Source: Chryseobacterium sp. G0162
Lineage (GTDB): Bacteria; Bacteroidota; Bacteroidia; Flavobacteriales; Weeksellaceae
Length of the DNA: 64,000 nucleotides
Assembly (NCBI RefSeq): GCF_003815715.1
Contig: NZ_CP033922.1
Span: forward strand, 2,448,001-2,512,000
Direction of reading: 5' to 3'
Below are positions 1 through 64,000 of this stretch, in pieces. Both the position numbers and the translations under genes were made by a program. Position 1 is the stretch's first letter; each line of letters begins with the position of its first letter. The notes under the pieces are model-generated. The model had not been told where the DNA came from. It made no database searches and saw only the letters and a list, made by a program, of their open reading frames with translations.

Positions 1-141
1 AGAACTTTAAAAAGTCAGGGCCTTTGATTGCAATCGGATTGAATGTCTGACATTCACTAATAAGCCATATATAACTTATTGCAACCGGTATAGCATGAAT
101 AATCAGCTTTTTCATGATTCATTATATTTTAATTATTTGTC

Positions 142-864
142 TTATCCGCCACAACCTCCGCAGCCGCCACAACCTCCACCACAGCCTCCGCCACAGCTAC
201 TTCCGCCACTACAACTACTGCCTCCACTATCATTTAAGTCGGAATTGCCGTCTTTTTTATCTTTAGTGTTTGTAATGGCAGATATTATTCCTCCAAAAAT
301 GATAATTCCTACGAAGGAAAAGAAGATAGAACCAACAGTCGTTATCACTTCTCCAAGGCAGGAACTAAGCGTTAAGATTACAATCAGAAACGGAATCCAT
401 TTCCATATTGGTGAATTCCTTTTTATGTCTTTAATCACATTCCCATTTAGCCAAATATCCTGAGGCGCCTCACAATGAAAGACCTCTTTATAGTTTTTCA
501 AAGTTGTTGAAAACCAATTATAATGCTTTATTTTCTCATTAAATCCTCCTTTTGAAGGATGATGATGTAAGGATCTTTTTAAAATATTAGGACAAAATTC
601 TTCCCAATAACTCTGAGTATAGATCAAATGCATATGCCACACTTTATCTACGATTTCACTTGGTGAAGCTCCTTTGGGAAGAATACAGCAGAGATAGACA
701 AATTTTTTATATTCTTCGATGGCTTTTCTGGTAAAGTCCATGCTCCAGTTTTCTTCTTTTGCCAGTTTTTTTGAAAAAGGGAAATCAGCATCGGAAGCGT
801 CCAGTGAGAATCCTTGGATTCTATTCCAAAGGGACTCATCTTTTAATAACATTTTTGTTTCCAT
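142..864 (-). CDS. GRDP-like membrane protein with Gly/Cys-rich tail
   Basis: 240 aa from the ATG at 864; a longer reading would start at a TTG at 891. Residues 1-110 resemble the glycine-rich-domain-protein (GRDP-like) family, with the signature VDKVWHMHLIYTQSYW near residues 73-88. Two hydrophobic segments follow (about 153-172 and 175-197). The last 30 residues are almost only Gly, Ser and Cys, ending in GGC repeats. The His- and Trp-rich block plus a Cys-rich tail could bind metal, but no catalytic motif is visible. Function is unknown. It stands alone, with the next gene divergent. The proline-rich frame on the opposite strand is a shadow of the Gly/Cys tail. Confidence 0.75.
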   Translation of the reverse strand: METKMLLKDESLWNRIQGFSLDASDADFPFSKKLAKEENWSMDFTRKAIEEYKKFVYLCCILPKGASPSEIVDKVWHMHLIYTQSYWEEFCPNILKRSLHHHPSKGGFNEKIKHYNWFSTTLKNYKEVFHCEAPQDIWLNGNVIKDIKRNSPIWKWIPFLIVILTLSSCLGEVITTVGSIFFSFVGIIIFGGIISAITNTKDKKDGNSDLNDSGGSSCSGGSSCGGGCGGGCGGCGGCGG

Positions 865-978
865 TGTTTTTTCTTTTGTTTTTCTACTCAAATATCAATG
901 GATTTTAAAATATAAAAGTCTTTCAAAAATCTTATTTGGTTTGATAAAAATCTTAAATTAGTCTTACAAAATCAAAAT

Positions 979-1875
979 ATGAAAAAGGAAGATATTCTAC
1001 ATCTTGAGAAGTTGATGAATTTCTTAAGTCAGCATTTTTTAAAGAAAAACCAGTGGGAAGATGTTACCAAAACGGAATGGTCATACATCTGTGCTGAACT
1101 TAATGAACTTATTACCAATGAACATTCAGAGAAAGAAATAAAGAAGAATCCTAATCTTCTGGGACCCCATTATCTTTATGAACATCTGATTATCAATAAG
1201 CTGAAAAGATTCAGACAGAATGAAAATGCTGTTTTAAGCAGACCTAACCTTGCCAAATTAAGCCTGATTGTCAAAGTCTTAGGGTATTCCAATTATATTG
1301 ATTTTATCAATTCCAATACTGAATCATTCAATTTTAATGATCTTAAGATCGATATGAATAATGTGAATCAGAATACAGCCCTTTTAGAGCGTCTTGTAGG
1401 CTGTTGGTATTCATATAACAGAAATCTTCCGGAGAACCCTACACAAGCCCTGGAAGACCGGATATGGCGCTCTGCCATGGAGATTTATAAATCTGAAACC
1501 ACCGGGGAATATTTCATAGAAAGAAGCGGCGGAGACCATCACAAATATTTCGGAAAAGTAACAGCCTACTCTGATTATGTTTTTATCATCATGAACAGCA
1601 ATACTTTTATCCGTCAAAGACATTTTATATCAAGAATAAAGGATAGTAAAGAAAAACTTAAAAATCCAGATTATAAGCTTCATGAATTACACTTCATCAG
1701 CACATGTATAAGTTTCAATCAGGAACCTATTGCCTTATTTGAAATTTTCCGGAAAGCAGATCGTAAAAACTTTATTTCGGACTCCATCAGTTTTCCAATT
1801 GACAGTGATGAGATTCCGGAGTCCATACTTAAACAGCTTGAGGATACTGAATCTAACAGGATTGATTACAGGTAG
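979..1875 (+). CDS. Hypothetical protein, 298 aa
   Basis: Not recognised. ATG start at 979, 114 bp from the divergent GRDP-like gene. There is no signal peptide or membrane segment, so it is probably cytoplasmic. The first 120 residues are helix-prone and charged, with a stretch near residues 85-105 that could be a winged or helix-turn-helix fold. The rest alternates short beta-prone segments around GCWYSYNRNLPENP and RSGGDHHKYFGKV. The shape (helical N-terminus, beta-rich C-terminus) suggests a sensor or regulator, but nothing in the sequence proves it. Codon use matches its neighbours. Confidence 0.7.
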   Translation: MKKEDILHLEKLMNFLSQHFLKKNQWEDVTKTEWSYICAELNELITNEHSEKEIKKNPNLLGPHYLYEHLIINKLKRFRQNENAVLSRPNLAKLSLIVKVLGYSNYIDFINSNTESFNFNDLKIDMNNVNQNTALLERLVGCWYSYNRNLPENPTQALEDRIWRSAMEIYKSETTGEYFIERSGGDHHKYFGKVTAYSDYVFIIMNSNTFIRQRHFISRIKDSKEKLKNPDYKLHELHFISTCISFNQEPIALFEIFRKADRKNFISDSISFPIDSDEIPESILKQLEDTESNRIDYR

Positions 1876-2128
1876 GACGCGATATGCTGGGTACGGGAAA
1901 TTTGGAACTAGATACAAGGATGGTTCAGAAATAGGGAACCAAAACTGCTAAGAAAAACACTCTATAAACATCAACAGTTATTCACCATATCCACCCGAAA
2001 CAGTTTTGTTTTGGATGGATTCTTATTGATGTTATGTCTGGAATACTTTTACCCTTTAAAAATCAATACTTTACTGAAATAAATACATAAATTAATTGTT
2101 CTAAATATGAACCCTCAATGATCTTGTT
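1876..2128. other. Intergenic, G/A-rich low-complexity segment
   Basis: No gene seen. About 1876-1930 is unusually G-rich for this genome (tgctgggtacgggaaa, then tagatacaagg). A similar texture recurs at about 3440-3490 after the next gene. This may be a degenerate intergenic repeat; no function is evident. Confidence 0.3.
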
Positions 2129-3364
2129 ATGGAATATTATGAATTGTATGAAGTATTGAAAAATCATTTTGATTCCAGAAAAGACATTGTGGAAATCAGA
2201 GATCTGAATGTAACCATTGAATCTATTCCTTTTGAATCCAAAGTTTCGGACCTGCTTTATGGTTCTGATAATCTGGATTGTCCTAAACATCATCATCCTT
2301 TACAAGTCAATGAAAATGCTTATCTGGCATATCAACAATCTTCAATAGATATAAAGGATTTTGACATTGAATGCAATAAAAAGTTTGAGTATCATGTTCT
2401 CAAAAGGGCTGATATAGAAACGGCTGACGGCTGTATTATCTTTTTCCACGGGCTGAATGAAAAAAAATGGGATAAGTACCTTCCGTGGGCTTATGAATTG
2501 GCTCAGAAAACCCGTAAAGCAATCCTATTATTTCCTATTGCTTTTCACATGGATCGCGCTGAAGCTATGTGGAGCGACCGGCACCAAATGACAGAAATCG
2601 TCAAGTTCAGAAAAGAGAAATATCCGGAAAACACTCACTTTTCTTATGTAAATGCCGCAACAAGTTCGAGATTGGAAGCTCATCCCCAACGAATTTTCTG
2701 GTCAGGATTACAAACCTACTCGGATATCATTGAAGTAGTGAAGGAAATTAAAGGTCACAAAATTAAAAGCATCGCTTCGGATGCCAGCCTGGATCTGTTT
2801 GGATATTCAATAGGTTCATTTCTGTCTATGATTATTAAAATGGCTGATCCACATAGCTTCTTCACGCAATCCAAAGTATTTTGTTTTTGCGGCGGTATGA
2901 CCATTGACCGGATGTTTCCGATTTCAAAATACATCATGGATTCCCAGGCTACGATTAAAATGCAGTCTGTTTTTACAGAATTATTAAGTTCTGATTTTAA
3001 ATTTGATAGCAGGCTGAAGCATTATCAGGATGATGAACTTCATCCACAGGAAAGCTGGTTCAAAAAAATGCTCAGGTACAATTATTTCCAAAGAGAAAGA
3101 GAGGACCGAATTCATGAAATCCAGTCCCAAATAAAAGCTTATGTCTTAGAAAAAGATACGGTAGCTCCGCCAATGGAAGCATTAAATACACTACAAGGAG
3201 GTTACAGAAACATCCATGTAGATGTTGAAATAAAGGATTTTCCTTTTGATTATTCTCACATGGTTCCTTTCCCACTGACGCATAAACACAAAACAGAAAT
3301 AACAAAAGCCTTTCATCAGTTTACAAAATCTGCCAGTGATTTTTATTCCCGGTCATCAGGATGA
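2129..3364 (+). CDS. Alpha/beta-hydrolase-like protein (DUF6051-like)
   Basis: 411 aa, ATG at 2129. The central part looks like an alpha/beta-hydrolase: GCIIFFHGLNEKKWDKYLPW around residue 105 resembles the HG oxyanion loop, and DLFGYSIGSFLS around residue 225 is a nucleophile elbow (G-Y-S-I-G). C-terminal candidates for the acid and base are VLEKDTVAPP and the His of DYSHMVPF. There is no signal peptide. It resembles Bacteroidota proteins labelled DUF6051, from memory only. The substrate is unknown. It is monocistronic by spacing, with 138 bp to the convergent LytTR gene. Confidence 0.65.
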   Translation: MEYYELYEVLKNHFDSRKDIVEIRDLNVTIESIPFESKVSDLLYGSDNLDCPKHHHPLQVNENAYLAYQQSSIDIKDFDIECNKKFEYHVLKRADIETADGCIIFFHGLNEKKWDKYLPWAYELAQKTRKAILLFPIAFHMDRAEAMWSDRHQMTEIVKFRKEKYPENTHFSYVNAATSSRLEAHPQRIFWSGLQTYSDIIEVVKEIKGHKIKSIASDASLDLFGYSIGSFLSMIIKMADPHSFFTQSKVFCFCGGMTIDRMFPISKYIMDSQATIKMQSVFTELLSSDFKFDSRLKHYQDDELHPQESWFKKMLRYNYFQREREDRIHEIQSQIKAYVLEKDTVAPPMEALNTLQGGYRNIHVDVEIKDFPFDYSHMVPFPLTHKHKTEITKAFHQFTKSASDFYSRSSG

Positions 3365-3502
3365 AAAAATGGAAAGGAGAAGTCTGAAAAGTAAGAGAAT
3401 GAGATCCATGGTTATGTTTTTGGTGATTCGAAATGCGGATTAGGAGGTGCTGGGTGAGTGAGGTGTAAATTGGGATACAGGATTCGGGGTGTTTTGTATT
3501 TT

Positions 3503-4246
3503 TTAGCTTACGAGCCAGTCTTTAAAGTCTTTGACACGGTCCCGGCTTATTGTAATTTCTTCCTGAGGCTGAAATTCAAGTTCTACTTTGTAATAAGGTG
3601 AAGTGTGAATATTCTTAATGTATTCAGAATTGATAATAAACTGTCTGTTAACACGAAAAAACTTTTTCTCATCCAGAATTTCAGCCAGTTCATCCAATGT
3701 AAAATCTGAAGGATACGAACGTTCATCAGTCTGAAGATACACAATCTTATTCTCACTGAAAAAACAACTTATTTCGTGAGTCTGAACAATTTTCAGGTTG
3801 TATCCTATTTTCACTAAAACTCTTGAAAGAACAGATTTTTCTTTTTTTATCAGCTGCTTGATGTCCTGTGATCCAATATCATTATTGGAAGGTATAAAAG
3901 ATTTAAATTTCTCGATAGCGCCTGAAAGATCCTCTTCAAGAATTGGTTTTAATAGGTAATCTATACTATTTAATTTAAAGGCTTTTAGGGTATATTGATC
4001 AAATGCTGTCGTATAAATGATAAATCCTTTGGTTGGAACTTTTTCAAAGATATCGAATGACAATCCGTCTCCAAGAACAATATCTGAAAAAATCAACTGC
4101 GGATGTTCATTTTCAGAAAACCAGACAACTCCTTCTTCTACAGATTCTATTTTAGCAACTACCTCAATATCAGGAAAATTACTTAACATTCTCTCTAATT
4201 TCCTTGAAGCGGGTTTTTCGTCTTCGATTATTACAGTCTTGATCAT
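3503..4246 (-). CDS. LytTR-family response regulator
   Basis: 247 aa. Receiver domain at about 1-120, with the acidic pocket ED near residue 8, the phosphoacceptor Asp at about 55 (LIFSDIVLGDG) and the Lys in the LLKPI motif near 98. A LytTR DNA-binding domain covers about 140-245 (VNRQFIINSEYIKNI). It is the last gene of the minus-strand run that starts with a LytS-type kinase, so it is most likely that kinase's partner. LytTR proteins bind direct repeats with a period near 21 bp; such repeats lie before three promoters in this window (4971-5002, 7566-7597, 11347-11378). Confidence 0.92.
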   Translation of the reverse strand: MIKTVIIEDEKPASRKLERMLSNFPDIEVVAKIESVEEGVVWFSENEHPQLIFSDIVLGDGLSFDIFEKVPTKGFIIYTTAFDQYTLKAFKLNSIDYLLKPILEEDLSGAIEKFKSFIPSNNDIGSQDIKQLIKKEKSVLSRVLVKIGYNLKIVQTHEISCFFSENKIVYLQTDERSYPSDFTLDELAEILDEKKFFRVNRQFIINSEYIKNIHTSPYYKVELEFQPQEEITISRDRVKDFKDWLVS

Positions 4247-4303
4247 TGAGCTAATAGTTTTAGTTTTAAAATTGAGAAATAAAATTAGACAAAATAATCA
4301 AAT

Positions 4304-4576
4304 TTAAAAATCTAACGTTTTCTTATTTTTTCCCACCTCTTTTTCAATGATTCCTGCCTCCCATTCATCATTAAAAATAAATAATGAAATAGCTTTCACT
4401 ATAAGAATCAGCGCCCAAATGCCTAACAGTAAGTGCCCACCAAACATTTGGTAATGCAATTCATCATTAAACCAATCATCTCCAATAACAATTACTGATA
4501 TAATCCCAAACCACATTAGGTTTTTATAGAATTTTTTCAATTGCTGAACTCTGTTGTATGCTCTGTTATAATCCAT
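4304..4576 (-). CDS. 2TM domain-containing protein
   Basis: 90 aa. A short amphipathic N-terminus (YNRAYNRVQQLKKFYKNL) leads into two membrane helices (about 20-38 and 45-68), then a charged tail ending in KKTLDF. This is the 2TM layout seen as free-standing proteins and as tails on LytS kinases in Flavobacteriia. It lies 57 bp upstream of the LytTR regulator and 22 bp downstream of a second 2TM gene, on the same strand. Function is unknown; a role in membrane sensing with the kinase is inferred from context. Confidence 0.85.
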   Translation of the reverse strand: MDYNRAYNRVQQLKKFYKNLMWFGIISVIVIGDDWFNDELHYQMFGGHLLLGIWALILIVKAISLFIFNDEWEAGIIEKEVGKNKKTLDF

Positions 4577-4598
4577 GATATATTGTTTTTTTAAGTTA

Positions 4599-4889
4599 TT
4601 ATAATGTTTTAGTTTTTTTGTTCTCTTCAGCCATCAGTTCTTTAATCTTGTTCTCTTCCCAGCTTTTTCCAATTCCAAATACATTTACAGCGTGAAATGT
4701 GATTCCGATTCCCCAGCCCAGCATTGGCCATAGGAACCATAAATAGCCAGGAGCCGTCATAAGATTTAAAAAAGCCAGAAACGGAATTACAATACAGAAT
4801 GAGGTAAGATTTCCGTAGAATTCTTTTAATTCTTTTACTCTTCTTGATGCTCTTTCATAAGCGGTTGTATCTTTATTAAAAGTTTCCAT
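4599..4889 (-). CDS. 2TM domain-containing protein
   Basis: 96 aa. N-terminal AYERASRRVKELKEFYGNL, two membrane helices separated by a short loop (the second includes FLWPMLGWGIGITFHAVNVF), then the conserved GKSWEENKIKELM tail. It is closely similar to the C-terminal 2TM module of the kinase encoded at 6177-7508, so the two probably arose by duplication. It is the first gene of the operon read from the promoter at 4930-4961, and its upstream region holds a LytTR-type direct repeat, so it is a likely target of the neighbouring response regulator. Confidence 0.87.
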   Translation of the reverse strand: METFNKDTTAYERASRRVKELKEFYGNLTSFCIVIPFLAFLNLMTAPGYLWFLWPMLGWGIGITFHAVNVFGIGKSWEENKIKELMAEENKKTKTL

Positions 4890-4929
4890 ATTTTTTATTT
4901 TTTAAGGTTAATTTGTTCTTTTCTTGAGT

Positions 4930-4961
4930 CAAATGTATGGCGGAAATGATCCTCAAATCAA
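4930..4961 (-). promoter_or_regulatory. Bacteroidota-type promoter for the 2TM/LytTR operon
   Basis: Read on the minus strand: TTG at 4961-4959, 21 nt, then the -7 element TACATTTG at 4937-4930 (consensus TAnnTTTG). The first ATG is at 4889. Confidence 0.65.
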
Positions 4962-4970
4962 TTTTATATG

Positions 4971-5002
4971 ACCGAACGGTAGATTATGCTTCCCGAATGG
5001 TA
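4971..5002 (-). promoter_or_regulatory. Putative LytTR direct-repeat operator
   Basis: On the plus strand: ACCGAACGGTA (4971-4981) and CCCGAATGGTA (4992-5002), start to start 21 bp. The proximal copy begins 34 bp from the -7 element. The spacing matches known LytTR sites, which are direct repeats with a period of about 21 bp. Confidence 0.6.
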
Positions 5003-5220
5003 AAAAATAAAGGAGTAATGAATTGTATAGAGTTGAAAGGGATACAAAAATCAAAATTTCTTTGATATTGTTTGTTGGAATGTAAAGTCCTAAAATTTTT
5101 AAGTAATATTCTGCATTTAGGCGAAAGAAAATCCAGAATTTGCAGCAAGCATATTTTACGTGGTTACACTAAATTAAGCCATAGAGCCACATAGTCTTAT
5201 AAGCTGGATATTTAAGAAAT

Positions 5221-5790
5221 TTAGTAGATAAACGGAATGAGTTTTTTTGTCGTTTTTCTGTATTGAATATATTCGTCACCGAATTGTTCTACGAGAGCCT
5301 GTTCTTCTATTTTGATTCTATAAGCAAAGGCTAAAAACGGAGGTAAAAAAGCAAAAACAAGTGACAGCCAATTATTGAGATATAACCCAAGTCCCAAAGA
5401 AGTAAGCAGAGAAAAAGCATATGATGGATGTCTCAAATACTTATAAAAGCCTTCTCTTTTGATCTTGTGATCTTCTTTAATGGTAACATCCACCGTAAAG
5501 TATTTCCCTAAAGATCTGATAATGATAAACCTGAAAATAATACCGATAAGAATAAGGGCCTCTCCCCCATACATTATCCAGTTTCCTTGGCTAATCGGTA
5601 ACGTTGAAAGATTGGAAATCGTTATTGCTGCTGCAATTGAAAAAGGGATCGCCAGCCAGAGAATATTAAGGGTGGATTTGTCCTTTCCTTTTTTATCATC
5701 TTTTCCGGATTTCAACATGTTTTTATAAAGAAACTCACTAAGAAACCAAGCCATCATGGATAGTATGTACAGAATTTCTAAAGCATTCAT
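5221..5790 (-). CDS. Isoprenylcysteine methyltransferase-family membrane protein
   Basis: 189 aa with four or five membrane helices. The C-terminal half has the ICMT/PEMT signature: RHPSYAFSLLTSLG near residue 120, and the EEQALVEQFGDEYIQYRKTTKK block near 160-182, which forms the SAM pocket in this superfamily. Bacteria lack prenylated CaaX proteins, so the substrate is probably a lipid or other small molecule and is unknown. It sits between 2TM genes on the same strand, but gaps on both sides (91 bp and 331 bp) leave its operon membership open. Confidence 0.82.
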   Translation of the reverse strand: MNALEILYILSMMAWFLSEFLYKNMLKSGKDDKKGKDKSTLNILWLAIPFSIAAAITISNLSTLPISQGNWIMYGGEALILIGIIFRFIIIRSLGKYFTVDVTIKEDHKIKREGFYKYLRHPSYAFSLLTSLGLGLYLNNWLSLVFAFLPPFLAFAYRIKIEEQALVEQFGDEYIQYRKTTKKLIPFIY

Positions 5791-5881
5791 TTTTATTACT
5801 GTTTTAAGGTGTTTTTATAGATAAAAAGTAAAAAGGAGATTAAAAGACTTAATGAAAATTTTGTCTTATTATTTCACTATC

Positions 5882-6193
5882 CTATTGGTTTTTCCTGTCT
5901 TTTTCCATCAATTCACGAATCTTCTTTTCCTCCCAATTCTGCAGGTAGCCATTTTTTGAAAGGAAGACTGTCATGGCATGCGCCAATATCCCAATACCCC
6001 AGAATGTAAGGGTAAAGAAATTCTTGAACTCAAAATAACTTTCTCCGGGCTTCAGATGGCTATAATTGTAAAAGACAATCAACACATTAATAATGACATA
6101 GACAAATAAATGAGCGTAAAAACCTCTTAGTTTCTCAACATATCTTTTTGCTTTCTGATATTGAATATCATTTTCGTTAAATGTTTCCATCAT
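5882..6193 (-). CDS. 2TM domain-containing protein
   Basis: 103 aa (or 102 from the second of two adjacent ATGs). It has the N-terminal YQKAKRYVEKLRGFYAHL, two hydrophobic helices, and the NWEEKKIRELMEK tail shared with the other 2TM proteins here. Its start overlaps the 3' end of the kinase gene by 17 bp, so the two are transcribed and probably translated together. It is more divergent between the helices (PGESYFEFKNFFTL) than the other copies. Confidence 0.85.
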   Translation of the reverse strand: MMETFNENDIQYQKAKRYVEKLRGFYAHLFVYVIINVLIVFYNYSHLKPGESYFEFKNFFTLTFWGIGILAHAMTVFLSKNGYLQNWEEKKIRELMEKDRKNQ

Positions 6194-7508
6194 TATTATT
6201 TTTTTGATTGTTCATAATTTCACGGATCTTCTTTTCCTGCCATGAATCTCCCACTCCGAAAACCTGAAAAGCATGAGAAGCTACTCCAATTCCCCATCCG
6301 AATACCGGAAACCAAAACCAGTGAAACGAGCTTTTGGTAAAAAGATTAATAAAGATCAAAAAGGGAATCACAATACAGTAAGAAATCAGGTTCATATAGA
6401 AATCCTTGATCTCTTTCATTCTCTTCTGAGCTTTCTTATAAGCTTTAAGATCATCATCAGACTTTTCACTGACAATATGAGGCTTATTAATAAGCATCGG
6501 AAGTTTTACTTTAAAATAATCTTCAGATTTTTCAATGAAAACATTTCTTTTAGTAAGCAGAGAATACCGTTGTACAATATTCGCCAATCCAATGCCCGAG
6601 CTTTCTTTGATCTGTTCCCTTACCTGTAAATTATTCTCAATACAAAGAATATCATTTTCTGAAAAAATTCTAATGACCAATGGCTTTGATGATGTGGCAA
6701 AATTATGTTTAATACAGTTTTCCAACAGAAGCTGTAATGACAGGGGTACCACAAATTTCCGGTAGTCTTCTTTCTTAACATCAAAAGTAAAATCAACACT
6801 GTCTTCAAACCTAGTTTTTAAAAGATCACAATAGGTTCTGGCAAATTCTATTTCATCTTCCACTGTTACCAGCTCTTTATCTTTCTGTTCAAGTACATAA
6901 CGGTAAATCTTTGACATTGAAGCGGTAAACTTCTGTGCCTGATTAGGGTTCTCATCAATCAATGAACTTAAAACATTTAAAGAATTAAAAAGAAAGTGAG
7001 GGTCCAGCTGATTTTTTAAACTTTCAAACTGTGCATTGGCAGACTTGGCAATGAGCTTCTGCTCTACCACTTCTTTTCTGGAAGTCTTCTTCAGTTCCTG
7101 CATAAAACCTTTGGCGTGAAGAAAGGCAGAAATAAGCAATGCAATGTTGATGGTAAACCAGTTGGCAAGGTTATATTTTCCTGAAAAATATTCTTCCGTA
7201 GTAGCCGCTTTCTGGATCAATACAAAATTGATATAGTTACAAAAATAGACTAATATAATGTTGATAATGATAACGGAAATAATGCTTATCACCGCTCTTT
7301 TGGATGTCTCCTCAGACCAGGGAAACTTTTTGTTGAGAAAGTTGTTCAACAAGCCGTTTCCACCACCTAATACAAATGTATACAGAAGTGAAATGAGTAT
7401 GGTCAGTACAAAGTTTTCCAGATTTTTCTCTCCTGTAAAGGCAAAAAAGAAAAACATGGAGACTATGAATGAAATCCAAAACATGGTGATAATATCCTTA
7501 CGTTTCAT
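6177..7508 (-). CDS. LytS-type sensor histidine kinase with C-terminal 2TM domain
   Basis: 443 aa from the ATG at 7508. A longer reading starts at a TTG at 7553, but the promoter at 7526-7553 lies over it, so 7508 is preferred. Four membrane helices occupy about 10-130; a His_kinase domain follows with the phosphoacceptor His near residue 171 (LDPHFLFNSLN) and an N-box near 255-265 (LLLENCIKHN). The ATP-binding G-region is short (SSGIGLANI). Residues about 350-443 are an appended 2TM module. It is the likely partner of the LytTR regulator at 3503-4246. Its promoter carries the same 21-bp-period repeat, consistent with autoregulation. Confidence 0.9.
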   Translation of the reverse strand: MKRKDIITMFWISFIVSMFFFFAFTGEKNLENFVLTILISLLYTFVLGGGNGLLNNFLNKKFPWSEETSKRAVISIISVIIINIILVYFCNYINFVLIQKAATTEEYFSGKYNLANWFTINIALLISAFLHAKGFMQELKKTSRKEVVEQKLIAKSANAQFESLKNQLDPHFLFNSLNVLSSLIDENPNQAQKFTASMSKIYRYVLEQKDKELVTVEDEIEFARTYCDLLKTRFEDSVDFTFDVKKEDYRKFVVPLSLQLLLENCIKHNFATSSKPLVIRIFSENDILCIENNLQVREQIKESSGIGLANIVQRYSLLTKRNVFIEKSEDYFKVKLPMLINKPHIVSEKSDDDLKAYKKAQKRMKEIKDFYMNLISYCIVIPFLIFINLFTKSSFHWFWFPVFGWGIGVASHAFQVFGVGDSWQEKKIREIMNNQKNNNDGNI

Positions 7509-7525
7509 GATGAGTTTTCTTGATT

Positions 7526-7553
7526 CAAAAATAGCTTTTATTAAAGGTATCAA
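7526..7553 (-). promoter_or_regulatory. Promoter of the LytS kinase gene
   Basis: Minus strand: TTG at 7553-7551, 17 nt, then TATTTTTG (7533-7526). The ATG at 7508 follows closely, giving a very short leader. Confidence 0.65.
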
Positions 7554-7565
7554 AAATTATTTTTT

Positions 7566-7597
7566 ACCGAAAGGTTAGTTTTTATCGCTGAGCCGTA
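7566..7597 (-). promoter_or_regulatory. Putative LytTR direct-repeat operator
   Basis: Plus-strand reading: ACCGAAAGGTT (7566-7576) and the weaker GCTGAGCCGTA (7587-7597), again 21 bp apart and 33 bp from the -7 element of the kinase promoter. The distal half matches the pattern ACYGAANGGYA less well than in the other two sites. Confidence 0.5.
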
Positions 7598-7688
7598 CAT
7601 ATAAATAATATTGAATTGTGCCTCATCAGGCCCCATACACAGTATTATTAATTTCACACAAAAAAAACATAAATCAGCAATATATTCA

Positions 7689-7722
7689 TTGAAAAACAAA
7701 TATTTTAATAATAATAATTTTG
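7689..7722 (+). promoter_or_regulatory. Promoter for the GG-leader peptide genes
   Basis: TTG at 7689-7691, 23 nt, then TAATTTTG at 7715-7722. The first peptide ATG is at 7815. Confidence 0.5.
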
Positions 7723-7814
7723 CGAATAACAATATTTATCCTAAATTGGAGAAATATAAAAACAGCGTTATCCGAAAAGCTTAAAGAGTAGGAATATCAA
7801 AAAACAAACTAAAA

Positions 7815-7976
7815 ATGAAAAAACAAATTAAATTCAAAGAGCTAAAAAAACTGACTAGAGATGAGCAAAAGAAAGTGGGTGGTGGTTTAATTCCAAAAGA
7901 TCCTTTTGAGGATGATGGCTGCGGATGGAATATGTGCAGAAATCAGTATGGAAGATGCTCAGTATTTGCATGCTAA
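7815..7976 (+). CDS. GG-leader four-cysteine peptide 1
   Basis: 53 aa. The N-terminus MKKQIKFKELKKLTRDEQKK followed by VGGG is a double-glycine leader of the bacteriocin-like type common in Chryseobacterium; a C39 peptidase transporter would cut after the GG. The predicted mature part has four Cys (36, 41, 48, 53; spacing C-x4-C-x6-C-x4-C) and shares the core DDGC-x-WNMCRN with peptide 2, so two disulfides are possible. No C39 transporter or modification enzyme lies nearby. The gene and about 60 bp of leader are duplicated 259 bp downstream. Whether it is a bacteriocin, a signal or something else is unknown. Confidence 0.82.
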   Translation: MKKQIKFKELKKLTRDEQKKVGGGLIPKDPFEDDGCGWNMCRNQYGRCSVFAC

Positions 7977-8073
7977 TACCCGAACAAGTAAAATTAATCT
8001 AAACATTAGGAAAATATAATATTGTATTTCCGAAAAAAGTTAAAAAATAGGAACATCAAGAAACAAACTAATA

Positions 8074-8247
8074 ATGAAGAAACAAATTAAACTAAAAGGT
8101 TTAAAGAGCCTTTCCAGAAACGAACAAAAGAATATTTCAGGCGGAGATACAATTCCAAGAGAACCAGGAAATGATGATGGTTGCGCATGGAATATGTGCA
8201 GAAACAAAGCAGGATTTTGTACCAAAGACTGGAGTCTATGTGAGTAA
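8074..8247 (+). CDS. GG-leader four-cysteine peptide 2
   Basis: 57 aa, a paralogue of the preceding peptide. Leader MKKQIKLKGLKSLSRNEQKN then ISGG; Cys at 37, 42, 49 and 56; shared core DDGC-x-WNMCRN-x2-G-x-C. Leader and core are conserved while the segment just after GG and the C-terminus differ, as expected if the ends carry specificity. The sequence before the ATG (gaacatcaagaaacaaacta) also matches that of copy 1, so the whole unit was duplicated. A strong hairpin terminator follows at 8263-8303. Confidence 0.82.
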   Translation: MKKQIKLKGLKSLSRNEQKNISGGDTIPREPGNDDGCAWNMCRNKAGFCTKDWSLCE

Positions 8248-8262
8248 AATTCACTTTTATAT

Positions 8263-8303
8263 AAAGAAAAAGTACCATAGTGATGTGGTACTTTTTCTTT
8301 TTT
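8263..8303 (+). terminator. Intrinsic terminator after the peptide pair
   Basis: Perfect 15-bp stem (8263-8277 with 8286-8300), core AAAAAGTACCA / TGGTACTTTTT, 8-nt loop, T-rich tail. Confidence 0.85.
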
Positions 8304-8336
8304 AAGCCTGATATTTGAGGCCCTTCGATTAGATTA

Positions 8337-8993
8337 TTATTTATTTTCTGCCGGTAAGCTTAGAAAGTATTCGGCTTCAGATTTACCCCAGTTCGGATCT
8401 AAGGAAGTTTTCGGCTTATAAGCATTAAATTTTGCCAATGCAGCCTTAAACTGCTCTATTCCTTTAGTTTTACTCCCACCATATTGTTCAGGCGTAAAAT
8501 AAGTGTCTTCTGCTTTAATCAAGGCTATTCTCGGATTGCCCGGATCCAATTTCTCTGCAATATTAAGCTCTTCCCCGGCTCTTGCTCCATCGGTCATATA
8601 TCGTTGCTGCGGATTCACCATCATTCGCATAGAATAGGCCATTTTTCTCAATAAATGAATTTCAGCATTATCTGCCCCTGCGAGATTCTGAGCCATTCCC
8701 AGGTATTTTTCAGCCTGTGCAGCAACCCCATCGAGATCCTGCACCTGTCCGCCTCGCATCATAATTCTTCCTTTTTGGATAGAAGCGAAAGCAGCATAGT
8801 ATTGAGGAAGCCATTGTGAACTTTCTTTACTTCCTATTCTTTGAAAGTCATTGGCAAGGGTCTGAAAGTCTTCTGCAGTTTTGCACGTTTCAATTTTTGC
8901 AATTTTCTCAGTCATTATTTTTTCATAATCTGTCTGAGCAAAAGCAGTTAAACTCATAAAAGCTAAAGCAAAGCTTAAAAGGTATTTTTTCAT
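8337..8993 (-). CDS. Secreted helical repeat protein, unknown function
   Basis: 218 aa with a clear signal peptide (MKKYLLSFALAFMSLTAFA, then QTDYEK), so it is exported. The mature part is all-helical with TPR-like spacing (WLPQYYAAFASIQKGRIMM, AEKYLGMAQNL, EELNIAEKLDPGNPRIALI). It starts 47 bp after the stop of the TonB receptor gene on the same strand, so the two are probably co-transcribed. It may be a periplasmic partner of that receptor; this is context only. Confidence 0.8.
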   Translation of the reverse strand: MKKYLLSFALAFMSLTAFAQTDYEKIMTEKIAKIETCKTAEDFQTLANDFQRIGSKESSQWLPQYYAAFASIQKGRIMMRGGQVQDLDGVAAQAEKYLGMAQNLAGADNAEIHLLRKMAYSMRMMVNPQQRYMTDGARAGEELNIAEKLDPGNPRIALIKAEDTYFTPEQYGGSKTKGIEQFKAALAKFNAYKPKTSLDPNWGKSEAEYFLSLPAENK

Positions 8994-9040
8994 ACTATTA
9001 ATTTTAAAAGTTAGTAATAAGGTTCTTCGAAGTTAGTTTT

Positions 9041-11287
9041 TTATAGGTTATTATTGATAGCGTCTTGTGTTTTATCTGCTCCGAAACTTATAAAAGCTCC
9101 CACAAATACAAAGGTGTTTACAGGTGGAACCACAGCTGAGCTTCTTGCCCCGTCTACTGAAAAATTATAGCCATACACATTTTTCGATCCCAGCACGTTG
9201 GAAATACTTAACACAAATACCGTAAATGCCCGTGCATCCTTTTTTCCAAGATTGGGAAGATAATTGATACTGAAATTAAGGGCATTATAGTCTTTCAGTC
9301 TTCCTTCATTTCTGGTATAATTAACTGCCTTTCCATTCTCAAATGTAGAGGCAATATCATAATAAGGTCGTCCTTTTGCATAAGTGTATGACAGGTTTAC
9401 CCCAAGTTTCCATTCAGGAATGAATCTCTTTACCACAGCAGAAAGGGTGTGTTCTGCTGCAAAACTCGGTTTGAGACTCACCGGATAATTGAGAAAATCT
9501 CTTTTAGAATCCAGGAATGAATAGGTAATCCAGTAATCTATATTTTTGAATGTTTTTTTATTGTCTCTCCAGAACAATTCAAGTCCTTTGGCATAACCAT
9601 AACCGTCATTATTCATTGCAGTTTGTACCTGTTGATTTTGTTCTTTGTCCGGTGTTACATTAAATGTTTTAATTAACTGATCATATTTTTTATAAAATGC
9701 CTCAAAACGTAAGGTTCTTCCTTCTGAAGCTCTCTGAATCTGAAAAATATAATGTTGTGATTTTTGAAAACCCAGGTTAGCCGGGCCCTTGATATATTTA
9801 CTTTCAGGATTTTGATAGAAAAGTCCATACGCAATAGAGCTTGTCCAGTCTTTTGCAAAACGATAAGCCAATGCTAACCGGGGAGCAATATTACTTTTAT
9901 TTAAATAGGATGAATGCTCTGCTCGCACCCCTACTTTAGCAGACAATGCATTACTGAAGCCTAAATCTGTTTCTACAAAAGCAGAAGAAATCAAATCTTT
10001 ATATCGTTTGTTCACCTGCTCAAAGTCTAGCTTTTCATTCGTATTATTGAACTCTAAACCTCCTCTCAATGCACTGATCCTATTTATTTTTCTTTCCATA
10101 ACAGCCTTGAAATTAATATAATTTCCATCTGTTAACAATCTGGTTTTACCTGATTCTACTTCATTGGTTTCGGTAGAGAAATTAAGATCTGATTTGTTAT
10201 ATGAGTAAGAACCACCCACATTGAGAAGATATTTTCCGAATTTCTGCCTGAAAGAGAGGTTATGATACGTATTTGCACCATTTAATCTTACCAGGGCAAA
10301 ATCATATCCGGGTTCCAAACTCTCTGTTTTCACCCCCATTTTGTTGGAATTATACATTCCGTAATATTTTAAAAATCCTCCTGACTTTGTTTTAATTCTA
10401 AAGTTGAAGTCACTGTTCAATCCTTTGGGAGCATCAATAAAATTTGTATTGAAATTAAAAACCTTTTGCATCAAATTCAACATTGAATATCCAAGGGTCG
10501 CTCCATAGGAATGGTTTTTATCTTCACTAAGCCTCTGGAAACCTGCGCTTAAAAAGATCGGTGAAATTCCAAAATCATAGGAACTCTGATCCGGCAGGTC
10601 AACACTTTCCAGTAATAATGCCCCGGAAAGAGCCTGTCCGTATAATGCAGAGTATCCGCCACTGGAAAATATATTTCCTTTAAACAAAGAAGTATTGAAC
10701 TGATCTCTCCCTGCAATTCCCGGAATAGAATTGGAAAAATAATTGTTGATAAGGCTGCCATCCATAAAGATTTTGGTTTCAGTTCCGGTACCTCCTCTGA
10801 TGAATAACCCTTCGGTACCTCCAACTTTCTGTACTCCCGGAAGATATGTTAAAGCTGAAGAAATTTGTCCGTCCGCACCGGCTGTAGTATAGATATCGAT
10901 AGGAGAAAGCAATGCGGTTGCTCTTTTTTTATCACTGGCCTCAATGGAACCCGCAGAAACCACTACGGCATCAATTTCACTGATTTGTTCTTTAAGCTGC
11001 ATATTCAACATTACCTCCTGATTATCAATAACAATGCTTCTTTCCACTTCTTCATACTTGGGATGAGTAAAAGTTAATATGTGATTGCCTTTTTCAGTCG
11101 TTTCAAAAGAAAAGTTCCCCTGAGCATCAGTTGTTGCACCATCATATGTATCTTTTAAAGTGACATTTACTTCTCCTATTCCTTTGTTTCTATACGTTAC
11201 TTTTCCTGAAACTTTCACCTGGGAATATCCCAGTATAAAAGCAAAAAAGGAAAGCAGAAGTAGTATTTTTTGTCCTTGAGTTTTCAT
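9041..11287 (-). CDS. TonB-dependent outer-membrane receptor
   Basis: 748 aa from the ATG at 11287, where a signal peptide begins (KILLLLSFFAFILGYSQ). A carboxypeptidase-regulatory-like domain follows (about 23-105, VSGKVTYRNKGIGEVNVTLK), then a plug domain with LLSPIDIYTTAGADGQISSA and FIRGGTGTETKIFMDG, and a beta-barrel to the end. The C-terminus ends in NNNL rather than Phe or Trp. No SusD gene is adjacent, so this is more likely a siderophore, metal or peptide receptor than a glycan system; the substrate cannot be read from the sequence. A LytTR-type repeat lies upstream, and an AraC regulator gene is next on the same strand. Confidence 0.9.
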   Translation of the reverse strand: MKTQGQKILLLLSFFAFILGYSQVKVSGKVTYRNKGIGEVNVTLKDTYDGATTDAQGNFSFETTEKGNHILTFTHPKYEEVERSIVIDNQEVMLNMQLKEQISEIDAVVVSAGSIEASDKKRATALLSPIDIYTTAGADGQISSALTYLPGVQKVGGTEGLFIRGGTGTETKIFMDGSLINNYFSNSIPGIAGRDQFNTSLFKGNIFSSGGYSALYGQALSGALLLESVDLPDQSSYDFGISPIFLSAGFQRLSEDKNHSYGATLGYSMLNLMQKVFNFNTNFIDAPKGLNSDFNFRIKTKSGGFLKYYGMYNSNKMGVKTESLEPGYDFALVRLNGANTYHNLSFRQKFGKYLLNVGGSYSYNKSDLNFSTETNEVESGKTRLLTDGNYINFKAVMERKINRISALRGGLEFNNTNEKLDFEQVNKRYKDLISSAFVETDLGFSNALSAKVGVRAEHSSYLNKSNIAPRLALAYRFAKDWTSSIAYGLFYQNPESKYIKGPANLGFQKSQHYIFQIQRASEGRTLRFEAFYKKYDQLIKTFNVTPDKEQNQQVQTAMNNDGYGYAKGLELFWRDNKKTFKNIDYWITYSFLDSKRDFLNYPVSLKPSFAAEHTLSAVVKRFIPEWKLGVNLSYTYAKGRPYYDIASTFENGKAVNYTRNEGRLKDYNALNFSINYLPNLGKKDARAFTVFVLSISNVLGSKNVYGYNFSVDGARSSAVVPPVNTFVFVGAFISFGADKTQDAINNNL

Positions 11288-11305
11288 AGTTTTTAATATC
11301 TGGTT

Positions 11306-11313
11306 CAAAAATA
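11306..11313 (-). promoter_or_regulatory. -7 element of the TonB receptor promoter
   Basis: TATTTTTG on the minus strand. No good -33 TTG is present, which fits a promoter needing an activator. Confidence 0.5.
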
Positions 11314-11346
11314 ATATGAAAAATGCCTTTTTGTAAAAAAATAATT

Positions 11347-11378
11347 ACTGAAAGGCATTCTTTTGTAACCGAATGGTA
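11347..11378 (-). promoter_or_regulatory. Putative LytTR direct-repeat operator
   Basis: Plus-strand reading: ACTGAAAGGCA (11347-11357) and ACCGAATGGTA (11368-11378), 21 bp apart, 34 bp from the -7 element. Same motif and geometry as the sites at 4971 and 7566. Confidence 0.6.
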
Positions 11379-11402
11379 AATACCAAGACTTACCTGTTAA
11401 AA

Positions 11403-12305
11403 TTACCCGATAGGAATACAAAAATCCACGATCATTTTTCCTTCCGGATGTTCTTTAAAATTAGAATGATAGATTTCAAAAGGAAATGTTCTTCTCATTG
11501 AGTAATGGTGTTCATTCATCCATAAAAATAAGGATACCCAGCACTGTTCAAAGTCGTTGAGCGTCACTTCACCACTCCCGACTATAAACTTTCCAGCTTC
11601 AATAGTTTCTGAAAAAACCTCTCCTTTTGAGTCCTCAAGTTTTTGATCCAGAAGCATACATGCATGAATTCTGACTTTATCCGGAGGGGTTACTTTGAAA
11701 CTGTCATGATAAACAGAAAGCATTTTGATATTTTCCCGGGGAAACAAATGATTCTTTTTTGCCCAATCTATCAATACATTGAATGAGGGTTCTACATTAG
11801 CAATCCCCAGGCTCATTACTGCAGCCAGATTCATTTCCGGCATTTCTTTCACTTCGATTTTTAAGTTCATTATTGCCCAATTTAATAGGTTTTCGATAGT
11901 GCAAATGTATTGGCTGAAAACCGTATCAACTTGTCCGTTCTTGCGCTCTGTTTGTAAAATCTTGTGAAATGTTTCGGGAGCTTTCTTTCGAAATTCTGAA
12001 GGAGGAAGTCCGTAATATTTTTTAAATGTCTTGCTGAAAACCGAGTGATTTGAAAAGCCAAGATCAAAGTAAATATCTTTGATTTCCATTTCTTTCTTTA
12101 CCGCCAGAAAAAAAGCACTTTTCTCGGTTTTTTTCCTGATGATATAATTTTGAAGAGTTTCTCCTGTAACCAGCTTAAAAATCCTGTGAAAATGAAAAGG
12201 TGAATAGGCACTGATCTCTGCTATCCTTTCCAGAGAGAGATCTGCGTCAAAGTTTGCATCAATATATTGTATGGTTTTTACAATCCGTTTTTTATAGTCT
12301 TCCAA
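11403..12305 (-). CDS. AraC-family regulator with GyrI-like ligand domain
   Basis: 300 aa. The start appears to be TTG at 12305, as no in-frame ATG lies near and a -7 element (TACCTTTG, 12332-12325) sits just upstream. Residues 5-105 hold two helix-turn-helix motifs of the AraC type (SLERIAEISAYSPFHFHRIFK and MEIKDIYFDLGFSNHSVFSK). Residues about 145-300 are a GyrI-like/SOUL-type effector-binding domain, which in relatives binds small hydrophobic ligands or drugs. It lies 115 bp upstream of the TonB receptor gene on the same strand and could regulate it, but no operator can be assigned. Confidence 0.85.
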   Translation of the reverse strand: MEDYKKRIVKTIQYIDANFDADLSLERIAEISAYSPFHFHRIFKLVTGETLQNYIIRKKTEKSAFFLAVKKEMEIKDIYFDLGFSNHSVFSKTFKKYYGLPPSEFRKKAPETFHKILQTERKNGQVDTVFSQYICTIENLLNWAIMNLKIEVKEMPEMNLAAVMSLGIANVEPSFNVLIDWAKKNHLFPRENIKMLSVYHDSFKVTPPDKVRIHACMLLDQKLEDSKGEVFSETIEAGKFIVGSGEVTLNDFEQCWVSLFLWMNEHHYSMRRTFPFEIYHSNFKEHPEGKMIVDFCIPIG

Positions 12306-12600
12306 AATAAAAAGTGTAGAATCACAAAGGTATTGATCCTAAGTATATTTCAGTTGTCTATTGTTGCTAAATAATATTGTTTCATAGTCTTTATAAACAC
12401 TATGCTTTAATGAAAAAGGATTTTTAAAGTTGTTTTTTCAACCTGAATTATCAGGATGGTAAACATGCACATTCTGAGACTAAAGGAAACTAATTAAAGC
12501 GCAATACTCACTAGAGCTTCAGAAAAAAAACTGAAATCATAAAGCGTTTTGGAAAATCTTTATTAATTTTAGCATAAATATCACTATAAATCATTTAAAA

Positions 12601-13104
12601 ATGAAAGTACAAACACTAGCATTATTGGCAGGATGTGCATTTTTGGCAGCTTCATGCGGAACTACAAAAACGTATGCCGTAAATGCCAAAAGCGGAACTC
12701 AAACAGGTGGAACGGCAAAGTTTACCCAGCAGGGAAATGATGTTATCATGAAACTGAATGTAACCAACCTTACCCCTGGAATCCACGCAGTACACATTCA
12801 TGAAAAAGGTGACTGCTCTGCAGCAGACGGAACCTCTACAGGCGGACATTGGAACCCATCCAAGAACGATCACGGAAAATGGGGTGCTGAGCACTTCCAC
12901 ATGGGAGATATAGGAAATTTGGTAGCTGACCAGAACGGAACTGCCGTTTTAACCTTCAAGACTGATAAATGGTGCCTGGGCTGTACAGATGAATCTAAAA
13001 ACATCATCGGAAAAGGTCTTATTGTACACGCTGCAGCTGATGATTTCCATACTCAGCCTACCGGAAATGCCGGAGGAAGAGTAGGATGTGTAGAAATTAA
13101 GTAA
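12601..13104 (+). CDS. sodC: Cu/Zn superoxide dismutase-family lipoprotein
   Basis: 167 aa. A lipoprotein signal with lipobox LAASC (Cys 19) places it in the envelope. The SodC copper and zinc ligands are present in order: HAVHIHEKGDCS, GGHWNPSKNDHG, HFHMGDIGNL and the C-terminal HTQPTGNAGGRVGC. The disulfide Cys pair is probably the Cys of GDCS and that of VGCVEIK. An extra Cys pair (KWCLGCTDES) is an insertion in the electrostatic loop region. It converts superoxide to peroxide and oxygen outside the cytoplasm. Monocistronic, with a shared terminator downstream. Confidence 0.93.
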   Translation: MKVQTLALLAGCAFLAASCGTTKTYAVNAKSGTQTGGTAKFTQQGNDVIMKLNVTNLTPGIHAVHIHEKGDCSAADGTSTGGHWNPSKNDHGKWGAEHFHMGDIGNLVADQNGTAVLTFKTDKWCLGCTDESKNIIGKGLIVHAAADDFHTQPTGNAGGRVGCVEIK

Positions 13105-13121
13105 TCTATTATTTACGCAAT

Positions 13122-13155
13122 AAAAAAACCGATAATTTTCATTATCGGTTTTTTT
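13122..13155. terminator. Bidirectional terminator between sodC and prc
   Basis: 14-bp stem: 7 A plus CCGATAA (13122-13135) pairs with TTATCGG plus 7 T (13142-13155); 6-nt loop. Serves both convergent genes. Confidence 0.88.
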
Positions 13156-13159
13156 ATGT

Positions 13160-15289
13160 TTATGATTTTACTCCCATCTCTGATACAATATTCATTGCTT
13201 CCTGCAGGTAAAGATCTTTTTTCAGATTCTTGATCCACATTTCAGATTTCTTTTTGAAAGCTTCGTCTTTCTTCTCTCTTTCAACTTCACTTGGATACAT
13301 AATAAACTGTAATCCGTTCTCAAATTTTGTCAATACTTTGAACTTTTCAATCTGAGATTTTCTGTGTTTCATCACTTCATTGAATTTATTGATGTTCAAA
13401 GTAATGTTTTCCTCCTTATCCAGTTTTTCTCTCCATTGAGCTGATTCTAACAGAAGCTGGTAATTTTTGTTCTTGGCCATTCTGTCTGAACTTGCTTTTT
13501 CAAGAGCCTGGATATTAAAGTAGTTAAGTTTCTCAAATTTTGTAGCCGGAATTTTATCCCAAGCCAGGGCAAAGTCGTCATAACGCTCTCCTACTTCTGC
13601 ATAGGTAAAGAAATCTTTCATCTGAATATCCGAAACAATTCCTTTTCTCTGTGTAGACTCACCTGTGATTCTATAGAACTTCTGAATCGTCAGTTTTAAA
13701 GATCCGAAATCATCTTCTGTATTCAGGAATCTGTTCAGGTCAACAAAAGTCTGAACGGTTCCTTTTCCGAAAGACTGTGGAGATCCGATTACCATAGCTC
13801 TTCCGTAGTCCTGCATTACTCCTGCAAGGATCTCAGAAGCCGATGCTGAAAGTTCGTTTTGCATGATAACAAGCGGACCTGTCCAGATTGGAGCTTCATA
13901 TTTATTCTTTAGAGTCTGTATTTTTCCATTTCCGTCCTTCACCTGTACGTAAGGTCCTGCATCCATGAAAAGCCCCATAATATCCCCTACTTCCGTTAGT
14001 GATCCACCACCATTGTTTCTAAGATCTAGAATGATTCCTTCAATATTCTGAGCTTTAAGTTTAACAATCTCATTTTTGATATCATCAGAAGCATTTCTTC
14101 CTTTTGAATTTTCAAAATCAGCGTTAAAGCTTGGAAGGTTGATAAATCCATATTTCTTACCATTCGGAGCATTTACCACAATACTTCTTGCAAAAGTATC
14201 TTCAATAGCAACTTCTTCACGGATCATGGTTACATCTTTAATAGTTCCGTCTTTTTTCTGAACGGTTAAGGTAACAGGTGTCCCTTTTTCTCCTCTGATT
14301 AATCTTACAGCTTCATCAGAAAGCATTCCTACTACATTTACAGCATCATCTTTTGGTTTTGATTTTACCTTCAGGATCTTATCTCCTTCTGAAAGCTGCT
14401 TGGATTTCCATGCAGGAGCACCAATGGTAAGAGCCCCAAGATAAAGATTTCCTTTTTTCTCCTGAATTAATGCTCCAATACCAATTACTTTACCGGTAAA
14501 CTGAGTATCAAAATCTTCTTTATCTTTTGGAGAATAATAGTTGGTATGCGGATCGAATACTTCAGTATAAGCATTCATGTACACCGTAAACCAATCCATT
14601 TTCTTTCTCTTTTTAAATCGGGTAAAAGTCTCTTTTACAAGATCTTTTACTTCATCTGTAGCTTTTTTGATCTTTTCATCCTGAGTAAGAACTTTAAGCT
14701 TAATGGTATCGTTTAATTTATACTTCTGAACAGAGTCTTTCTTCTCTTTCTGAGCTTCTTCCTTACTGTTCATCGATTCAACTTCCTGAAGAATGTTGTA
14801 TTTGATGAATTTTTTCCACTCATTATATTGTTCCTGCTTATTTGCGGGTACTTTTTTAAGCTTTGGCTCCAGGGTAAGCGTTTCATCTTCCTGAAGGTTG
14901 ATAGGCTTGCTGAAAATATCCTGAGTAATTTTATCAATTTCATCTACTCTTTGGTAAAGCCTGTCTATCGTGAGTTTATAGAAACTCAAATCCCCCTGGT
15001 TGATATAATCATCAAGCTTTGTTTCATGCTTATTGAATTCATCCATATCAGATTGCAGGAAGTATCTTTTGGCAGGGTCTACCAATTCGAAATAGTGCTT
15101 ATAAACATCTTTTGAGTAGGCATCATTGATAGGCTTCGGACTATAATGCAGGTAAGAAAGAGTGTTTTTTACGCTCACCATTATTGTCTGCATCTTTTCA
15201 TCATCGTTCTTCGGCGAGTTGAAGCAAAACATTAGACTGGTTAATGGAATAAGTAGTAAAAATTTATTCAGTTTGAAATTTTTCCACAT
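13160..15289 (-). CDS. prc: Carboxy-terminal processing (tail-specific) protease Prc
   Basis: 709 aa. N-terminal hydrophobic segment (KFLLLIPLTSLMFCF) with a possible lipid-anchor Cys, so periplasmic. A long helical N-domain is followed by a PDZ domain (about 245-335, KVIGIGALIQEKKGNLYLG) and an S41 peptidase domain with the Ser-Lys dyad: Ser in NELSASASEIL and Lys in SFGKGTVQTF. The C-terminal DUF3340-type helical domain runs to the end (KKDLYLQEAMNIVSEM). Length fits the Bacteroidota Prc family. It degrades or trims periplasmic and lipid-anchored proteins from the C-terminus. Confidence 0.92.
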   Translation of the reverse strand: MWKNFKLNKFLLLIPLTSLMFCFNSPKNDDEKMQTIMVSVKNTLSYLHYSPKPINDAYSKDVYKHYFELVDPAKRYFLQSDMDEFNKHETKLDDYINQGDLSFYKLTIDRLYQRVDEIDKITQDIFSKPINLQEDETLTLEPKLKKVPANKQEQYNEWKKFIKYNILQEVESMNSKEEAQKEKKDSVQKYKLNDTIKLKVLTQDEKIKKATDEVKDLVKETFTRFKKRKKMDWFTVYMNAYTEVFDPHTNYYSPKDKEDFDTQFTGKVIGIGALIQEKKGNLYLGALTIGAPAWKSKQLSEGDKILKVKSKPKDDAVNVVGMLSDEAVRLIRGEKGTPVTLTVQKKDGTIKDVTMIREEVAIEDTFARSIVVNAPNGKKYGFINLPSFNADFENSKGRNASDDIKNEIVKLKAQNIEGIILDLRNNGGGSLTEVGDIMGLFMDAGPYVQVKDGNGKIQTLKNKYEAPIWTGPLVIMQNELSASASEILAGVMQDYGRAMVIGSPQSFGKGTVQTFVDLNRFLNTEDDFGSLKLTIQKFYRITGESTQRKGIVSDIQMKDFFTYAEVGERYDDFALAWDKIPATKFEKLNYFNIQALEKASSDRMAKNKNYQLLLESAQWREKLDKEENITLNINKFNEVMKHRKSQIEKFKVLTKFENGLQFIMYPSEVEREKKDEAFKKKSEMWIKNLKKDLYLQEAMNIVSEMGVKS

Positions 15290-15796
<507 letters not shown>

Positions 15797-16108
15797 TGAT
15801 AAACCATACATAATACTGCACAGTATTATTCTGTTTTAATTTCATTGTTAAATTTTCTTTGGAAGATGATAAACTTATGCTAAATTTCAAAAGTAATTTA
15901 ACCCATTGGGAGTTTATTTCATTCTTTATCCAGGCTCCTTTCCATACTAAAATGTAGTGTGTATATTCCTGAAATTAAATCAATGAATGATAACCTGTTG
16001 TTTTATTGCGTCTTATTTTTAACTACATTTGATGTGTTGAAAATTCTTTTTGTTCCATTCTAAAATGAACAGATTGTACTGCATTTGTATAAAAAATTAA
16101 GATAATAT
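15797..16108. other. Intergenic, nothing recognised
   Basis: 312 bp, AT-rich, no ORF. The surE promoter probably lies within, but no clean TTG/TAnnTTTG pair was found. Confidence 0.4.
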
Positions 16109-16897
16109 ATGGAAAGACCGCTTATTCTGGTTACTAATGATGATGGAATTACAGCTCCGGGTATCAGAAATTTGATCAGTTTTATGAATGAAATCGGAGA
16201 AGTAGTTGTGGTAGCCCCCAACTCTCCTCAAAGTGGCAAAGGCCACGCTATTACGATTAACTCTACACTTAGTTACGAAGAAGTTACCCTTGATGGCCCA
16301 CAAACAGATTATTCCTGCAGTGGAACTCCTGTAGATTGTGTAAAAATGGCTCTTGATAAAATTCTGAAAAGAAGACCTGATATTGTAGTTTCAGGGATTA
16401 ATCATGGTGCTAATTCATCCATTAATGTAATCTATTCCGGAACAATGTCTGCTGCTGTTGAAGCAGGTGTTGAAGGAATTCCTGCGATCGGATTCTCATT
16501 ACTGGATTTCAGTTGGGAAGCAGATTTTAGTCAGGCTAAAGAATATATTCAGAGTATTGTAAGAAGAACTCTTGAAAATCCAATGCCGAAAGGAATTGTT
16601 CTGAATGTGAACATTCCGAAACTTCCTGCATCAGAAATAAAAGGCGTAAAGGTCTGCAAACAGGCTCATGCTAAATGGGAAGAAAGCTTTGATGAAAGAG
16701 TAAATCCACATGGGAAAAAGTATTACTGGCTAACTGGGTACTTCAATAATATGGATGATTCTGAAGATGCTGATGAAACAGCTTTGGCTAACGGATATAT
16801 TTCTATTGTACCTGTAAAGTTTGACCTTACCGCGTATGAATATATAAAAACATTGGAAGAAGTAATGGTTTTTGATACCGTAAAGGAAACTAAATAA
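16109..16897 (+). CDS. surE: 5'/3'-nucleotidase SurE
   Basis: 262 aa, full length for SurE. The metal-binding N-terminus ILVTNDDGITAPGI carries the two catalytic Asp; further ligands are the Ser of NSPQSGKG and the Asn of SGINHGANSS. SurE dephosphorylates nucleoside monophosphates and short polyphosphates in a divalent-metal-dependent way and is linked to stationary-phase survival. Single gene, followed by a strong terminator. Confidence 0.95.
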   Translation: MERPLILVTNDDGITAPGIRNLISFMNEIGEVVVVAPNSPQSGKGHAITINSTLSYEEVTLDGPQTDYSCSGTPVDCVKMALDKILKRRPDIVVSGINHGANSSINVIYSGTMSAAVEAGVEGIPAIGFSLLDFSWEADFSQAKEYIQSIVRRTLENPMPKGIVLNVNIPKLPASEIKGVKVCKQAHAKWEESFDERVNPHGKKYYWLTGYFNNMDDSEDADETALANGYISIVPVKFDLTAYEYIKTLEEVMVFDTVKETK

Positions 16898-17194
16898 TAC
16901 TGTTATTTAAAGATAAAAAAAGCGTGAAATTTGATTTCACGCTTTTTATTTTTGAGATCCTGCATATTAAGCAGATGATGCAAATTTACCCTTCGCAACT
17001 GTGACTTATGCCCAATCACCTGTGGTAAAAAATAAAAATAATATCGCTTCCCCGGCAACCTTCTAACCGCCTCAAAAAGAAGATAGACAGTAATATTCTT
17101 ACCGGAAATATGAAATAATACAGGAAAATCCATCGCTTCAAAAACAGTCCATTTCAGATTATTTACTACCTTTATTCTGACAAATAATTACAAA
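16898..17194. other. guaC upstream region with a GC-richer patch
   Basis: After the surE terminator, about 16985-17110 is clearly richer in G+C than other gaps here (gcttccccggcaacc, taaccgcctc). It holds no convincing ORF. It could be a structured leader for guaC, a decayed gene or a dispersed repeat; I cannot assign a riboswitch class. Confidence 0.3.
16917..16947 (+). terminator. Terminator after surE
   Basis: 14-bp perfect stem AAAAAGCGTGAAAT / ATTTCACGCTTTTT with a 3-nt loop and a T-run. Confidence 0.88.
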
Positions 17195-18232
17195 ATGCGT
17201 ATAGAATATGACATAAAATTAGGGTTTAAGGATGTAATGTTCCGCCCTAAGCGTTCCACATTGAAATCCCGCTCAGAAGTAAATCTGGAAAGGGAATTTA
17301 TCTTTAAACATACCCGAAAGAAATGGAGTGGAGTTCCTGTTATCGCTGCCAATATGGATACCGTAGGAACTTTTGAAATGGCAGTAGAACTGGCTAAAGA
17401 TAAGATCATCACCGCTGTACATAAACATTATACTCCTGAAGAATGGACGCAATTTCTGCAAAGCCAGCCTGAAAGTATTCATCAATATATCGCTTTAAGT
17501 ACCGGAACAGGGAAAGCAGATGAAGAAAAAATCAGAATGATTCTTGATAAGCATCCAAAAATTGAGTTTCTATGTATAGATGTTGCCAATGGTTATTCTG
17601 AGCATTTCGTTCAATTTGTGAAGACGGCAAGGGCTAATTTTCCTGATAAGATTATCATAGCCGGTAACGTTGTAACTGGTGAAATGGTAGAAGAGCTTCT
17701 TTTAGTAGGGGCAGACATCATTAAAGTAGGAATTGGACCTGGTTCAGTATGTACCACTCGTGTAAAAACAGGCGTTGGTTATCCGCAATTATCTGCGATC
17801 ATAGAATGTGCTGATGCCGCACATGGCTTAGGAGGCCATATTATTGCAGACGGAGGCTGTAAAGTTCCGGGAGATGTTGCCAAAGCTTTTGGTGGCGGTG
17901 CCGATTTCGTGATGTTGGGCGGAATGTTTGCCGGACATGATGAAAGTGGTGGTGAAATGATTGAAGAAAATGGTAAGAAATACCGTTTATTCTACGGAAT
18001 GAGTTCGAAAACAGCAATGGATAAACATTCAGGAGGAGTAGCTGAATACCGTGCTTCAGAAGGGAAAACTGTAAAAGTAGCTTATAAAGGCCCGGTTGCT
18101 GAAACCGTGAAAGATATTTTAGGAGGAGTACGTTCTACCTGTACCTATGTAGGAGCTTCCAAGCTTAAAGAACTTTCCAAAAGAACCACTTTTATAAGGG
18201 TTCAGGAACAGGAAAATCAGGTTTTTAACTAA
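17195..18232 (+). CDS. guaC: GMP reductase
   Basis: 345 aa, the length of GuaC and shorter than IMP dehydrogenase because it lacks the CBS pair. The TIM-barrel phosphate loop and catalytic Cys are in [17 protein letters not shown] (near residue 185); the NADPH/IMP segments [13 protein letters not shown] and [14 protein letters not shown] are typical. It converts GMP to IMP, ammonia and NADP+, returning guanine nucleotides to the common purine pool. Single gene, convergent with fabG. Confidence 0.93.
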
Positions 18233-18310
18233 TAAATAATTTTTCTCGCTGATTTTTCAGATTACCCAGACCCCTGAATATAATTTTGCGTAAAAGAGAA
18301 ACAAAAAAAT

Positions 18311-18333
18311 AGGCTACACATTTTGTGTAGCCT
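18311..18333. terminator. Bidirectional terminator between guaC and fabG
   Basis: Perfect 10-bp stem AGGCTACACA / TGTGTAGCCT with a TTT loop, flanked by an A-run and a T-rich tail. Confidence 0.85.
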
Positions 18334-18340
18334 TTATATT

Positions 18341-19084
18341 TTAAGTTAACATTCCTCCGTCAACGTTTAGGGTCTGTCCGGTAATGTATGATGCCATTTC
18401 GCTTCCTAAGAAAACACAAGCATTGGCTACATCAGCAGGCTGTCCTCCTTTTTTCATTGGAATTCCATCTCTCCATTCCTGAACTATTTTTTCATCCAGA
18501 ATAGCAGTCATTTCTGTTTCAATGAATCCTGGAGCAATAGCGTTACATCTGATATTTCTGGAACCTAATTCTAATGCCACAGATTTTGTAAATCCAATTA
18601 CACCTGCTTTAGAAGCTGCATAATTTGCCTGTCCTGCGTGTCCCTGAATTCCTACTACAGAAGTCATATTAATAATAGATCCTGATCTTGCCTTCATCAT
18701 CGGTTTGATCACCGCTTTTGTAAGGTTGAAAACTGAATCAAGGTTTACTTTGATTACCTGATCCCAATCTTCTTTAGACATTCTCAATAATAAGTTATCT
18801 TTTGTAATCCCTGCATTGTTTACCAAAATATCAATCTGCCCAAACTCTGCCATTACTTCTTCTACTAATTTTTGAGCCGCATCATAATCTGATGCGTCAG
18901 ACTGATATCCTTTAATTTGGGTTACAGAACTTAAAGCTGCTTCTAATTCTTTAGCTTTGTCTACAGAACCGGCATAAGTAAATGCTACTTTTGCTCCTTG
19001 CTGAGCATACATTTCAGCAATCCCCTTCCCGATTCCTCTTGTAGCTCCGGTAATTAGCGCTACCTTTCCTTCTAATAATTTCAT
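18341..19084 (-). CDS. fabG: 3-oxoacyl-[ACP] reductase FabG
   Basis: 247 aa classical SDR. The nucleotide-binding glycine motif ITGATRGIGKGIA is at about 12-24, the NNAG motif near 88, catalytic Ser in INMTSVVG (about 141) and the YxxxK pair in NYAASKAG (Tyr about 154, Lys about 158). It carries out the NADPH-dependent ketoreduction step of type II fatty-acid synthesis in the cytoplasm. The C-terminus ITGQTLNVDGGMLT is the usual FabG ending. Monocistronic here. Confidence 0.95.
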   Translation of the reverse strand: MKLLEGKVALITGATRGIGKGIAEMYAQQGAKVAFTYAGSVDKAKELEAALSSVTQIKGYQSDASDYDAAQKLVEEVMAEFGQIDILVNNAGITKDNLLLRMSKEDWDQVIKVNLDSVFNLTKAVIKPMMKARSGSIINMTSVVGIQGHAGQANYAASKAGVIGFTKSVALELGSRNIRCNAIAPGFIETEMTAILDEKIVQEWRDGIPMKKGGQPADVANACVFLGSEMASYITGQTLNVDGGMLT

Positions 19085-19254
19085 ATCTCTTGACGATTAT
19101 TTTTTTATAACTCATTCAGCTAGTGAAAGCTGACTCACTTAGTATCATAATTCCTTTTCAGAATTAAACGGTGTGCAAAGATATTATAAATTGTTATTCA
19201 ACACATTGAAAACATCAAAATACTGAACTTTTTTGTTAATTTTCTATGATTTAG

Positions 19255-20766
19255 CTATAATTTTGCTACATCATTTCTAAATCTGGTGAAATAAATTACG
19301 TCTGTTTTTTTATCTTTATTCAATTTTAATGCTTCCTTCATCCAGATATATTTATCATAAATAATCTCTGTTAAAGGCTCATTTTGAAAATTTAAAACTC
19401 CATATTTTCCTTCTTTCTTTACCACGATTTCATTTTCAAAGTTTTCAAAGGCAATAATATCTTCATAAACAAACGGAACAATTTCTGTACCCTTAGCGTC
19501 CAGAATGCCATAAAGATTAGCATTATTCATACAGACAAGGGGTTTTGAATATTCATTAAGAATATTAAAGTATTCAACATCTTGGTGCTTTACCTGCTTC
19601 ACATCCTTAATTTCAACTGCAGATTGATTCATTACTGAAAATCGATAATATTGATCCTGCCTTTTAATAATTATATTTTCAGAATAAAAACCAACAATCT
19701 GATCACCCTCATTCAGAATATTTTTGAGTTCATGATCCAAAAGCTTTTCCTCATTTCTGTTTTTAAGATAAATAAAATCCTTTCCAGAGACTATAAAGTT
19801 TTTAATAAAGTCATATTCTTGAGGAACCACGATATTCCCCTGCAGGTCTGCTATCCCTGATTGATCTGACTTGTCTCTATACACTCTGAAAAAATGGTTG
19901 GATAATGAATATAAATATTTAAAACTATTAGGATAAATACTCCTGTCTTTTTTATAAAAAACTGCTGTTTTATTGCTTTTTCTCAGATAAATATATTCTT
20001 TTTTACCAAAGTACTCCGGAGTGATATCACTGTAAATTTCATCAGCTAAAATATTGTTTTCAGTATCAATCAGCCCATATTTTCCAGTGGCTTTATTCTG
20101 AGTAATCAGATAAGGATAGGCATTTATATCGACTACATTCTTTGAAAACTTATGCAAAGTTTGGCCTTTGGTCCCTATGATCTCTCTTTGGTTGTCTTCA
20201 TTAGTGATTAGGGCTCTTTCATTTTCAAAGCTGTAATCATCCTTAAATTCTCTATCGCTAAGCTGTTTTCCACTGAAATCATACAGGAACCATTTTTTAT
20301 CTTTTAAAACAAAAAAAGTGTCCTTTCCGGCAAAACGGATCTTATCTGAATCCGGAATAATAAGTTTTCCGTTATAATCATAAACAGATTCTTTTCCTTG
20401 TCTGGAAGCAATAATGCGTTCTTTGCTCCACCAGGGTGTATTGAAATCCTGATCTTCAAAAGGAAGCAATTCATTTCCTTTTTCGTCAATAATTGCTGAT
20501 TTCCTCCTGTTTTCTTCTTCAGAATAAAGAATAAACCTGTTTTTGAAAATGTGGGAAATACCTCCTTTATATGAAGATTCAAAAGTAATATTGCCTTTAG
20601 CATCTATAATGCCCTGCTTTTTGGAAACAGGATCAAATGCAACCCCGAATCCATCAGAATATGAACTTACCTCCTTCCCGGTCTTTTTGGAAAGAAGAAC
20701 CTTAGTGTATTGGTTAGTTTGCCCCATACAAACTGTAGAACACAATACAAAAATCAGTTTTTTCAA
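19255..20766 (-). CDS. WG-repeat protein, probably secreted
   Basis: 503 aa. The start appears to be TTG at 20766, where a signal peptide begins (MKKLIFVLCSTVCMGQ); the next Met is 13 residues in, inside the signal. The mature part consists of repeated 40-50-residue WG/KWG-like beta units (KQGIIDAKGNITFESSYKGG, KYGLIDTENNILADEIY, LYGILDAKGTEIVPFVYEDI), as in Bacteroidota WG-repeat proteins. These fold into beta-propeller-like arrays for protein or ligand binding; the specific role is unknown. It begins 7 bp after rsmI on the same strand. Confidence 0.82.
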   Translation of the reverse strand: MKKLIFVLCSTVCMGQTNQYTKVLLSKKTGKEVSSYSDGFGVAFDPVSKKQGIIDAKGNITFESSYKGGISHIFKNRFILYSEEENRRKSAIIDEKGNELLPFEDQDFNTPWWSKERIIASRQGKESVYDYNGKLIIPDSDKIRFAGKDTFFVLKDKKWFLYDFSGKQLSDREFKDDYSFENERALITNEDNQREIIGTKGQTLHKFSKNVVDINAYPYLITQNKATGKYGLIDTENNILADEIYSDITPEYFGKKEYIYLRKSNKTAVFYKKDRSIYPNSFKYLYSLSNHFFRVYRDKSDQSGIADLQGNIVVPQEYDFIKNFIVSGKDFIYLKNRNEEKLLDHELKNILNEGDQIVGFYSENIIIKRQDQYYRFSVMNQSAVEIKDVKQVKHQDVEYFNILNEYSKPLVCMNNANLYGILDAKGTEIVPFVYEDIIAFENFENEIVVKKEGKYGVLNFQNEPLTEIIYDKYIWMKEALKLNKDKKTDVIYFTRFRNDVAKL

Positions 20767-20773
20767 TTAAAAT

Positions 20774-21448
20774 TTAAATAGAATTATTGACAATAAGAAC
20801 AATCTCCCCCTTTAAAGTTTTACTCTTGGAAAATTCAATTAATTCATTGATTGTTCCTCGTTTAGTTTCTTCAAACTTCTTGGAAATTTCACGGCTTAAA
20901 CTTGCTTTTGTGTTTTCACCAAAGAATTCCTTAATCTGTTCTAATGTCGTGTTGATCTTGTGTGGACTTTCGTACAGCACAATGGTTTTCTTTTCTTCAG
21001 CAAGCTGCTTTAACTTGGTTTGTCTTCCCTTTTTTTGTGGTAAAAATCCTGCAAATAGAAATTCATTGTTCGGCAGCCCAGAAACCACCAAAGCCGGAAT
21101 TAAGGCTGTTGCACCGGGAAGACAGATCATTTCTATGGTATTATCTGCTCCTGCTTTTGCCAATAAATACCCCGGATCTGAAATTCCTGGGGTTCCTGCA
21201 TCAGTAATGATGGCAATATTCTGACCGTTTTTAAGGTCTGTAATTACTTTCTCTGTGGCCTGATGTTCATTATGTAAATGATAAGATTTTAAAGGCTTAG
21301 AGATTTCAAAATGTTTTAAAAGTATTCCGGAAGTTCTGGTATCTTCACATAAAATATAATCAACATCTTTAAGGACATTTACTGCCCTGAAAGTCATATC
21401 TTCCAGGTTCCCAACGGGTGTGGGAACAAAATATAGGATTCCGCTCAA
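20774..21448 (-). CDS. rsmI: 16S rRNA (cytidine-2'-O)-methyltransferase RsmI
   Basis: 224 aa tetrapyrrole-methylase-fold enzyme. The signature LYFVPTPVGNLEDMTFRA opens the protein; CEDTRTSGILLKHF and TDAGTPGISDPGYLL are the SAM-binding and family motifs. It methylates the 2'-OH of C1402 in 16S rRNA. The start is a TTG at 21448, two bases after the stop of the upstream acidic protein gene, so translation is probably coupled. It is somewhat shorter than E. coli RsmI because it lacks part of the C-terminal extension. Confidence 0.93.
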   Translation of the reverse strand: MSGILYFVPTPVGNLEDMTFRAVNVLKDVDYILCEDTRTSGILLKHFEISKPLKSYHLHNEHQATEKVITDLKNGQNIAIITDAGTPGISDPGYLLAKAGADNTIEMICLPGATALIPALVVSGLPNNEFLFAGFLPQKKGRQTKLKQLAEEKKTIVLYESPHKINTTLEQIKEFFGENTKASLSREISKKFEETKRGTINELIEFSKSKTLKGEIVLIVNNSI

Positions 21449-21450
21449 AA

Positions 21451-22938
21451 TTATAAAAATTTATTTTCCACCAATATCCAAAGTCGTTGAGCATATTCAT
21501 CTACTTTACTCCATTTTCTTTCGTAATAAAGGTCGCTTAGATATTCTTTGGCTTCCTCCAGTGTTCTGAAATGATTCAATTGTGCTACTGTATCATTAAG
21601 ATCTGCCTGGCTTCCTTCAAATAACATTTTTGAAAAAGCTATCCTGTCATTCAAATCCAATTTAAACTCCGGTTTTGGCTTTTCAGCTTCCATAAAGTTG
21701 GTAGGAATATTAGATTTCAGGAGACTTCCGGCATCTTCTTTTAAAGATTCAGGTTGGATTTCCTTTGGAAAATCTCTTTCCAGCGGATCGTCATCAAACA
21801 GAGATTGAACAGCTTTCAACCCTTTGATATTGGCTAATTTTATTTTTTTCTCCTGATGATATTCATCTAAATTTTCAAAACTCTCATCAGAAGGATGTAT
21901 TTCTGTTTCTTCGGGAACAGGTTTATCTATTTCAACAATTTTTCTTCTGTCATATACTTCAGCAAGTATCTGTTCGTCCTGTGTTTTTTCTTCAGAATGA
22001 TCATTTTTGATGTCATTCACAATATTTTCTACATTGGAAGTTTCGGTGGCCAGTTCTCCTTGTTCTAAAGAGATCGTGGAAGCCACAAATTGTTCTTCAT
22101 TTTCTTCAATCAGCATTTCGTCATCAAGCATTTCAGTATCAAAAATACTTGGAATGGTCTCTCTGACTTTATTTTCTTTGGTATCGCTTACTTCTGCAAA
22201 ATCTACCTCTTTTTTATTTTCAATTTCATCATCATCCATTTCATTCAGCTGGTTATTAAAGATGGCTTCTTCTTCTGTTACTTCATCTTCAAACATATCT
22301 TCATTGATATCTTCATCTGAATCCGGTTTTGCATCAGCAAGAATTTTCTCTTCATCTACAAAGTTTAGCACATCTTCATGAGCAACTGAATGTTCATTTT
22401 CATCTATTTCATTCAGCTGGTTATTAAAAATAGCTTCCTCTTCCGTTACTTCATCAGAGTTGGCTGATTGTTGAATATTTCCAACAGTTCTTACCTCATT
22501 ATTTTCGGCCACAAAGCTAATGATATTTTCATGGAACTCATTTTCAACAATCTCATTCAATTGATTGTTAAAGACTGCTTCCTCTTCATCAGATCCGATG
22601 ATAAAGTTGTCATTTTCGTGCTCATCAATTTCGTTCAGCTCATTATTAAAAATAGCTTCTTCTTCTGTTACTTCATTTCCAGTATCATGATGATGATGAT
22701 CTCCTTCACTAGAAACAAAAGAAATAGGATGACTGCCTGAGTGTAAAGCAGGCTCTTCTGTCACGAAATATTCTATGTTCTTTTCCAGCAATTTCAAAAA
22801 AGAAATTCTGTTAGCAAGCTCATCCACAAGATCTTGCTTGGAAAGTAATTCATCTACGTTATTTATTTTGTCAAGATTATCGATGATATTCTTGGACTCA
22901 AATAAAATCTTTTCCTTTAAATCTTGGATATTTTGCAT
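21451..22938 (-). CDS. Acidic repeat protein, unknown function
   Basis: 495 aa, strongly acidic. The N-terminal ~45 residues look like a coiled coil (LKEKILFESKNIIDNLDKIN). Four copies of the motif (V/S)(T/D)EEEA(I/V)FNN(Q/E)LNE follow between about residues 88 and 240, separated by variable acidic linkers; the DNA is repeated too. The C-terminal ~90 residues (DLNDRIAFSKMLFEGSQADL and beyond) look like a folded helical domain and are probably the conserved core. No signal peptide. It heads an operon with rsmI and the WG-repeat gene. The regular motif suggests a scaffold binding several copies of one partner. Confidence 0.75.
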   Translation of the reverse strand: MQNIQDLKEKILFESKNIIDNLDKINNVDELLSKQDLVDELANRISFLKLLEKNIEYFVTEEPALHSGSHPISFVSSEGDHHHHDTGNEVTEEEAIFNNELNEIDEHENDNFIIGSDEEEAVFNNQLNEIVENEFHENIISFVAENNEVRTVGNIQQSANSDEVTEEEAIFNNQLNEIDENEHSVAHEDVLNFVDEEKILADAKPDSDEDINEDMFEDEVTEEEAIFNNQLNEMDDDEIENKKEVDFAEVSDTKENKVRETIPSIFDTEMLDDEMLIEENEEQFVASTISLEQGELATETSNVENIVNDIKNDHSEEKTQDEQILAEVYDRRKIVEIDKPVPEETEIHPSDESFENLDEYHQEKKIKLANIKGLKAVQSLFDDDPLERDFPKEIQPESLKEDAGSLLKSNIPTNFMEAEKPKPEFKLDLNDRIAFSKMLFEGSQADLNDTVAQLNHFRTLEEAKEYLSDLYYERKWSKVDEYAQRLWILVENKFL

Positions 22939-22999
22939 GATAAGATTCTTATTAAAATTGCTTACTTTTGATGTTGAAAATATACGGCTAATTTAACAA

Positions 23000-23587
23000 A
23001 TGTTTTTAGAAAATACAATTAATCATTCCAAACAAAGTGGTTGGATGGAAGTGATTTGTGGCTCTATGTTTTCGGGTAAAACCGAGGAGTTGATCCGAAG
23101 ATTACGTAGAGCGGAAATGGCAGGACAGAATGTGGAAATTTTTAAACCGAAACTGGATATCCGGTATTCTGAAGAGGATGTTGTTTCTCATAATCAGAAT
23201 AAAATCCGCAGTACCGCAGTAGATAATCCGAATGAGATTCTTCTATTGGCATCCAATTGTGATGTAGTAGGAATAGATGAAGCACAGTTTTTTGATGAAA
23301 GCATTGTTGAGATAGCAAACCAACTGGCCAACAGCGGCATAAGAGTTGTTATTGCAGGATTAGACATGGATTTCCTGGGGCGTCCTTTCGGACCCATGCC
23401 CAATTTGATGGCTACCGCAGAATACGTTACAAAAGTGCATGCTATTTGCAAGAGAACAGGTAACCTTGCCAACTACTCTATGAGAACCTCCCAAGGAGAT
23501 AATCTGGTAGAACTGGGTGAAACGGAAAGCTACGAAGCCGTAAGCCGTCGTGTTTTTATTGATGAAGTGCTTTCAAAAAGAAAGTAA
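23000..23587 (+). CDS. tdk: Thymidine kinase
   Basis: 195 aa, type II (TK1-like). P-loop GSMFSGKTEELIRRL near residue 20, the DEAQFF Walker B-like motif near 95, and the substrate lasso region AICKRTGNLANYSMR near 155. The second zinc-site Cys of the classic ICxxCG motif is replaced (ICKRTG), so the structural zinc site is incomplete. It phosphorylates thymidine in the salvage pathway. Divergent from the acidic repeat gene across 61 bp. Confidence 0.93.
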   Translation: MFLENTINHSKQSGWMEVICGSMFSGKTEELIRRLRRAEMAGQNVEIFKPKLDIRYSEEDVVSHNQNKIRSTAVDNPNEILLLASNCDVVGIDEAQFFDESIVEIANQLANSGIRVVIAGLDMDFLGRPFGPMPNLMATAEYVTKVHAICKRTGNLANYSMRTSQGDNLVELGETESYEAVSRRVFIDEVLSKRK

Positions 23588-23770
23588 TGAGTATCAATAA
23601 AAGCTCGAAAACATAAAATATATTCACTTCATATAATATAAATGAAAAACGAAAAAGCAATATTGTAAAATTCTAAAAGGAGATCTGCTTACCATAATGA
23701 GCTCTTCTAACCTCTTTGCAATTTTACCTGTTTGCAATTTCGCCTTAAAAATAAAGCAGAAAGGGTACCA

Positions 23771-26215
23771 ATGAACTATACAGTACAACAAATTGCAGAG
23801 ATCACCAATGCAGAGGTTATTGGAGACAAAAATTTAGTGGTTAAAAATATAGCCTATGACAGCAGAATTATTTATTCAATTAAGAATGCTGCGTTTATTG
23901 CAATCAACACCCATAAAAATTCTGGTGAAAAGTTCATTGAAGCTGCTATAGACAGAGGAATTAATATTATTATTTCTGAACATCAATATCCACAGTTTGA
24001 AAATATAACATGGATTATTGTTAAAAATTCTGTGGGTTTTCTGCAGCAATTAGCTAAGTATCACTTCGAAAATTCTCATTTAAGATCCATCGGAATCACC
24101 GGAAGTAATGGAAAAACAATTTTAAAAGAGTGGCTGTACCAATGTTTATGGAATGAATTTCCTACTGTAAAAAGTCCTAAGAGTTTTAATTCTCAGATAG
24201 GACTTCCCCTTTCACTCCTTCAAATCAACAATTCTCATCAGCTGGGAATTTTTGAAGTAGGAATTTCTCAACCGAATGAAATGGAAAAGCTTGAAAATAT
24301 TTTCCATCCTCAGATCGGATTGTTAACGCATATCGGAACAGCTCATGCTGCCAACTTTTCTTCCGAAGAGGAACTGATTGATGAAAAGATTAAACTTTTC
24401 AAAGATTCTGAAGTGATTATTTATAATGGTGATCATTCTTTGGTAGATCAGAAAATAAAAAAATTATACGCTGATAAAAAATTAATCTCTTACGGATTTA
24501 AAGAAACAAATAATGTCTTCATCAAAAAAAATATTAAGGATGAAAACATCATTGTTGAATATTTTGGTGAAGAAATCAGTTTTCCGGCTCATCAGAGAGA
24601 CGAATCAACGTTAACCAATGCTACGGCGCTTATCGCAGTCCTTAAGGTGTTACAGATAGAAAATAAAAAGATCGTTGAAAAAATCAATCTTTTAAAGGCC
24701 GTCGAAATGAGGCTTGAAGCAATTGAAGGAATTAAAGGCAATATTGTCATCAACGATTCTTTCAATCTGGATCTTGATTCTTTGAAAACTGCCCTGCAAT
24801 TTTTGAAGGAATACAATAAACCCAAAAAATCTTTGGTCTTAACTGATATTGTAGGAGTGAATACCAATTCTCAGGAATTATACGAAGAAGTTTCAGAATT
24901 GGTTAATGAACAAAATTTTGACTCAGTATACCTGATTGGTGATGAAATATCAAAGTTCAGTGAATTATTTAAATCTAAAACTTATACTTTCATTGATACC
25001 AAAGAACTGATCGAAAGCAAACATCTATCTGAAATCGAAAACCAGATCATTCTTCTGAAAGGAGCCCGAAAATTTGAAATTGAAAAATTAAAAGATGTTC
25101 TTGAGCTCAGAAAACATGATACGGTTTTAGAAATTAATTTAAATGCTATTCTTCATAATATCAATTATCACAAATCTCTTTTAAAGCCACAAACAAAAAT
25201 GATGGCTATGGTAAAAGCCAATGCTTACGGTTTGGGGAGTTATGAAATTGCAGAGTTTTTGCAACATCACCACATTGATTATTTAGGAGTAGCTTTCGCC
25301 GATGAAGGGGTTGAACTTCGTAAAAAAGGAATTACCACTCCTATTATTGTAATGAATCCGGAGCAACATAGCTATCAGACCATCATTGAATATAATCTGG
25401 AACCTGAAATTTATAGTTTCAGGGTATTGGAATTATTTTATGAAGCAGTACAGAAATCCGGATATGATAAAAAATATCCTATCCATATTAAACTGGAAAC
25501 AGGAATGCATCGTCTTGGATTTAAAGATTTTGAACTGGATCAATTAAGTGAAACTTTAAGTCAGAAAAATCTTACAATTCAAAGTATCTTCAGTCATTTA
25601 TCTTCCTCAGACATGCCGGAAGAGAAAGAATTTACTTTAAGACAAATGGAAGTTTTTGAAAAAAATTCAAGCTATCTGATTGAAAAATTAGGCTATGCTC
25701 CCCTGCGACATATTTTAAATTCTTCTGGAATAACCAGCTATACAGATCATCAATATGATATGGTAAGAATTGGTATTGGCATGCTTGGAGAATCTCCGGA
25801 TATTGAAATTCAGAAACAATTACAGTCTGTGGTAAGTTTTAAAACCGTAATTTCACAGATATCAATGGTTGAAAACGGTGAATCTGTTGGATACAGCAGA
25901 AGATTTAAACCAGATCATCTGACAAAGATCGCTACGATCCCGGTTGGATATGCTGATGGTATTCCAAGACTGATCGGAAACCAGGTTGGAAGTCTGGGAG
26001 TCAATAAGGTATTGGTTCCAATTGTTGGAAATATCTGTATGGATATGATGATGATTAATGTAGAAAATGTTCCGAATGTAAAGGAAGGTGACATGGTAAC
26101 CGTCTTTAATGCAAAACCAAGTTTAAAAGAATTCGCAGGATACTGCAAAACGATAACCTATGAAGTATTAACATCCATTTCGCCTCGGGTGAAACGGATT
26201 TATATAAAAGATTAA
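23771..26215 (+). CDS. Bifunctional MurF / alanine racemase
   Basis: 814 aa from the ATG at 23771; an in-frame extension to 23732 lacks an ATG and is not preferred. The N-terminal half is a MurF-type Mur ligase (nucleotide loop GITGSNGKTILKEW near 110); the C-terminal half, from about residue 450, is a fold-III alanine racemase with the PLP Lys in MAMVKANAYGLGSYE and the catalytic Tyr segment ESVGYSRRFKPD. The fusion, common in Bacteroidota, joins D-Ala supply to addition of D-Ala-D-Ala to the UDP-MurNAc-tripeptide. The patatin gene follows after 2 bp, so they share a transcript. Confidence 0.93.
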   Translation: MNYTVQQIAEITNAEVIGDKNLVVKNIAYDSRIIYSIKNAAFIAINTHKNSGEKFIEAAIDRGINIIISEHQYPQFENITWIIVKNSVGFLQQLAKYHFENSHLRSIGITGSNGKTILKEWLYQCLWNEFPTVKSPKSFNSQIGLPLSLLQINNSHQLGIFEVGISQPNEMEKLENIFHPQIGLLTHIGTAHAANFSSEEELIDEKIKLFKDSEVIIYNGDHSLVDQKIKKLYADKKLISYGFKETNNVFIKKNIKDENIIVEYFGEEISFPAHQRDESTLTNATALIAVLKVLQIENKKIVEKINLLKAVEMRLEAIEGIKGNIVINDSFNLDLDSLKTALQFLKEYNKPKKSLVLTDIVGVNTNSQELYEEVSELVNEQNFDSVYLIGDEISKFSELFKSKTYTFIDTKELIESKHLSEIENQIILLKGARKFEIEKLKDVLELRKHDTVLEINLNAILHNINYHKSLLKPQTKMMAMVKANAYGLGSYEIAEFLQHHHIDYLGVAFADEGVELRKKGITTPIIVMNPEQHSYQTIIEYNLEPEIYSFRVLELFYEAVQKSGYDKKYPIHIKLETGMHRLGFKDFELDQLSETLSQKNLTIQSIFSHLSSSDMPEEKEFTLRQMEVFEKNSSYLIEKLGYAPLRHILNSSGITSYTDHQYDMVRIGIGMLGESPDIEIQKQLQSVVSFKTVISQISMVENGESVGYSRRFKPDHLTKIATIPVGYADGIPRLIGNQVGSLGVNKVLVPIVGNICMDMMMINVENVPNVKEGDMVTVFNAKPSLKEFAGYCKTITYEVLTSISPRVKRIYIKD

Positions 26216-26217
26216 CT

Positions 26218-28374
26218 ATGAGAAAACTCCTGATTCTTCTTTTCCTATTCCAATTGCTATGGATCCAATCACAGGTAAAAAAAGACCTGGTGATTCCGAA
26301 AAACCCTAAAATAGGACTGTCGCTTGCCGGTGGTGGTGCCAAAGGTTTTTCACATGTAGGAGTACTTAAAGTATTAGATTCATTAGGAGTAAAAGTAGAT
26401 TATATTGCCGGAACCAGTATGGGTGCCATTGTTGGTGGTCTGTACGCTTCCGGATATTCCGGTAAAGAAATAGAAAAAATCGTGATGGATACGGATTTCT
26501 ATTCTTTAATTATGGATCCAAAATCAAGACAGGAATCCAGCTTTTTCAATAAATCTGTTGATAAATATCTTTTATCTATTCCATTAAAAAACGGAAAAAT
26601 TACACTTCCCTCTTCCATCAGTACGGGACAGCGAAACGTTTATCTTCTCAAAGAACTTTTAAAAAACGTCTCCAATATTGAAGACTTTTCTAAAATGCCC
26701 ATCCCTTTTTTATGTGTAGCTACCAACCTTGAAAGCGGAAATATGCAGATCTTCGAAAAAGGAGATTTGGTACAGTCTATCATGGCCAGTTCTGCTTTTC
26801 CATCTCTAATGGATCCCGTTAAAATTGGGGATAGCATTTATATTGATGGAGCAATGACGGTCAATTACCCTTCTAAGCCATTAAAAGATCGAGGAATTGA
26901 TATCGTTATTGGAGTAGATCTGAACCAGGATCTGTCCAAAAGAGAGGATTTAAACAATATTATATCAATTCTGAACCAGGTCATTGATTTCGGAATCAAG
27001 AAAGATACAAGAAAACAGTATAAATACACGGATATTAACATTAAACCTAACCTTAAAGGAATGTCTGCTACAAGTTATGATGAAAAGAAAAAAATACTTG
27101 ACAGCGGTTATGTGGAAGGTTTAAAATATTCTCAGGTATTGGATCAACTGCCTAAACGTCCGTTTGACCGTCTCAGACAGCGTGTAAATCCAATATATTC
27201 CAACGTCTATAAGATAGACAGTATTTCCATAGAAGGAAGCAAGATTTATGGTAAAAACTATACTCTTGGAAAAATGGGACTGCGTCTCCCTTCTTTACAA
27301 ACCTATGGAAACATCAATAAAATGGTTGATAAATTGGTTGCTACCAACAACTATAAATTCATTAACTATGATATTGTTCAGGAGAATGATGCCAATTATT
27401 TAAAGCTTTATGTCACGGAAGATGATGCAAGACATTTCGTAAAATTCGGATTGCATTATGATGAAATTTTTAAAACAGGTCTGCTTCTGAACTATTCGGC
27501 AAAAAGACTTTTATTTAAAAATTCTAACCTTTCGGTAGATGTAGTGGTAGGTGATAAATTAAGATATTATCTGAACTACTTTATTGATAACGGTTACATT
27601 CCCGGATTTGGTATTTATTCATCGGGAATGAGCTTTGATCTTAAAAATGTAGATAACAATGTTATTGATAAATGGGAATGGATGAGAAACGAAGCGTATA
27701 TACAATCTGTATGGAAGGATAAATACGCTATTGGGGGTGGTATAAGCCATGACTACTTTAAAGCTGAAATTAATGGTGATAACAGACGTTACAGCCGCTT
27801 TTTAAATCCATATATATTCCTGAAGACGGATACTCAGGATGACAAAGAATTTGCAACAAAAGGAATTTATTTTGCTGCTGAGGGAAAAGTAATTGACCTT
27901 TTAAAATCTGAAGTAGAAAAAAGAATTGTTCAGATAAAGGCAGATTTAAAGATCAATATTCTATTGGGAAAACAGTTTACTTACAAGCTTAATTTATTTG
28001 GAGGGATTACCCTTGGAGAACATCTTCCACCCTATTATCAATATAGATTGGGAGGAATTTTTGAACAGAATGTTCTCAACTTTAAACGTTTTGGAGGATT
28101 TTATTTTGCCCAATTATATACGAATAACGTAATCCTGGCATCCAATGATCTTCAATTCAGGTTTAATAAAAACTATTTTATCAGTGGAAACTTTAGCTTT
28201 GCCAACCTATCCAATGACATTAAATTTGAAGATGCAGTTAAAGTAAATTATAGCTCGCTTGGCATTACGGCTGGATACAAATCTCCTTTCGGGCAGATTA
28301 AAGTTAACTTCAGCCATTCACTTAAAAACAATCAAAAAGGCATATTCAGTGTTATTTTAGGACACTGGTTTTAA
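26218..28374 (+). CDS. Patatin-like phospholipase with C-terminal BamA-type barrel
   Basis: 718 aa. Signal peptide LLILLFLFQLLWIQSQ. The patatin domain (about 30-220) has the oxyanion loop LAGGGAKGFSHVGVLKVL, the nucleophile elbow GTSMGAIVGG and the catalytic Asp in DGAMTVNYP. A POTRA-like segment (about 330-400) precedes a bacterial surface antigen/BamA-like beta-barrel to the terminal HWF. The layout matches the PlpD/RssA-type outer-membrane group, suggesting phospholipase activity at the outer membrane. Between murF-alr (2 bp) and ybeY (4 bp), so in one operon with both. Confidence 0.9.
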   Translation: MRKLLILLFLFQLLWIQSQVKKDLVIPKNPKIGLSLAGGGAKGFSHVGVLKVLDSLGVKVDYIAGTSMGAIVGGLYASGYSGKEIEKIVMDTDFYSLIMDPKSRQESSFFNKSVDKYLLSIPLKNGKITLPSSISTGQRNVYLLKELLKNVSNIEDFSKMPIPFLCVATNLESGNMQIFEKGDLVQSIMASSAFPSLMDPVKIGDSIYIDGAMTVNYPSKPLKDRGIDIVIGVDLNQDLSKREDLNNIISILNQVIDFGIKKDTRKQYKYTDINIKPNLKGMSATSYDEKKKILDSGYVEGLKYSQVLDQLPKRPFDRLRQRVNPIYSNVYKIDSISIEGSKIYGKNYTLGKMGLRLPSLQTYGNINKMVDKLVATNNYKFINYDIVQENDANYLKLYVTEDDARHFVKFGLHYDEIFKTGLLLNYSAKRLLFKNSNLSVDVVVGDKLRYYLNYFIDNGYIPGFGIYSSGMSFDLKNVDNNVIDKWEWMRNEAYIQSVWKDKYAIGGGISHDYFKAEINGDNRRYSRFLNPYIFLKTDTQDDKEFATKGIYFAAEGKVIDLLKSEVEKRIVQIKADLKINILLGKQFTYKLNLFGGITLGEHLPPYYQYRLGGIFEQNVLNFKRFGGFYFAQLYTNNVILASNDLQFRFNKNYFISGNFSFANLSNDIKFEDAVKVNYSSLGITAGYKSPFGQIKVNFSHSLKNNQKGIFSVILGHWF

Positions 28375-28378
28375 TACA

Positions 28379-28798
28379 ATGATACAATTTTTTTACGAAA
28401 ATTTACCGGAGTCGGTAGATACAGATTACAAACAATGGCTGGAAGATTTAATTCTTTCAGAAGGAAAAAAACTAGGAGAAATCAACTACATTTTCTGCGA
28501 TGATGAATATCTTCTGAAGATCAATCAGGATTATTTACAGCATGATTATTATACCGATATCATCACTTTTGATTATGTAAAAGGCAAGACAATAAGCGCT
28601 GAGATTTTCGTATCTTTGCAACGCATTTCTGATAACGCCTCTACCCTTTCCCGAGATTATGAAGATGAATTAAGAAGGGTTTTAGCCCATGGAGTTTTAC
28701 ACCTTATTGGCTATAAAGACAAGACGGAAGAAGAGGAAAAAGAGATGAGAAGAATGGAGGATTTATACCTGGCTAAGTATAGGGATTTAAAGAATTAA
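28379..28798 (+). CDS. ybeY: Endoribonuclease YbeY
   Basis: 139 aa, single-domain YbeY. The metal-site motif reads LAHGVLHLIGYKDKT. The first two His of the HxxxHxxxxxH site are present, but the third position (+6 from the second His) is Asp instead of His. YbeY acts in 16S rRNA 3'-end maturation and ribosome quality control. Its start is 4 bp after the patatin gene stop. The altered ligand looks like a lineage variant rather than damage, because the rest of the fold is intact. Confidence 0.9.
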   Translation: MIQFFYENLPESVDTDYKQWLEDLILSEGKKLGEINYIFCDDEYLLKINQDYLQHDYYTDIITFDYVKGKTISAEIFVSLQRISDNASTLSRDYEDELRRVLAHGVLHLIGYKDKTEEEEKEMRRMEDLYLAKYRDLKN

Positions 28799-28944
28799 AA
28801 TTAAACAATCACTTAAAGTCCTATATCTAAAGCACTCTATTATAGCAACAATACAAGTTTACTTAGAGTGCATTCTTCAAAAATGTTTCACGTGAAACAT
28901 TAGTGATTAAAGATAAAGTTTAAGCTTAAATAAGCGAGATAAAA
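28799..28944. other. ybeY-mnmG gap with inverted repeat and parS
   Basis: 146 bp. GCACTCTA (28832-28839) and TAGAGTGC (28864-28871) form an 8-bp inverted repeat with a 24-nt loop. A perfect parS site follows at 28884-28899. Confidence 0.6.
28884..28899. promoter_or_regulatory. parS: parS site (ParB-binding palindrome), copy 1
   Basis: Exact TGTTTCACGTGAAACA, the conserved bacterial parS 16-mer. The palindrome extends to 20 bp (28882-28901). Sites of this kind cluster near the replication origin. Confidence 0.93.
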
Positions 28945-30807
28945 ATGATTTCAGAAATATATGATGTGATCGTAGTAGGTGCAGGACACGCAGGATGTGA
29001 GGCAGCAGCAGCAGCAGCCAACCTGGGTTCAAAAACACTATTGATTACAATGAATATGCAGACCATCGGACAGATGAGTTGCAACCCCGCAATGGGTGGA
29101 ATCGCAAAAGGACAAATCGTAAGAGAGATTGACGCAATGGGAGGATACTCCGGAATTGTAGCAGACAAATCTGCCATCCAATTCAAAATGCTTAATCTTT
29201 CAAAAGGTCCTGCCATGTGGTCCCCAAGAACCCAAAATGACAGAATGCTTTTTGCCGAAGAATGGCGACTAGCTTTAGAGAATACTCCTAATCTTGATTT
29301 CTTTCAGGATATGGTGAAACAACTGATTGTTGAAAATAATAAAGTTACCGGAGTCATCACTTCTTTAGGAATTGAGATTAAAGCAAAATCTGTAGTTCTA
29401 ACGAATGGAACTTTCCTTAATGGATTGATTCATGTTGGAGACAAACAACTAGGTGGCGGAAGAATGGGTGAACCAAGAGCATTTGGTATCACAGAACAAT
29501 TAGTCACTTTAGGTTTTGAAGCCGGAAGGATGAAAACCGGTACTCCACCAAGAGTAGATGGAAGAAGTTTGGACTATTCAAAAATGGAAGAACAGAAAGG
29601 AGATGAAAATCCTCAAAAGTTCAGCTATCTTGATACACCAAAATTAACGAAACAATTAAGTTGCCATATTGTATATACTAATGAAACGGTTCATGATATT
29701 CTTCGTGAAGGTTTTGATAGAAGTCCAATGTTCAATGGTACCATTCAAAGTTTAGGTCCAAGATACTGCCCAAGTATTGAAGATAAAATTAATCGTTTTG
29801 CAGAAAGAAACAGACATCAACTTTTCGTAGAACCGGAAGGATGGAAAACTGTTGAGATTTATGTAAACGGATTCAGTTCTTCACTTCCTGAAGATGTACA
29901 GATCAAAGCGATGAAACATATTCCAGGATTTGAAAATGTAAAAGTTTTCCGTCCGGGATACGCTATTGAATATGATTACTTCCCTCCTACCCAATTGAAA
30001 CATACTCTGGAAACAAAATTAATTGACAATTTATATTTCGCAGGACAGATCAATGGAACGACAGGATATGAAGAAGCAGCAGGACAAGGTCTGATTGCCG
30101 GAATCAATGCTCACAATAAAGTTCACGAAAAAGATGACTTTATCTTAAACAGAGATGAAGCCTATATCGGAGTATTGATTGACGACCTGATCACAAAAGG
30201 AACTGAAGAACCATACAGAATGTTTACTTCACGTGCTGAATATAGACTTTTATTAAGACAAGATAATGCGGATATCAGATTAACTGAGAAAGCCTATAAC
30301 CTTGGATTAGCAAAAGAAGACAGATTAAGAAAAGTAGAAGCTAAAATATCTGAAAGTCAGCAACTTGAAGAATTTTTACGTGAAACTTCTTTAAAACCAG
30401 GTGTCATTAACCCTATTTTAGAGTCAGTAGAAAGCAATCCGGTAGATCAAGCTTATAGAGCATCTCAGATTCTTACAAGACCTAATATTACTTTAGAAAA
30501 ACTTGATGAAATTGACTTCATTAAGGAAGCTTCTTCTCAATATAATGATGAAGTAAGAGAACAAGCTGAGATCAATATTAAATATAGAGGATATATTGAA
30601 AAAGAAAAGGAGAATGTAGCCAAGCTAAACCGTCTGGAAAACATTAAAATACCGGAAGACTTTGATTATATGAGTCTTTCTAGCCTTTCGGCAGAAGCAA
30701 AACAGAAAATGTCTAATGTACGTCCAAAGACTATTGCACAGGCAGGAAGGATAAGTGGGGTTTCTCCAGCTGATATTAACGTTTTGCTAGTGTATTTAGG
30801 ACGTTAA
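28945..30807 (+). CDS. mnmG: tRNA uridine-5-carboxymethylaminomethyl enzyme MnmG
   Basis: 620 aa, full length for MnmG/GidA. The FAD dinucleotide motif DVIVVGAGHAGCEAAAAAAN is at the N-terminus. The family motifs MSCNPAMGGIAKGQ (substrate Cys region), GTFLNGLIHVGD and TGYEEAAGQGLIAGINA are present, followed by the C-terminal helical domain that binds MnmE and tRNA. With MnmE it installs the carboxymethylaminomethyl group at tRNA wobble U34. The gene is bracketed by two perfect parS sites. In many bacteria gidA lies near the origin. Confidence 0.97.
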   Translation: MISEIYDVIVVGAGHAGCEAAAAAANLGSKTLLITMNMQTIGQMSCNPAMGGIAKGQIVREIDAMGGYSGIVADKSAIQFKMLNLSKGPAMWSPRTQNDRMLFAEEWRLALENTPNLDFFQDMVKQLIVENNKVTGVITSLGIEIKAKSVVLTNGTFLNGLIHVGDKQLGGGRMGEPRAFGITEQLVTLGFEAGRMKTGTPPRVDGRSLDYSKMEEQKGDENPQKFSYLDTPKLTKQLSCHIVYTNETVHDILREGFDRSPMFNGTIQSLGPRYCPSIEDKINRFAERNRHQLFVEPEGWKTVEIYVNGFSSSLPEDVQIKAMKHIPGFENVKVFRPGYAIEYDYFPPTQLKHTLETKLIDNLYFAGQINGTTGYEEAAGQGLIAGINAHNKVHEKDDFILNRDEAYIGVLIDDLITKGTEEPYRMFTSRAEYRLLLRQDNADIRLTEKAYNLGLAKEDRLRKVEAKISESQQLEEFLRETSLKPGVINPILESVESNPVDQAYRASQILTRPNITLEKLDEIDFIKEASSQYNDEVREQAEINIKYRGYIEKEKENVAKLNRLENIKIPEDFDYMSLSSLSAEAKQKMSNVRPKTIAQAGRISGVSPADINVLLVYLGR

Positions 30808-30814
30808 AATAAAA

Positions 30815-30830
30815 TGTTTCACGTGAAACA
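30815..30830. promoter_or_regulatory. parS: parS site (ParB-binding palindrome), copy 2
   Basis: Exact TGTTTCACGTGAAACA, 7 bp after the mnmG stop. The full palindrome is 24 bp (30811-30834) with an A-run before and a T-run after, so it could also fold as a terminator for mnmG. Confidence 0.92.
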
Positions 30831-30921
30831 TTTTTTACAATAAAAACGAAAATTAAGGTGTTTAAAAGCTTATAAAGTTTATGAATATCTTAATTTTTTA
30901 ATATAACAGATTTCGACTTCA

Positions 30922-31743
30922 ATGAAAATAAAAGATCATTTTCTTTCACAGGAAATATTTGAAATTAAAGAAACAGAAACAAAGGGAGTTTATAAAACTT
31001 CCCCTATCCCATCCAATATTTCCAGGTACTACGAAAGCGAAGATTATATTTCCCATCATCAGGATTCCGGGAGCCTGAAAGAAAAACTATATAAATTTCT
31101 TCAGTCTTTTAATTTGCAATACAAAAAAAATATTCTGGTTGACAGAATTAAAAAAGGATCCAGAGTATTAGACTATGGATGCGGCGCTGGAGAATTTGTA
31201 AAGTATATAGAAAATGATTTTGAAACTTTAGGTTTTGAACCTGATACCGATGCTAGAAAAGCAGCACAAGGAAAAATTGTAAAAGCAAAAATTCTGGACG
31301 ATGTTCAAAAAATTGAAGATAAAAGTTTAGATGCTATTACCTTGTGGCATGTATTTGAACATGTAGAGAACCAGGACGAAATGCTCAATATTTTCCATTC
31401 GAAATTAAAAGATAAAGGACTTCTTATTATTGCCGTACCCAACCCTACTTCTTATGATGCAAAACATTATAAAGAGTATTGGGCTGCGTATGATGTCCCA
31501 AGACACATTTATCATTTTTCCAAAAATGGAATGGAAAATCTGATATCAAAAAAACCTAACTGGAAAATGAGAAAGATCAAACCTTTGGTGCTTGATTCGT
31601 ATTATATCTCTATGTTGAGCGAAAAATATAAAAAATCTCCTCTATTCTGGCTGAAAGCAACCATTTACGGAACAATTTCGAACATAAAAGCCCTTTTTTC
31701 GAATGAATTTTCAAGTTTGATATATATTATCGAAAAAAGATAG
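30922..31743 (+). CDS. Class I SAM-dependent methyltransferase
   Basis: 273 aa. The Rossmann SAM motif I is VLDYGCGAGEFVKYI near residue 82; the post-motif acidic residue is in LGFEPDTDARKAA; motif III-like residues are in LDAITLWHVFEHVENQDEML. This is the Methyltransf_23-type group often tied to cell-surface or small-molecule modification. The substrate is not readable. ATG start, single gene, with a terminator at 31807-31832. Confidence 0.83.
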   Translation: MKIKDHFLSQEIFEIKETETKGVYKTSPIPSNISRYYESEDYISHHQDSGSLKEKLYKFLQSFNLQYKKNILVDRIKKGSRVLDYGCGAGEFVKYIENDFETLGFEPDTDARKAAQGKIVKAKILDDVQKIEDKSLDAITLWHVFEHVENQDEMLNIFHSKLKDKGLLIIAVPNPTSYDAKHYKEYWAAYDVPRHIYHFSKNGMENLISKKPNWKMRKIKPLVLDSYYISMLSEKYKKSPLFWLKATIYGTISNIKALFSNEFSSLIYIIEKR

Positions 31744-31806
31744 AAAATCGATTTTTAAGCCATTTCTGAAAGCCATTTTTCAGCATTTTGAGCGAAAAAC
31801 TTTAAA

Positions 31807-31832
31807 AAACTCAGAAAATACTTTCTGGGTTT
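31807..31832 (+). terminator. Terminator after the methyltransferase
   Basis: Stem AAACTCAGAAA / TTTCTGGGTTT (one G-T pair), 4-nt loop, long T-rich tail. Confidence 0.75.
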
Positions 31833-32708
31833 TTTATTTTTATAAAAATACTAAGCTATATTTTATTCTCGTTTTCATTTCAAAAATTCAAAGTAAATTT
31901 CTTCGGGCAATTTTTTTGAACTCCCCTACTCCATTTTTACATGAACTCATATTTTTTTGTACGAGATAAAAAAACATAATAAATTCAAGTTATTAAAAAT
32001 TTACATTTAGAAAAAGAGAAAAATTAATGCTAAAGACAAAAAAATGAATTTCAGAACATGAATACTTTCATAAATACACTATTTAAGGTTTTATTTTTGA
32101 TTTACATATATAAACTCAATAAATTAAAGTTTTTTGATTTTTGAGCCATTTCTGGAATCCGATTTTCCGCGTTTAGCCAAAAAATGCCAGCAAAATATTT
32201 TGGCGTCAATCAGAAGTAAATAGTAATTTTTCAAGAAATTCAAATTAATCTTAAAAAAACAAAAAATCTCTCATCACCTTCTTATAAAAAATTATCATTA
32301 ATAAAAAATAAGGCTTAGAAAAAAATTAAGAGCTTACTCTTCATCAATTATTCAAAATTGAAATAATCTCAAGACTAAAAATCTTTGCACAGAAAAACTA
32401 ATCTGAAATAAAACAGATTTTGATGTTGTTACGAAATCATGGCATGTGAAATTTAAAAAAATAAGAGCTCTAAAAAAATTAGAAACAAAAGCCAACTAAT
32501 AAATAAGCTTAAATATTGATTTACAATAAATTAAAGTTTAATATTTACTATAAGACGTATGAAAATATATTTTATCTAAAAATCAATTAAAAAACTGATA
32601 AAAAACACATAATACATCAATCAATAACATAGTTTAAAACCTGAAAAACAATCAATTAAAATTAAATATATTACACACAAAACAAAGTAACAATAACACT
32701 CAATAAAA

Positions 32709-32731
32709 AAGACTGGAACAAATCCAGTCTT
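32709..32731 (-). terminator. Terminator for the beta-helix gene
   Basis: 9-bp stem AAGACTGGA / TCCAGTCTT, 5-nt loop; on the minus strand followed by TTTTTTATTG. Confidence 0.75.
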
Positions 32732-32736
32732 GTCTT

Positions 32737-34635
32737 TTATAAGTTAATAATCAAATTACTAACTAAATTTGGGTTATCTGAGAAAATAGATGAAGTCATG
32801 TTATCAACTTTAAACTTAACATCCATTGTTCCGCCAGCACCAAAAGTATGGGCATTGAAGAAAAGTTCAGGAAAAGGATATGTTGGCTGAATCGTATACA
32901 TCCCTCCTACCCTTTTATGGTTACTAGAAAGCACAGGACTGATCAAAACTGACGCTCCGGCATTGATACTAGGCACAGGAGTACTTACAAGTGATAAAAC
33001 GTATTTAGCCTTATTGGATGGATCTGCCAAAAATACAGAAGAGGGTGTAAATTCAATTTTTGGCTGATTAGAGATGTAAATATTATCTCTCACAGTTGTT
33101 GATTGGATACTAGGACTTTCAATTGTAATAAGATCTGCCATCCCGTTATGTTCAAGAACCGTTGAATTATTGGCAATTAGGCAATAATTAACTTTTTCTG
33201 CTACCATCTTTACTAATTGGGAAGCTGCTGTAATATTGTTTCCTGAAATTTTTACAAAAGAATAATTATTAAGTTTTTTAATAGTCTCATCTTGGTCCAA
33301 ATCAAATAAAATTCCTAAATAATGGCCGATAAAGTTATTATCAGAGATTTCAAGAGATTCTGTATCTGCAAAAATACCAGCTGCAACCCTGGAGTAATTT
33401 CCTTCCGTATAAAGGATATGTGAAGTATTACCTTTAACAGTAATCCTTTGGCAGTTTCCACCTTTTCCTTGAATAACAAATAAAGCCTGACCTCCATTAT
33501 ACAACATGTTATTTTTACCTTGTACATGGCTATGCTTAATGTTGTTAGAAGTAATGAGTAAGTTTGAGATTGTACAGTTTTTATCCGGCCAGATGTATAC
33601 TCCGGAATTAACAATTTCCGCAATATTATCTGAAATTGAAATATTGGTAATATTTCCTTTTTCAGTCCCAATCCCTGCAATAAAATTCATTCTGGTGTAA
33701 TTATAAACCTTATTGTTCGAGAAGGAGCTGTTACTAGCATGGATCTCACAGGCACAACCTATTAATCTCATCTGCTCATTTCCTATAAAAATATTGTTGT
33801 GAACCGATAGAAAATTAGCATTTCCATAAATGGTGGAATGATCATAATTGATTGTTTCAATACTTTTAGCCAGATCTTCAAAAACACAATTTTGAATGGT
33901 TACTTTATTTCCATTTCCTTCCCAACCGGCTCCTATACAATTACTTAAATCACCATTTGTCCAGTATAATCCATCGATATCAACATTGGTACAATTTCCG
34001 CCCTCAAACCCTATTCTACGCATATAGGAGGTTCTCATTTGCGAAAATTGACCATTGAAATCTATTACTCCCCTACCTTTCAGTGTGATATTGTAAATCG
34101 GCATAAAATCAATGACTTCTTTAGCATTAAATCCAGAAAATAATAGAAAAGGTTTATCATCAAAATATGTTCCCACTTTTAGAACACTGTAGTCCTCGAA
34201 TTCTATGTCTAAATAAGATCTTAATTCAAAAATATTTGAGTGTATTCGCGTAGCTACATTATCAGTATAAGAATTAACAAGAAAGTGACCACTGGGAAAA
34301 ACAAGTTTCAATCCTAATTGAGAAGTAATATCAAAAGCCTTTTGAATAGAAGCTCTTTGATCTACAGTATATGAAGACTTTGCTCCAAACATTGTTACAT
34401 ACACTCTTTTTGTAGAAAAAATTACTGTGTTTACATAGTAATCATTTCCCCTGGAGCGATAAATAATTTCATCATTTAATACTCTAGAATCATTAGCAAC
34501 AAGTAAGGTTTCATCAATCCACGTACTTACTTTTTTAAAATTAACATTCTCTCCAGTAAAACTATCAATGAGCTGAACAAGATCATCATTGAGAGCTGTA
34601 TTTCCTACTGCAAAAAATTCATTTGTATACATCAT
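32737..34635 (-). CDS. Right-handed beta-helix (pectate-lyase-like) protein
   Basis: 632 aa from the ATG at 34635 (a second ATG at 34632). A longer reading to 34680 covers a -7 promoter element (TACATTTG, 34662-34655), so it is rejected. After ~80 residues, VYVTMFGAKSSYTVDQRASI is the opening turn of pectate-lyase-superfamily beta-helices. Many short repeats rich in Asn and Ile follow (VTIQNCVFEDL, LLITSNNIKHS, LEISDNNFIGHY), then a ~100-residue beta-rich C-terminus. No signal peptide. Similar folds occur in glycan lyases and phage tail spikes; no catalytic site is clear. It is isolated in AT-rich DNA, suggesting later acquisition. Confidence 0.75.
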   Translation of the reverse strand: MMYTNEFFAVGNTALNDDLVQLIDSFTGENVNFKKVSTWIDETLLVANDSRVLNDEIIYRSRGNDYYVNTVIFSTKRVYVTMFGAKSSYTVDQRASIQKAFDITSQLGLKLVFPSGHFLVNSYTDNVATRIHSNIFELRSYLDIEFEDYSVLKVGTYFDDKPFLLFSGFNAKEVIDFMPIYNITLKGRGVIDFNGQFSQMRTSYMRRIGFEGGNCTNVDIDGLYWTNGDLSNCIGAGWEGNGNKVTIQNCVFEDLAKSIETINYDHSTIYGNANFLSVHNNIFIGNEQMRLIGCACEIHASNSSFSNNKVYNYTRMNFIAGIGTEKGNITNISISDNIAEIVNSGVYIWPDKNCTISNLLITSNNIKHSHVQGKNNMLYNGGQALFVIQGKGGNCQRITVKGNTSHILYTEGNYSRVAAGIFADTESLEISDNNFIGHYLGILFDLDQDETIKKLNNYSFVKISGNNITAASQLVKMVAEKVNYCLIANNSTVLEHNGMADLITIESPSIQSTTVRDNIYISNQPKIEFTPSSVFLADPSNKAKYVLSLVSTPVPSINAGASVLISPVLSSNHKRVGGMYTIQPTYPFPELFFNAHTFGAGGTMDVKFKVDNMTSSIFSDNPNLVSNLIINL

Positions 34636-34680
34636 AATATTGTAATTTAGTACTGCAAATGTATCCCTCACCAGCGTCAA

Positions 34681-35026
34681 AAGTCGACGTATAAAATGAT
34701 TTTTAATTCAAAAGATTCTAATGAGTCACCCAACTAAAAATTATAAAATTCAAACAAAACAGGATATAATTATTAAAGATAAATTTGTAATTAACTATTG
34801 ATTATTGCTCTATTTTAAGAGAATCTATATCTCAATTTTTCCTTTATTTATCGCTATAAAAACGTAACTCACACTAAATCAAAACACCTTATTTAAATAT
34901 AACCTGTAGTTATATCTAAAAGTTATAAAAACATCGATCAATTCAGGATTTCTCAATGAAAATATAAGCATAAAAAAGCCTGCTAATATTATTAGCAGGC
35001 TTCAAAATATTGAAATTTAATCTCTA
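34681..35026. other. Intergenic, AT-rich
   Basis: 346 bp upstream of the beta-helix gene and downstream of pgk. Contains the pgk terminator; nothing else recognised. Confidence 0.5.
34976..35002 (-). terminator. Terminator after pgk
   Basis: Perfect 12-bp stem AAGCCTGCTAAT / ATTAGCAGGCTT, 3-nt loop; T-run on the minus strand. Confidence 0.88.
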
Positions 35027-36217
35027 TTAATTGTTGATTGCGGCTACTCCAGGAAGCTCTAATCCTTCAAGGCTTTCAAGCATTGCTCCCCCTCCTGTAG
35101 AAACATAACTTACTTTATCAGCATATCCAAATTGCTTTACGAACGCAACACTGTCTCCACCTCCTACTAAAGAGAAAGCTCCCAATCTTGTTGCTTCAGC
35201 AATACTATCTCCAAGTGCAATTGTTCCTCCGGCAAAATGTGACATTTCAAAAACACCTATCGGGCCATTCCAAAGAATCGTTCTTGAATTCAATAGCACA
35301 TCATTGAACTGATCTCTTGATTTGTGACCGGCATCCAATCCCATCCATCCTTCAGGAATTGCATAAATATCTACTTCTTTTCTTTCAACATCATTACTGA
35401 AACTTTCAGCGATGATCGCATCAGACGGAAGATATACCTTTACCTTATGTTCTTTTGCTTTCGCTAAAATTTCCAATGCCAAAGGAAGTTTATCATCTTC
35501 TACCAATGAGTTTCCGATTTTCCCTCCTAATGCTTTAATAAATGTGAACGCCATTCCTCCACCTATGATCAGATTATCTATTGCAGGAAGAATATTTTCT
35601 ATAATAGTAATCTTAGTTGAAACCTTAGATCCACCCAAAATTGCAGTAATTGGTTTCTCACCACTTTTCAAAACTTTATCGATAGCCTGAAGTTCTTTAG
35701 CCATCAGTAAACCGAAAAATTTAGTTGATTGAAAGAATTGAGCAATTACAGCTGTAGAAGCATGAGCTCTGTGTGCAGTTCCGAAAGCATCATTTACATA
35801 AGCATCTCCTAATTTAGAAAGTTTCTCAGCAAAACCTTCATCACCTTTTTCTTCTTCATTATGAAAACGAACATTTTCCAATAATAAAATTTCTCCCGGC
35901 TTCAAATCAGCAGCAGCCTGTTCAGCTTTCTCTCCGATGCATTCATCAACGAACTTCACTTCCTTTCCAAGAACATTTGAAACCTCGCCAATAATATGTT
36001 TTAGGGAAAACTCATCTTTCACTTCTCCTTTCGGTCTCCCAAGGTGTGTCATTAAAATAACAGAACCGCCATCCTGAAGGATTTTTTCAACGGTAGGTTT
36101 CACCGCAACAATTCTGGTATTATCAGTCACATTCAACTGGTCATCCTGTGGAACATTGAAGTCAACTCTTACAAGAGCTTTCTTATCTTTAAAATTGAAG
36201 TCGTTAATTGTTTTCAT
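35027..36217 (-). CDS. pgk: Phosphoglycerate kinase
   Basis: 396 aa from the ATG at 36217, the normal PGK length; an in-frame extension to 36337 would add 40 residues and overlaps the promoter. The N-terminus [15 protein letters not shown] binds 3-phosphoglycerate, [18 protein letters not shown] follows, and the nucleotide site is near [11 protein letters not shown] and [13 protein letters not shown]. It transfers phosphate between 1,3-bisphosphoglycerate and ADP in glycolysis. The leader is unusually long (about 110 nt) and GC-richer than its surroundings. Confidence 0.95.
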
Positions 36218-36336
36218 TTTTATCTTTAGATTTATTTTTTTCTTCGGTTTCGAACAATCGTCCTCTCCGGGCCAGGTTACATTGCTGCAAATTTCGGCAG
36301 GGACAATTCCGTTAACTTCTTTGATTTTTCGTTTCA

Positions 36337-36363
36337 CAAATGTAAGGTTTTAAACTTTTTCAA
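36337..36363 (-). promoter_or_regulatory. pgk promoter
   Basis: Minus strand: TTG (36363-36361), 16 nt, -7 element TACATTTG (36344-36337). Confidence 0.6.
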
Positions 36364-36820
36364 CAGATTGATCGAAATAAAAGTTTTCAAAAACTTTCCC
36401 CGAACCCAATCACTCACTAATCAACATTCTTTATCTCTTTTAAAAAAAAAATAAGGTTGTTGTTGTTATGTATTGTTAGTAACGGGGATAAGTTTTAAGC
36501 ATAAAGTTCATAATACTCAACTGGTACATAATTCATAAATAACTCACAATATAAATCTCTGTAAACCTGCATATTCACACACTTATTCACAATTGTTGAT
36601 AACTTTGCCAACAAAGCATTATTAGTTATTTTATTATGGAAAAACCTGGGGATAGCTGAAGAAAAGATCTGGAAAGTTGTGGGGAAAACTTTACGATAGA
36701 TTTTCTAATACGAAATAAATTTATCTTTGAAAATAGAAAGTTGAAAAAAGTTTTCCACACTTATTAACATACCTTTTCACAATTAACTCACGGTTTACTA
36801 ACACGAATTGTTATTATTCT

Positions 36821-36828
36821 TACCTTTG
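36821..36828 (+). promoter_or_regulatory. -7 element of the rpiB promoter
   Basis: TACCTTTG (TAnnTTTG), 38 bp before the rpiB ATG; no good -33 partner seen. Confidence 0.5.
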
Positions 36829-36866
36829 TAAGGAAATAAAATCTAAAAAAGCTTAATAAGAGTATT

Positions 36867-37301
36867 ATGAAAAGAAAAATTGCTATTGCAGCGGACCATG
36901 CAGGCTATGAATATAAGGAGATTGTTAAGAACTACCTTTCAGAAAAGTTTGAAGTTCAGGATTTTGGAACGTTTTCCACAAACAGTGTGGATTATCCGGA
37001 CTTTGTCCACCCTGCTGCAACCTCTGTGGAAAACGGAGAAAATGAGCTTGGAATTTTGATCTGCGGAAGCGGAAATGGGGTTCAGATCACGGCGAACAAA
37101 CATCAGAAAATCAGATGTGCACTTTGCTGGATGCCTGAGATTGCAACACTGGCAAGACTGCATAATGATGCCAACATGATTTCTATGCCGGCAAGATTTA
37201 TATCAAAAGAACTGGCGATTGAAATTGTAGATAAATTTCTTTCAACAGAATTTGAAGGTGGAAGACACCAAAACAGAGTTGATAAGATTGCTGTTTGCTA
37301 A
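36867..37301 (+). CDS. rpiB: Ribose-5-phosphate isomerase B
   Basis: 144 aa, RpiB/LacAB family. N-terminal IAIAADHAGYEYKE (catalytic Asp-His), active-site loop LGILICGSGNGVQITANK, and RCALCWMPEIATLARLHNDAN, whose Cys is the usual catalytic base. It interconverts ribose-5-P and ribulose-5-P. Reads away from the candidate origin; a hairpin follows at 37310-37333. Confidence 0.94.
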   Translation: MKRKIAIAADHAGYEYKEIVKNYLSEKFEVQDFGTFSTNSVDYPDFVHPAATSVENGENELGILICGSGNGVQITANKHQKIRCALCWMPEIATLARLHNDANMISMPARFISKELAIEIVDKFLSTEFEGGRHQNRVDKIAVC

Positions 37302-37309
37302 ATATACTG

Positions 37310-37333
37310 AGGCCTGTAATTTATTGCAGGCCT
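37310..37333 (+). terminator. Terminator after rpiB
   Basis: Stem AGGCCTG / CAGGCCT with a 10-nt loop, followed by a T-rich stretch. Confidence 0.75.
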
Positions 37334-37537
37334 TATTTATTTTTTATTTGTACATTTGCAGTGTTCAATAGAAATAACATTCTATACTTCTCCTGAACCT
37401 TTGTAATATTTAAAAGATATTTTATAGAAGGTTTTTCTCTTTTCTTCTCCAAATTTGTATTAAATTTATACAAAACTAAAGCTTCCGTTATAAAGTAGAT
37501 TTAGAAAAATTAAGATTAAATTAAACATTAAGGTTTG

Positions 37538-38509
37538 ATGAAAATAAAAGGATCTGCAGTATTATTTTTTACGATCAGTTGTTTCCATGCCCAAGAGATC
37601 ACGGATCGTAATGCCTTTAAAAAATGCAGAGAAGAATTCAGTAAAAAAACGTGCCTTTCTGATAAGGATGAAGACAGAGTACCATTTTATATGGATCTCT
37701 GCCCTGAGATATCAGGACCAGAACTGAATAATGGTTGTCCCTGGCCGGATACAGACGATGATGGAATTATAGATAAAGATGATGCCTGTCCTACTGTAGC
37801 AGGACCCATGGAAAATAATGGATGCCCATGGCCGGATACAGATGGTGATGGAATTTTAGATAAAGATGATGACTGTCCTACGATACCCGGGGATGCGGAA
37901 AGCAAAGGCTGTAAGACGATTCCTACTCCAAAAAGGTTTACTGAAGAAGAGTTGCAAAAAATAAAGAGTGATTTTTTAGCTAATAATAAACATATTAATT
38001 ATCATGCATTAGCAGATTTTATTTTCAAAAAAATAGAGGGAAAGGATCTAAAAAATAAAGTGCTTTATCTTTCCATGTATAGAAAATTTGAAGCGGGTTG
38101 TGGGATGGACAGATCTGATAATTCAGCAGGGAATATGGTACAGCAATTGATATTTCAATCATTCTGGGATGAGAGAAATTTTAAGAAATTTGCCAATCTT
38201 TTTCCTGATAAAATGATTCTTCCAATAGGAAGACCCCGTATTTTTGATTATGAAAGTATAGAAAATATAAAAGGTCTCAAAGGAGTACCTAAACTAGAAA
38301 CGAAATATGGAACGGTTTATAATGCAAAAGGAAAATTTGCAGGAATACCGAATTCTAATGAGAAAATGATTCCAGACAGTGATAAAATGGATCTTTTTGT
38401 ATATGTTCAAGACAATAAGGTTGCCATTTCTCTGAATAAAAAAGATTTTTATTTTAAATGTAAAAGTTCAAAAATAGTAGAGATCACAGAGTCGGAATAT
38501 AACAATTAA
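37538..38509 (+). CDS. Secreted thrombospondin type-3 repeat protein
   Basis: 323 aa from the ATG at 37538. Signal peptide KIKGSAVLFFTISCFHAQ. Residues about 40-125 hold calcium-binding TSP3-like repeats (DTDDDGIIDKDDACP, DTDGDGILDKDDDCP) separated by a Cys-Pro-Trp motif, like those next to OmpA domains in other Bacteroidota proteins. The remaining ~200 residues are an unrecognised domain (FIFKKIEGKDLKNKVLYLSM, DRSDNSAGNMVQQ). No OmpA or T9SS sorting domain at the C-terminus. Followed after 11 bp by rnr. Confidence 0.82.
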   Translation: MKIKGSAVLFFTISCFHAQEITDRNAFKKCREEFSKKTCLSDKDEDRVPFYMDLCPEISGPELNNGCPWPDTDDDGIIDKDDACPTVAGPMENNGCPWPDTDGDGILDKDDDCPTIPGDAESKGCKTIPTPKRFTEEELQKIKSDFLANNKHINYHALADFIFKKIEGKDLKNKVLYLSMYRKFEAGCGMDRSDNSAGNMVQQLIFQSFWDERNFKKFANLFPDKMILPIGRPRIFDYESIENIKGLKGVPKLETKYGTVYNAKGKFAGIPNSNEKMIPDSDKMDLFVYVQDNKVAISLNKKDFYFKCKSSKIVEITESEYNN

Positions 38510-38520
38510 AAAAAATTAAA

Positions 38521-40674
38521 ATGCCAAAAAAAAGAAAATATATAAGTCATAAAAATGATTTGAAAATGATGGAGATCGGAAGATTGATCCTTCGTTTCAT
38601 GAATGCAAATGCATCAAAAATTTATAATTATAAGCAGATCGCTGACGGAATAGATTACAAAAACCCAAGACAAAGGGAGCTTGTCATTCAGGCACTGCAT
38701 AAACTTCAGGGTTCTGAAAAGATTAAAGAAGTAGAAAAAGGAAAGTATATCGTCAATCTGAAAATAGAAGGGACGTTAACAGGAATTATCGATTTCAACC
38801 AAAGCGGAAATGCTTATGTAAATGTAGAAGGATTAGAGACTGATGTTTTCGTTCATGCCAAAAATGTAAAGGATGCCCTTCAGGGAGATAAGGTTCTTAT
38901 TATAACTTATCATTATAAAGGAAAGAAAATGGAAGGGTCTGTTTTGGAAGTTTTGGAAAGAAACAGAACAGAGTTTGTAGGGACTTTTCAGAAAGTAGCG
39001 CACAAGGATTTTGGATTTGTAGTTTGTGATAAAAAATCAATCAATACAGATATCTTTATTTCGAAAGCAAACTTCAATGATGCTCAGGATGGTGATAAGG
39101 TAATTGTGAAGATGACTGAATGGAAACCCGGAGATAAAAATCCTGAAGGAAAAATCACACAGGTATTGGGTGCTCCGGGAGAACACGAAACAGAGATCCA
39201 CTCTATTCTTGCTGAATATGGTTTACCTTATGAATTTCCTCAGGAAGTAGAATTGGATGCAGATAAAATAGACAGAAGCATTACAGATGAAGAAGTAGCA
39301 AAACGTTGGGATATGCGTTCTATTTGTACGTTTACTATTGACCCTAAGGATGCGAAAGATTTTGATGATGCCCTATCAATTAGAAAACTGGAAAATGGAA
39401 ACTGGGAAATCGGGGTTCATATTGCTGATGTATCTCATTATGTAGTTCCGGGAACAATTCTGGATGATGAAGCGTATCAGAGAGCAACTTCGGTTTATTT
39501 GGTGGACAGAGTTGTACCGATGTTACCGGAAGTGTTAAGTAATGATGTATGTTCTCTTCGTCCACATGAAGATAAATATACCTTTTCAGCAGTTTTTGAA
39601 CTGAATGATCAGGCAGAAATCCAAAAGCAGTGGTTTGGAAGAACGGTTATTCATTCCGACAGAAGATTTACTTATGAAGAAGCTCAGGAACGTATTGAAA
39701 GCGGGCAGGGAGATTTGGCTGAAGAGATTAATACTCTTGACAAATTAGCGAAGATCATGCGTAACGAACGTATCAGAAACGGAGCTATTACATTTGACAG
39801 AAGTGAAGTAAGATTCAACCTGGATGAAAATAATGAGCCAATTGGGGTGTACTTTAAAATCAGTAAAGACTCCAATCACCTGATTGAGGAATTCATGCTT
39901 TTAGCCAACAAAAAAGTATCTGAATTTATTTCTTTAACAAGAAAAGGAGAAATCACTAATAATACTTTCATTTACAGGGTCCATGATGATCCGGATCCTG
40001 CTAAGTTAGAATCATTAAGAGATTTTGTCTCTACGTTCGGATATAAAATGAACCTTGCCAATACCAAAAAGGTTGCAGAGTCTTTAAATAAACTTCTTCA
40101 TGACGTCAAAGGAAAAGGAGAAGAAAATATGATCGAAACCCTTGCGATGAGAAGTATGAGCAAAGCGGTATATTCTACAGAACCTATCGGACACTACGGT
40201 CTTGGTTTTGCCTATTATAGTCACTTTACCTCTCCTATCCGTCGTTATCCTGATTTGCTTGCTCACCGTCTTCTTCAGCACTATCTGGATGGAGGAAAAT
40301 CTCCAAGCAGACAAGAATTGGAAGAAAAAGCAAAACACTGCAGTTCCATGGAAAGATTAGCTGCTGATGCAGAAAGAGATTCCATCAAGTTTATGCAGGT
40401 GAAATTTATGGAAAAACACCTTGGTGAAACTTTCACAGGAGTAATTTCCGGAGTGGCAGAATTTGGATTCTGGGTAGAAATTCCTGAAAACGGAGCTGAA
40501 GGTCTTATCAAATTAAGAGATTTAGTAGACGATTCTTACATGTATGATGCCAAAACACACGCAGTATACGGAACAAGACATGGAAATAAATATCAATTGG
40601 GAGATCAGGTTCAGATCAAAGTAGTAAAAGCGAATCTGATCCAAAAACAATTAGACTTTAAGATTGTTGAGTAA
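38521..40674 (+). CDS. rnr: Ribonuclease R
   Basis: 717 aa. Order: winged-helix start, cold-shock domain (about 85-150), second CSD, RNB catalytic domain (about 255-580) with the metal-binding DPKDAKDFDDALSI motif, and a C-terminal S1 domain (FTGVISGVAEFGFWVEIP). RNase R is a 3'-5' exoribonuclease that degrades structured RNA. It lacks the long Lys-rich tail of the E. coli enzyme, as is common in Bacteroidota. Probably co-transcribed with the TSP3 protein gene. Confidence 0.95.
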   Translation: MPKKRKYISHKNDLKMMEIGRLILRFMNANASKIYNYKQIADGIDYKNPRQRELVIQALHKLQGSEKIKEVEKGKYIVNLKIEGTLTGIIDFNQSGNAYVNVEGLETDVFVHAKNVKDALQGDKVLIITYHYKGKKMEGSVLEVLERNRTEFVGTFQKVAHKDFGFVVCDKKSINTDIFISKANFNDAQDGDKVIVKMTEWKPGDKNPEGKITQVLGAPGEHETEIHSILAEYGLPYEFPQEVELDADKIDRSITDEEVAKRWDMRSICTFTIDPKDAKDFDDALSIRKLENGNWEIGVHIADVSHYVVPGTILDDEAYQRATSVYLVDRVVPMLPEVLSNDVCSLRPHEDKYTFSAVFELNDQAEIQKQWFGRTVIHSDRRFTYEEAQERIESGQGDLAEEINTLDKLAKIMRNERIRNGAITFDRSEVRFNLDENNEPIGVYFKISKDSNHLIEEFMLLANKKVSEFISLTRKGEITNNTFIYRVHDDPDPAKLESLRDFVSTFGYKMNLANTKKVAESLNKLLHDVKGKGEENMIETLAMRSMSKAVYSTEPIGHYGLGFAYYSHFTSPIRRYPDLLAHRLLQHYLDGGKSPSRQELEEKAKHCSSMERLAADAERDSIKFMQVKFMEKHLGETFTGVISGVAEFGFWVEIPENGAEGLIKLRDLVDDSYMYDAKTHAVYGTRHGNKYQLGDQVQIKVVKANLIQKQLDFKIVE

Positions 40675-40952
40675 AATCAAACAGCAAAAATTCATAATAA
40701 AAGAGGTTGTTCCTAAGCTGGAATGACCTTTTTATTTTTAGAAAATTAAAAAAAATGTGCTTTAAACCAGATCCGTTTTTTCATACTATCAAAACTTCCC
40801 TCCTCCCCGATTCCCGCTTCATTTCTAAAAATCATGTCTCAAATACCAGATAAAATAAAAGTTGATATATCACATCTTTATTGAATAATTAAATCATAAA
40901 GTATAACTTTGTATAAAACGGAATGAATTTTTTTCATTTTAAAATTTATTAA

Positions 40953-41639
40953 ATGCTTGAACTTGTACTATCTGCCATTATTTTAGGATTCATGTTGAGT
41001 CTGGTTTTTATAGGACCTATATTTTTCCTGTTAATAGAGACCAGTTTCTCAAGAGGCCCAAAACATGCCTTATCATTGGATCTTGGAGTCATCACTGCAG
41101 ATTTACTGTGTATTGTAGCAGCATATTATGCCAGTGCAGATATTGTTACCTTAATAGATAAACATCCGGGCTTTTATAGGATCACTTCTATTCTTATTTT
41201 TATATATGGAATTGTAATGCTGGTAACAAAGACCAAAATGCACATGCCTGGTGAAGAGAAGATCATTAGCCAAAACTATATTAAGACCTTTTTCAATGGT
41301 TTTTTCTTTAATCTTTTAAATGTTGGGGTCATCCTTTTTTGGCTGGTAACGGTAATTTCTGTGAGAAATCAATATCCGGATACCAGCAGTTTTATTTTAT
41401 ATATAAGCATTGTAATAGGAACTTATCTGGGCATTGACCTTGCCAAGATATTTTTGGCTAAACAGTTTCACGATAAACTTACCCAAAAACTGGCCAACAG
41501 GATCAGAAGAGTTGTAGGAGTGATTCTTATCGTTTTCAGTTTCTTTATCTTCCTGCAGAGCTTTAAGAAGTTCAATCAGTTTGACAGGCAACTGGAAGAA
41601 GCTGAGAAAAAAGAAGTAAAATATCAACAAACAAAATGA
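40953..41639 (+). CDS. LysE-family amino-acid exporter
   Basis: 228 aa with six predicted membrane helices. The N-terminus ILGFMLSLVFIGPIFFLLIETSF contains the GP motif typical of LysE/RhtB transporters, followed by ALSLDLGVITADLLCI. The C-terminal tail is charged (QLEEAEKKEVKYQQTK). It probably exports an amino acid or derivative; substrate unknown. Its stop overlaps the start of the LD-carboxypeptidase gene (ATGA), so the two are coupled, suggesting a link to release of peptidoglycan amino acids. Confidence 0.85.
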   Translation: MLELVLSAIILGFMLSLVFIGPIFFLLIETSFSRGPKHALSLDLGVITADLLCIVAAYYASADIVTLIDKHPGFYRITSILIFIYGIVMLVTKTKMHMPGEEKIISQNYIKTFFNGFFFNLLNVGVILFWLVTVISVRNQYPDTSSFILYISIVIGTYLGIDLAKIFLAKQFHDKLTQKLANRIRRVVGVILIVFSFFIFLQSFKKFNQFDRQLEEAEKKEVKYQQTK

Positions 41640-42565
41640 AAAAAATTATCTTTCCAAAAGCTCTTAAAAAAGGAGCTAAAATAGCTGTTATTTCCCCTGC
41701 AGGAGCTGTAGATGCTTCCCAACTCGAAAAGGGAATAGAATTAATTAAAAGTAAAGGATTTGAACCTGTTTTAGGGGAACACCTTTATACCAAATTTTCA
41801 AACGGATACAATTACGCAGGAACAGAAAAGGAAAGAATAAAAGATATCAATTGGGCTTTAAATGATAAAGAGATTGGTGCCATCTGGGCTTCAAGAGGCG
41901 GTTACGGATGTCAGCACCTGATCCAGCACCTGAAACTGAAAAATTTTACCGAAAATCCAAAATGGTATATTGGCTATTCCGATAATACGGTTATACAAAG
42001 CTATCTGTTGAAAAAAGGGTTTGCTTCCATCCACGGACAAACCATCAAAACCTCCAGTTTTGGGGTTACCGATGATAGTTATGATTTAATCTTCGATATT
42101 TTAAAAGGAAAAACGCCTAAATACAGCCTAAAATCTCACCCATTAAATAAACAGGGTAATATTGAAGGAGAATTAGTTGGAGGGAATTTAGCCCTTATCT
42201 ATGCTCTTCTGGGGACCAAATATTCTTTTGACTTTAAAGATAAAATCTTATTTATTGAAGATATCGGTGAAAACTTTTATGCTCTAGATCGTATGATGAT
42301 GAGTCTTGAGCTTGCAGGTGTTTTTAATAAAATCAAAGGACTTATCGTAGGAGGAATGACCAATATGGGTGATGAAAAAGACAACAATGATTATGAATCC
42401 AGCTTTGATGAATTTGCCTACAAACTGATCTCTGAAAGAATTTCAAAATATAAATTCCCTGTAGTATTCGGTTTTCCAAATGGACATATCAAAGATAACC
42501 GCCCTCTTTTAATTGGCGGGACGGTTACAATAAAGATTGGTGATAAGACAAAGATTGAGTTTTAG
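41636..42565 (+). CDS. Muramoyltetrapeptide LD-carboxypeptidase (S66)
   Basis: 309 aa, peptidase family S66 (LdcA-like). The nucleophile Ser is in WYIGYSDNTVIQSYLL (near residue 115); the Glu and His of the triad are expected in LFIEDIGENFYALDRMM and FGFPNGHIKDNRPLL. It removes the terminal D-Ala from murein tetrapeptides in recycling. No signal peptide, so cytoplasmic. Overlaps the LysE gene by 4 bp. Confidence 0.92.
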   Translation: MKKIIFPKALKKGAKIAVISPAGAVDASQLEKGIELIKSKGFEPVLGEHLYTKFSNGYNYAGTEKERIKDINWALNDKEIGAIWASRGGYGCQHLIQHLKLKNFTENPKWYIGYSDNTVIQSYLLKKGFASIHGQTIKTSSFGVTDDSYDLIFDILKGKTPKYSLKSHPLNKQGNIEGELVGGNLALIYALLGTKYSFDFKDKILFIEDIGENFYALDRMMMSLELAGVFNKIKGLIVGGMTNMGDEKDNNDYESSFDEFAYKLISERISKYKFPVVFGFPNGHIKDNRPLLIGGTVTIKIGDKTKIEF

Positions 42566-42571
42566 TAAGAA

Positions 42572-43684
42572 TTAATCCCTACCCCCGGATTTACTTGGGT
42601 AAACTACTTTTCCATCTTTATTAATGATTACAGGAGCTGAAGTGGCGGTTGAGTTTATTGGAAATTTCCATTTTTCTGCGCCATTGCTTTCTAAGAAAGC
42701 ATATACAAAGTTTGAACCGCCACCACCAACAAATACTGTGGCATCTGTTGAAACAGATTCTGCACTATTAGAATAAATTGTTTTTTGCCATTTTATGTTT
42801 CCTGTCTGCTTATCCATAACAGTAATATTTCCCGAACTGGAATTTGCAGAAACATAGTTTTCATTGACAAATGGGCTGCTCGAATATTTACCTGAATTAT
42901 AAGATTGCCAAATGATATCTCCTGTTAAAGCATTTAATTTGTATAAATAATTTTGATCGGTTATATATAAATATCCATCTAAAATTGTAGGAGAAGAAGA
43001 TTCAAGAGAGCTTCCAAGCTGCTTTTTCCAATTTAATTCACCTGTTACTTTATTAATGTTATAAATATATCCATTTCTATTCCCGATATAGAGGTTATTT
43101 TGTACTATTGAAGGCGAAGAGGAATTAAAAAAACTACCTGCATAATATTTCCATTTCAGTACTCCATTACTTTGATCCAATGCATAAAGATAACCATCAT
43201 CACTCCCAAAATAAACGATTTCTCCGGAGACTGTTGGACTTGAACTAACGTTAAAATCAGTTTTATATTTCCATTTTAATTCTCCTGTTGCAGCATTTAA
43301 GGCATAAAAGTTATCATCATCACTGCCAAAGAAAACGGTATTGTTAGAAACATACACGCTTGATTCAATCGCTTCCCCTGCTTTGAATTTCCATATGAGT
43401 GTTCCATTAGTTGCGTCAAGAGCATACAAATATTCATCTGTACAACCCACATATAATACGTTATTATTATAAAAAGCAGTACTATATTGAAACGTTCCTT
43501 TAGTCACAGGAAAAGACCATTTTAGCTGACCACTTTGAGAGTCAAGTGCATAATATTTATTTTGCCCGCCAATGAACATGACGTTCTTCGTGTAATTAGT
43601 TGGATTTTCGGTAGTATCTTCAGATGAAGAGCAGCTCATTGCGCATGTTAATATAATGCAGCCAAAAAGTAATTTAATTTTCAT
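42572..43684 (-). CDS. PQQ-binding-like beta-propeller lipoprotein
   Basis: 370 aa from the ATG at 43684, where a lipoprotein signal begins (LLFGCIILTCAMSC, lipid Cys about 19). Six to seven PQQ/PQQ-like blades follow, each near 40 residues with variants of YALDAxxGxLxWKF (YALDSQSGQLKWSFPV, YALDATNGTLIWKFKA, YALNAATGELKWKYKT). BamB-like in shape but not an obvious BamB. Probably anchored in the envelope, binding protein or ligand; function unknown. Divergent from yraN with 38 bp between the starts. Confidence 0.85.
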   Translation of the reverse strand: MKIKLLFGCIILTCAMSCSSSEDTTENPTNYTKNVMFIGGQNKYYALDSQSGQLKWSFPVTKGTFQYSTAFYNNNVLYVGCTDEYLYALDATNGTLIWKFKAGEAIESSVYVSNNTVFFGSDDDNFYALNAATGELKWKYKTDFNVSSSPTVSGEIVYFGSDDGYLYALDQSNGVLKWKYYAGSFFNSSSPSIVQNNLYIGNRNGYIYNINKVTGELNWKKQLGSSLESSSPTILDGYLYITDQNYLYKLNALTGDIIWQSYNSGKYSSSPFVNENYVSANSSSGNITVMDKQTGNIKWQKTIYSNSAESVSTDATVFVGGGGSNFVYAFLESNGAEKWKFPINSTATSAPVIINKDGKVVYPSKSGGRD

Positions 43685-43722
43685 AGGTTTGATATAGTCA
43701 AGGCGAAAATACAAAAATTAAT

Positions 43723-44094
43723 ATGGCAAATCACAATGACTTCGGTATCTTAGCAGAAGAATTAGCAGCTGATTATTTGGAAAAAAACGGGTATAAAATT
43801 CTGGCCAGGAACTTCCGATTTCAGAAAGCAGAGATTGATATTATTGCTGAAAAGGATGAGTTCATTATCATTGTTGAGGTAAAAGCTAGATCCACCGATG
43901 CTTTTATATTGCCTCAGGAAGCGGTGACTAAAACCAAGATCAGATCCATTGTATCTGCAGCAAATCATTATCTGGAAGAATTCAATAAGCAGAATGAGGT
44001 GAGATTTGATATCATTTCTGTTTTGCCTGATCACAACAAAAATCTAACGATTGACCATATAGTTGATGCTTTTCAGGCATTTGATGCCAATTAA
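43723..44094 (+). CDS. YraN family endonuclease-fold protein (UPF0102)
   Basis: 123 aa. Restriction-endonuclease-like core: GILAEELAADYLEKNGYKIL, then the PD-(D/E)xK-type residues KAEIDIIAEKDEFIIIVEVKAR. UPF0102 proteins are predicted nucleases linked to DNA uptake or repair, without a settled role. Single gene. Confidence 0.9.
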   Translation: MANHNDFGILAEELAADYLEKNGYKILARNFRFQKAEIDIIAEKDEFIIIVEVKARSTDAFILPQEAVTKTKIRSIVSAANHYLEEFNKQNEVRFDIISVLPDHNKNLTIDHIVDAFQAFDAN

Positions 44095-44216
44095 TCATCT
44101 TAAAAAATAATAATAAATGGTGTATCACTTTAAGAAGATATCAGTGTAACAATAAAGAACATGCATTGATAAATTGTTAACCTGATTCAATATTACATTC
44201 AATAATAATCAGTTTT

Positions 44217-44966
44217 ATGAAAACAATATTCATCACCGGAGCTACTTCCGGTATCGGTAAATCTACAGCTGAGCTTCTGGCAAAACAGGGAAACAGAATC
44301 ATCATTTGTGGAAGAAGACATGAAGTACTGGAATCTTTAAAGGAAGAATTATCTCATTTTACCGAAATTTTTAGTCTAATGTTCGATGTAAGGAATCTAG
44401 AAGAAGTAGAAACCGCAATAAATTCGCTTCCCGAAGAATGGAAAGATATTGATGTTCTGATTAATAATGCTGGGAATGCCCATGGTCTTGATCCACTTTC
44501 ATCGGGAAAGACAGATGACTGGGATTCTATGATCGATGGGAATGTGAAAGGACTTCTCTATGTTTCCAAAATGATTATCCCAGGTATGAAAACTAAAAAT
44601 TTAGGTCATATTGTAAATATCAGTTCTGTGGCAGCAAGGCAGACATACGCCAATGGAGTAGTGTACTGTGCTACCAAAAAAGCAGTAGACGTTATTTCTG
44701 AAGGAATGAGATTAGAGCTTACTGAATTCGGGGTCAAAGTAACCAATATCCAACCCGGAGCTGTGGAAACAGATTTTTCATTGGTAAGATTCAAAGGAGA
44801 TAGCGAAAAGGCAGCAACTGTATATACAGGATACGAAGCATTAAAAGCTGAAGATATTGCAGATGCTATTGCTTACTGTGTAAATGCTCCCAAACATGTT
44901 ACCATTGCCGATATGTGTATTTATCCAAGTGCTCAGGCAGAACCAAGAACAATCTACAGAAAATAG
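44217..44966 (+). CDS. SDR-family oxidoreductase (YdfG-like)
   Basis: 249 aa. Coenzyme motif ITGATSGIGKSTAELL, NNAGNAHG, catalytic Ser in INISSVAARQTY and Tyr/Lys in YCATKKAVD. The C-terminal QPGAVETDFSLVRFKGD matches the YdfG group, which reduces 3-hydroxy acids such as L-allo-threonine and malonic semialdehyde with NADP. Actual substrate unknown. Single gene. Confidence 0.88.
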   Translation: MKTIFITGATSGIGKSTAELLAKQGNRIIICGRRHEVLESLKEELSHFTEIFSLMFDVRNLEEVETAINSLPEEWKDIDVLINNAGNAHGLDPLSSGKTDDWDSMIDGNVKGLLYVSKMIIPGMKTKNLGHIVNISSVAARQTYANGVVYCATKKAVDVISEGMRLELTEFGVKVTNIQPGAVETDFSLVRFKGDSEKAATVYTGYEALKAEDIADAIAYCVNAPKHVTIADMCIYPSAQAEPRTIYRK

Positions 44967-45052
44967 TCTCAAAATAAAGGACTAAATTTGTAGAAAATTT
45001 TAAAAGTAATTTTGCTTTTCCGCAAGGTTACCATTTAGCTTAAAACAAGAAA

Positions 45053-45727
45053 ATGAAAATTCTATATCTTGAAACATCCTCTAAAAACTGTTCGGTAGCC
45101 GTATCAGATAACGAAAAGCTGCTGTGTGTATGTGAAGAGGTTTCTGAAAACTATAAACAATCTGAAAGTCTTCATACCTATGTTGAATGGGCGCTGGAAG
45201 GCGCAGGAATATCACTGAAAGACATTGAAGCAGTTTCCTTAGGAAAAGGACCGGGTTCTTATACCGGATTAAGAATTGGAGCAGCCTCTGCAAAAGGGTT
45301 TTGTTATGGGCTGAAGGTTCCGTTTATAGCAATCAATTCTCTTGAAAGCATGATAGAGCCGTTTTTAGGGCAGAACTATGATTTTATAGTGCCATTGATC
45401 GATGCAAGAAGAATGGAGGTTTATACAGGTGTTTATGACGGTTCTACAGGGAGAGAAATTTCTGTAACGGAAGCAAAGATTTTAGATGAAACTTCCTTTG
45501 AAGAGTTTAGAGATAAGAAAGTAGTCTTTGTAGGAGATGGTGCTAAGAAGGCTAAAGATATTTTAAACCTACCTGATGCAGACTTTAGAGAAGATATTTA
45601 TCCATCTGCCCAATATCTGATCAAAAAGACATTGGGGAAAATAGAAAAGAAGGAGTTTGAAGATATGGCTTACTTTGAGCCTTTTTATCTTAAAGACTTC
45701 CACGGGGTAAAGAAAAAGGGTTCATAG
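45053..45727 (+). CDS. tsaB: tRNA t6A biosynthesis protein TsaB
   Basis: 224 aa. ASKHA fold with the N-terminal ILYLETSSKNCSVAVS and the motif VSLGKGPGSYTGLRIGAASAKG. TsaB pairs with TsaD to make the N6-threonylcarbamoyladenosine modification at tRNA A37. Followed by a bidirectional terminator shared with the convergent porW gene. Confidence 0.94.
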   Translation: MKILYLETSSKNCSVAVSDNEKLLCVCEEVSENYKQSESLHTYVEWALEGAGISLKDIEAVSLGKGPGSYTGLRIGAASAKGFCYGLKVPFIAINSLESMIEPFLGQNYDFIVPLIDARRMEVYTGVYDGSTGREISVTEAKILDETSFEEFRDKKVVFVGDGAKKAKDILNLPDADFREDIYPSAQYLIKKTLGKIEKKEFEDMAYFEPFYLKDFHGVKKKGS

Positions 45728-45750
45728 AATTCTATACCCTCAGAAAAATA

Positions 45751-45781
45751 AAAAAAGCGAAGAGTACATCTTCGCTTTTTT
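45751..45781. terminator. Bidirectional terminator between tsaB and porW
   Basis: 12-bp stem AAAAAAGCGAAG / CTTCGCTTTTTT with a 7-nt loop. Confidence 0.88.
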
Positions 45782-45784
45782 ATT

Positions 45785-48373
45785 TTATTGATTTTGTGGC
45801 CTATCAGGAATACTCTTATTTCTAAATTTTGGCTTATCAGTTTTTTGTTGAGGTGTGTTGTTCATATTCACTGAAGGCTTTGGTTGTGCCTGTTTAAGAT
45901 CCTTCGGCGCTCCATTTGAGTTTCCATTGAGGTTCTCATTGGCCATTGGCTGAATATTGTTGTTTACAGGTGGAGTAGGAGCCCCCGGTTGTTGGGGAAT
46001 AGAATTCCCTTTATTATCAGTTGCCTGGAAGCTGAGATCACTTTTCAGATAATTCAGCATCTCTTTAGCTCTTATGCCTTCAGGAGTTTTGGAGTAGTTT
46101 AAGGCAATCTGTTCAAGCTGTAAGATCATTACTTCCTTCCCACTGGCTTTTCCTGTATTAAAAGCATTCAATAGGTATAATTTCGGAACTAATGCGTCTT
46201 TCGGATACTTTTGGAGTGTTTGGTCAATAACTTCTTTACTTTCCCCGAATTTCTCAGCTTCATATAACGCATAAGCTTTTTTGTATTCATTTTCAACATC
46301 CTCTGTTGATTTTACAAATGAATTGTTTTTAGGATTTCGGGCAAACTCAGCATATGAAGTATAAGGATAATCAGCTAATAGAATTTGTTTTGCTCTTTCA
46401 GCCGCCTGAGGAGTTTTCTCATAATTCATGGCAAAAATCTCATACAATGCCTGAAGCATTACCTTTTCTTCCGGTTTTACATCTACAAGGTCATACAACG
46501 TTTTCGTGGCCAGTGGAGTATTGGTAAAATAATTCTGATACATAATCCCAAGGCCTAAAGATGCAGTATCTCTGTCCTTTTTAAGAAGTGCCAGTTTACC
46601 CTGATCGGTAGGAATCTGCTCAATGTAATAAGCAGGTTCAAAACGTCTCGGATTAGCAACAGTAGTTACCCCAAGCGCTTCACTTTTCATATCCTCAATA
46701 GAAGCCATTTTCTTGGAAAAACGCCAGTTATCAGATAGAGCTCTTTCTCCCCAAACCTGTTTAAATGAAGACGTTCCTTTGCTTACCGTACCTGTATTGT
46801 TGAAATAAAAACCTTTCGTTGTTACTCCAAAATCTTCAAAAGAATTAGAATTGTTATTGGCAAAAATAGAATTGGCGTTATAATCTCCGGTATCAAATCC
46901 CTTGTTTCGCTCTGCACGTCTTCTTTCCTGTTCCTCTTTCTCCTCCTTAATCTTTAATTTGGCAATATATTTTGAGAAAAATTCTGTTCGTTGTGTATTA
47001 TCCATCTTAGCTAAAGAAAGAATACTGTCATTCTTTTTGATCAGATAATAGTTTTTAGAAATCTTTTTAATGTAGGCAGACTGATCCTGTAGTAAGATCT
47101 TTGAAGGTTCATAAGTCATTACGGCAAGAGCTGAATCATAATACGTTCCCGCACCAATATAATCATTCTTTTCAAGATAACTTTTCCCTATCTCATAATA
47201 AGCCAATCCACGAATCTGAGGATCAGAAACCTTCTCAAACAAAGACTTTCTGAAAAACTGCTGTGCTTCATCCTTTTTTCCGGCTTTATTGGCCATAAGC
47301 CCTAACGCATAGTAAAATTCATTTTTTCTGGAAGAATAAGTTCCTTTTTTACTAATCCCTTCCAGATAGTTTTTAGCTCCGTTATAATCTCCTTTACCAT
47401 TGAACGTTTTGGCAATGGCAATTTGGGATTTTACTTCAAATTCAAAATCACTGGAATACTTATAGGCTGCAGTATAGCTTTCTCTTGCTTTATCGTTTTG
47501 TCCGAGATTTTCCAGAACCTGACCTCTCAAATAAGCAATTCTGCTCTTCAGCTTTCTATTGGAATTCAGCTCAAAAGCCAAATCAAGCTCTTTCGCAGCA
47601 TCTTCCTTTTTTCCGGCATCCAAGAGTGATTCAGCATAATAAATGCTTAAAAGTTTGGAATAAGTTTTATTGATTCCATCACCCTTTAGCTTGGCAAAAG
47701 TTTCATGGGCTCTGTGGTAGTCTTTGATTTTATCATAAGCTACCCCTTGATAAATTCTGGCCAATGGAATCCTTTTATCATCCTTCATATGAGTGAAGAC
47801 ATAATTAAGTGCATCCATCGCTTCCAACGGTTTATTTCTATAAATTCTGGACTGCGCAAGAATAATATAGGCATCAAAAATCTGTTTGTTTTTTTCCTCG
47901 CCGTTTCTGGTAACAGAATATTTATTGATAGCTTTTAATGCCTTGGCTTCAGCAATTTCGAGAGTTGTTGCTCCTTTAGTTGCCGTTCCTCCATCAGGAT
48001 TAGAAGAAGTATTTCCCTGATTACTTGGCATATTTGGTATATTAGGAATTCCAGAATTTCTTCCGGAGGGTCTGTTGGCAACTTCTGCCATTTTCATGGA
48101 ATTCTCTGCAAAAGCAGTTGATTGTCCTAAGTCACTTCCTAAAGGCTGTTCTTCAAAGGTAAGAATAGGAATGTAAGGAGCATAAAAATTGTCCTTATGT
48201 CCCTTATCTCTAGCTGTAAACTCACTGTTTAAGGCATCCTTAGCATTAAACAGGGTGTTATAATATGTGGAAAATCCTTTCAATAGTTTGGAACGCTGCT
48301 CCGGCTTCTTTGTTTTGGTAGCACAGGAAGCAACAAGGCAAATCACTAAAAGGAACAATATATTCTTTTTCAT
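45785..48373 (-). CDS. porW: Type IX secretion system TPR lipoprotein PorW/SprE
   Basis: 862 aa lipoprotein (lipobox LVASC, Cys 17). The N-terminus KGFSTYYNTLFNAKDALNSE matches PorW/SprE proteins, and more than ten TPR-like units follow (EAMDALNYVFTHMKD, GDYNGAKNYLEGISKKG, YYEIGKSYLEKNDYIGAGTYYDSA). The C-terminal ~90 residues are Pro/Asn/Gln-rich and probably disordered. PorW/SprE is needed for T9SS secretion and, in gliding species, for motility. The gene is alone on its transcript. Confidence 0.88.
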   Translation of the reverse strand: MKKNILFLLVICLVASCATKTKKPEQRSKLLKGFSTYYNTLFNAKDALNSEFTARDKGHKDNFYAPYIPILTFEEQPLGSDLGQSTAFAENSMKMAEVANRPSGRNSGIPNIPNMPSNQGNTSSNPDGGTATKGATTLEIAEAKALKAINKYSVTRNGEEKNKQIFDAYIILAQSRIYRNKPLEAMDALNYVFTHMKDDKRIPLARIYQGVAYDKIKDYHRAHETFAKLKGDGINKTYSKLLSIYYAESLLDAGKKEDAAKELDLAFELNSNRKLKSRIAYLRGQVLENLGQNDKARESYTAAYKYSSDFEFEVKSQIAIAKTFNGKGDYNGAKNYLEGISKKGTYSSRKNEFYYALGLMANKAGKKDEAQQFFRKSLFEKVSDPQIRGLAYYEIGKSYLEKNDYIGAGTYYDSALAVMTYEPSKILLQDQSAYIKKISKNYYLIKKNDSILSLAKMDNTQRTEFFSKYIAKLKIKEEKEEQERRRAERNKGFDTGDYNANSIFANNNSNSFEDFGVTTKGFYFNNTGTVSKGTSSFKQVWGERALSDNWRFSKKMASIEDMKSEALGVTTVANPRRFEPAYYIEQIPTDQGKLALLKKDRDTASLGLGIMYQNYFTNTPLATKTLYDLVDVKPEEKVMLQALYEIFAMNYEKTPQAAERAKQILLADYPYTSYAEFARNPKNNSFVKSTEDVENEYKKAYALYEAEKFGESKEVIDQTLQKYPKDALVPKLYLLNAFNTGKASGKEVMILQLEQIALNYSKTPEGIRAKEMLNYLKSDLSFQATDNKGNSIPQQPGAPTPPVNNNIQPMANENLNGNSNGAPKDLKQAQPKPSVNMNNTPQQKTDKPKFRNKSIPDRPQNQ

Positions 48374-48520
48374 TATTCAATATAACTCGCTAATCTGCTT
48401 TTTATTATCAGCAGTTTGATGATTTTGTAAAAATAATAAAATTTTATAATGAATAATATTTATATTTCTTCCGGAAATATTTTATTTCATCTTTATGAGG
48501 ATCAGAAACCGCTATGATTT

Positions 48521-49084
48521 TTAATTAGCGGAGATCTCTTTTAAAATTTTGTAAACCATGTGGGTCGGAAGCCCCATAATAGTATAAAAACTACCTGTAA
48601 GGTTTTTGATTTTTGCCATTCCCAGCCATTCCTGGATACCATAACTTCCGGCTTTATCAAAAGGCTTGTAATTTTGAATATAATACTGAATTTCTTCATC
48701 AGTGATCTCATCAAAAGTCACATCAGCAACATCTGTTTCCGTAAATACCTTATCTGCAGTTTTGATGGTTATTCCAGTATATACCTGATGGGTTTTTCCT
48801 GAAAGGCTTCTGAGCATATGATAAGCATCTGCTTCATCCTTTGGCTTCCCCAGAATCTGCTGATCTATGGCAACGACAGTGTCAGCGGTCAGTAAAACTT
48901 CATCAGCTGTAAGACTTCTGAAAGCATCTGCTTTTAATTCAGCTAAATAGGCAGCAGCTTCCTCTATTTTTATAGATTCAGGAATAATTTCCTCACAGTC
49001 GATTTTTACCACTTCAAATTCAAAACCAAGGCTGGAAAGGAGTTCCTTTCTTCTTGGTGATTGTGATGCTAAAAGTAATTTCAT
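48521..49084 (-). CDS. maf: Maf family nucleotide pyrophosphatase
   Basis: 187 aa. N-terminal LLLASQSPRRKELLSSLG, the catalytic TADTVVAIDQQILGKP, and SYGIQEWLGMAKIKNLTGSF near the C-terminus. Maf proteins hydrolyse dTTP/UTP or modified nucleotides and were first linked to septum formation. It is 8 bp after the KdsC-like gene, in a three-gene minus-strand operon. Confidence 0.93.
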   Translation of the reverse strand: MKLLLASQSPRRKELLSSLGFEFEVVKIDCEEIIPESIKIEEAAAYLAELKADAFRSLTADEVLLTADTVVAIDQQILGKPKDEADAYHMLRSLSGKTHQVYTGITIKTADKVFTETDVADVTFDEITDEEIQYYIQNYKPFDKAGSYGIQEWLGMAKIKNLTGSFYTIMGLPTHMVYKILKEISAN

Positions 49085-49092
49085 AAGTAGGA

Positions 49093-49611
49093 TTATACAG
49101 ATTGTGTGTTATCATCATGCCAGTTCCCCTGAACTTTCATTACCTGTTCAATGACATCGCGTACAGCACCGCTTCCTCCTTTTATTGGAGAAATATAATC
49201 AGCTACTCCTTTTACTTCAGGAACAGCATTTTCAGGACATGCCGCAATGGCAGAGTTTTCCATGATATGAATATCCGGAAGATCATCTCCCATGGTTAGA
49301 ATCTCCTCATTTTTAAGGTTATACTTCTTTTTAAAATCTTCAAAATCTTCCATTTTATTATGGGATTTCGGATAATAGTCCTGAATACCAAGGTAATTGA
49401 TTCTATGTTTTACCATATCATCATTCCCACCTGTAATAACTCCTATTAAATAGTTGTTTTTTAGGGCTTTAACTACTGCATAGCCATCCAGTACATTCAT
49501 TACCCTGCACATATTTCCTCCTGGCATCAGATAAACACTTCCATCTGTGAAAACTCCGTCTACATCAAATACAAAGGCCTTAATATCCTTTAATTTCTCT
49601 TTATAACTCAT
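49093..49611 (-). CDS. HAD phosphatase, KdsC/YrbI type
   Basis: 172 aa. HAD motif I FVFDVDGVFTDGSVYL, motif II Thr in IGVITGGNDDMVKHR, motif III/IV in EILTMGDDLPDIHIMENS. Cap-less C0 subfamily, as in KDO-8-phosphate phosphatase, which makes KDO for lipopolysaccharide. Overlaps the DUF2520 gene by 11 bp and is followed by maf. Confidence 0.9.
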   Translation of the reverse strand: MSYKEKLKDIKAFVFDVDGVFTDGSVYLMPGGNMCRVMNVLDGYAVVKALKNNYLIGVITGGNDDMVKHRINYLGIQDYYPKSHNKMEDFEDFKKKYNLKNEEILTMGDDLPDIHIMENSAIAACPENAVPEVKGVADYISPIKGGSGAVRDVIEQVMKVQGNWHDDNTQSV

Positions 49612-50353
49612 ACATTTTTTGAATAGAATGATTCATTGTCTTATAAATGCTAAGACTTTCTTCGTCTTGTAATAATTGCTCATGTAATTCTAAAACCCTA
49701 AGATCATTTCTTACAGCCGGTCCCGTTTGAGCCATTTTAGGATCTATCTCATGAATCTTCTGAACCGTTTCATCAATCAAGGGTAAAAAATAATCAAATG
49801 GAATCTCCTGAGAATCCGAAATTTCCTTAGCTCTTGAAAAAAGATGATTCACAAAATTGCACGCAAAAACTGCAGTCAGGTGAATGTACTTTCTTTTTTC
49901 ATGATTGCTTTCCATCACATTTTTCGAAATCCTCGAAGCCAGTTCAAAGAGTATTTTTGTATCCTCTTCATTTTCAGCTTCAATGAAAAACGGAATCTTG
50001 TCGTATTCAAGTTCTTTGGATTTTGAAAAGGTTTGTAGCGGATAAAAACTTGCCTTTCTGTATTGTCCGTTCAAAGTTTCCTTTGGAAGAGAACCTGAAG
50101 TATGGGCAACCAGACAGTTATTTTTAGTAATCAATGTCGAGACTTCTCCTACAGAATTATCACTTACACAGATGATATAAAGATCTGCATCTTCAAGATG
50201 TTCCGTAGAATAAGGAATATTCAGTTCTTCAGAAATTTTACTCAATTCTTTTTCGTTCCGCCCAAAAATCTGAGCAAGGGAAATACCTTTCAGGTTGAAG
50301 GCTTTTGCCATGTGATACGCAACATTTCCGGAACCGATAATTACAATTTGCAT
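49601..50353 (-). CDS. Rossmann-fold plus DUF2520 protein
   Basis: 250 aa. N-terminal Rossmann domain (IVIIGSGNVAYHMAKAFNLKG, about 2-110) and a C-terminal helical DUF2520 domain (about 125-250). The layout resembles NADP-dependent ketopantoate/pyrroline-5-carboxylate reductases (6PGDH-like C-domain), but the substrate is unknown. First gene of the operon with the KdsC-like and maf genes. Confidence 0.88.
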   Translation of the reverse strand: MQIVIIGSGNVAYHMAKAFNLKGISLAQIFGRNEKELSKISEELNIPYSTEHLEDADLYIICVSDNSVGEVSTLITKNNCLVAHTSGSLPKETLNGQYRKASFYPLQTFSKSKELEYDKIPFFIEAENEEDTKILFELASRISKNVMESNHEKRKYIHLTAVFACNFVNHLFSRAKEISDSQEIPFDYFLPLIDETVQKIHEIDPKMAQTGPAVRNDLRVLELHEQLLQDEESLSIYKTMNHSIQKMYEL

Positions 50354-50535
50354 CTAACAAATATAAGATTTTAAGCTGAGTCGGGAAAGGAAGAGTAATA
50401 CAGAAGCTTGAAACTTAAATATAGGCACGTTTATTGCGTAACTGTCTCATATTATTTTTAATATTTATACTGAAAATTGAATAATTAATTTAACTTTCAG
50501 TTATTTTTGTAATCCAAAATAGTGAAAGGCATCTT

Positions 50536-51087
50536 ATGAAGATTAAGGACGCGGAGATTATTTCGTTGATGCAGAATCCACGGACACAGGATAAAGGTGT
50601 TCGTGCCTTGATGGATGCCTATCAAAGCAGATTGTACTGGCACATACGAAGAATTATTGTGGACGGAGATCTTGCCCAGGATACTTTGCAGGAAACTTTT
50701 ATTAAAGCTTATCAGAATTTTCATCAGTTTAAAAACGATAGCCAGTTGTATACCTGGCTGTATAGAATTGCTACCAATGAAGCTCTACAGCAGGTTAATA
50801 AACTGAAGAAAATGCAGAAAACAGATGAAGATCCGGAGTATCATATGCAAAATCTTGTAGCAGACAATGTGGAAGGAGATGCCGAAGAAATACAGCTGTT
50901 ACTGCAGAACGCCATACAAAGCCTGCCGGAAAAGCAGAAACTGGTATTTATGATGCGGTATTATGATGATTTGCCCTATGAAGAGATATCTAAAATTGTA
51001 GAGATGTCCGTAGGAACATTAAAAACAAATTATCATTATGCCAAACAGAAAATAGAAGAATATATTAAGGAAAATTACGAAAGATAA
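50536..51087 (+). CDS. ECF RNA polymerase sigma factor
   Basis: 183 aa. Sigma-2 region YQSRLYWHIRRIIVDGDL then AQDTLQETFIKAYQNFHQF, and sigma-4 helix-turn-helix SLPEKQKLVFMMRYYDDLPY with EISKIVEMSVGTLKTNYHYA. No sigma-3, so it is of the extracytoplasmic-function type. It heads a three-gene run with a single-pass membrane protein and a secreted helical protein, the usual setting for an envelope-stress sigma with its antagonist. Confidence 0.92.
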   Translation: MKIKDAEIISLMQNPRTQDKGVRALMDAYQSRLYWHIRRIIVDGDLAQDTLQETFIKAYQNFHQFKNDSQLYTWLYRIATNEALQQVNKLKKMQKTDEDPEYHMQNLVADNVEGDAEEIQLLLQNAIQSLPEKQKLVFMMRYYDDLPYEEISKIVEMSVGTLKTNYHYAKQKIEEYIKENYER

Positions 51088-51104
51088 TTTTTGACAAAAC
51101 AAAG

Positions 51105-51653
51105 ATGAAAGAGTTCGACATAGAAAAACTAGAACGTAAAAACATTTACACAGTCCCTGATAATTTGTTTGAAAATATTCAGGAGAGGGTTATGAATGAT
51201 ATAAAGGCGGAGCAAAAAGCACCAGCACCGGTCTTTAAATTAAATTGGATGTATGCAGCAGCAGCGTCACTGGCTTTGATCTTTGGAGTAACTTTTATTT
51301 ATAATTCCAATAATGATTCTGCAGATAAAGAGCTGAATTCAAAAGAGGCGTATGCGATGCATAAAGGAGAACCTCAGACGGAAGCTGAGCTTGCTTATGA
51401 AACATTGAAAGGAGATTTAACCTCTGTTGAAAATAATAATCAAACAGTTGTAAATCAGAAAAATAATACTTCTTTAGCTGTGAAAAGCGAGGGAGGAAAT
51501 GAAAAAGAAACTGTTTCACAAAAAGTAGTGAAACCAGTAAATAAAAAAGAAGAAACACGGATGAATGAATATCTGGATTCGTTCTCCAATTCTGAAATTG
51601 CAGAACTGGCAAGTAACTCGACTCAGGATGTTTATTTGGATTTATATAATTAA
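51105..51653 (+). CDS. Single-pass membrane protein, probable anti-sigma partner
   Basis: 182 aa. One membrane helix at about 47-66 (WMYAAAASLALIFGVTFIY) with a ~46-residue cytoplasmic N-terminus (EFDIEKLERKNIYTVPDNLF) and a low-complexity outer part rich in Asn, Glu and Lys. No zinc-binding HxxxCxxC anti-sigma motif, so the antagonist role rests on position: 17 bp after the sigma gene, 9 bp before the next. The last 20 residues (NSEIAELASNSTQDVYLDLY) look conserved. Confidence 0.75.
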   Translation: MKEFDIEKLERKNIYTVPDNLFENIQERVMNDIKAEQKAPAPVFKLNWMYAAAASLALIFGVTFIYNSNNDSADKELNSKEAYAMHKGEPQTEAELAYETLKGDLTSVENNNQTVVNQKNNTSLAVKSEGGNEKETVSQKVVKPVNKKEETRMNEYLDSFSNSEIAELASNSTQDVYLDLYN

Positions 51654-51662
51654 TAAAGAAAG

Positions 51663-52178
51663 ATGAAAAAGATACTATTGACGTTTTTTATTATTTATGG
51701 TTTTAGTCTTGGCTTAAATGCTCAAAGAACCGATTATGACTGGAAAAAGATGGATCCTAAACAAAGGAAGGAGGTCATCAACAATCTTTCTCCTGAAGAA
51801 AGAAAGGAACTCCTTAAAAAATTCAGGAATAATATGATCATGGATAACCTAAATGTAGATCCGGGAGATAAGGCGGAATTTACACAGCTTTATAATGAGT
51901 ATCTTGACAGTCAGAAACAGATAAAAAGTCAATTTGATCCAGGCTTTAATCCTGAAACACTATCCGATGACGAAGCGAAAGCTAAATTACAGCAAAGCTT
52001 TGAAATAGGGCAGAAGCTTTTGGATAACAGAAAAAAATACGCAGAGAAAATGCAGGAGGTAATTCCCTGTCAGAAAGTTCTGAAGTTATTTCAGTCTGAG
52101 GGTATGATGAGAGATAAAATGAACGAAAGAAAACCCCATGTACACAGTAATACTTCGGGACCTAAACAAAACCCATAA
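51663..52178 (+). CDS. Secreted helical Spy/CpxP-like protein
   Basis: 171 aa. Signal peptide KKILLTFFIIYGFSLGLNAQ. The mature protein is charged and helical (DPKQRKEVINNLSPEERKEL, FEIGQKLLDNRKKYAEKMQE), like periplasmic LTXXQ/Spy-type proteins, without an exact LTxxQ motif. Similar proteins next to flavobacterial ECF sigma genes are often called sensors of the sigma factor. It probably senses or buffers envelope stress; not proven. Confidence 0.78.
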   Translation: MKKILLTFFIIYGFSLGLNAQRTDYDWKKMDPKQRKEVINNLSPEERKELLKKFRNNMIMDNLNVDPGDKAEFTQLYNEYLDSQKQIKSQFDPGFNPETLSDDEAKAKLQQSFEIGQKLLDNRKKYAEKMQEVIPCQKVLKLFQSEGMMRDKMNERKPHVHSNTSGPKQNP

Positions 52179-52200
52179 TAGTTTATTTTTTTAATGTTGG

Positions 52201-52233
52201 ACGGCTCTTACAATTTCTTTTTGTGAGAGCCGT
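52201..52233 (+). terminator. Terminator after the sigma-factor operon
   Basis: 13-bp stem ACGGCTCTTACAA / TTGTGAGAGCCGT (one T-G pair), 7-nt loop; tail only moderately T-rich. Confidence 0.75.
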
Positions 52234-52417
52234 TTAATTATCTCTTTAAATCTATATTTTGTCGGAGAATAAAGAGATTATTATGTTGAAGAGAAATATT
52301 CCGAACAAGAGAGAGTATGATAATTCTGATGAAAATTTAAATAAATTGATACAATAAGATGATGAAAGACAATAATCTCTCGCTTTTTTTTATCTTTGCA
52401 AATTACAAGATTCTTAA

Positions 52418-54214
52418 ATGAAAAACATACGAAATTTTTGCATAATCGCTCATATCGACCACGGTAAAAGTACCCTGGCAGACCGTCTTTTGGAGTACAC
52501 GAATACCGTTACTCAAAGAGAATTACAGTCTCAGACGCTTGATGATATGGATTTGGAAAAGGAACGTGGGATTACGATTAAATCTCACGCGATCCAGATG
52601 GATTATGAATATAAAGGAGAAAAATATATTCTAAACCTGATTGATACACCGGGACACGTAGACTTTTCTTACGAAGTTTCCCGTTCTATTGCTGCCTGTG
52701 AAGGGGCGCTTCTTATTGTAGATGCTGCTCAGAGTATTCAGGCACAAACAATTAGTAACCTGTATTTAGCATTGGAAAATGATTTAACAATCATTCCGAT
52801 TTTGAATAAAATTGACCTTCCGTCTGCTAATCCTGAAGAAGTAACTGATGAGATCATGAATCTTATCGGATGCGAATATGAAGATGTATTGAGAGTTTCA
52901 GGAAAAACAGGTGAAGGAGTTCATCATTTATTGGAGCAGATCGTTGAAAGAATCCCTGCACCGGTAGGAAATCCTGACGGACCACTTCAGGCCTTGATCT
53001 TTGACTCTGTTTACAACCCATTCAGAGGGATTGAAGCTTACTTCAAAGTAGTAAACGGTAGCATTACCAAAAATGAAAAGATTAAATTCTTTGCTACAGG
53101 AAAAGAATATGGAGCTGATGAGGTAGGTACCCTGAAATTGAAGCAGGTTCCAAAGAAAACCATTCAGTGTGGAGATGTAGGTTACCTTGTTTCAGGGATT
53201 AAAGATGCCCGTGAAGTAAAAGTAGGAGATACCATTACTTCTTTCGAGAAACCTGCTGATGGACCGATTGATGGATTTGAAGAAGTAAAACCAATGGTAT
53301 TTGCTGGTATTTATCCAATTGATTCTGAGGATTTTGAAGAATTGAGATTCTCTCTTGAAAAATTAAGATTGAATGACGCTTCTTTGGTTTTTGAACCGGA
53401 AAGTTCAGCCGCTCTTGGTTTCGGTTTCCGTTGTGGATTCTTAGGAATGCTTCACATGGAAATTGTTCAGGAACGTTTGGATAGAGAGTTCAATATGAAC
53501 GTAATTACTACAGTACCTAACGTATCATACTTCGGATATACTAAAAAAGAACCTGAAGTTCCGATTCTGATCAATAACCCATCTGAAATGATGGATCCTT
53601 CTACAATGGATAGAGTAGAAGAACCTTTCATTAAGGCTTCTATCATTACAAAATCTGACTTTATTGGAGCGGTAATGACTTTATGTATTGAAAAAAGAGG
53701 AGAGATCGTTAACCAAAGTTATTTAACATCGGAAAGAGTTGAATTAATTTTCAATATGCCTTTGGCTGAGGTTGTTTTCGATTTCTATGACAGACTGAAA
53801 TCAATCTCTAAAGGATATGCATCATTCGATTACCACCCGATCGGATTTAGAGCTTCCAAGCTTGTAAAAATGGACATTCTGATCAACGGTGACATGGTAG
53901 ATGCTCTTTCATCATTGATTCACGATAGTAATGCTTACTATATTGGTAAGAGAATGTGTGAAAAGCTTCGTGAGTTGATCCCAAGACAGCAGTTTGATAT
54001 CGCTGTTCAGGCAGCATTAGGAACGAAGGTTATTGCAAGAGAAACCATCAAAGCCTTAAGAAAAGACGTTACCGCAAAATGTTACGGAGGGGATATTTCC
54101 AGAAAGCGTAAGCTATTGGAAAAGCAGAAAGAAGGTAAAAAGAAAATGAAACAGATCGGAAGAGTAGAAGTACCACAGTCTGCGTTTATGGCTGTATTAA
54201 AGCTTAATGACTAA
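52418..54214 (+). CDS. lepA: Elongation factor 4 (LepA)
   Basis: 598 aa, standard LepA length. G1 [15 protein letters not shown]3 [16 protein letters not shown]4 [12 protein letters not shown]; then EF-G-like domains II, III and V and the LepA-specific C-terminal domain ([24 protein letters not shown] stretch). GTPase that acts on ribosomes in initiation or back-translocation. Single gene with a terminator. Confidence 0.97.
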
Positions 54215-54227
54215 TTTGTTATAAAAT

Positions 54228-54256
54228 AACCCCCGCTTCAAACTGAGACGGGGGTT
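54228..54256. terminator. Bidirectional terminator after lepA
   Basis: AACCCCCG / CGGGGGTT stem with a 13-nt loop, then a T-run; also serves the convergent DUF1579 gene. Confidence 0.82.
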
Positions 54257-54262
54257 TTTATT

Positions 54263-54904
54263 TTACTTTTTACGGGTGAATTTTATTTCCATTGTTTTCA
54301 TTTCCTTTCCTGTTTTCGGATTAGGTCCGTACATCTCTAAAGTATGGTTGTTATCATCAGTGAATATATAGACTTCTCTTACTTCACATTCTTTTCCAGG
54401 TCGGCTTGGATCCGTCATTTTGCCCTTAAAATCAATTGATTTTTTACTAGGGTTCCAATCTCCTTCTGCATGCATTAGGCCTGTTCCCATATTGTCAATC
54501 CATGTACTTACAAATTTTTTCTTGGCATTGTCATATCCCATAATACTCATTCCTTCAAATGGCATTCCCATGAAGTTTCCTTTGTAATTACTTACCTGAT
54601 AACGTCCATCAAAGATCATTTTATTAGTACATTCAGAGGTACTGGTAGCTGCCTTTCCACTGTCATCCATCCACATACTCGTAGAACCCGTCCAGTTTCC
54701 GTCAAATTTCGCCAGCATTTTATGCATATCGCCAGGCGTTGCAAAGTCCATCCATGCCTTAGTTGCTGTGGCAGAATCTACAGGTTTCCATTCAGATGTT
54801 GTGGCAGAATCATTTTTATCAGAATAATCTGAAGCTTTTGTTTTTCCTTTCTCACAAGCTGTACATAAAAAAGCTAGAGAAATGATTGCTAGTAAATTTT
54901 TCAT
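54263..54904 (-). CDS. DUF1579 lipoprotein
   Basis: 213 aa. Lipobox LAFLCTAC (Cys 17). The mature part has DUF1579-type features: LAKFDGNWTGSTSMWMDDSG, FDGRYQVSNYKGNFMGMPFE, and TDDNNHTLEMYGPNPKTGKE. Probably a beta-barrel-like periplasmic domain; function unknown. Divergent from the Nudix regulator gene. Confidence 0.87.
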   Translation of the reverse strand: MKNLLAIISLAFLCTACEKGKTKASDYSDKNDSATTSEWKPVDSATATKAWMDFATPGDMHKMLAKFDGNWTGSTSMWMDDSGKAATSTSECTNKMIFDGRYQVSNYKGNFMGMPFEGMSIMGYDNAKKKFVSTWIDNMGTGLMHAEGDWNPSKKSIDFKGKMTDPSRPGKECEVREVYIFTDDNNHTLEMYGPNPKTGKEMKTMEIKFTRKK

Positions 54905-54994
54905 AAATATTTAATTTTAAGTTGGTTATGATGATAACTTAAAGGTATGAACTTTTATTATATATAAAATCTTTTTTATTCTCATGATAAATTG

Positions 54995-55019
54995 TAGTTT
55001 TGCGTATTCGTAACGCAAA
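54995..55019 (+). promoter_or_regulatory. -7 element and palindromic operator before the Nudix regulator
   Basis: -7 element TAGTTTTG (54995-55002) overlaps a perfect inverted repeat TTTGCGT-N7-ACGCAAA (54999-55019). The arms recur before the NADAR gene. The likely ligand-controlled protein is the Nudix/NrtR-like product itself. Confidence 0.65.
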
Positions 55020-55026
55020 TAAATTT

Positions 55027-55722
55027 ATGGAGTCTCCAAAAAAATTACAGGATATCAAAGTGGCTGTAGATGCAGTCATTTTCGGGTATTTCGATAAAAA
55101 AGATCTTCAAATCCTTCTGATTAAAAGAAATATTGAACCTTTTAAAGGGGGTTGGGCGCTTCCGGGTGGACTGGTTCTGGATGATGAAAACCTTGATGAT
55201 GCTGTAAAAAGAGAGCTACATGAAGAGGCTGGAATAAAGCCCGATTTTTTAGAACAACTCTATACATTTGGTAACGTAGGCCGTGATCCGAGAAACAGAG
55301 TGGTTTCTGTGGCTTATCTGGGGTTGGTGAACCCTTCTTATCATGAACTCTTTGCTGACTCTGATGCAGATGATGCGCAGTGGTTCAGTGTAAATCAACT
55401 TCCTTTAGTGGCTTTTGACCACAAAAATATCATTGATATTGCTCTAAAAAGGCTTCGTACCAAAATTCAATATCAACCGATCGGCTTTAATCTTCTCAAT
55501 GAAGAATTCCCTTTTTCAGACCTTGAAAACCTTTATAAAACCATCGTAGGACAGGAAATAGACCGAAGAAATTTCCGCAAAAAAATCATGAGCTACGGAT
55601 TGCTTAATGAAACCAACAACGTTAAAAAAGAAGGAAGTGGAAGGCCCGGAAAACTCTTTACTTTCAATCAGGAGAAATATAAAGAACTGGAAGAACAGGG
55701 ATTCTACTTCGAGATCAAATAG
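55027..55722 (+). CDS. NrtR-like Nudix transcriptional regulator
   Basis: 231 aa from the ATG at 55027; an in-frame TTG at 55000 lies inside the operator. The Nudix domain (about 10-140) has a complete Nudix box at 48-70 (GLVLDDE, RELHEEAGI), so it may still hydrolyse its ligand. The C-terminal ~80 residues (DRRNFRKKIMSYGLL, GSGRPGKLFTF) are the winged helix of NrtR regulators, which bind ADP-ribose and control NAD genes. A hairpin follows at 55749-55786. As the first gene of an ADP-ribose-themed island, it is the likely regulator of that island. Confidence 0.9.
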   Translation: MESPKKLQDIKVAVDAVIFGYFDKKDLQILLIKRNIEPFKGGWALPGGLVLDDENLDDAVKRELHEEAGIKPDFLEQLYTFGNVGRDPRNRVVSVAYLGLVNPSYHELFADSDADDAQWFSVNQLPLVAFDHKNIIDIALKRLRTKIQYQPIGFNLLNEEFPFSDLENLYKTIVGQEIDRRNFRKKIMSYGLLNETNNVKKEGSGRPGKLFTFNQEKYKELEEQGFYFEIK

Positions 55723-55748
55723 TTTTAAAACTACAAATTATACTTAAA

Positions 55749-55786
55749 ATCAAGTGGTCGGCTCAAATTGAGTCGACCATTTTGAT
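55749..55786 (+). terminator. Terminator after the Nudix regulator
   Basis: Long imperfect stem: ATCAAgTGGTCGgCTC pairs with GAGtCGACCAtTTTGAT, with a 5-nt loop. Confidence 0.7.
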
Positions 55787-55982
55787 TGTTCATGGGGAAC
55801 GCAGATGAAATAAGAAATGCCATAATAAGCGAATTCTTTCTATGGGCAGTTTATTAACTCCGGTAATCGTAAATTATTGAACAAAAAGTATTTATATTTT
55901 GTCAGGTATTGCAAAGTAATAAAATTCTGAATAAATTTTACTATCTGATAATCAGTAATTCATGTATATTAGTGTAAAATAA

Positions 55983-56029
55983 ACGCAAATAAATTTGGCA
56001 AATAAAATGATATTGTTTTACATTTGCGT
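55983..56029 (+). promoter_or_regulatory. Promoter and operator half-sites of the NADAR gene
   Basis: TTG at 55995-55997, 21 nt, -7 TACATTTG at 56019-56026. Two half-sites identical to the Nudix-gene operator arms flank it in inverted order: ACGCAAAT (55983-55990) and ATTTGCGT (56022-56029). Confidence 0.65.
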
Positions 56030-56043
56030 AGAAATAACACAAT

Positions 56044-56586
56044 ATGAAATACACCCTACAAAATAGTAAAGAGAAGTTTCAGAAGAAACAAAGAATAAAG
56101 TTTTTATTTTTCTGGGGGCATACTGCTAAAGATGAGATCACCAAGTCATGTTTTAGCCAATGGTTTACAGGAAATTTTGAAGAAAACGGGACCGTTTATA
56201 AAACGGCAGAGCATTATATGATGGCTGGTAAAGCAAGATTATTTAATGATGCTGAAACCCTGGAAAAAATATTGAAAGCTGCAAGTCCGAATCAGGTTAA
56301 AAGTCTGGGAAGAAAGGTTAAAAACTTTGATCCTAAACTTTGGGATGAACACAAATATGAGATTGTAAAACAGGGAAATCTTTTAAAATTTTCTCAGAAT
56401 AAAAAGTATAAAGACTTTCTTTTGTCAACAGGAGATAAAATCCTGGTAGAAGCTAGTCCTTACGATACCATTTGGGGAATCGGGATGCTGGAAACAGATT
56501 CAAGAGCAGAAAATCCTTTATTATGGAACGGAGAAAACCTATTAGGATTTGCTTTGATGGAAGTAAGAGACGAATTAAGAGGGTAA
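56044..56586 (+). CDS. NADAR (YbiA-like) family protein
   Basis: 180 aa. All family motifs are present: FLFFWGH, CFSQWF, TAEHYMMAGKARLF, GRKVKNFDPKLWDEH, KYEIVKQGNLLKFSQN, ASPYDTIWGIG and NLLGFALMEVRDEL. NADAR/YbiA proteins act on ADP-ribosyl N-glycosidic bonds; published work shows that some members remove ADP-ribose from guanine in DNA, while others act in riboflavin/NAD side reactions. Its own promoter shares operator arms with the Nudix regulator. Which bond this copy cuts is not known. Confidence 0.92.
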   Translation: MKYTLQNSKEKFQKKQRIKFLFFWGHTAKDEITKSCFSQWFTGNFEENGTVYKTAEHYMMAGKARLFNDAETLEKILKAASPNQVKSLGRKVKNFDPKLWDEHKYEIVKQGNLLKFSQNKKYKDFLLSTGDKILVEASPYDTIWGIGMLETDSRAENPLLWNGENLLGFALMEVRDELRG

Positions 56587-56680
56587 AAACACAATAACCA
56601 ATCACACAATAGGCATCATGGAAAATTATCCCGGATAAATAGCAAAAAATTGAGGAGTAAAACTATGTCCTATTGAATTA

Positions 56681-56685
56681 GCGTA
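56681..56685 (+). promoter_or_regulatory. Third GCGTA element, before the VWA operon
   Basis: GCGTA followed by ataacaacacaa, resembling the NADAR leader (GCGTAgaaataacacaa). Only half of the operator is seen. Confidence 0.35.
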
Positions 56686-56701
56686 ATAACAACACAAAAA
56701 A

Positions 56702-57046
56702 ATGATCAGTATGGAAGATGAATTAAAACCAAGATTTATCGAGTCATTACAAAGAAATAATGATCAGATCAGAGAAGACCGTGCGCGAACGATCGGAGAA
56801 GATTCGGAATTGATTTACAGGCGCAAGGTAGAAGACATCGAGTTGAAAATAAAAAGACTCGAGCGTGAGCAGGAAGGACTTATTGATGTCAGTCCTTTGG
56901 ACAGGAACAGTCTGACTTTTGTAGATTTTAATCCTGAAGCATTTGTTCAGAAAGACATGGAATTATCATTAACCATCAGAAATCTGAATATTCAGTTAGA
57001 AGTGAGTCAAAAAAGATTTGAATATTTATTCGGAAAAACATTTTAA
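56702..57046 (+). CDS. Small coiled-coil protein
   Basis: 114 aa (or from the Met four codons in). Charged and helical, with a heptad-like stretch around DIELKIKRLEREQEGLIDVS; no membrane segment or known domain. It ends 2 bp before the VWA-domain gene, so the two are probably translated together and may bind each other. Not recognised beyond this. Confidence 0.75.
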   Translation: MISMEDELKPRFIESLQRNNDQIREDRARTIGEDSELIYRRKVEDIELKIKRLEREQEGLIDVSPLDRNSLTFVDFNPEAFVQKDMELSLTIRNLNIQLEVSQKRFEYLFGKTF

Positions 57047-57048
57047 TC

Positions 57049-57903
57049 ATGGGAAGTACAAGATACGATATAGACGCTCGTTATGACAGAGCAAGCAAAG
57101 CAGGTTACGGAACAAAATCCGCAGGTGAAATTTTCACACAGAATGCCAAAAGACAGGCGCATCCTTCAATGGTTCCACAGGGAATTTCTTTCAGGGAATC
57201 CAGGGATTCTGAAGTGCATCCCAATTCAGTTCCTATCATTCTGGGATTGGATGTAACGGGAAGCATGGGACATATTCCACATCAACTCATCAAAGAAGGT
57301 TTACCTAAGCTGATGGGTGGTATTATCCAGGGTGGAGTTCCGGATCCGGCATTACTTTTCCTGGGAATAGGAGATCATGAATGTGACAGCTATCCATTAC
57401 AGGTAGGACAATTTGAATCAGGAGATGAAGAACTGGATATGTGGCTTACCCGAACTTATATTGAATCCGGTGGTGGTGGAAATGGAGGTGAAAGTTATCT
57501 TTTAGCGTGGTATTTTGCCGCTTTCCATACCAGAACAGATGCTTTTGAAAAAAGAAACCAGAAAGGGATTTTGTTTACCGTAGGTGACGAACCTTATTTA
57601 AAAGTACTTCCGGCATCAGCTATCAGAGAGATTATGGGCTCAGGACAACAAACCTACACTCATTATGAGCTGTTGGAAGAAGCTAAAAAACGATATGAGG
57701 TATATCACATCAATGTTCTGCATTCTGATCAGGCTATAAGAGCAGATAGAGACTGGAAAGAATTATTAGGACAACACTGTATATCAATACATGACCATAG
57801 AGACATTCCAAAGGTGATCACAAAGATTATCTGTAATACATTTAAAGACAAAACCTTTGGAACACCAAACAGAGAAGGATTAGACAACTTCCAGATGCTT
57901 TAA
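57049..57903 (+). CDS. VWA-domain protein
   Basis: 284 aa. A von Willebrand A-type core starts near residue 66: VPIILGLDVTGSMGHIPHQL contains a DxTGSM MIDAS motif for metal-dependent binding. Later parts include ESGGGGNGGESYLLAW, GILFTVGDEPYLK and the Rossmann-like VYHINVLHSD. Cytoplasmic (no signal). Such VWA proteins often act with AAA or ring-forming partners, none of which is in the window. The ~60-residue N-terminus (YDRASKAGYGTKSAGEIFTQ) is unrecognised. Co-transcribed with the coiled-coil gene. Confidence 0.82.
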   Translation: MGSTRYDIDARYDRASKAGYGTKSAGEIFTQNAKRQAHPSMVPQGISFRESRDSEVHPNSVPIILGLDVTGSMGHIPHQLIKEGLPKLMGGIIQGGVPDPALLFLGIGDHECDSYPLQVGQFESGDEELDMWLTRTYIESGGGGNGGESYLLAWYFAAFHTRTDAFEKRNQKGILFTVGDEPYLKVLPASAIREIMGSGQQTYTHYELLEEAKKRYEVYHINVLHSDQAIRADRDWKELLGQHCISIHDHRDIPKVITKIICNTFKDKTFGTPNREGLDNFQML

Positions 57904-57947
57904 ATCACAAATTTGCCGGAATGGCACTCACTTTAAAAATGCTAGAC

Positions 57948-59018
57948 ATGAAAAAGGCGCAAATCGTTATAGGATTAGGTTTCGGAGATGAAGGAAAAGG
58001 AATTACTACAGATTTTCTTGCTCAGCAAAATCCTGAGTCTGTGGTTATCAGATTCTCAGGAGGACAGCAGGCTGCTCATACAGTAATGATGGATGACAGG
58101 AAACATGTTCATTCCAGTTTTGGAAGTGGAGCGCTTCGTGGATTGCCTTCTTATTTTACCGAACATTGTACAATTCATCCCTTATTTTTATTTAATGAAA
58201 AGGAGGAATTAAAAATAAAAAATGGAAATACAGAGGTACACATTCATCCTTTGGCCAAGGTAACTACGCCTTTTGATGTCTGGCAAAACAGGACCAATTC
58301 AAAAAATCTGGAACATGGAACCTGCGGAAAAGGAGTAGGAGCTACCATGAAAAGAAATGAAAGCCCTTATAAATTATTTGCCATTGATCTTATTGCTCCT
58401 AAGGAAATGTTAATAGAAAAGTTGAAAGGAATTGCTTATTACTATGGTTTTATGGAAGAAGAGCAGATCAATGAACAGATCATTACTTTTTTAGAAGCTG
58501 TAGAGGAAATAGATTGGAAAATAGATGATTATAGTTATCTGAACTTGTTTGAAAATCTCATTTTTGAGGGAAGCCAAGGCATTTTATTAGATATGGATCA
58601 TGGTGTTTTTCCGAATGTAACTTATGCTCATACGACCTCAAAGAATGCTTATGAGATCTGTAAGAAACTTGATATTGAGGATATTGAAATGTATTATGTA
58701 ACCAGAAGCTACGCAACACGCCATGGAAATGGCTGGATGAGCAATGAAAAAGAATTTGTTTTAAAAAACAATGAAGAGGAAACCTGTATCTTTAATGAAT
58801 ATCAAAGAGAGTTGAGGTTCGGTGAACTGGATTATAGCCTGCTGAATTATGCTTTGAAATTGGATGGAGCCTATATCAATGCAACAAAAAAGAACTTAGT
58901 GGTTACTTGCCTGGATCAGATTGACGAGGAGTTTAAATTTGAGAAACTAGAAATGAAATTTGATACCATTTTAGGATCTTATTCTCCCTATTCAAAAGAT
59001 TTTAAAAGACTGATTTAA
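57948..59018 (+). CDS. Divergent adenylosuccinate synthetase homologue
   Basis: 356 aa from the ATG at 57948, about 70 residues shorter than PurA. PurA landmarks are recognisable: GLGFGDEGKGITTDFL (catalytic Asp kept), RFSGGQQAAHT (His kept, but QAAHT instead of NAGHT), GTCGKGVGATMKR, FEGSQGILLDMDHGVFP, and VTRSYATRHGNG. The usual guanine-specificity motif TKLD is altered (TCLDQI). It probably ligates an amino acid to a purine-like or other nucleotide rather than supplying AMP. The catalytic Asp argues against PurZ-like replacement. Position in the NAD/ADP-ribose island suggests a nucleotide-linked side pathway. Confidence 0.8.
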   Translation: MKKAQIVIGLGFGDEGKGITTDFLAQQNPESVVIRFSGGQQAAHTVMMDDRKHVHSSFGSGALRGLPSYFTEHCTIHPLFLFNEKEELKIKNGNTEVHIHPLAKVTTPFDVWQNRTNSKNLEHGTCGKGVGATMKRNESPYKLFAIDLIAPKEMLIEKLKGIAYYYGFMEEEQINEQIITFLEAVEEIDWKIDDYSYLNLFENLIFEGSQGILLDMDHGVFPNVTYAHTTSKNAYEICKKLDIEDIEMYYVTRSYATRHGNGWMSNEKEFVLKNNEEETCIFNEYQRELRFGELDYSLLNYALKLDGAYINATKKNLVVTCLDQIDEEFKFEKLEMKFDTILGSYSPYSKDFKRLI

Positions 59019-59090
59019 TACTGAAGATAAAGGTTTTAATTTTATATTTAGGTAAAAGTGTGAAGTATACATGATTTTGATTAATAAGTA

Positions 59091-59684
59091 ATGAAAGAAT
59101 TTGAAATAAGAGCAGATTATACCCGTGATACGATAGTGGTCTATCAGGCTTATAATAAAGCTATTGCAAAAACTGCCGTTGAAAATCAGAAGTTCAGTAC
59201 TCCTTTTTCATTCAGCAGAATGACATGGATTAAGCCTTCTTTTCTTTGGATGATGGAACGGAGCAATTACGGACAAAAATCCAACCAGGAATGTACTCTT
59301 GCCATCCATATTAAAAGGGAAGCATGGGAAAAAGCACTGGAACTGGCGATTTTAACCTCTCCTGAAAAAAGAGTTTATCCCAATCCCAAAACCTGGGAAG
59401 AAGCATTTGAAAATGCCAAAGTGTATGTACAATGGGACCCGGAAAGGAATATCAAAGGAAATAAACTTGAATACCGCTCCATTCAGGTGGGAATCAGCCG
59501 TTATCTGATAGAAGAATTTAATGAAGACTGGATCGTAAAAATAGAAGATTATTCCCCTTTAGTAAAAAAGATCTTAGATCTTACAAAGAAGGGAGAATAT
59601 AATAAGGCAAAAAAACTATTACCGACAGAAAAAATATATCCATTATCCAAAGAAATTGCCCGGAGAATAGGATCAGAAAATTAA
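59091..59684 (+). CDS. DUF4291 protein
   Basis: 197 aa. The family hallmarks are clear: EIRADYTRDTIVVYQAYNKA at the start, SRMTWIKPSFLWMMERSNYG near 50-70, and QECTLAIHIKREAWEKALE. Function of DUF4291 is not established. The next gene (small J1-type protein) begins after 1 bp, so these two are coupled. Confidence 0.88.
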   Translation: MKEFEIRADYTRDTIVVYQAYNKAIAKTAVENQKFSTPFSFSRMTWIKPSFLWMMERSNYGQKSNQECTLAIHIKREAWEKALELAILTSPEKRVYPNPKTWEEAFENAKVYVQWDPERNIKGNKLEYRSIQVGISRYLIEEFNEDWIVKIEDYSPLVKKILDLTKKGEYNKAKKLLPTEKIYPLSKEIARRIGSEN

Positions 59685-59685
59685 A

Positions 59686-60123
59686 ATGAACAAAATGAAA
59701 ACAACAAGATTGTACAGACCGGTAGGAGAAAAGGAAATGGTTCTTATTATTGAGAACGGATATCAAAAATTTCCTCCAAGACTGGAATGGCAGCCCATTT
59801 TTTACCCGGTTCTGGATGAAGATTATGCTTCGGAAATTGCTGAGAAATGGAATACCAGAGATGAGTTTGGAAACTATCTTGGTTTTGTTACCCGTTTTGA
59901 AGTGTTGGAAGATGTTGCCAATCAGTATCCGGCACAGAACGTAGGAGCCAGAAATCATAATGAATTGTGGGTTCCTTCAGAAGAACTGGCAGCATTCAAT
60001 CAGGCTATCATTGGAAATATAGAGGTCTTCAAAGTATTTGTAGGAAAGGATTTTAAAGGATCTGCAAATAACGAAATAGAAGGTCTGGTAAAGACTTTAA
60101 AAACAACCACCACGAATCCATAG
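59686..60123 (+). CDS. Small protein of the ADP-ribosylation/crystallin J1-labelled group
   Basis: 145 aa (or 142 from the ATG at 59695). It resembles short proteins usually labelled ADP-ribosylation/crystallin J1 in Bacteroidota: TTRLYRPVGEKEMVLIIENG, FPPRLEWQPIFYPVLDEDYA, YLGFVTRFEVLEDVANQYP, NELWVPSEELAAFN. The conserved Arg-, Tyr- and Glu-containing segments would be compatible with an ADP-ribosyltransferase-like fold, but I cannot verify that. Coupled to DUF4291. Confidence 0.75.
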   Translation: MNKMKTTRLYRPVGEKEMVLIIENGYQKFPPRLEWQPIFYPVLDEDYASEIAEKWNTRDEFGNYLGFVTRFEVLEDVANQYPAQNVGARNHNELWVPSEELAAFNQAIIGNIEVFKVFVGKDFKGSANNEIEGLVKTLKTTTTNP

Positions 60124-60134
60124 GATTGTAAAAA

Positions 60135-60193
60135 TATTCGTGCATTCGTGACCAAAAAAGAATTAAATGAATAGTGTCACGAATGCACGAATA
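60135..60193. repeat. Dispersed ATTCGTGCATTCGTG repeat as an inverted pair
   Basis: ATTCGTGCATTCGTGAC (60136-60152) and its exact reverse complement (60176-60192) form an 18-bp hairpin (60135-60193) with a 23-nt loop. Related single copies lie at 60252-60270 and 61619-61640. Confidence 0.8.
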
Positions 60194-60251
60194 AAAAAGA
60201 TAATGCAATCATTATGAAGTTTAAAACGACCCATAAACCTAAAAAAAATTA

Positions 60252-60270
60252 GTGCATTCGTGGCTAAAAA
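60252..60270 (+). repeat. Dispersed repeat, second copy
   Basis: GTGCATTCGTGGCTAAAAA just before the PARG-like gene. It creates a false GTG start at 60260. Confidence 0.65.
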
Positions 60271-60280
60271 AAAAAGAATC

Positions 60281-61096
60281 ATGACAAATAAAGGAATGGC
60301 AAAAGATACATTGGATATCCTGGCCAGGAAATATTATATAAATACGGAAAACGAAAGAATAGATATAGGAAAAGAGCTGGAAATCAGTAAAAAGGAAACC
60401 GTTCTTTTCACCCCGGAACAACTTTCTGAGCTCACAGCTGCTCCAATGCCGGAAACTCATTTTGAAACTCAATTTGAAACCTGGTGTTGTAGTTCACTAA
60501 AGGCTATTTTAGACTTAACACAAAAAGAAGATCCGGAAAAAGTAATGTGCCTGAATTTTGCCTCAGCAAAAAATCCGGGTGGCGGATTTATCAATGGAGC
60601 CGAAGCGCAGGAAGAAAGCTTAGCAAGAACTTCGGGATTGTATGAAACCCTGTTAATGGCAGAAGATTATTATACATTACATCGCAGTATGACCTCTTGC
60701 TTTTACACGGATACGATGATTTACAGCCCTAAAGTTCCTGTTTTCAGAAAGGATAAAGGAGAATTGCTATCGAAACCGGTACTATGTAATTTCATTACTT
60801 CTCCGGCAGTGAATGCAGGGGTTGTAAAGCGACAGGAACCCCAAAGAGAAAATGAGATATTGGGAGCAATGGATATTAGGACAGATAAGATGCTTGCACT
60901 GGCCTTACACCAGGGAAATGAAACCCTTATTTTAGGGGCCTGGGGTTGTGGCGTATTCAAAAATGATCCGAAAGAAATCGCCGGACTGTTCAAAAAATAT
61001 CTTCACGGAAAATATAAGAACAAATTTAAAAGAGTGGTTTTTGCAGTGCTTACAAAAAAAGAGGAGATGCTGAAACCATTTGAAGAAATACAATGA
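60281..61096 (+). CDS. PARG-like ADP-ribose hydrolase (TIGR02452/DUF2263)
   Basis: 271 aa from the ATG at 60281; an upstream GTG at 60260 falls in a repeat and is rejected. The catalytic signature is present: GGG at 100-102, seven residues, QEE at 110-112 ([16 protein letters not shown]). Also seen are [17 protein letters not shown] and [14 protein letters not shown] of the macro-like fold. Bacterial PARGs hydrolyse ribose-ribose bonds or terminal ADP-ribose. Its stop overlaps the macrodomain gene start (ATGA), so two ADP-ribose hydrolases are made together. Confidence 0.9.
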
Positions 61097-61608
61097 AAAT
61101 TGAAGTTATAAAAGGAGACATCACAAAGATTCATGCAGAGGCTGTTGTCAATGCAGCCAACTCTTCCTTATTGGGAGGAGGAGGTGTAGATGGAGCTATT
61201 CATCGAGTAGGAGGACCAAAAATATTGGAAGAATGCATGGCGATCAGAAACAGACAAGGTAAATGCAATACAGGAGAAGCAGTAGTGACAACAGCTGGAA
61301 ATCTTCCTGCAAAATATGTCATCCATACTGTAGGACCAGTCTGGAATAATGATAAAGAAAAGAGTTTAAAGCTTTTATCAGAATGTTATAAGAACTCTTT
61401 ACTGTTGGCAGAAAGTTTTGGAGTGAAAACCATAGCTTTTCCCAATATCAGCACAGGAATTTATAAATTTCCAAAAGATCTGGCAGGAGAAATAGCTATT
61501 AATGAAGTAAGAAAGTTTCGCTCAAATAGTATAGAGACAGTTATTTTTGTGTGTTTTGATGAAGAAAATGAAGAGATTTATAAAAAGCTTTTAAAGTCTC
61601 CTCTTTAG
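61093..61608 (+). CDS. Macrodomain O-acetyl-ADP-ribose deacetylase
   Basis: 171 aa, stand-alone MacroD/YmdB-type macrodomain. [20 protein letters not shown] and [15 protein letters not shown] carry the binding Asp and Asn and the catalytic loop; [12 protein letters not shown] is the second phosphate loop. These enzymes cleave O-acetyl-ADP-ribose and mono-ADP-ribosyl esters. The downstream sirtuin would produce O-acetyl-ADP-ribose, so the pair makes sense. Confidence 0.95.
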
Positions 61609-61618
61609 AATCAATTAT

Positions 61619-61640
61619 ATTCGTGCATTCGTGGCTAAAA
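61619..61640 (+). repeat. Dispersed repeat, third copy
   Basis: ATTCGTGCATTCGTGGC and AAAA-rich tail between the macrodomain and sirtuin genes; near-identical to the copy at 60252. It again provides a false GTG. Confidence 0.7.
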
Positions 61641-61673
61641 ACCACAGTGTACAAAAACAAAAATTTAAAACCA

Positions 61674-62360
61674 ATGAAAAAACTAACCATATTAAGCGGT
61701 GCGGGAATCAGTGCTGAAAGCGGAATACAAACCTTCAGAGATGGAGACGGCCTTTGGGAAAATCATAATGTAACCGATGTAGCCAGTCCGGAAGGATGGA
61801 GAAAAGATAGAACCTTGGTATTGGAATTTTACAACCAGAGAAGACGTCAGCTTCATGAAGTACAACCTAATGAAGCCCACAAATTGGTGACAGAACTGGA
61901 AAAATACTTTGATGTTCAGATCATCACCCAAAATATTGATGACCTGCATGAAAGAGCCGGTTCCACCAAGATCCTTCACATCCATGGAGAATTGTTCAAA
62001 TCATGCTCATGCAATAATAAAAGATTGATCTATGAGCAGAAAGACGATATTAAGATAGGAGATAAAGCAGAAGACGGAGCTCAGTTGAGGCCTTTTATCG
62101 TTTGGTTTGGGGAAGATGTTCCTTTATATCAGGATGCCAGAGAAATAGTAAAAGATTCAGATATTTTGTTGGTTATTGGAACCTCTTTGCAGGTATATCC
62201 GGCTGCGGGCCTGATCCACGATATCAAAGATGATTGTCTTTTAATTGTTATCAATCCTAATGAAACAGGTTTTGGTTATGGGCAAAGAGCAGTAGTGATG
62301 AAAGAAACAGCCACACAGGGAATGAAACTGTTGTTTGATAAACTGGTAAACCTTGCCTGA
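61674..62360 (+). CDS. NAD+-dependent protein deacylase (sirtuin, CobB-like)
   Basis: 228 aa from the ATG at 61674. NAD site ILSGAGISAESGIQTFRDGDG, catalytic His in ILHIHGELF, TQNIDDLHERAGS, and FIVWFGEDVP. The Tyr/Arg pair of class III sirtuins is present (EFYNQRRRQL), so succinyl/malonyl removal is plausible. The zinc site looks incomplete: a CSC is seen, but the second Cys pair expected before LRPFIVWFGE is absent. Produces nicotinamide and O-acyl-ADP-ribose, the substrate of the macrodomain gene next door. Confidence 0.92.
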   Translation: MKKLTILSGAGISAESGIQTFRDGDGLWENHNVTDVASPEGWRKDRTLVLEFYNQRRRQLHEVQPNEAHKLVTELEKYFDVQIITQNIDDLHERAGSTKILHIHGELFKSCSCNNKRLIYEQKDDIKIGDKAEDGAQLRPFIVWFGEDVPLYQDAREIVKDSDILLVIGTSLQVYPAAGLIHDIKDDCLLIVINPNETGFGYGQRAVVMKETATQGMKLLFDKLVNLA

Positions 62361-62403
62361 GATAGCTATGTGAAAAGTTAAACCATAAATACCCTATAAG
62401 CGA

Positions 62404-62883
62404 ATGAAATCTTTCCTAAAAGCTATTCTCAATATGTTTTCCAAATATGATTCCGATAATGATATTCAGAATTTCCCTTTGCAGCAATATATAGGAAGAA
62501 TAGATATCAATAAAGTGGTAGAATTAGGAGATTGTCATGTTCATTATTCGCCGGATTATTTATTTCAGACACCGGATGAAGTATTGAATATTTTAAAGGA
62601 TAAGTCTTTACTTTGGATGGATCGTCAAAATAGCCTGCTGGGGTTTACGGATCAAAAGAGAACCTTATTAGTTCCTCTGAATAAGATCAGTAGAATCGAA
62701 ATTCAAAATGTCCTTAAAGGAAGGGGGCCCGCTGAAGCTTGTTTGTGGGTTTATCTGTATGAAAAATCATTTGTAATGCTTTCAATATCACCGGAGATTT
62801 ATTATTTTGATCAATATGTAGAGGAAATCAATAAAACAACAGGATTTATAGTGACCTTTTCCCCGGAATTTTATAATGCTTAA
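62404..62883 (+). CDS. Hypothetical protein, 159 aa
   Basis: Not recognised. No signal peptide or membrane segment. Beta-rich, with a Cys/His-containing start (ELGDCHVHYSPDYLFQTP), a WMDRQNSLLGFTDQKRTLLV block and a C-terminal IYYFDQYVEEINKTTGFIV. It lies 43 bp after the sirtuin and 15 bp before the Tpt1 gene, so it is probably co-transcribed with both. Confidence 0.75.
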   Translation: MKSFLKAILNMFSKYDSDNDIQNFPLQQYIGRIDINKVVELGDCHVHYSPDYLFQTPDEVLNILKDKSLLWMDRQNSLLGFTDQKRTLLVPLNKISRIEIQNVLKGRGPAEACLWVYLYEKSFVMLSISPEIYYFDQYVEEINKTTGFIVTFSPEFYNA

Positions 62884-62898
62884 TTAAAACAAAAACCA

Positions 62899-63441
62899 AT
62901 GAACGAAATAGAAACAAAAAGAATAAGTAAATTTTTAAGCCTTATTTTGAGGCATCAACCTGAAACTATCGGCTTAAAGCTGGATGAAAACGGTTGGGCA
63001 GATGTAGAAGAGCTGAGAGCAAAATCAGCAAAAAAAAGAGTACATTTTTCTTTTGAAGAATTAGATGAGGTGGTTGAAACCAATAATAAAAAAAGATTTG
63101 CCTTTAATGATGATAAAACAAAAATCAGAGCCAGCCAGGGACATTCTATCGACATCAATTTAGCTTTGGAAGCTCTACAACCGCCTGAGTTTTTATATCA
63201 CGGAACGGCTGAAGCCAATATTTCCTCCATTTTAGAAAAAGGAATTGAAAAAAGAACCCGCCAGCATGTACACTTAAGCGCTGATAAAGAGACCGCTACG
63301 AAAGTAGGAATGAGACACGGTAAACCTATAATCCTGACGATCAGAACCGGAAAAATGCATGAGGATGGCTTATTCTTTTTCCAATCCGCTAATGGAGTAT
63401 GGCTCACAGAGTTTATAGATCCGAAATACATTTCAAAATAA
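62899..63441 (+). CDS. kptA: RNA 2'-phosphotransferase Tpt1/KptA
   Basis: 180 aa. Active-site residues line up: Arg18-His19 in SLILRHQPE and Arg77 in KTKIRASQGHS; ART-fold motifs LYHGTAEANISSILEKG and HVHLSADKETATKVGMRHG follow, ending with GVWLTEFIDPKYI. It moves an internal RNA 2'-phosphate to NAD+, giving ADP-ribose 1'',2''-cyclic phosphate and nicotinamide. In fungi this completes tRNA splicing; in bacteria it fits RNA repair after 2'-phosphate-forming ligation. The product feeds ADP-ribose metabolism, as with the neighbouring hydrolases. Confidence 0.94.
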   Translation: MNEIETKRISKFLSLILRHQPETIGLKLDENGWADVEELRAKSAKKRVHFSFEELDEVVETNNKKRFAFNDDKTKIRASQGHSIDINLALEALQPPEFLYHGTAEANISSILEKGIEKRTRQHVHLSADKETATKVGMRHGKPIILTIRTGKMHEDGLFFFQSANGVWLTEFIDPKYISK

Positions 63442-63517
63442 TAAAAATAGCAGTGTTGAACTGGAAGAGCCATTATTTAAAGATAATGGCTTATCTTTTC
63501 ACCAACTAAAGCATGAA

Positions 63518-64000
63518 ATGAACAGAACATTATTAATAGGAGACATTCACGGCGGATTTAGAGCATTAGAACAGGTACTTGAAAGGGCTGAAGTGGCCCC
63601 AAATGACAAGCTGATCTTCCTTGGAGATTATGTAGACGGTTGGAGTGAATCTTTCCAGGTTATTCAAACTTTAATAGAACTTTCCGAAAAGAACAACTGT
63701 ATTTTTATCAAAGGAAATCATGACGTATGGTGTGAAGATTGGTTAGCCCGTGGAGAAGGGCCTGGTGTATGGCTTTCCAATGGCGGGAAAAGTACGGTAG
63801 ACAGTTATGAGAATTATTCTCAGGAAGATCAAGAGTTACATCTTGAGTTTTTCCAGCGTATGAAAAGTTATCACGTTGATGACCAGAACCGTCTGTTTAT
63901 TCATGCCGGATACTCGTCCATGCACGGACCTGAAAAAGAAGTGTATTCCAGCAATTACCGCTGGGACAGAACCCTTTGGGAAACAGCTGTAGCCATGGAT
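63518..64000 (+). CDS. PPP-type metallophosphatase, cut by the window edge
   Basis: The first 161 residues are present; the gene continues beyond 64000. ATG at 63518. PPP motifs: GDIHGGFRALEQ, GDYVDGWSES and GNHDVWCEDW, then FIHAGYSSMH. This may be a Ser/Thr phosphatase, a 2',3'-cyclic phosphodiesterase or an ADP-ribose phosphate phosphatase. Lying 76 bp after Tpt1, an RNA-end or ADP-ribose phosphate substrate is most attractive, but is inferred. Confidence 0.85.
   Translation, partial: MNRTLLIGDIHGGFRALEQVLERAEVAPNDKLIFLGDYVDGWSESFQVIQTLIELSEKNNCIFIKGNHDVWCEDWLARGEGPGVWLSNGGKSTVDSYENYSQEDQELHLEFFQRMKSYHVDDQNRLFIHAGYSSMHGPEKEVYSSNYRWDRTLWETAVAMD

Follow-up and report, generated by a model that had tools for sequence, protein, structure and literature searches.

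The window analysed here, the whole stretch of 64,000 nucleotides from a Chryseobacterium-like bacterium, ends in an island of 13 same-strand genes that runs from nrtR at 55027 to a metallophosphatase gene whose end lies just past the window edge (Table 1). The preliminary description had named these genes and their families and proposed ADP-ribose (ADPr) as their common theme: the gene count is borne out, the family calls are mostly right, the theme is supported, and the sequence beyond position 64000 completes the last gene. Three consecutive genes (CC, VWA and the PurA-like gene) are called the trio below. NCBIfam models were run on 10 of the 13 island proteins, and Tpt1/KptA reaches 260 bits against the cut-off of 239 of its family model, NF002014. 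Intergenic gaps of 115 and 157 bp leave room for separate units within the island, and a tRNA scan found no tRNA genes in the window. A known PADLOC system is ruled out by a scan of 10 of the 13 proteins, in which only NADAR (candidate model PDC-M42C, E 3e-41) and nrtR (PDC-S07, E 2e-8) match, the others giving E > 0.01 or no hit. A DarT-NADAR toxin-antitoxin pair is ruled out as well: the Pfam matches of the 13 proteins include no DarT family, and NADAR is flanked by nrtR and CC, not by a DarT gene.

Table 1. Features of the island (positions within the window).
Feature	Position	Strand	Basis or remark
Operator 1, perfect palindrome TTTGCGTATTCGTAACGCAAA, overlaps -7-like box (54995) just before nrtR	54999..55019	.	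0 mismatches
nrtR, Nudix domain and NrtR/AraR winged helix, Nudix box intact	55027..55722	+	domain and signature matches
Operator 2, just upstream of -33-like box	55969..55989	.	2 mismatches
Promoter-like element, Bacteroidota-type, TTTG...TACATTTG, before NADAR	55994..56026	+	pattern match only
Operator 3, overlaps -7-like box, 54 bp from operator 2	56023..56043	.	2 mismatches
NADAR (YbiA-type), ADP-ribose-guanine glycosidase family	56044..56586	+	PF08719, E 8.5e-57
Operator 4, before CC gene	56678..56698	.	2 mismatches
CC, 114-aa coiled-coil-like protein, trio gene 1	56702..57046	+	own HMM; no Pfam match
VWA-like protein, MIDAS-like DVTGSM, trio gene 2	57049..57903	+	
PurA-like, GTP-dependent ligase family member, trio gene 3	57921..59018	+	
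DUF4291	59091..59684	+	
J1, small protein labelled 'ADP-ribosylation/crystallin J1'	59686..60123	+	names only; no Pfam match
Microbial PARG, GGG...QEE signature	60281..61096	+	
Macrodomain, O-acetyl-ADP-ribose deacetylase type	61093..61608	+	
SIR2, closest to E. coli CobB	61674..62360	+	
159-aa protein without family call	62404..62883	+	beside VWA in 13/80 relatives
Tpt1/KptA RNA 2'-phosphotransferase	62899..63441	+	exceeds NF002014 cut-off
Calcineurin-like metallophosphatase (MPP)	63518..64000	+	gene end 264 bases beyond window

The nrtR product combines a Nudix domain (PF00293, E 9e-21) with an NrtR winged helix (PF21906, E 2e-22). Against the NCBIfam equivalog NF050029 it scores 144 bits over residues 12-219, below the cut-off of 400 bits, and is therefore an NrtR-type regulator, not that equivalog. 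Among solved structures AraR is nearest to it (174 bits), followed by 3gz5 (118 bits), an NrtR structure. ADPr is the presumed ligand of the island regulator; since AraR is its closest solved relative, the ligand could differ.

A palindrome, TTTGCGT-N7-ACGCAAA, has one copy at the promoter of nrtR, two around that of NADAR and one before CC, and the copy before nrtR is the sole perfect one in the genome. The promoter-like element before NADAR was called with the Bacteroidota promoter consensus. With up to three mismatches the window holds 10 such operator-like sites against 3.25 expected, a number reached by none of 100 shuffles; with up to two mismatches the genome holds 13, four of them within this 1.7-kb part of the island, and the reversed control pattern gives 18. 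Among relatives (the best 80 of 425 loci) the operator lies upstream of nrtR in 64 of 74 cases, of NADAR in 49 of 67, of CC in 54 of 77 and of VWA in 3 of 80, counts which, given the common ancestry of the relatives, are not independent events. None was found in these loci before eight inner gene families (PurA-like 0/80, TPT1 0/73, MPP 0/63, SIR2 0/63, MACRO 0/55, PARG 0/51, DUF4291 0/45, J1 0/37). The NrtR-type control put forward in the preliminary description gains real support at the sequence level: putative operators occur in the window, in relatives and in Flavobacterium, and are conserved at the presumptive promoters of the regulator itself and of its predicted targets.

In Flavobacterium the operator lies directly before an Adps-like gene in 17 of 17 loci, in 16 of them as a pair 51-52 bp apart. 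This Prs-like gene is assigned to Adps by its pairing with Namat only; its Namat-like partner matches Namat (9W5X) with 602 bits and human NAMPT with 238, and keeps the three clamp residues. The operator pair precedes a NARP1-like NAD+-rebuilding gene, NARP1 being, in the available part of PMC12774641, a pair of Adps and Namat that rebuilds NAD+ from ADPr. The pair is present in these Flavobacterium relatives and absent from the window, and a search of the window's genome, a single genome searched without a positive control, gave no Namat match.

Within 9 kb of VWA in the best 80 of 425 loci, we find PurA-like in 80, CC in 78, nrtR in 74, Tpt1 in 72, PARG in 51, DUF4291 in 45, J1 in 37 and the 159-aa protein in only 13, in relatives that were chosen by VWA and lie in part on short contigs, which can hide neighbours. 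The rows of our genome survey show Tpt1 in 111 of 112 genomes of the genus with the cassette versus 41 of 47 without it: Tpt1 is near-universal in the genus and largely independent of the cassette. The full ADPr set of the preliminary description is ruled out as a conserved unit by these two observations. The scattering of genes that the description had named as its refutation did not occur in the relatives' neighbourhoods. The constant core of the island is CC-VWA-PurA-like, not the full ADPr set.

This trio, overlooked in the preliminary description, is a unit of its own that is common to phages and other phyla. VWA and PurA-like occur in the identical 113 of 296 genomes of one family, always adjacent and with starts at most 1301 bp apart; this survey searched for each of the two genes and is, within that family, free of bias from selection by VWA. 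They stand together in 80/80 genome loci (the best 80 of 425) and 76/80 viral loci (the best 80 of 332), and the CC HMM matches at 78 and 71 of these, respectively, neighbour counts that are conditional on VWA because all loci were found by VWA. A close homologue of VWA (78% identity) is present in the laboratory model Flavobacterium johnsoniae. Three phyla have a Nudix gene or Nudix-type regulator beside the trio. Beside the VWA gene, a divergent regulator with the NrtR winged helix (Pfam) is found in Allorhizobium and Rhodovulum, and a match to an nrtR HMM that included locus L028 in Acetobacter; at one locus of Rhodovulum, VWA and NrtR stand without a PurA-like match. The Bacteroidota-type operator was not found in the alphaproteobacterial gaps beside NrtR-like genes. 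The gaps of Allorhizobium and Acetobacter each contain two copies of a common, different repeat, 42-43 bp apart, which is not in the Rhodovulum gap; because this pattern was derived by visual inspection of the two loci that it later matched, its shuffle control does not test it fairly. Clustering of NADAR with the trio was mostly not found in the phage records covered (49 of the 54 listed, from 80 viral loci in all): nine have NADAR, only one of them within 6 kb of the trio by hand-computed positions, and Vibrio phage Va1 is a further case of proximity. Our literature search found no paper describing the VWA-PurA pair or the trio. In its available part, PMC10892097 has separate, unlinked entries for a VWA protein and a putative adenylosuccinate synthase of Vi01-like phages, and those of PMC9476963 and PMC11468179 mention a PurA-like annotation.

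The PurA-like protein has the fold of PurA (TMq 0.79-0.80, against about 0.70 for PurZ) and keeps the catalytic Asp, Lys, His and Gln in 49/49 sequences. The IMP-phosphate residues and the TTGRxRR aspartate loop of PurA are mostly not retained: positions N38 (48/49), T129 (49/49), R143 (49/49) and R303 (48/49) are changed, the loop comparison being alignment-dependent, and the residue numbers and roles are those of PurA. Because these binding residues are lost, the substrate is probably new, and an ordinary PurA is unlikely; because the guanine-site Asp and some aspartate-loop positions are kept (Arg/Lys in 49/49 at one), a PurA-like reaction on a related substrate is possible. PurZ-type Z-DNA synthesis is ruled out, with 48.9 bits against the NCBIfam PurZ cut-off of 300 and the PurZ fold ranking behind PurA. 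The VWA protein has a VWA fold with the MIDAS motif DxTGS. None of 48 VWA sequences is significant against Pfam VWA-family models (one reaches E 0.21 to VWA_CoxE), and a profile search of PDB sequences gave no match.

We regard the island as probably an inducible response to NAD+/ADPr damage, switched by NrtR and with the trio as its constant core. NrtR bound at TTTGCGT-N7-ACGCAAA over the promoters would repress nrtR, NADAR and a CC-VWA-PurA operon, until NADases, toxins or phage ADP-ribosyltransferases released free ADPr and repression was lifted. ADPr would then be removed from nucleic acids and proteins by NADAR (guanine), PARG (2'-OH) and the macrodomain (phosphate or protein ends), specificities given in the available part of PMC11833690; Tpt1 would strip 2'-phosphates off repaired RNA, and the phosphatase would mop up. 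In Flavobacterium the same switch would drive the NARP1-like pair. The trio may be a VWA-scaffolded GTP-dependent ligase, its target probably a purine within a larger molecule and not IMP, with a NAD-type nucleotide, an ADPr adduct or RNA as candidates. More tentatively, and with rather less than even confidence, we suggest an undescribed enzyme system in which a VWA scaffold presents a macromolecule or dinucleotide and the PurA-like protein, with GTP, attaches a new amine to a 6-oxopurine, in place of the usual aspartate on IMP. The system would be switched by ADPr through NrtR; large phages have it, and so do bacteria of at least three phyla, where CC or a different partner accompanies it. 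If this holds, it would repair or tag RNA, NAD-type nucleotides or ADPr adducts in a novel manner under an ADPr switch. The tightly linked cassette is widespread in phages and bacteria, and the PurA on which it is built is unlikely to be an ordinary one. The damage-response reading also links three lines that we did not find joined in the literature searched, namely ADPr sensing by NrtR, NAD+ rebuilding by NARP1 and removal of ADPr, and the operators make its switch directly testable.

It is unlikely, by comparison, that the operon is a defence of the ARG-centric type, stripping off ADPr put on by ADP-ribosyltransferases of phages or competitors, with VWA as a peptide chaperone for modified proteins and NrtR sensing the released ADPr. 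The gene set of PMC9503650 resembles the island, and a gene cluster with a PF03747 representative occurs in 73 of 90 relative loci (three pairs of which are, judged by length, the same contig: L032/L048, L034/L095 and L035/L117), but none of the 13 window proteins matches PF03747. The published template leaves out coupled ADP-ribosyltransferase or sirtuin genes (PMC9503650), yet SIR2 and Tpt1 are in the island, and both the PurA-like protein and the phage carriage of the trio would be left unexplained.

Ro60/RtcB RNA-repair genes of phages tend to be found close to the trio: by approximate positions computed by hand, TROVE (Ro60) is within 6 kb in 6 of the 7 records having it (p 9e-5), and for RtcB, 6 of 7 records have it within 13 kb (p 1.7e-4) but only 2 of 7 within 6 kb (p 0.13). 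Phage Ghost has kinase-like and annotated polynucleotide-kinase genes near the trio. Such neighbours would suit an RNA-repair island in which Tpt1 and the trio mend RNA, the PurA-like protein acting for instance on inosine or another 6-oxopurine in RNA and VWA being Ro60-like; the lost IMP-phosphate residues agree with a substrate nucleotide within a polymer. We consider this reading distinctly doubtful: TROVE and RtcB are each present in just 7 of the 49 records, several contigs are related, and control by NrtR speaks for ADPr or NAD+. The RNA repair envisaged in the preliminary description finds only indirect support, in Tpt1 and the phage neighbours; the island has no RNA ligase. Very improbable is a loose hotspot of unrelated ADPr genes piled up beside lepA, which would suit the strongly variable gene content among relatives, the largely cassette-independent Tpt1 and the 115- and 157-bp gaps that permit separate units, but not the conserved operators and spacing, the invariable linkage of VWA and PurA-like in the family sample or the Nudix-type neighbours of the trio in three phyla.

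The closest published systems to the proposed damage response are the ARG-centric anti-ADP-ribosylation operons of actinobacteria, planctomycetes and proteobacteria, for which Iyer et al. 2022 (section 3.8; PMC9503650) describe a Nudix regulator, calcineurin-like phosphatase, vWA, Macro and NADAR around a DraG-fold ARG and propose ADPr-triggered derepression. This was the only paper that our search found with both NrtR and NADAR; its main text, figures apart, never uses the terms adenylosuccinate, succinate, ADSS and DUF4291. The island likewise unites a one-component regulator of the Nudix or WYL kind (here Nudix), the phosphatase, a chaperone-like vWA, Macro and NADAR in one neighbourhood, but the DraG-fold ARG core is absent from the window. 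With Ro60/TROVE-RtcB operons it shares, in some phages carrying the trio, a VWA protein near RNA-repair genes, whereas the 284-aa island VWA lacks the TROVE part and no RtcB is among the 13 island proteins. NARP1, which no paper found in our search treats together with NrtR, is approached by the Flavobacterium relatives, where a Prs-like gene and Namat with its clamp residues stand under the island's putative operator, while the window has neither Adps nor Namat. The PurA-like protein shares fold and catalytic Asp, Lys, His and Gln with PurA and phage PurZ, but is without most IMP-phosphate and aspartate-loop residues and is paired with VWA. Finally, the regulator resembles NrtR and AraR in its Nudix domain, its winged helix and the palindromic sites at its own promoter and those of its putative targets; the usual targets of NrtR and AraR are NAD synthesis or arabinose genes, whereas the island regulator has an intact Nudix box and, as putative targets, ADPr-clearing genes and the trio.

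The island is real. Its thirteen genes, claimed to share one strand in the preliminary description, all lie on the + strand, from nrtR to a metallophosphatase gene, which stops 264 bases past the window end in a single-contig genome of 5.28 Mb. By the names of their nearest homologues, the genes belong to Chryseobacterium or a close neighbour of it. Nine of the proteins have Pfam matches (nrtR, NADAR, PurA-like, DUF4291, PARG, macrodomain, SIR2, Tpt1 and the metallophosphatase), and the search gave none for the coiled-coil-like CC, the VWA-like protein, the 159-aa protein and 'J1', a name that is a database label alone. The Nudix box of nrtR is complete, and the PARG retains the GGG...QEE signature, its nearest solved structures being bacterial PARGs (5zda series and 3sig). 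The nearest solved relative of the sirtuin is 1s5p, which we take to be E. coli CobB. Two canonical purA genes occur in the genome besides the PurA-like gene, and short repeats lie before PARG and SIR2.

Coordinates of features in the window (G000:C1:2448001-2512000), in its own genome (G000, contig C1), in another genome (G572) and in extracted relative or viral loci (L numbers)
Feature	Location	Strand	Remark
nrtR	55027-55722	+	first of 13 island genes
Perfect palindrome	54999-55019
Fifth palindrome site	18285
Short repeats	60130-60265, 61620-61640		type TTCGTGCATTCGTG, also inverted; seen by eye
Canonical purA genes	G000:C1:1236930-1238183, 3046540-3047787
Second PurA-like match	G572:C1:1178339-1179385		two pieces, 41-45% identity
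Polynucleotide kinase (annotated), Ser/Thr-kinase-like gene	L027:2949-3470, 3790-4863		mycobacteriophage Ghost
2OG-Fe(II) oxygenase-like gene	L083:8041-8586		example
135-aa protein	L096:11074-11478		no family named
Nucleoside 2-deoxyribosyltransferase-like protein	L118:5791-6267
DUF2971 protein	L079:12221-13255
TTARACGR-N9-CTAA pairs	L028:5908-5971, L029:5900-5962		Allorhizobium, Acetobacter
VWA homologue	L205:6713-8026		Rhodovulum plasmid

NrtR-type control of the island, proposed in the same description, is well supported in silico by putative operators and their conservation in relatives. Intergenic DNA, on reading, yielded a perfect palindrome, TTTGCGT-N7-ACGCAAA, and a scan of the window gave 10 sites with at most three mismatches against 3.25 expected, a number reached by 0 of 100 shuffles. 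Five sites have at most two mismatches: four in regulatory gaps of the island (one each upstream of nrtR and CC, and a pair around the NADAR promoter) and a fifth outside it but within the window. The whole genome is not enriched for the palindrome, because 13 such sites stand against 18 for a reversed control pattern. At nrtR the site overlaps a -7-like box, and at NADAR two sites flank a -33/-7-like pair, placements which repression would predict.

Among 80 relatives, counting for each gene those that possess it with enough upstream sequence, the palindrome precedes nrtR in 64/74, NADAR in 49/67 and CC in 54/77, and the 54-bp spacing of adjacent sites near NADAR is retained in 49 cases. It precedes VWA in just 3/80, where the CC upstream region falls partly within the range searched, and was never found upstream of PurA-like (0/80), Tpt1 (0/73), metallophosphatase (0/63), SIR2 (0/63), macrodomain (0/55), PARG (0/51), DUF4291 (0/45) or J1 (0/37). 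Since the relatives share descent, these counts show conservation and not independent origin.

We took Flavobacterium as a better cross-genus test, its nrtR being 54-56% identical to that of the window (four loci measured). There the first gene behind the operator pair differs, encoding a short Prs-like protein: sites 51-52 bp apart directly precede it in 16 of 17 loci (12 Flavobacterium and one '[Flexibacter]' included; L035 and L117 are the same contig), and the 17th has one site. Farther along lies a NadV-like gene, whose product scores 602 bits to 9W5X/9W5W, against 238 to human NAMPT; the accessible text of PMC12774641 describes both entries as Namat structures, with clamp residues R40, F392 and Y396. 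Their counterparts, KSR and SFTYQY in the register of the comparison that gave these scores, occur in 19/19 NadV-like proteins. Because of this score and the kept clamp, we call the pair NARP1-like, after the Adps-Namat pair that rebuilds NAD+ from ADP-ribose; from its partner, the Prs-like protein is inferred to be Adps, a structure given as not solved in the accessible text of PMC12774641. A search of the window's own genome, the one genome covered and run without positive control, gave no Namat match. Given operators before the Prs-like gene of a NARP1-like pair, one switch appears to govern ADP-ribose-consuming NAD+ synthesis in Flavobacterium and ADP-ribose clearance in both genera.

The most surprising content of the island is the CC-VWA-PurA trio, which is shared with phages. 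The VWA gene occurs in 11/296 genomes (3/139 genera) of a phylum sample and in 113/296 of a family sample; the PurA-like gene, separated by score from ordinary PurA among the matches listed (>=244.7 vs <=117.1 bits), occurs in exactly the same 113, starting within 1301 bp. One genome has a second PurA-like match far from its island. In the best 80 of 425 VWA loci from named genomes, PurA-like lies near VWA in 80 and CC in 78; for viruses, with the best 80 taken out of 332 loci, the numbers are 76 and 71, and in the four viral loci missing PurA-like the contig continues for less than 0.5 kb after VWA (three) or 1.2 kb (L173). The VWA/PurA-like pair extends to a Vibrio phage (with NADAR close by), a Rhizobium phage, mycobacteriophage Ghost and plasmids of Allorhizobium, Acetobacter, Variovorax, Rhodococcus and Tsukamurella. 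A 341-358-aa gene (357 in Ghost) takes the place of CC upstream in Allorhizobium, Acetobacter, Rhodococcus, Tsukamurella and Ghost; Pfam marks it as kinase-like in Ghost, and PHROG does so weakly in Allorhizobium. In Ghost, an annotated polynucleotide kinase gene and a Ser/Thr-kinase-like gene precede VWA and PurA-like. Upstream of CC, a 2OG-Fe(II) oxygenase-like gene, missing from the window, occurs in 54/90 relative loci, a median of ~1 kb before VWA, and other island cargo varies.

Regulators accompany the cassette elsewhere too. NrtR winged-helix regulators lie divergently beside VWA in Allorhizobium and Rhodovulum, as does an NrtR-HMM match in Acetobacter, and Nudix genes follow PurA-like in Rhodococcus and Tsukamurella. 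In Allorhizobium and Acetobacter alike, TTARACGR-N9-CTAA stands twice between the divergent gene and the cassette, at a spacing of 42-43 bp, with no further copy in either 14.8-kb locus, the pattern having been drawn from these same loci; it is a candidate operator pair of other sequence with the paired layout of the Bacteroidota sites. Rhodovulum is an exception, with VWA and NrtR present but no PurA-like match and no such repeat; its VWA homologue is annotated, apparently wrongly, as a TonB-dependent receptor.

Proximity of the phage trio to RNA-repair genes is a lead. The test covered 49 of the 54 viral records listed, from 80 loci; TROVE/Ro60 occurs in seven of the 49, six above the family cut-off, and RtcB in seven. 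With distance cut-offs picked after the distances were seen, TROVE lies <=6 kb from the trio in 6/7 (uniform-placement p 9e-5), and RtcB <=6 kb in two (p 0.13), <=10 kb in 5/7 (p 8e-4) and <=13 kb in 6/7 (p 1.7e-4). NADAR occurs in nine of the 49, just one <=6 kb away (positions computed by hand), and neighbours named by eye as RNA ligase-like, CCA-adding-like, NadV-like and Prs-like each recur in 3-6/80 loci. Because these sets are small, with some of their members related, and RNA-repair genes are carried by large phages generally (accessible text of PMC7824862), the link is not proof.

In open-access papers, our literature search found no text on the trio, nor on NrtR control of NARP1. A response to ADP-ribose/NAD+ damage is the best reading of the island, and a moderately probable one. 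For ADP-ribosylated RNA, the accessible text of PMC11833690 has NADARs acting on guanosine-linked, PARGs on 2'-OH-linked (and 5'-phosphate-linked) and macrodomain/ARH-type enzymes on phosphate-linked ADP-ribose; NADAR, PARG and macrodomain families each have a member in the island. The anti-ADP-ribosylation, ARG-centric operons combine a Nudix regulator, calcineurin-like phosphatase, vWA, Macro and NADAR (PMC9503650, section 3.8). The window differs from their stated features in lacking a DraG-fold ARG and in its coupled sirtuin and Tpt1; a PF03747-type cluster is found in 73/90 relative loci. For those operons derepression triggered by ADP-ribose has been proposed (PMC9503650), and the window island would work by the same scheme.
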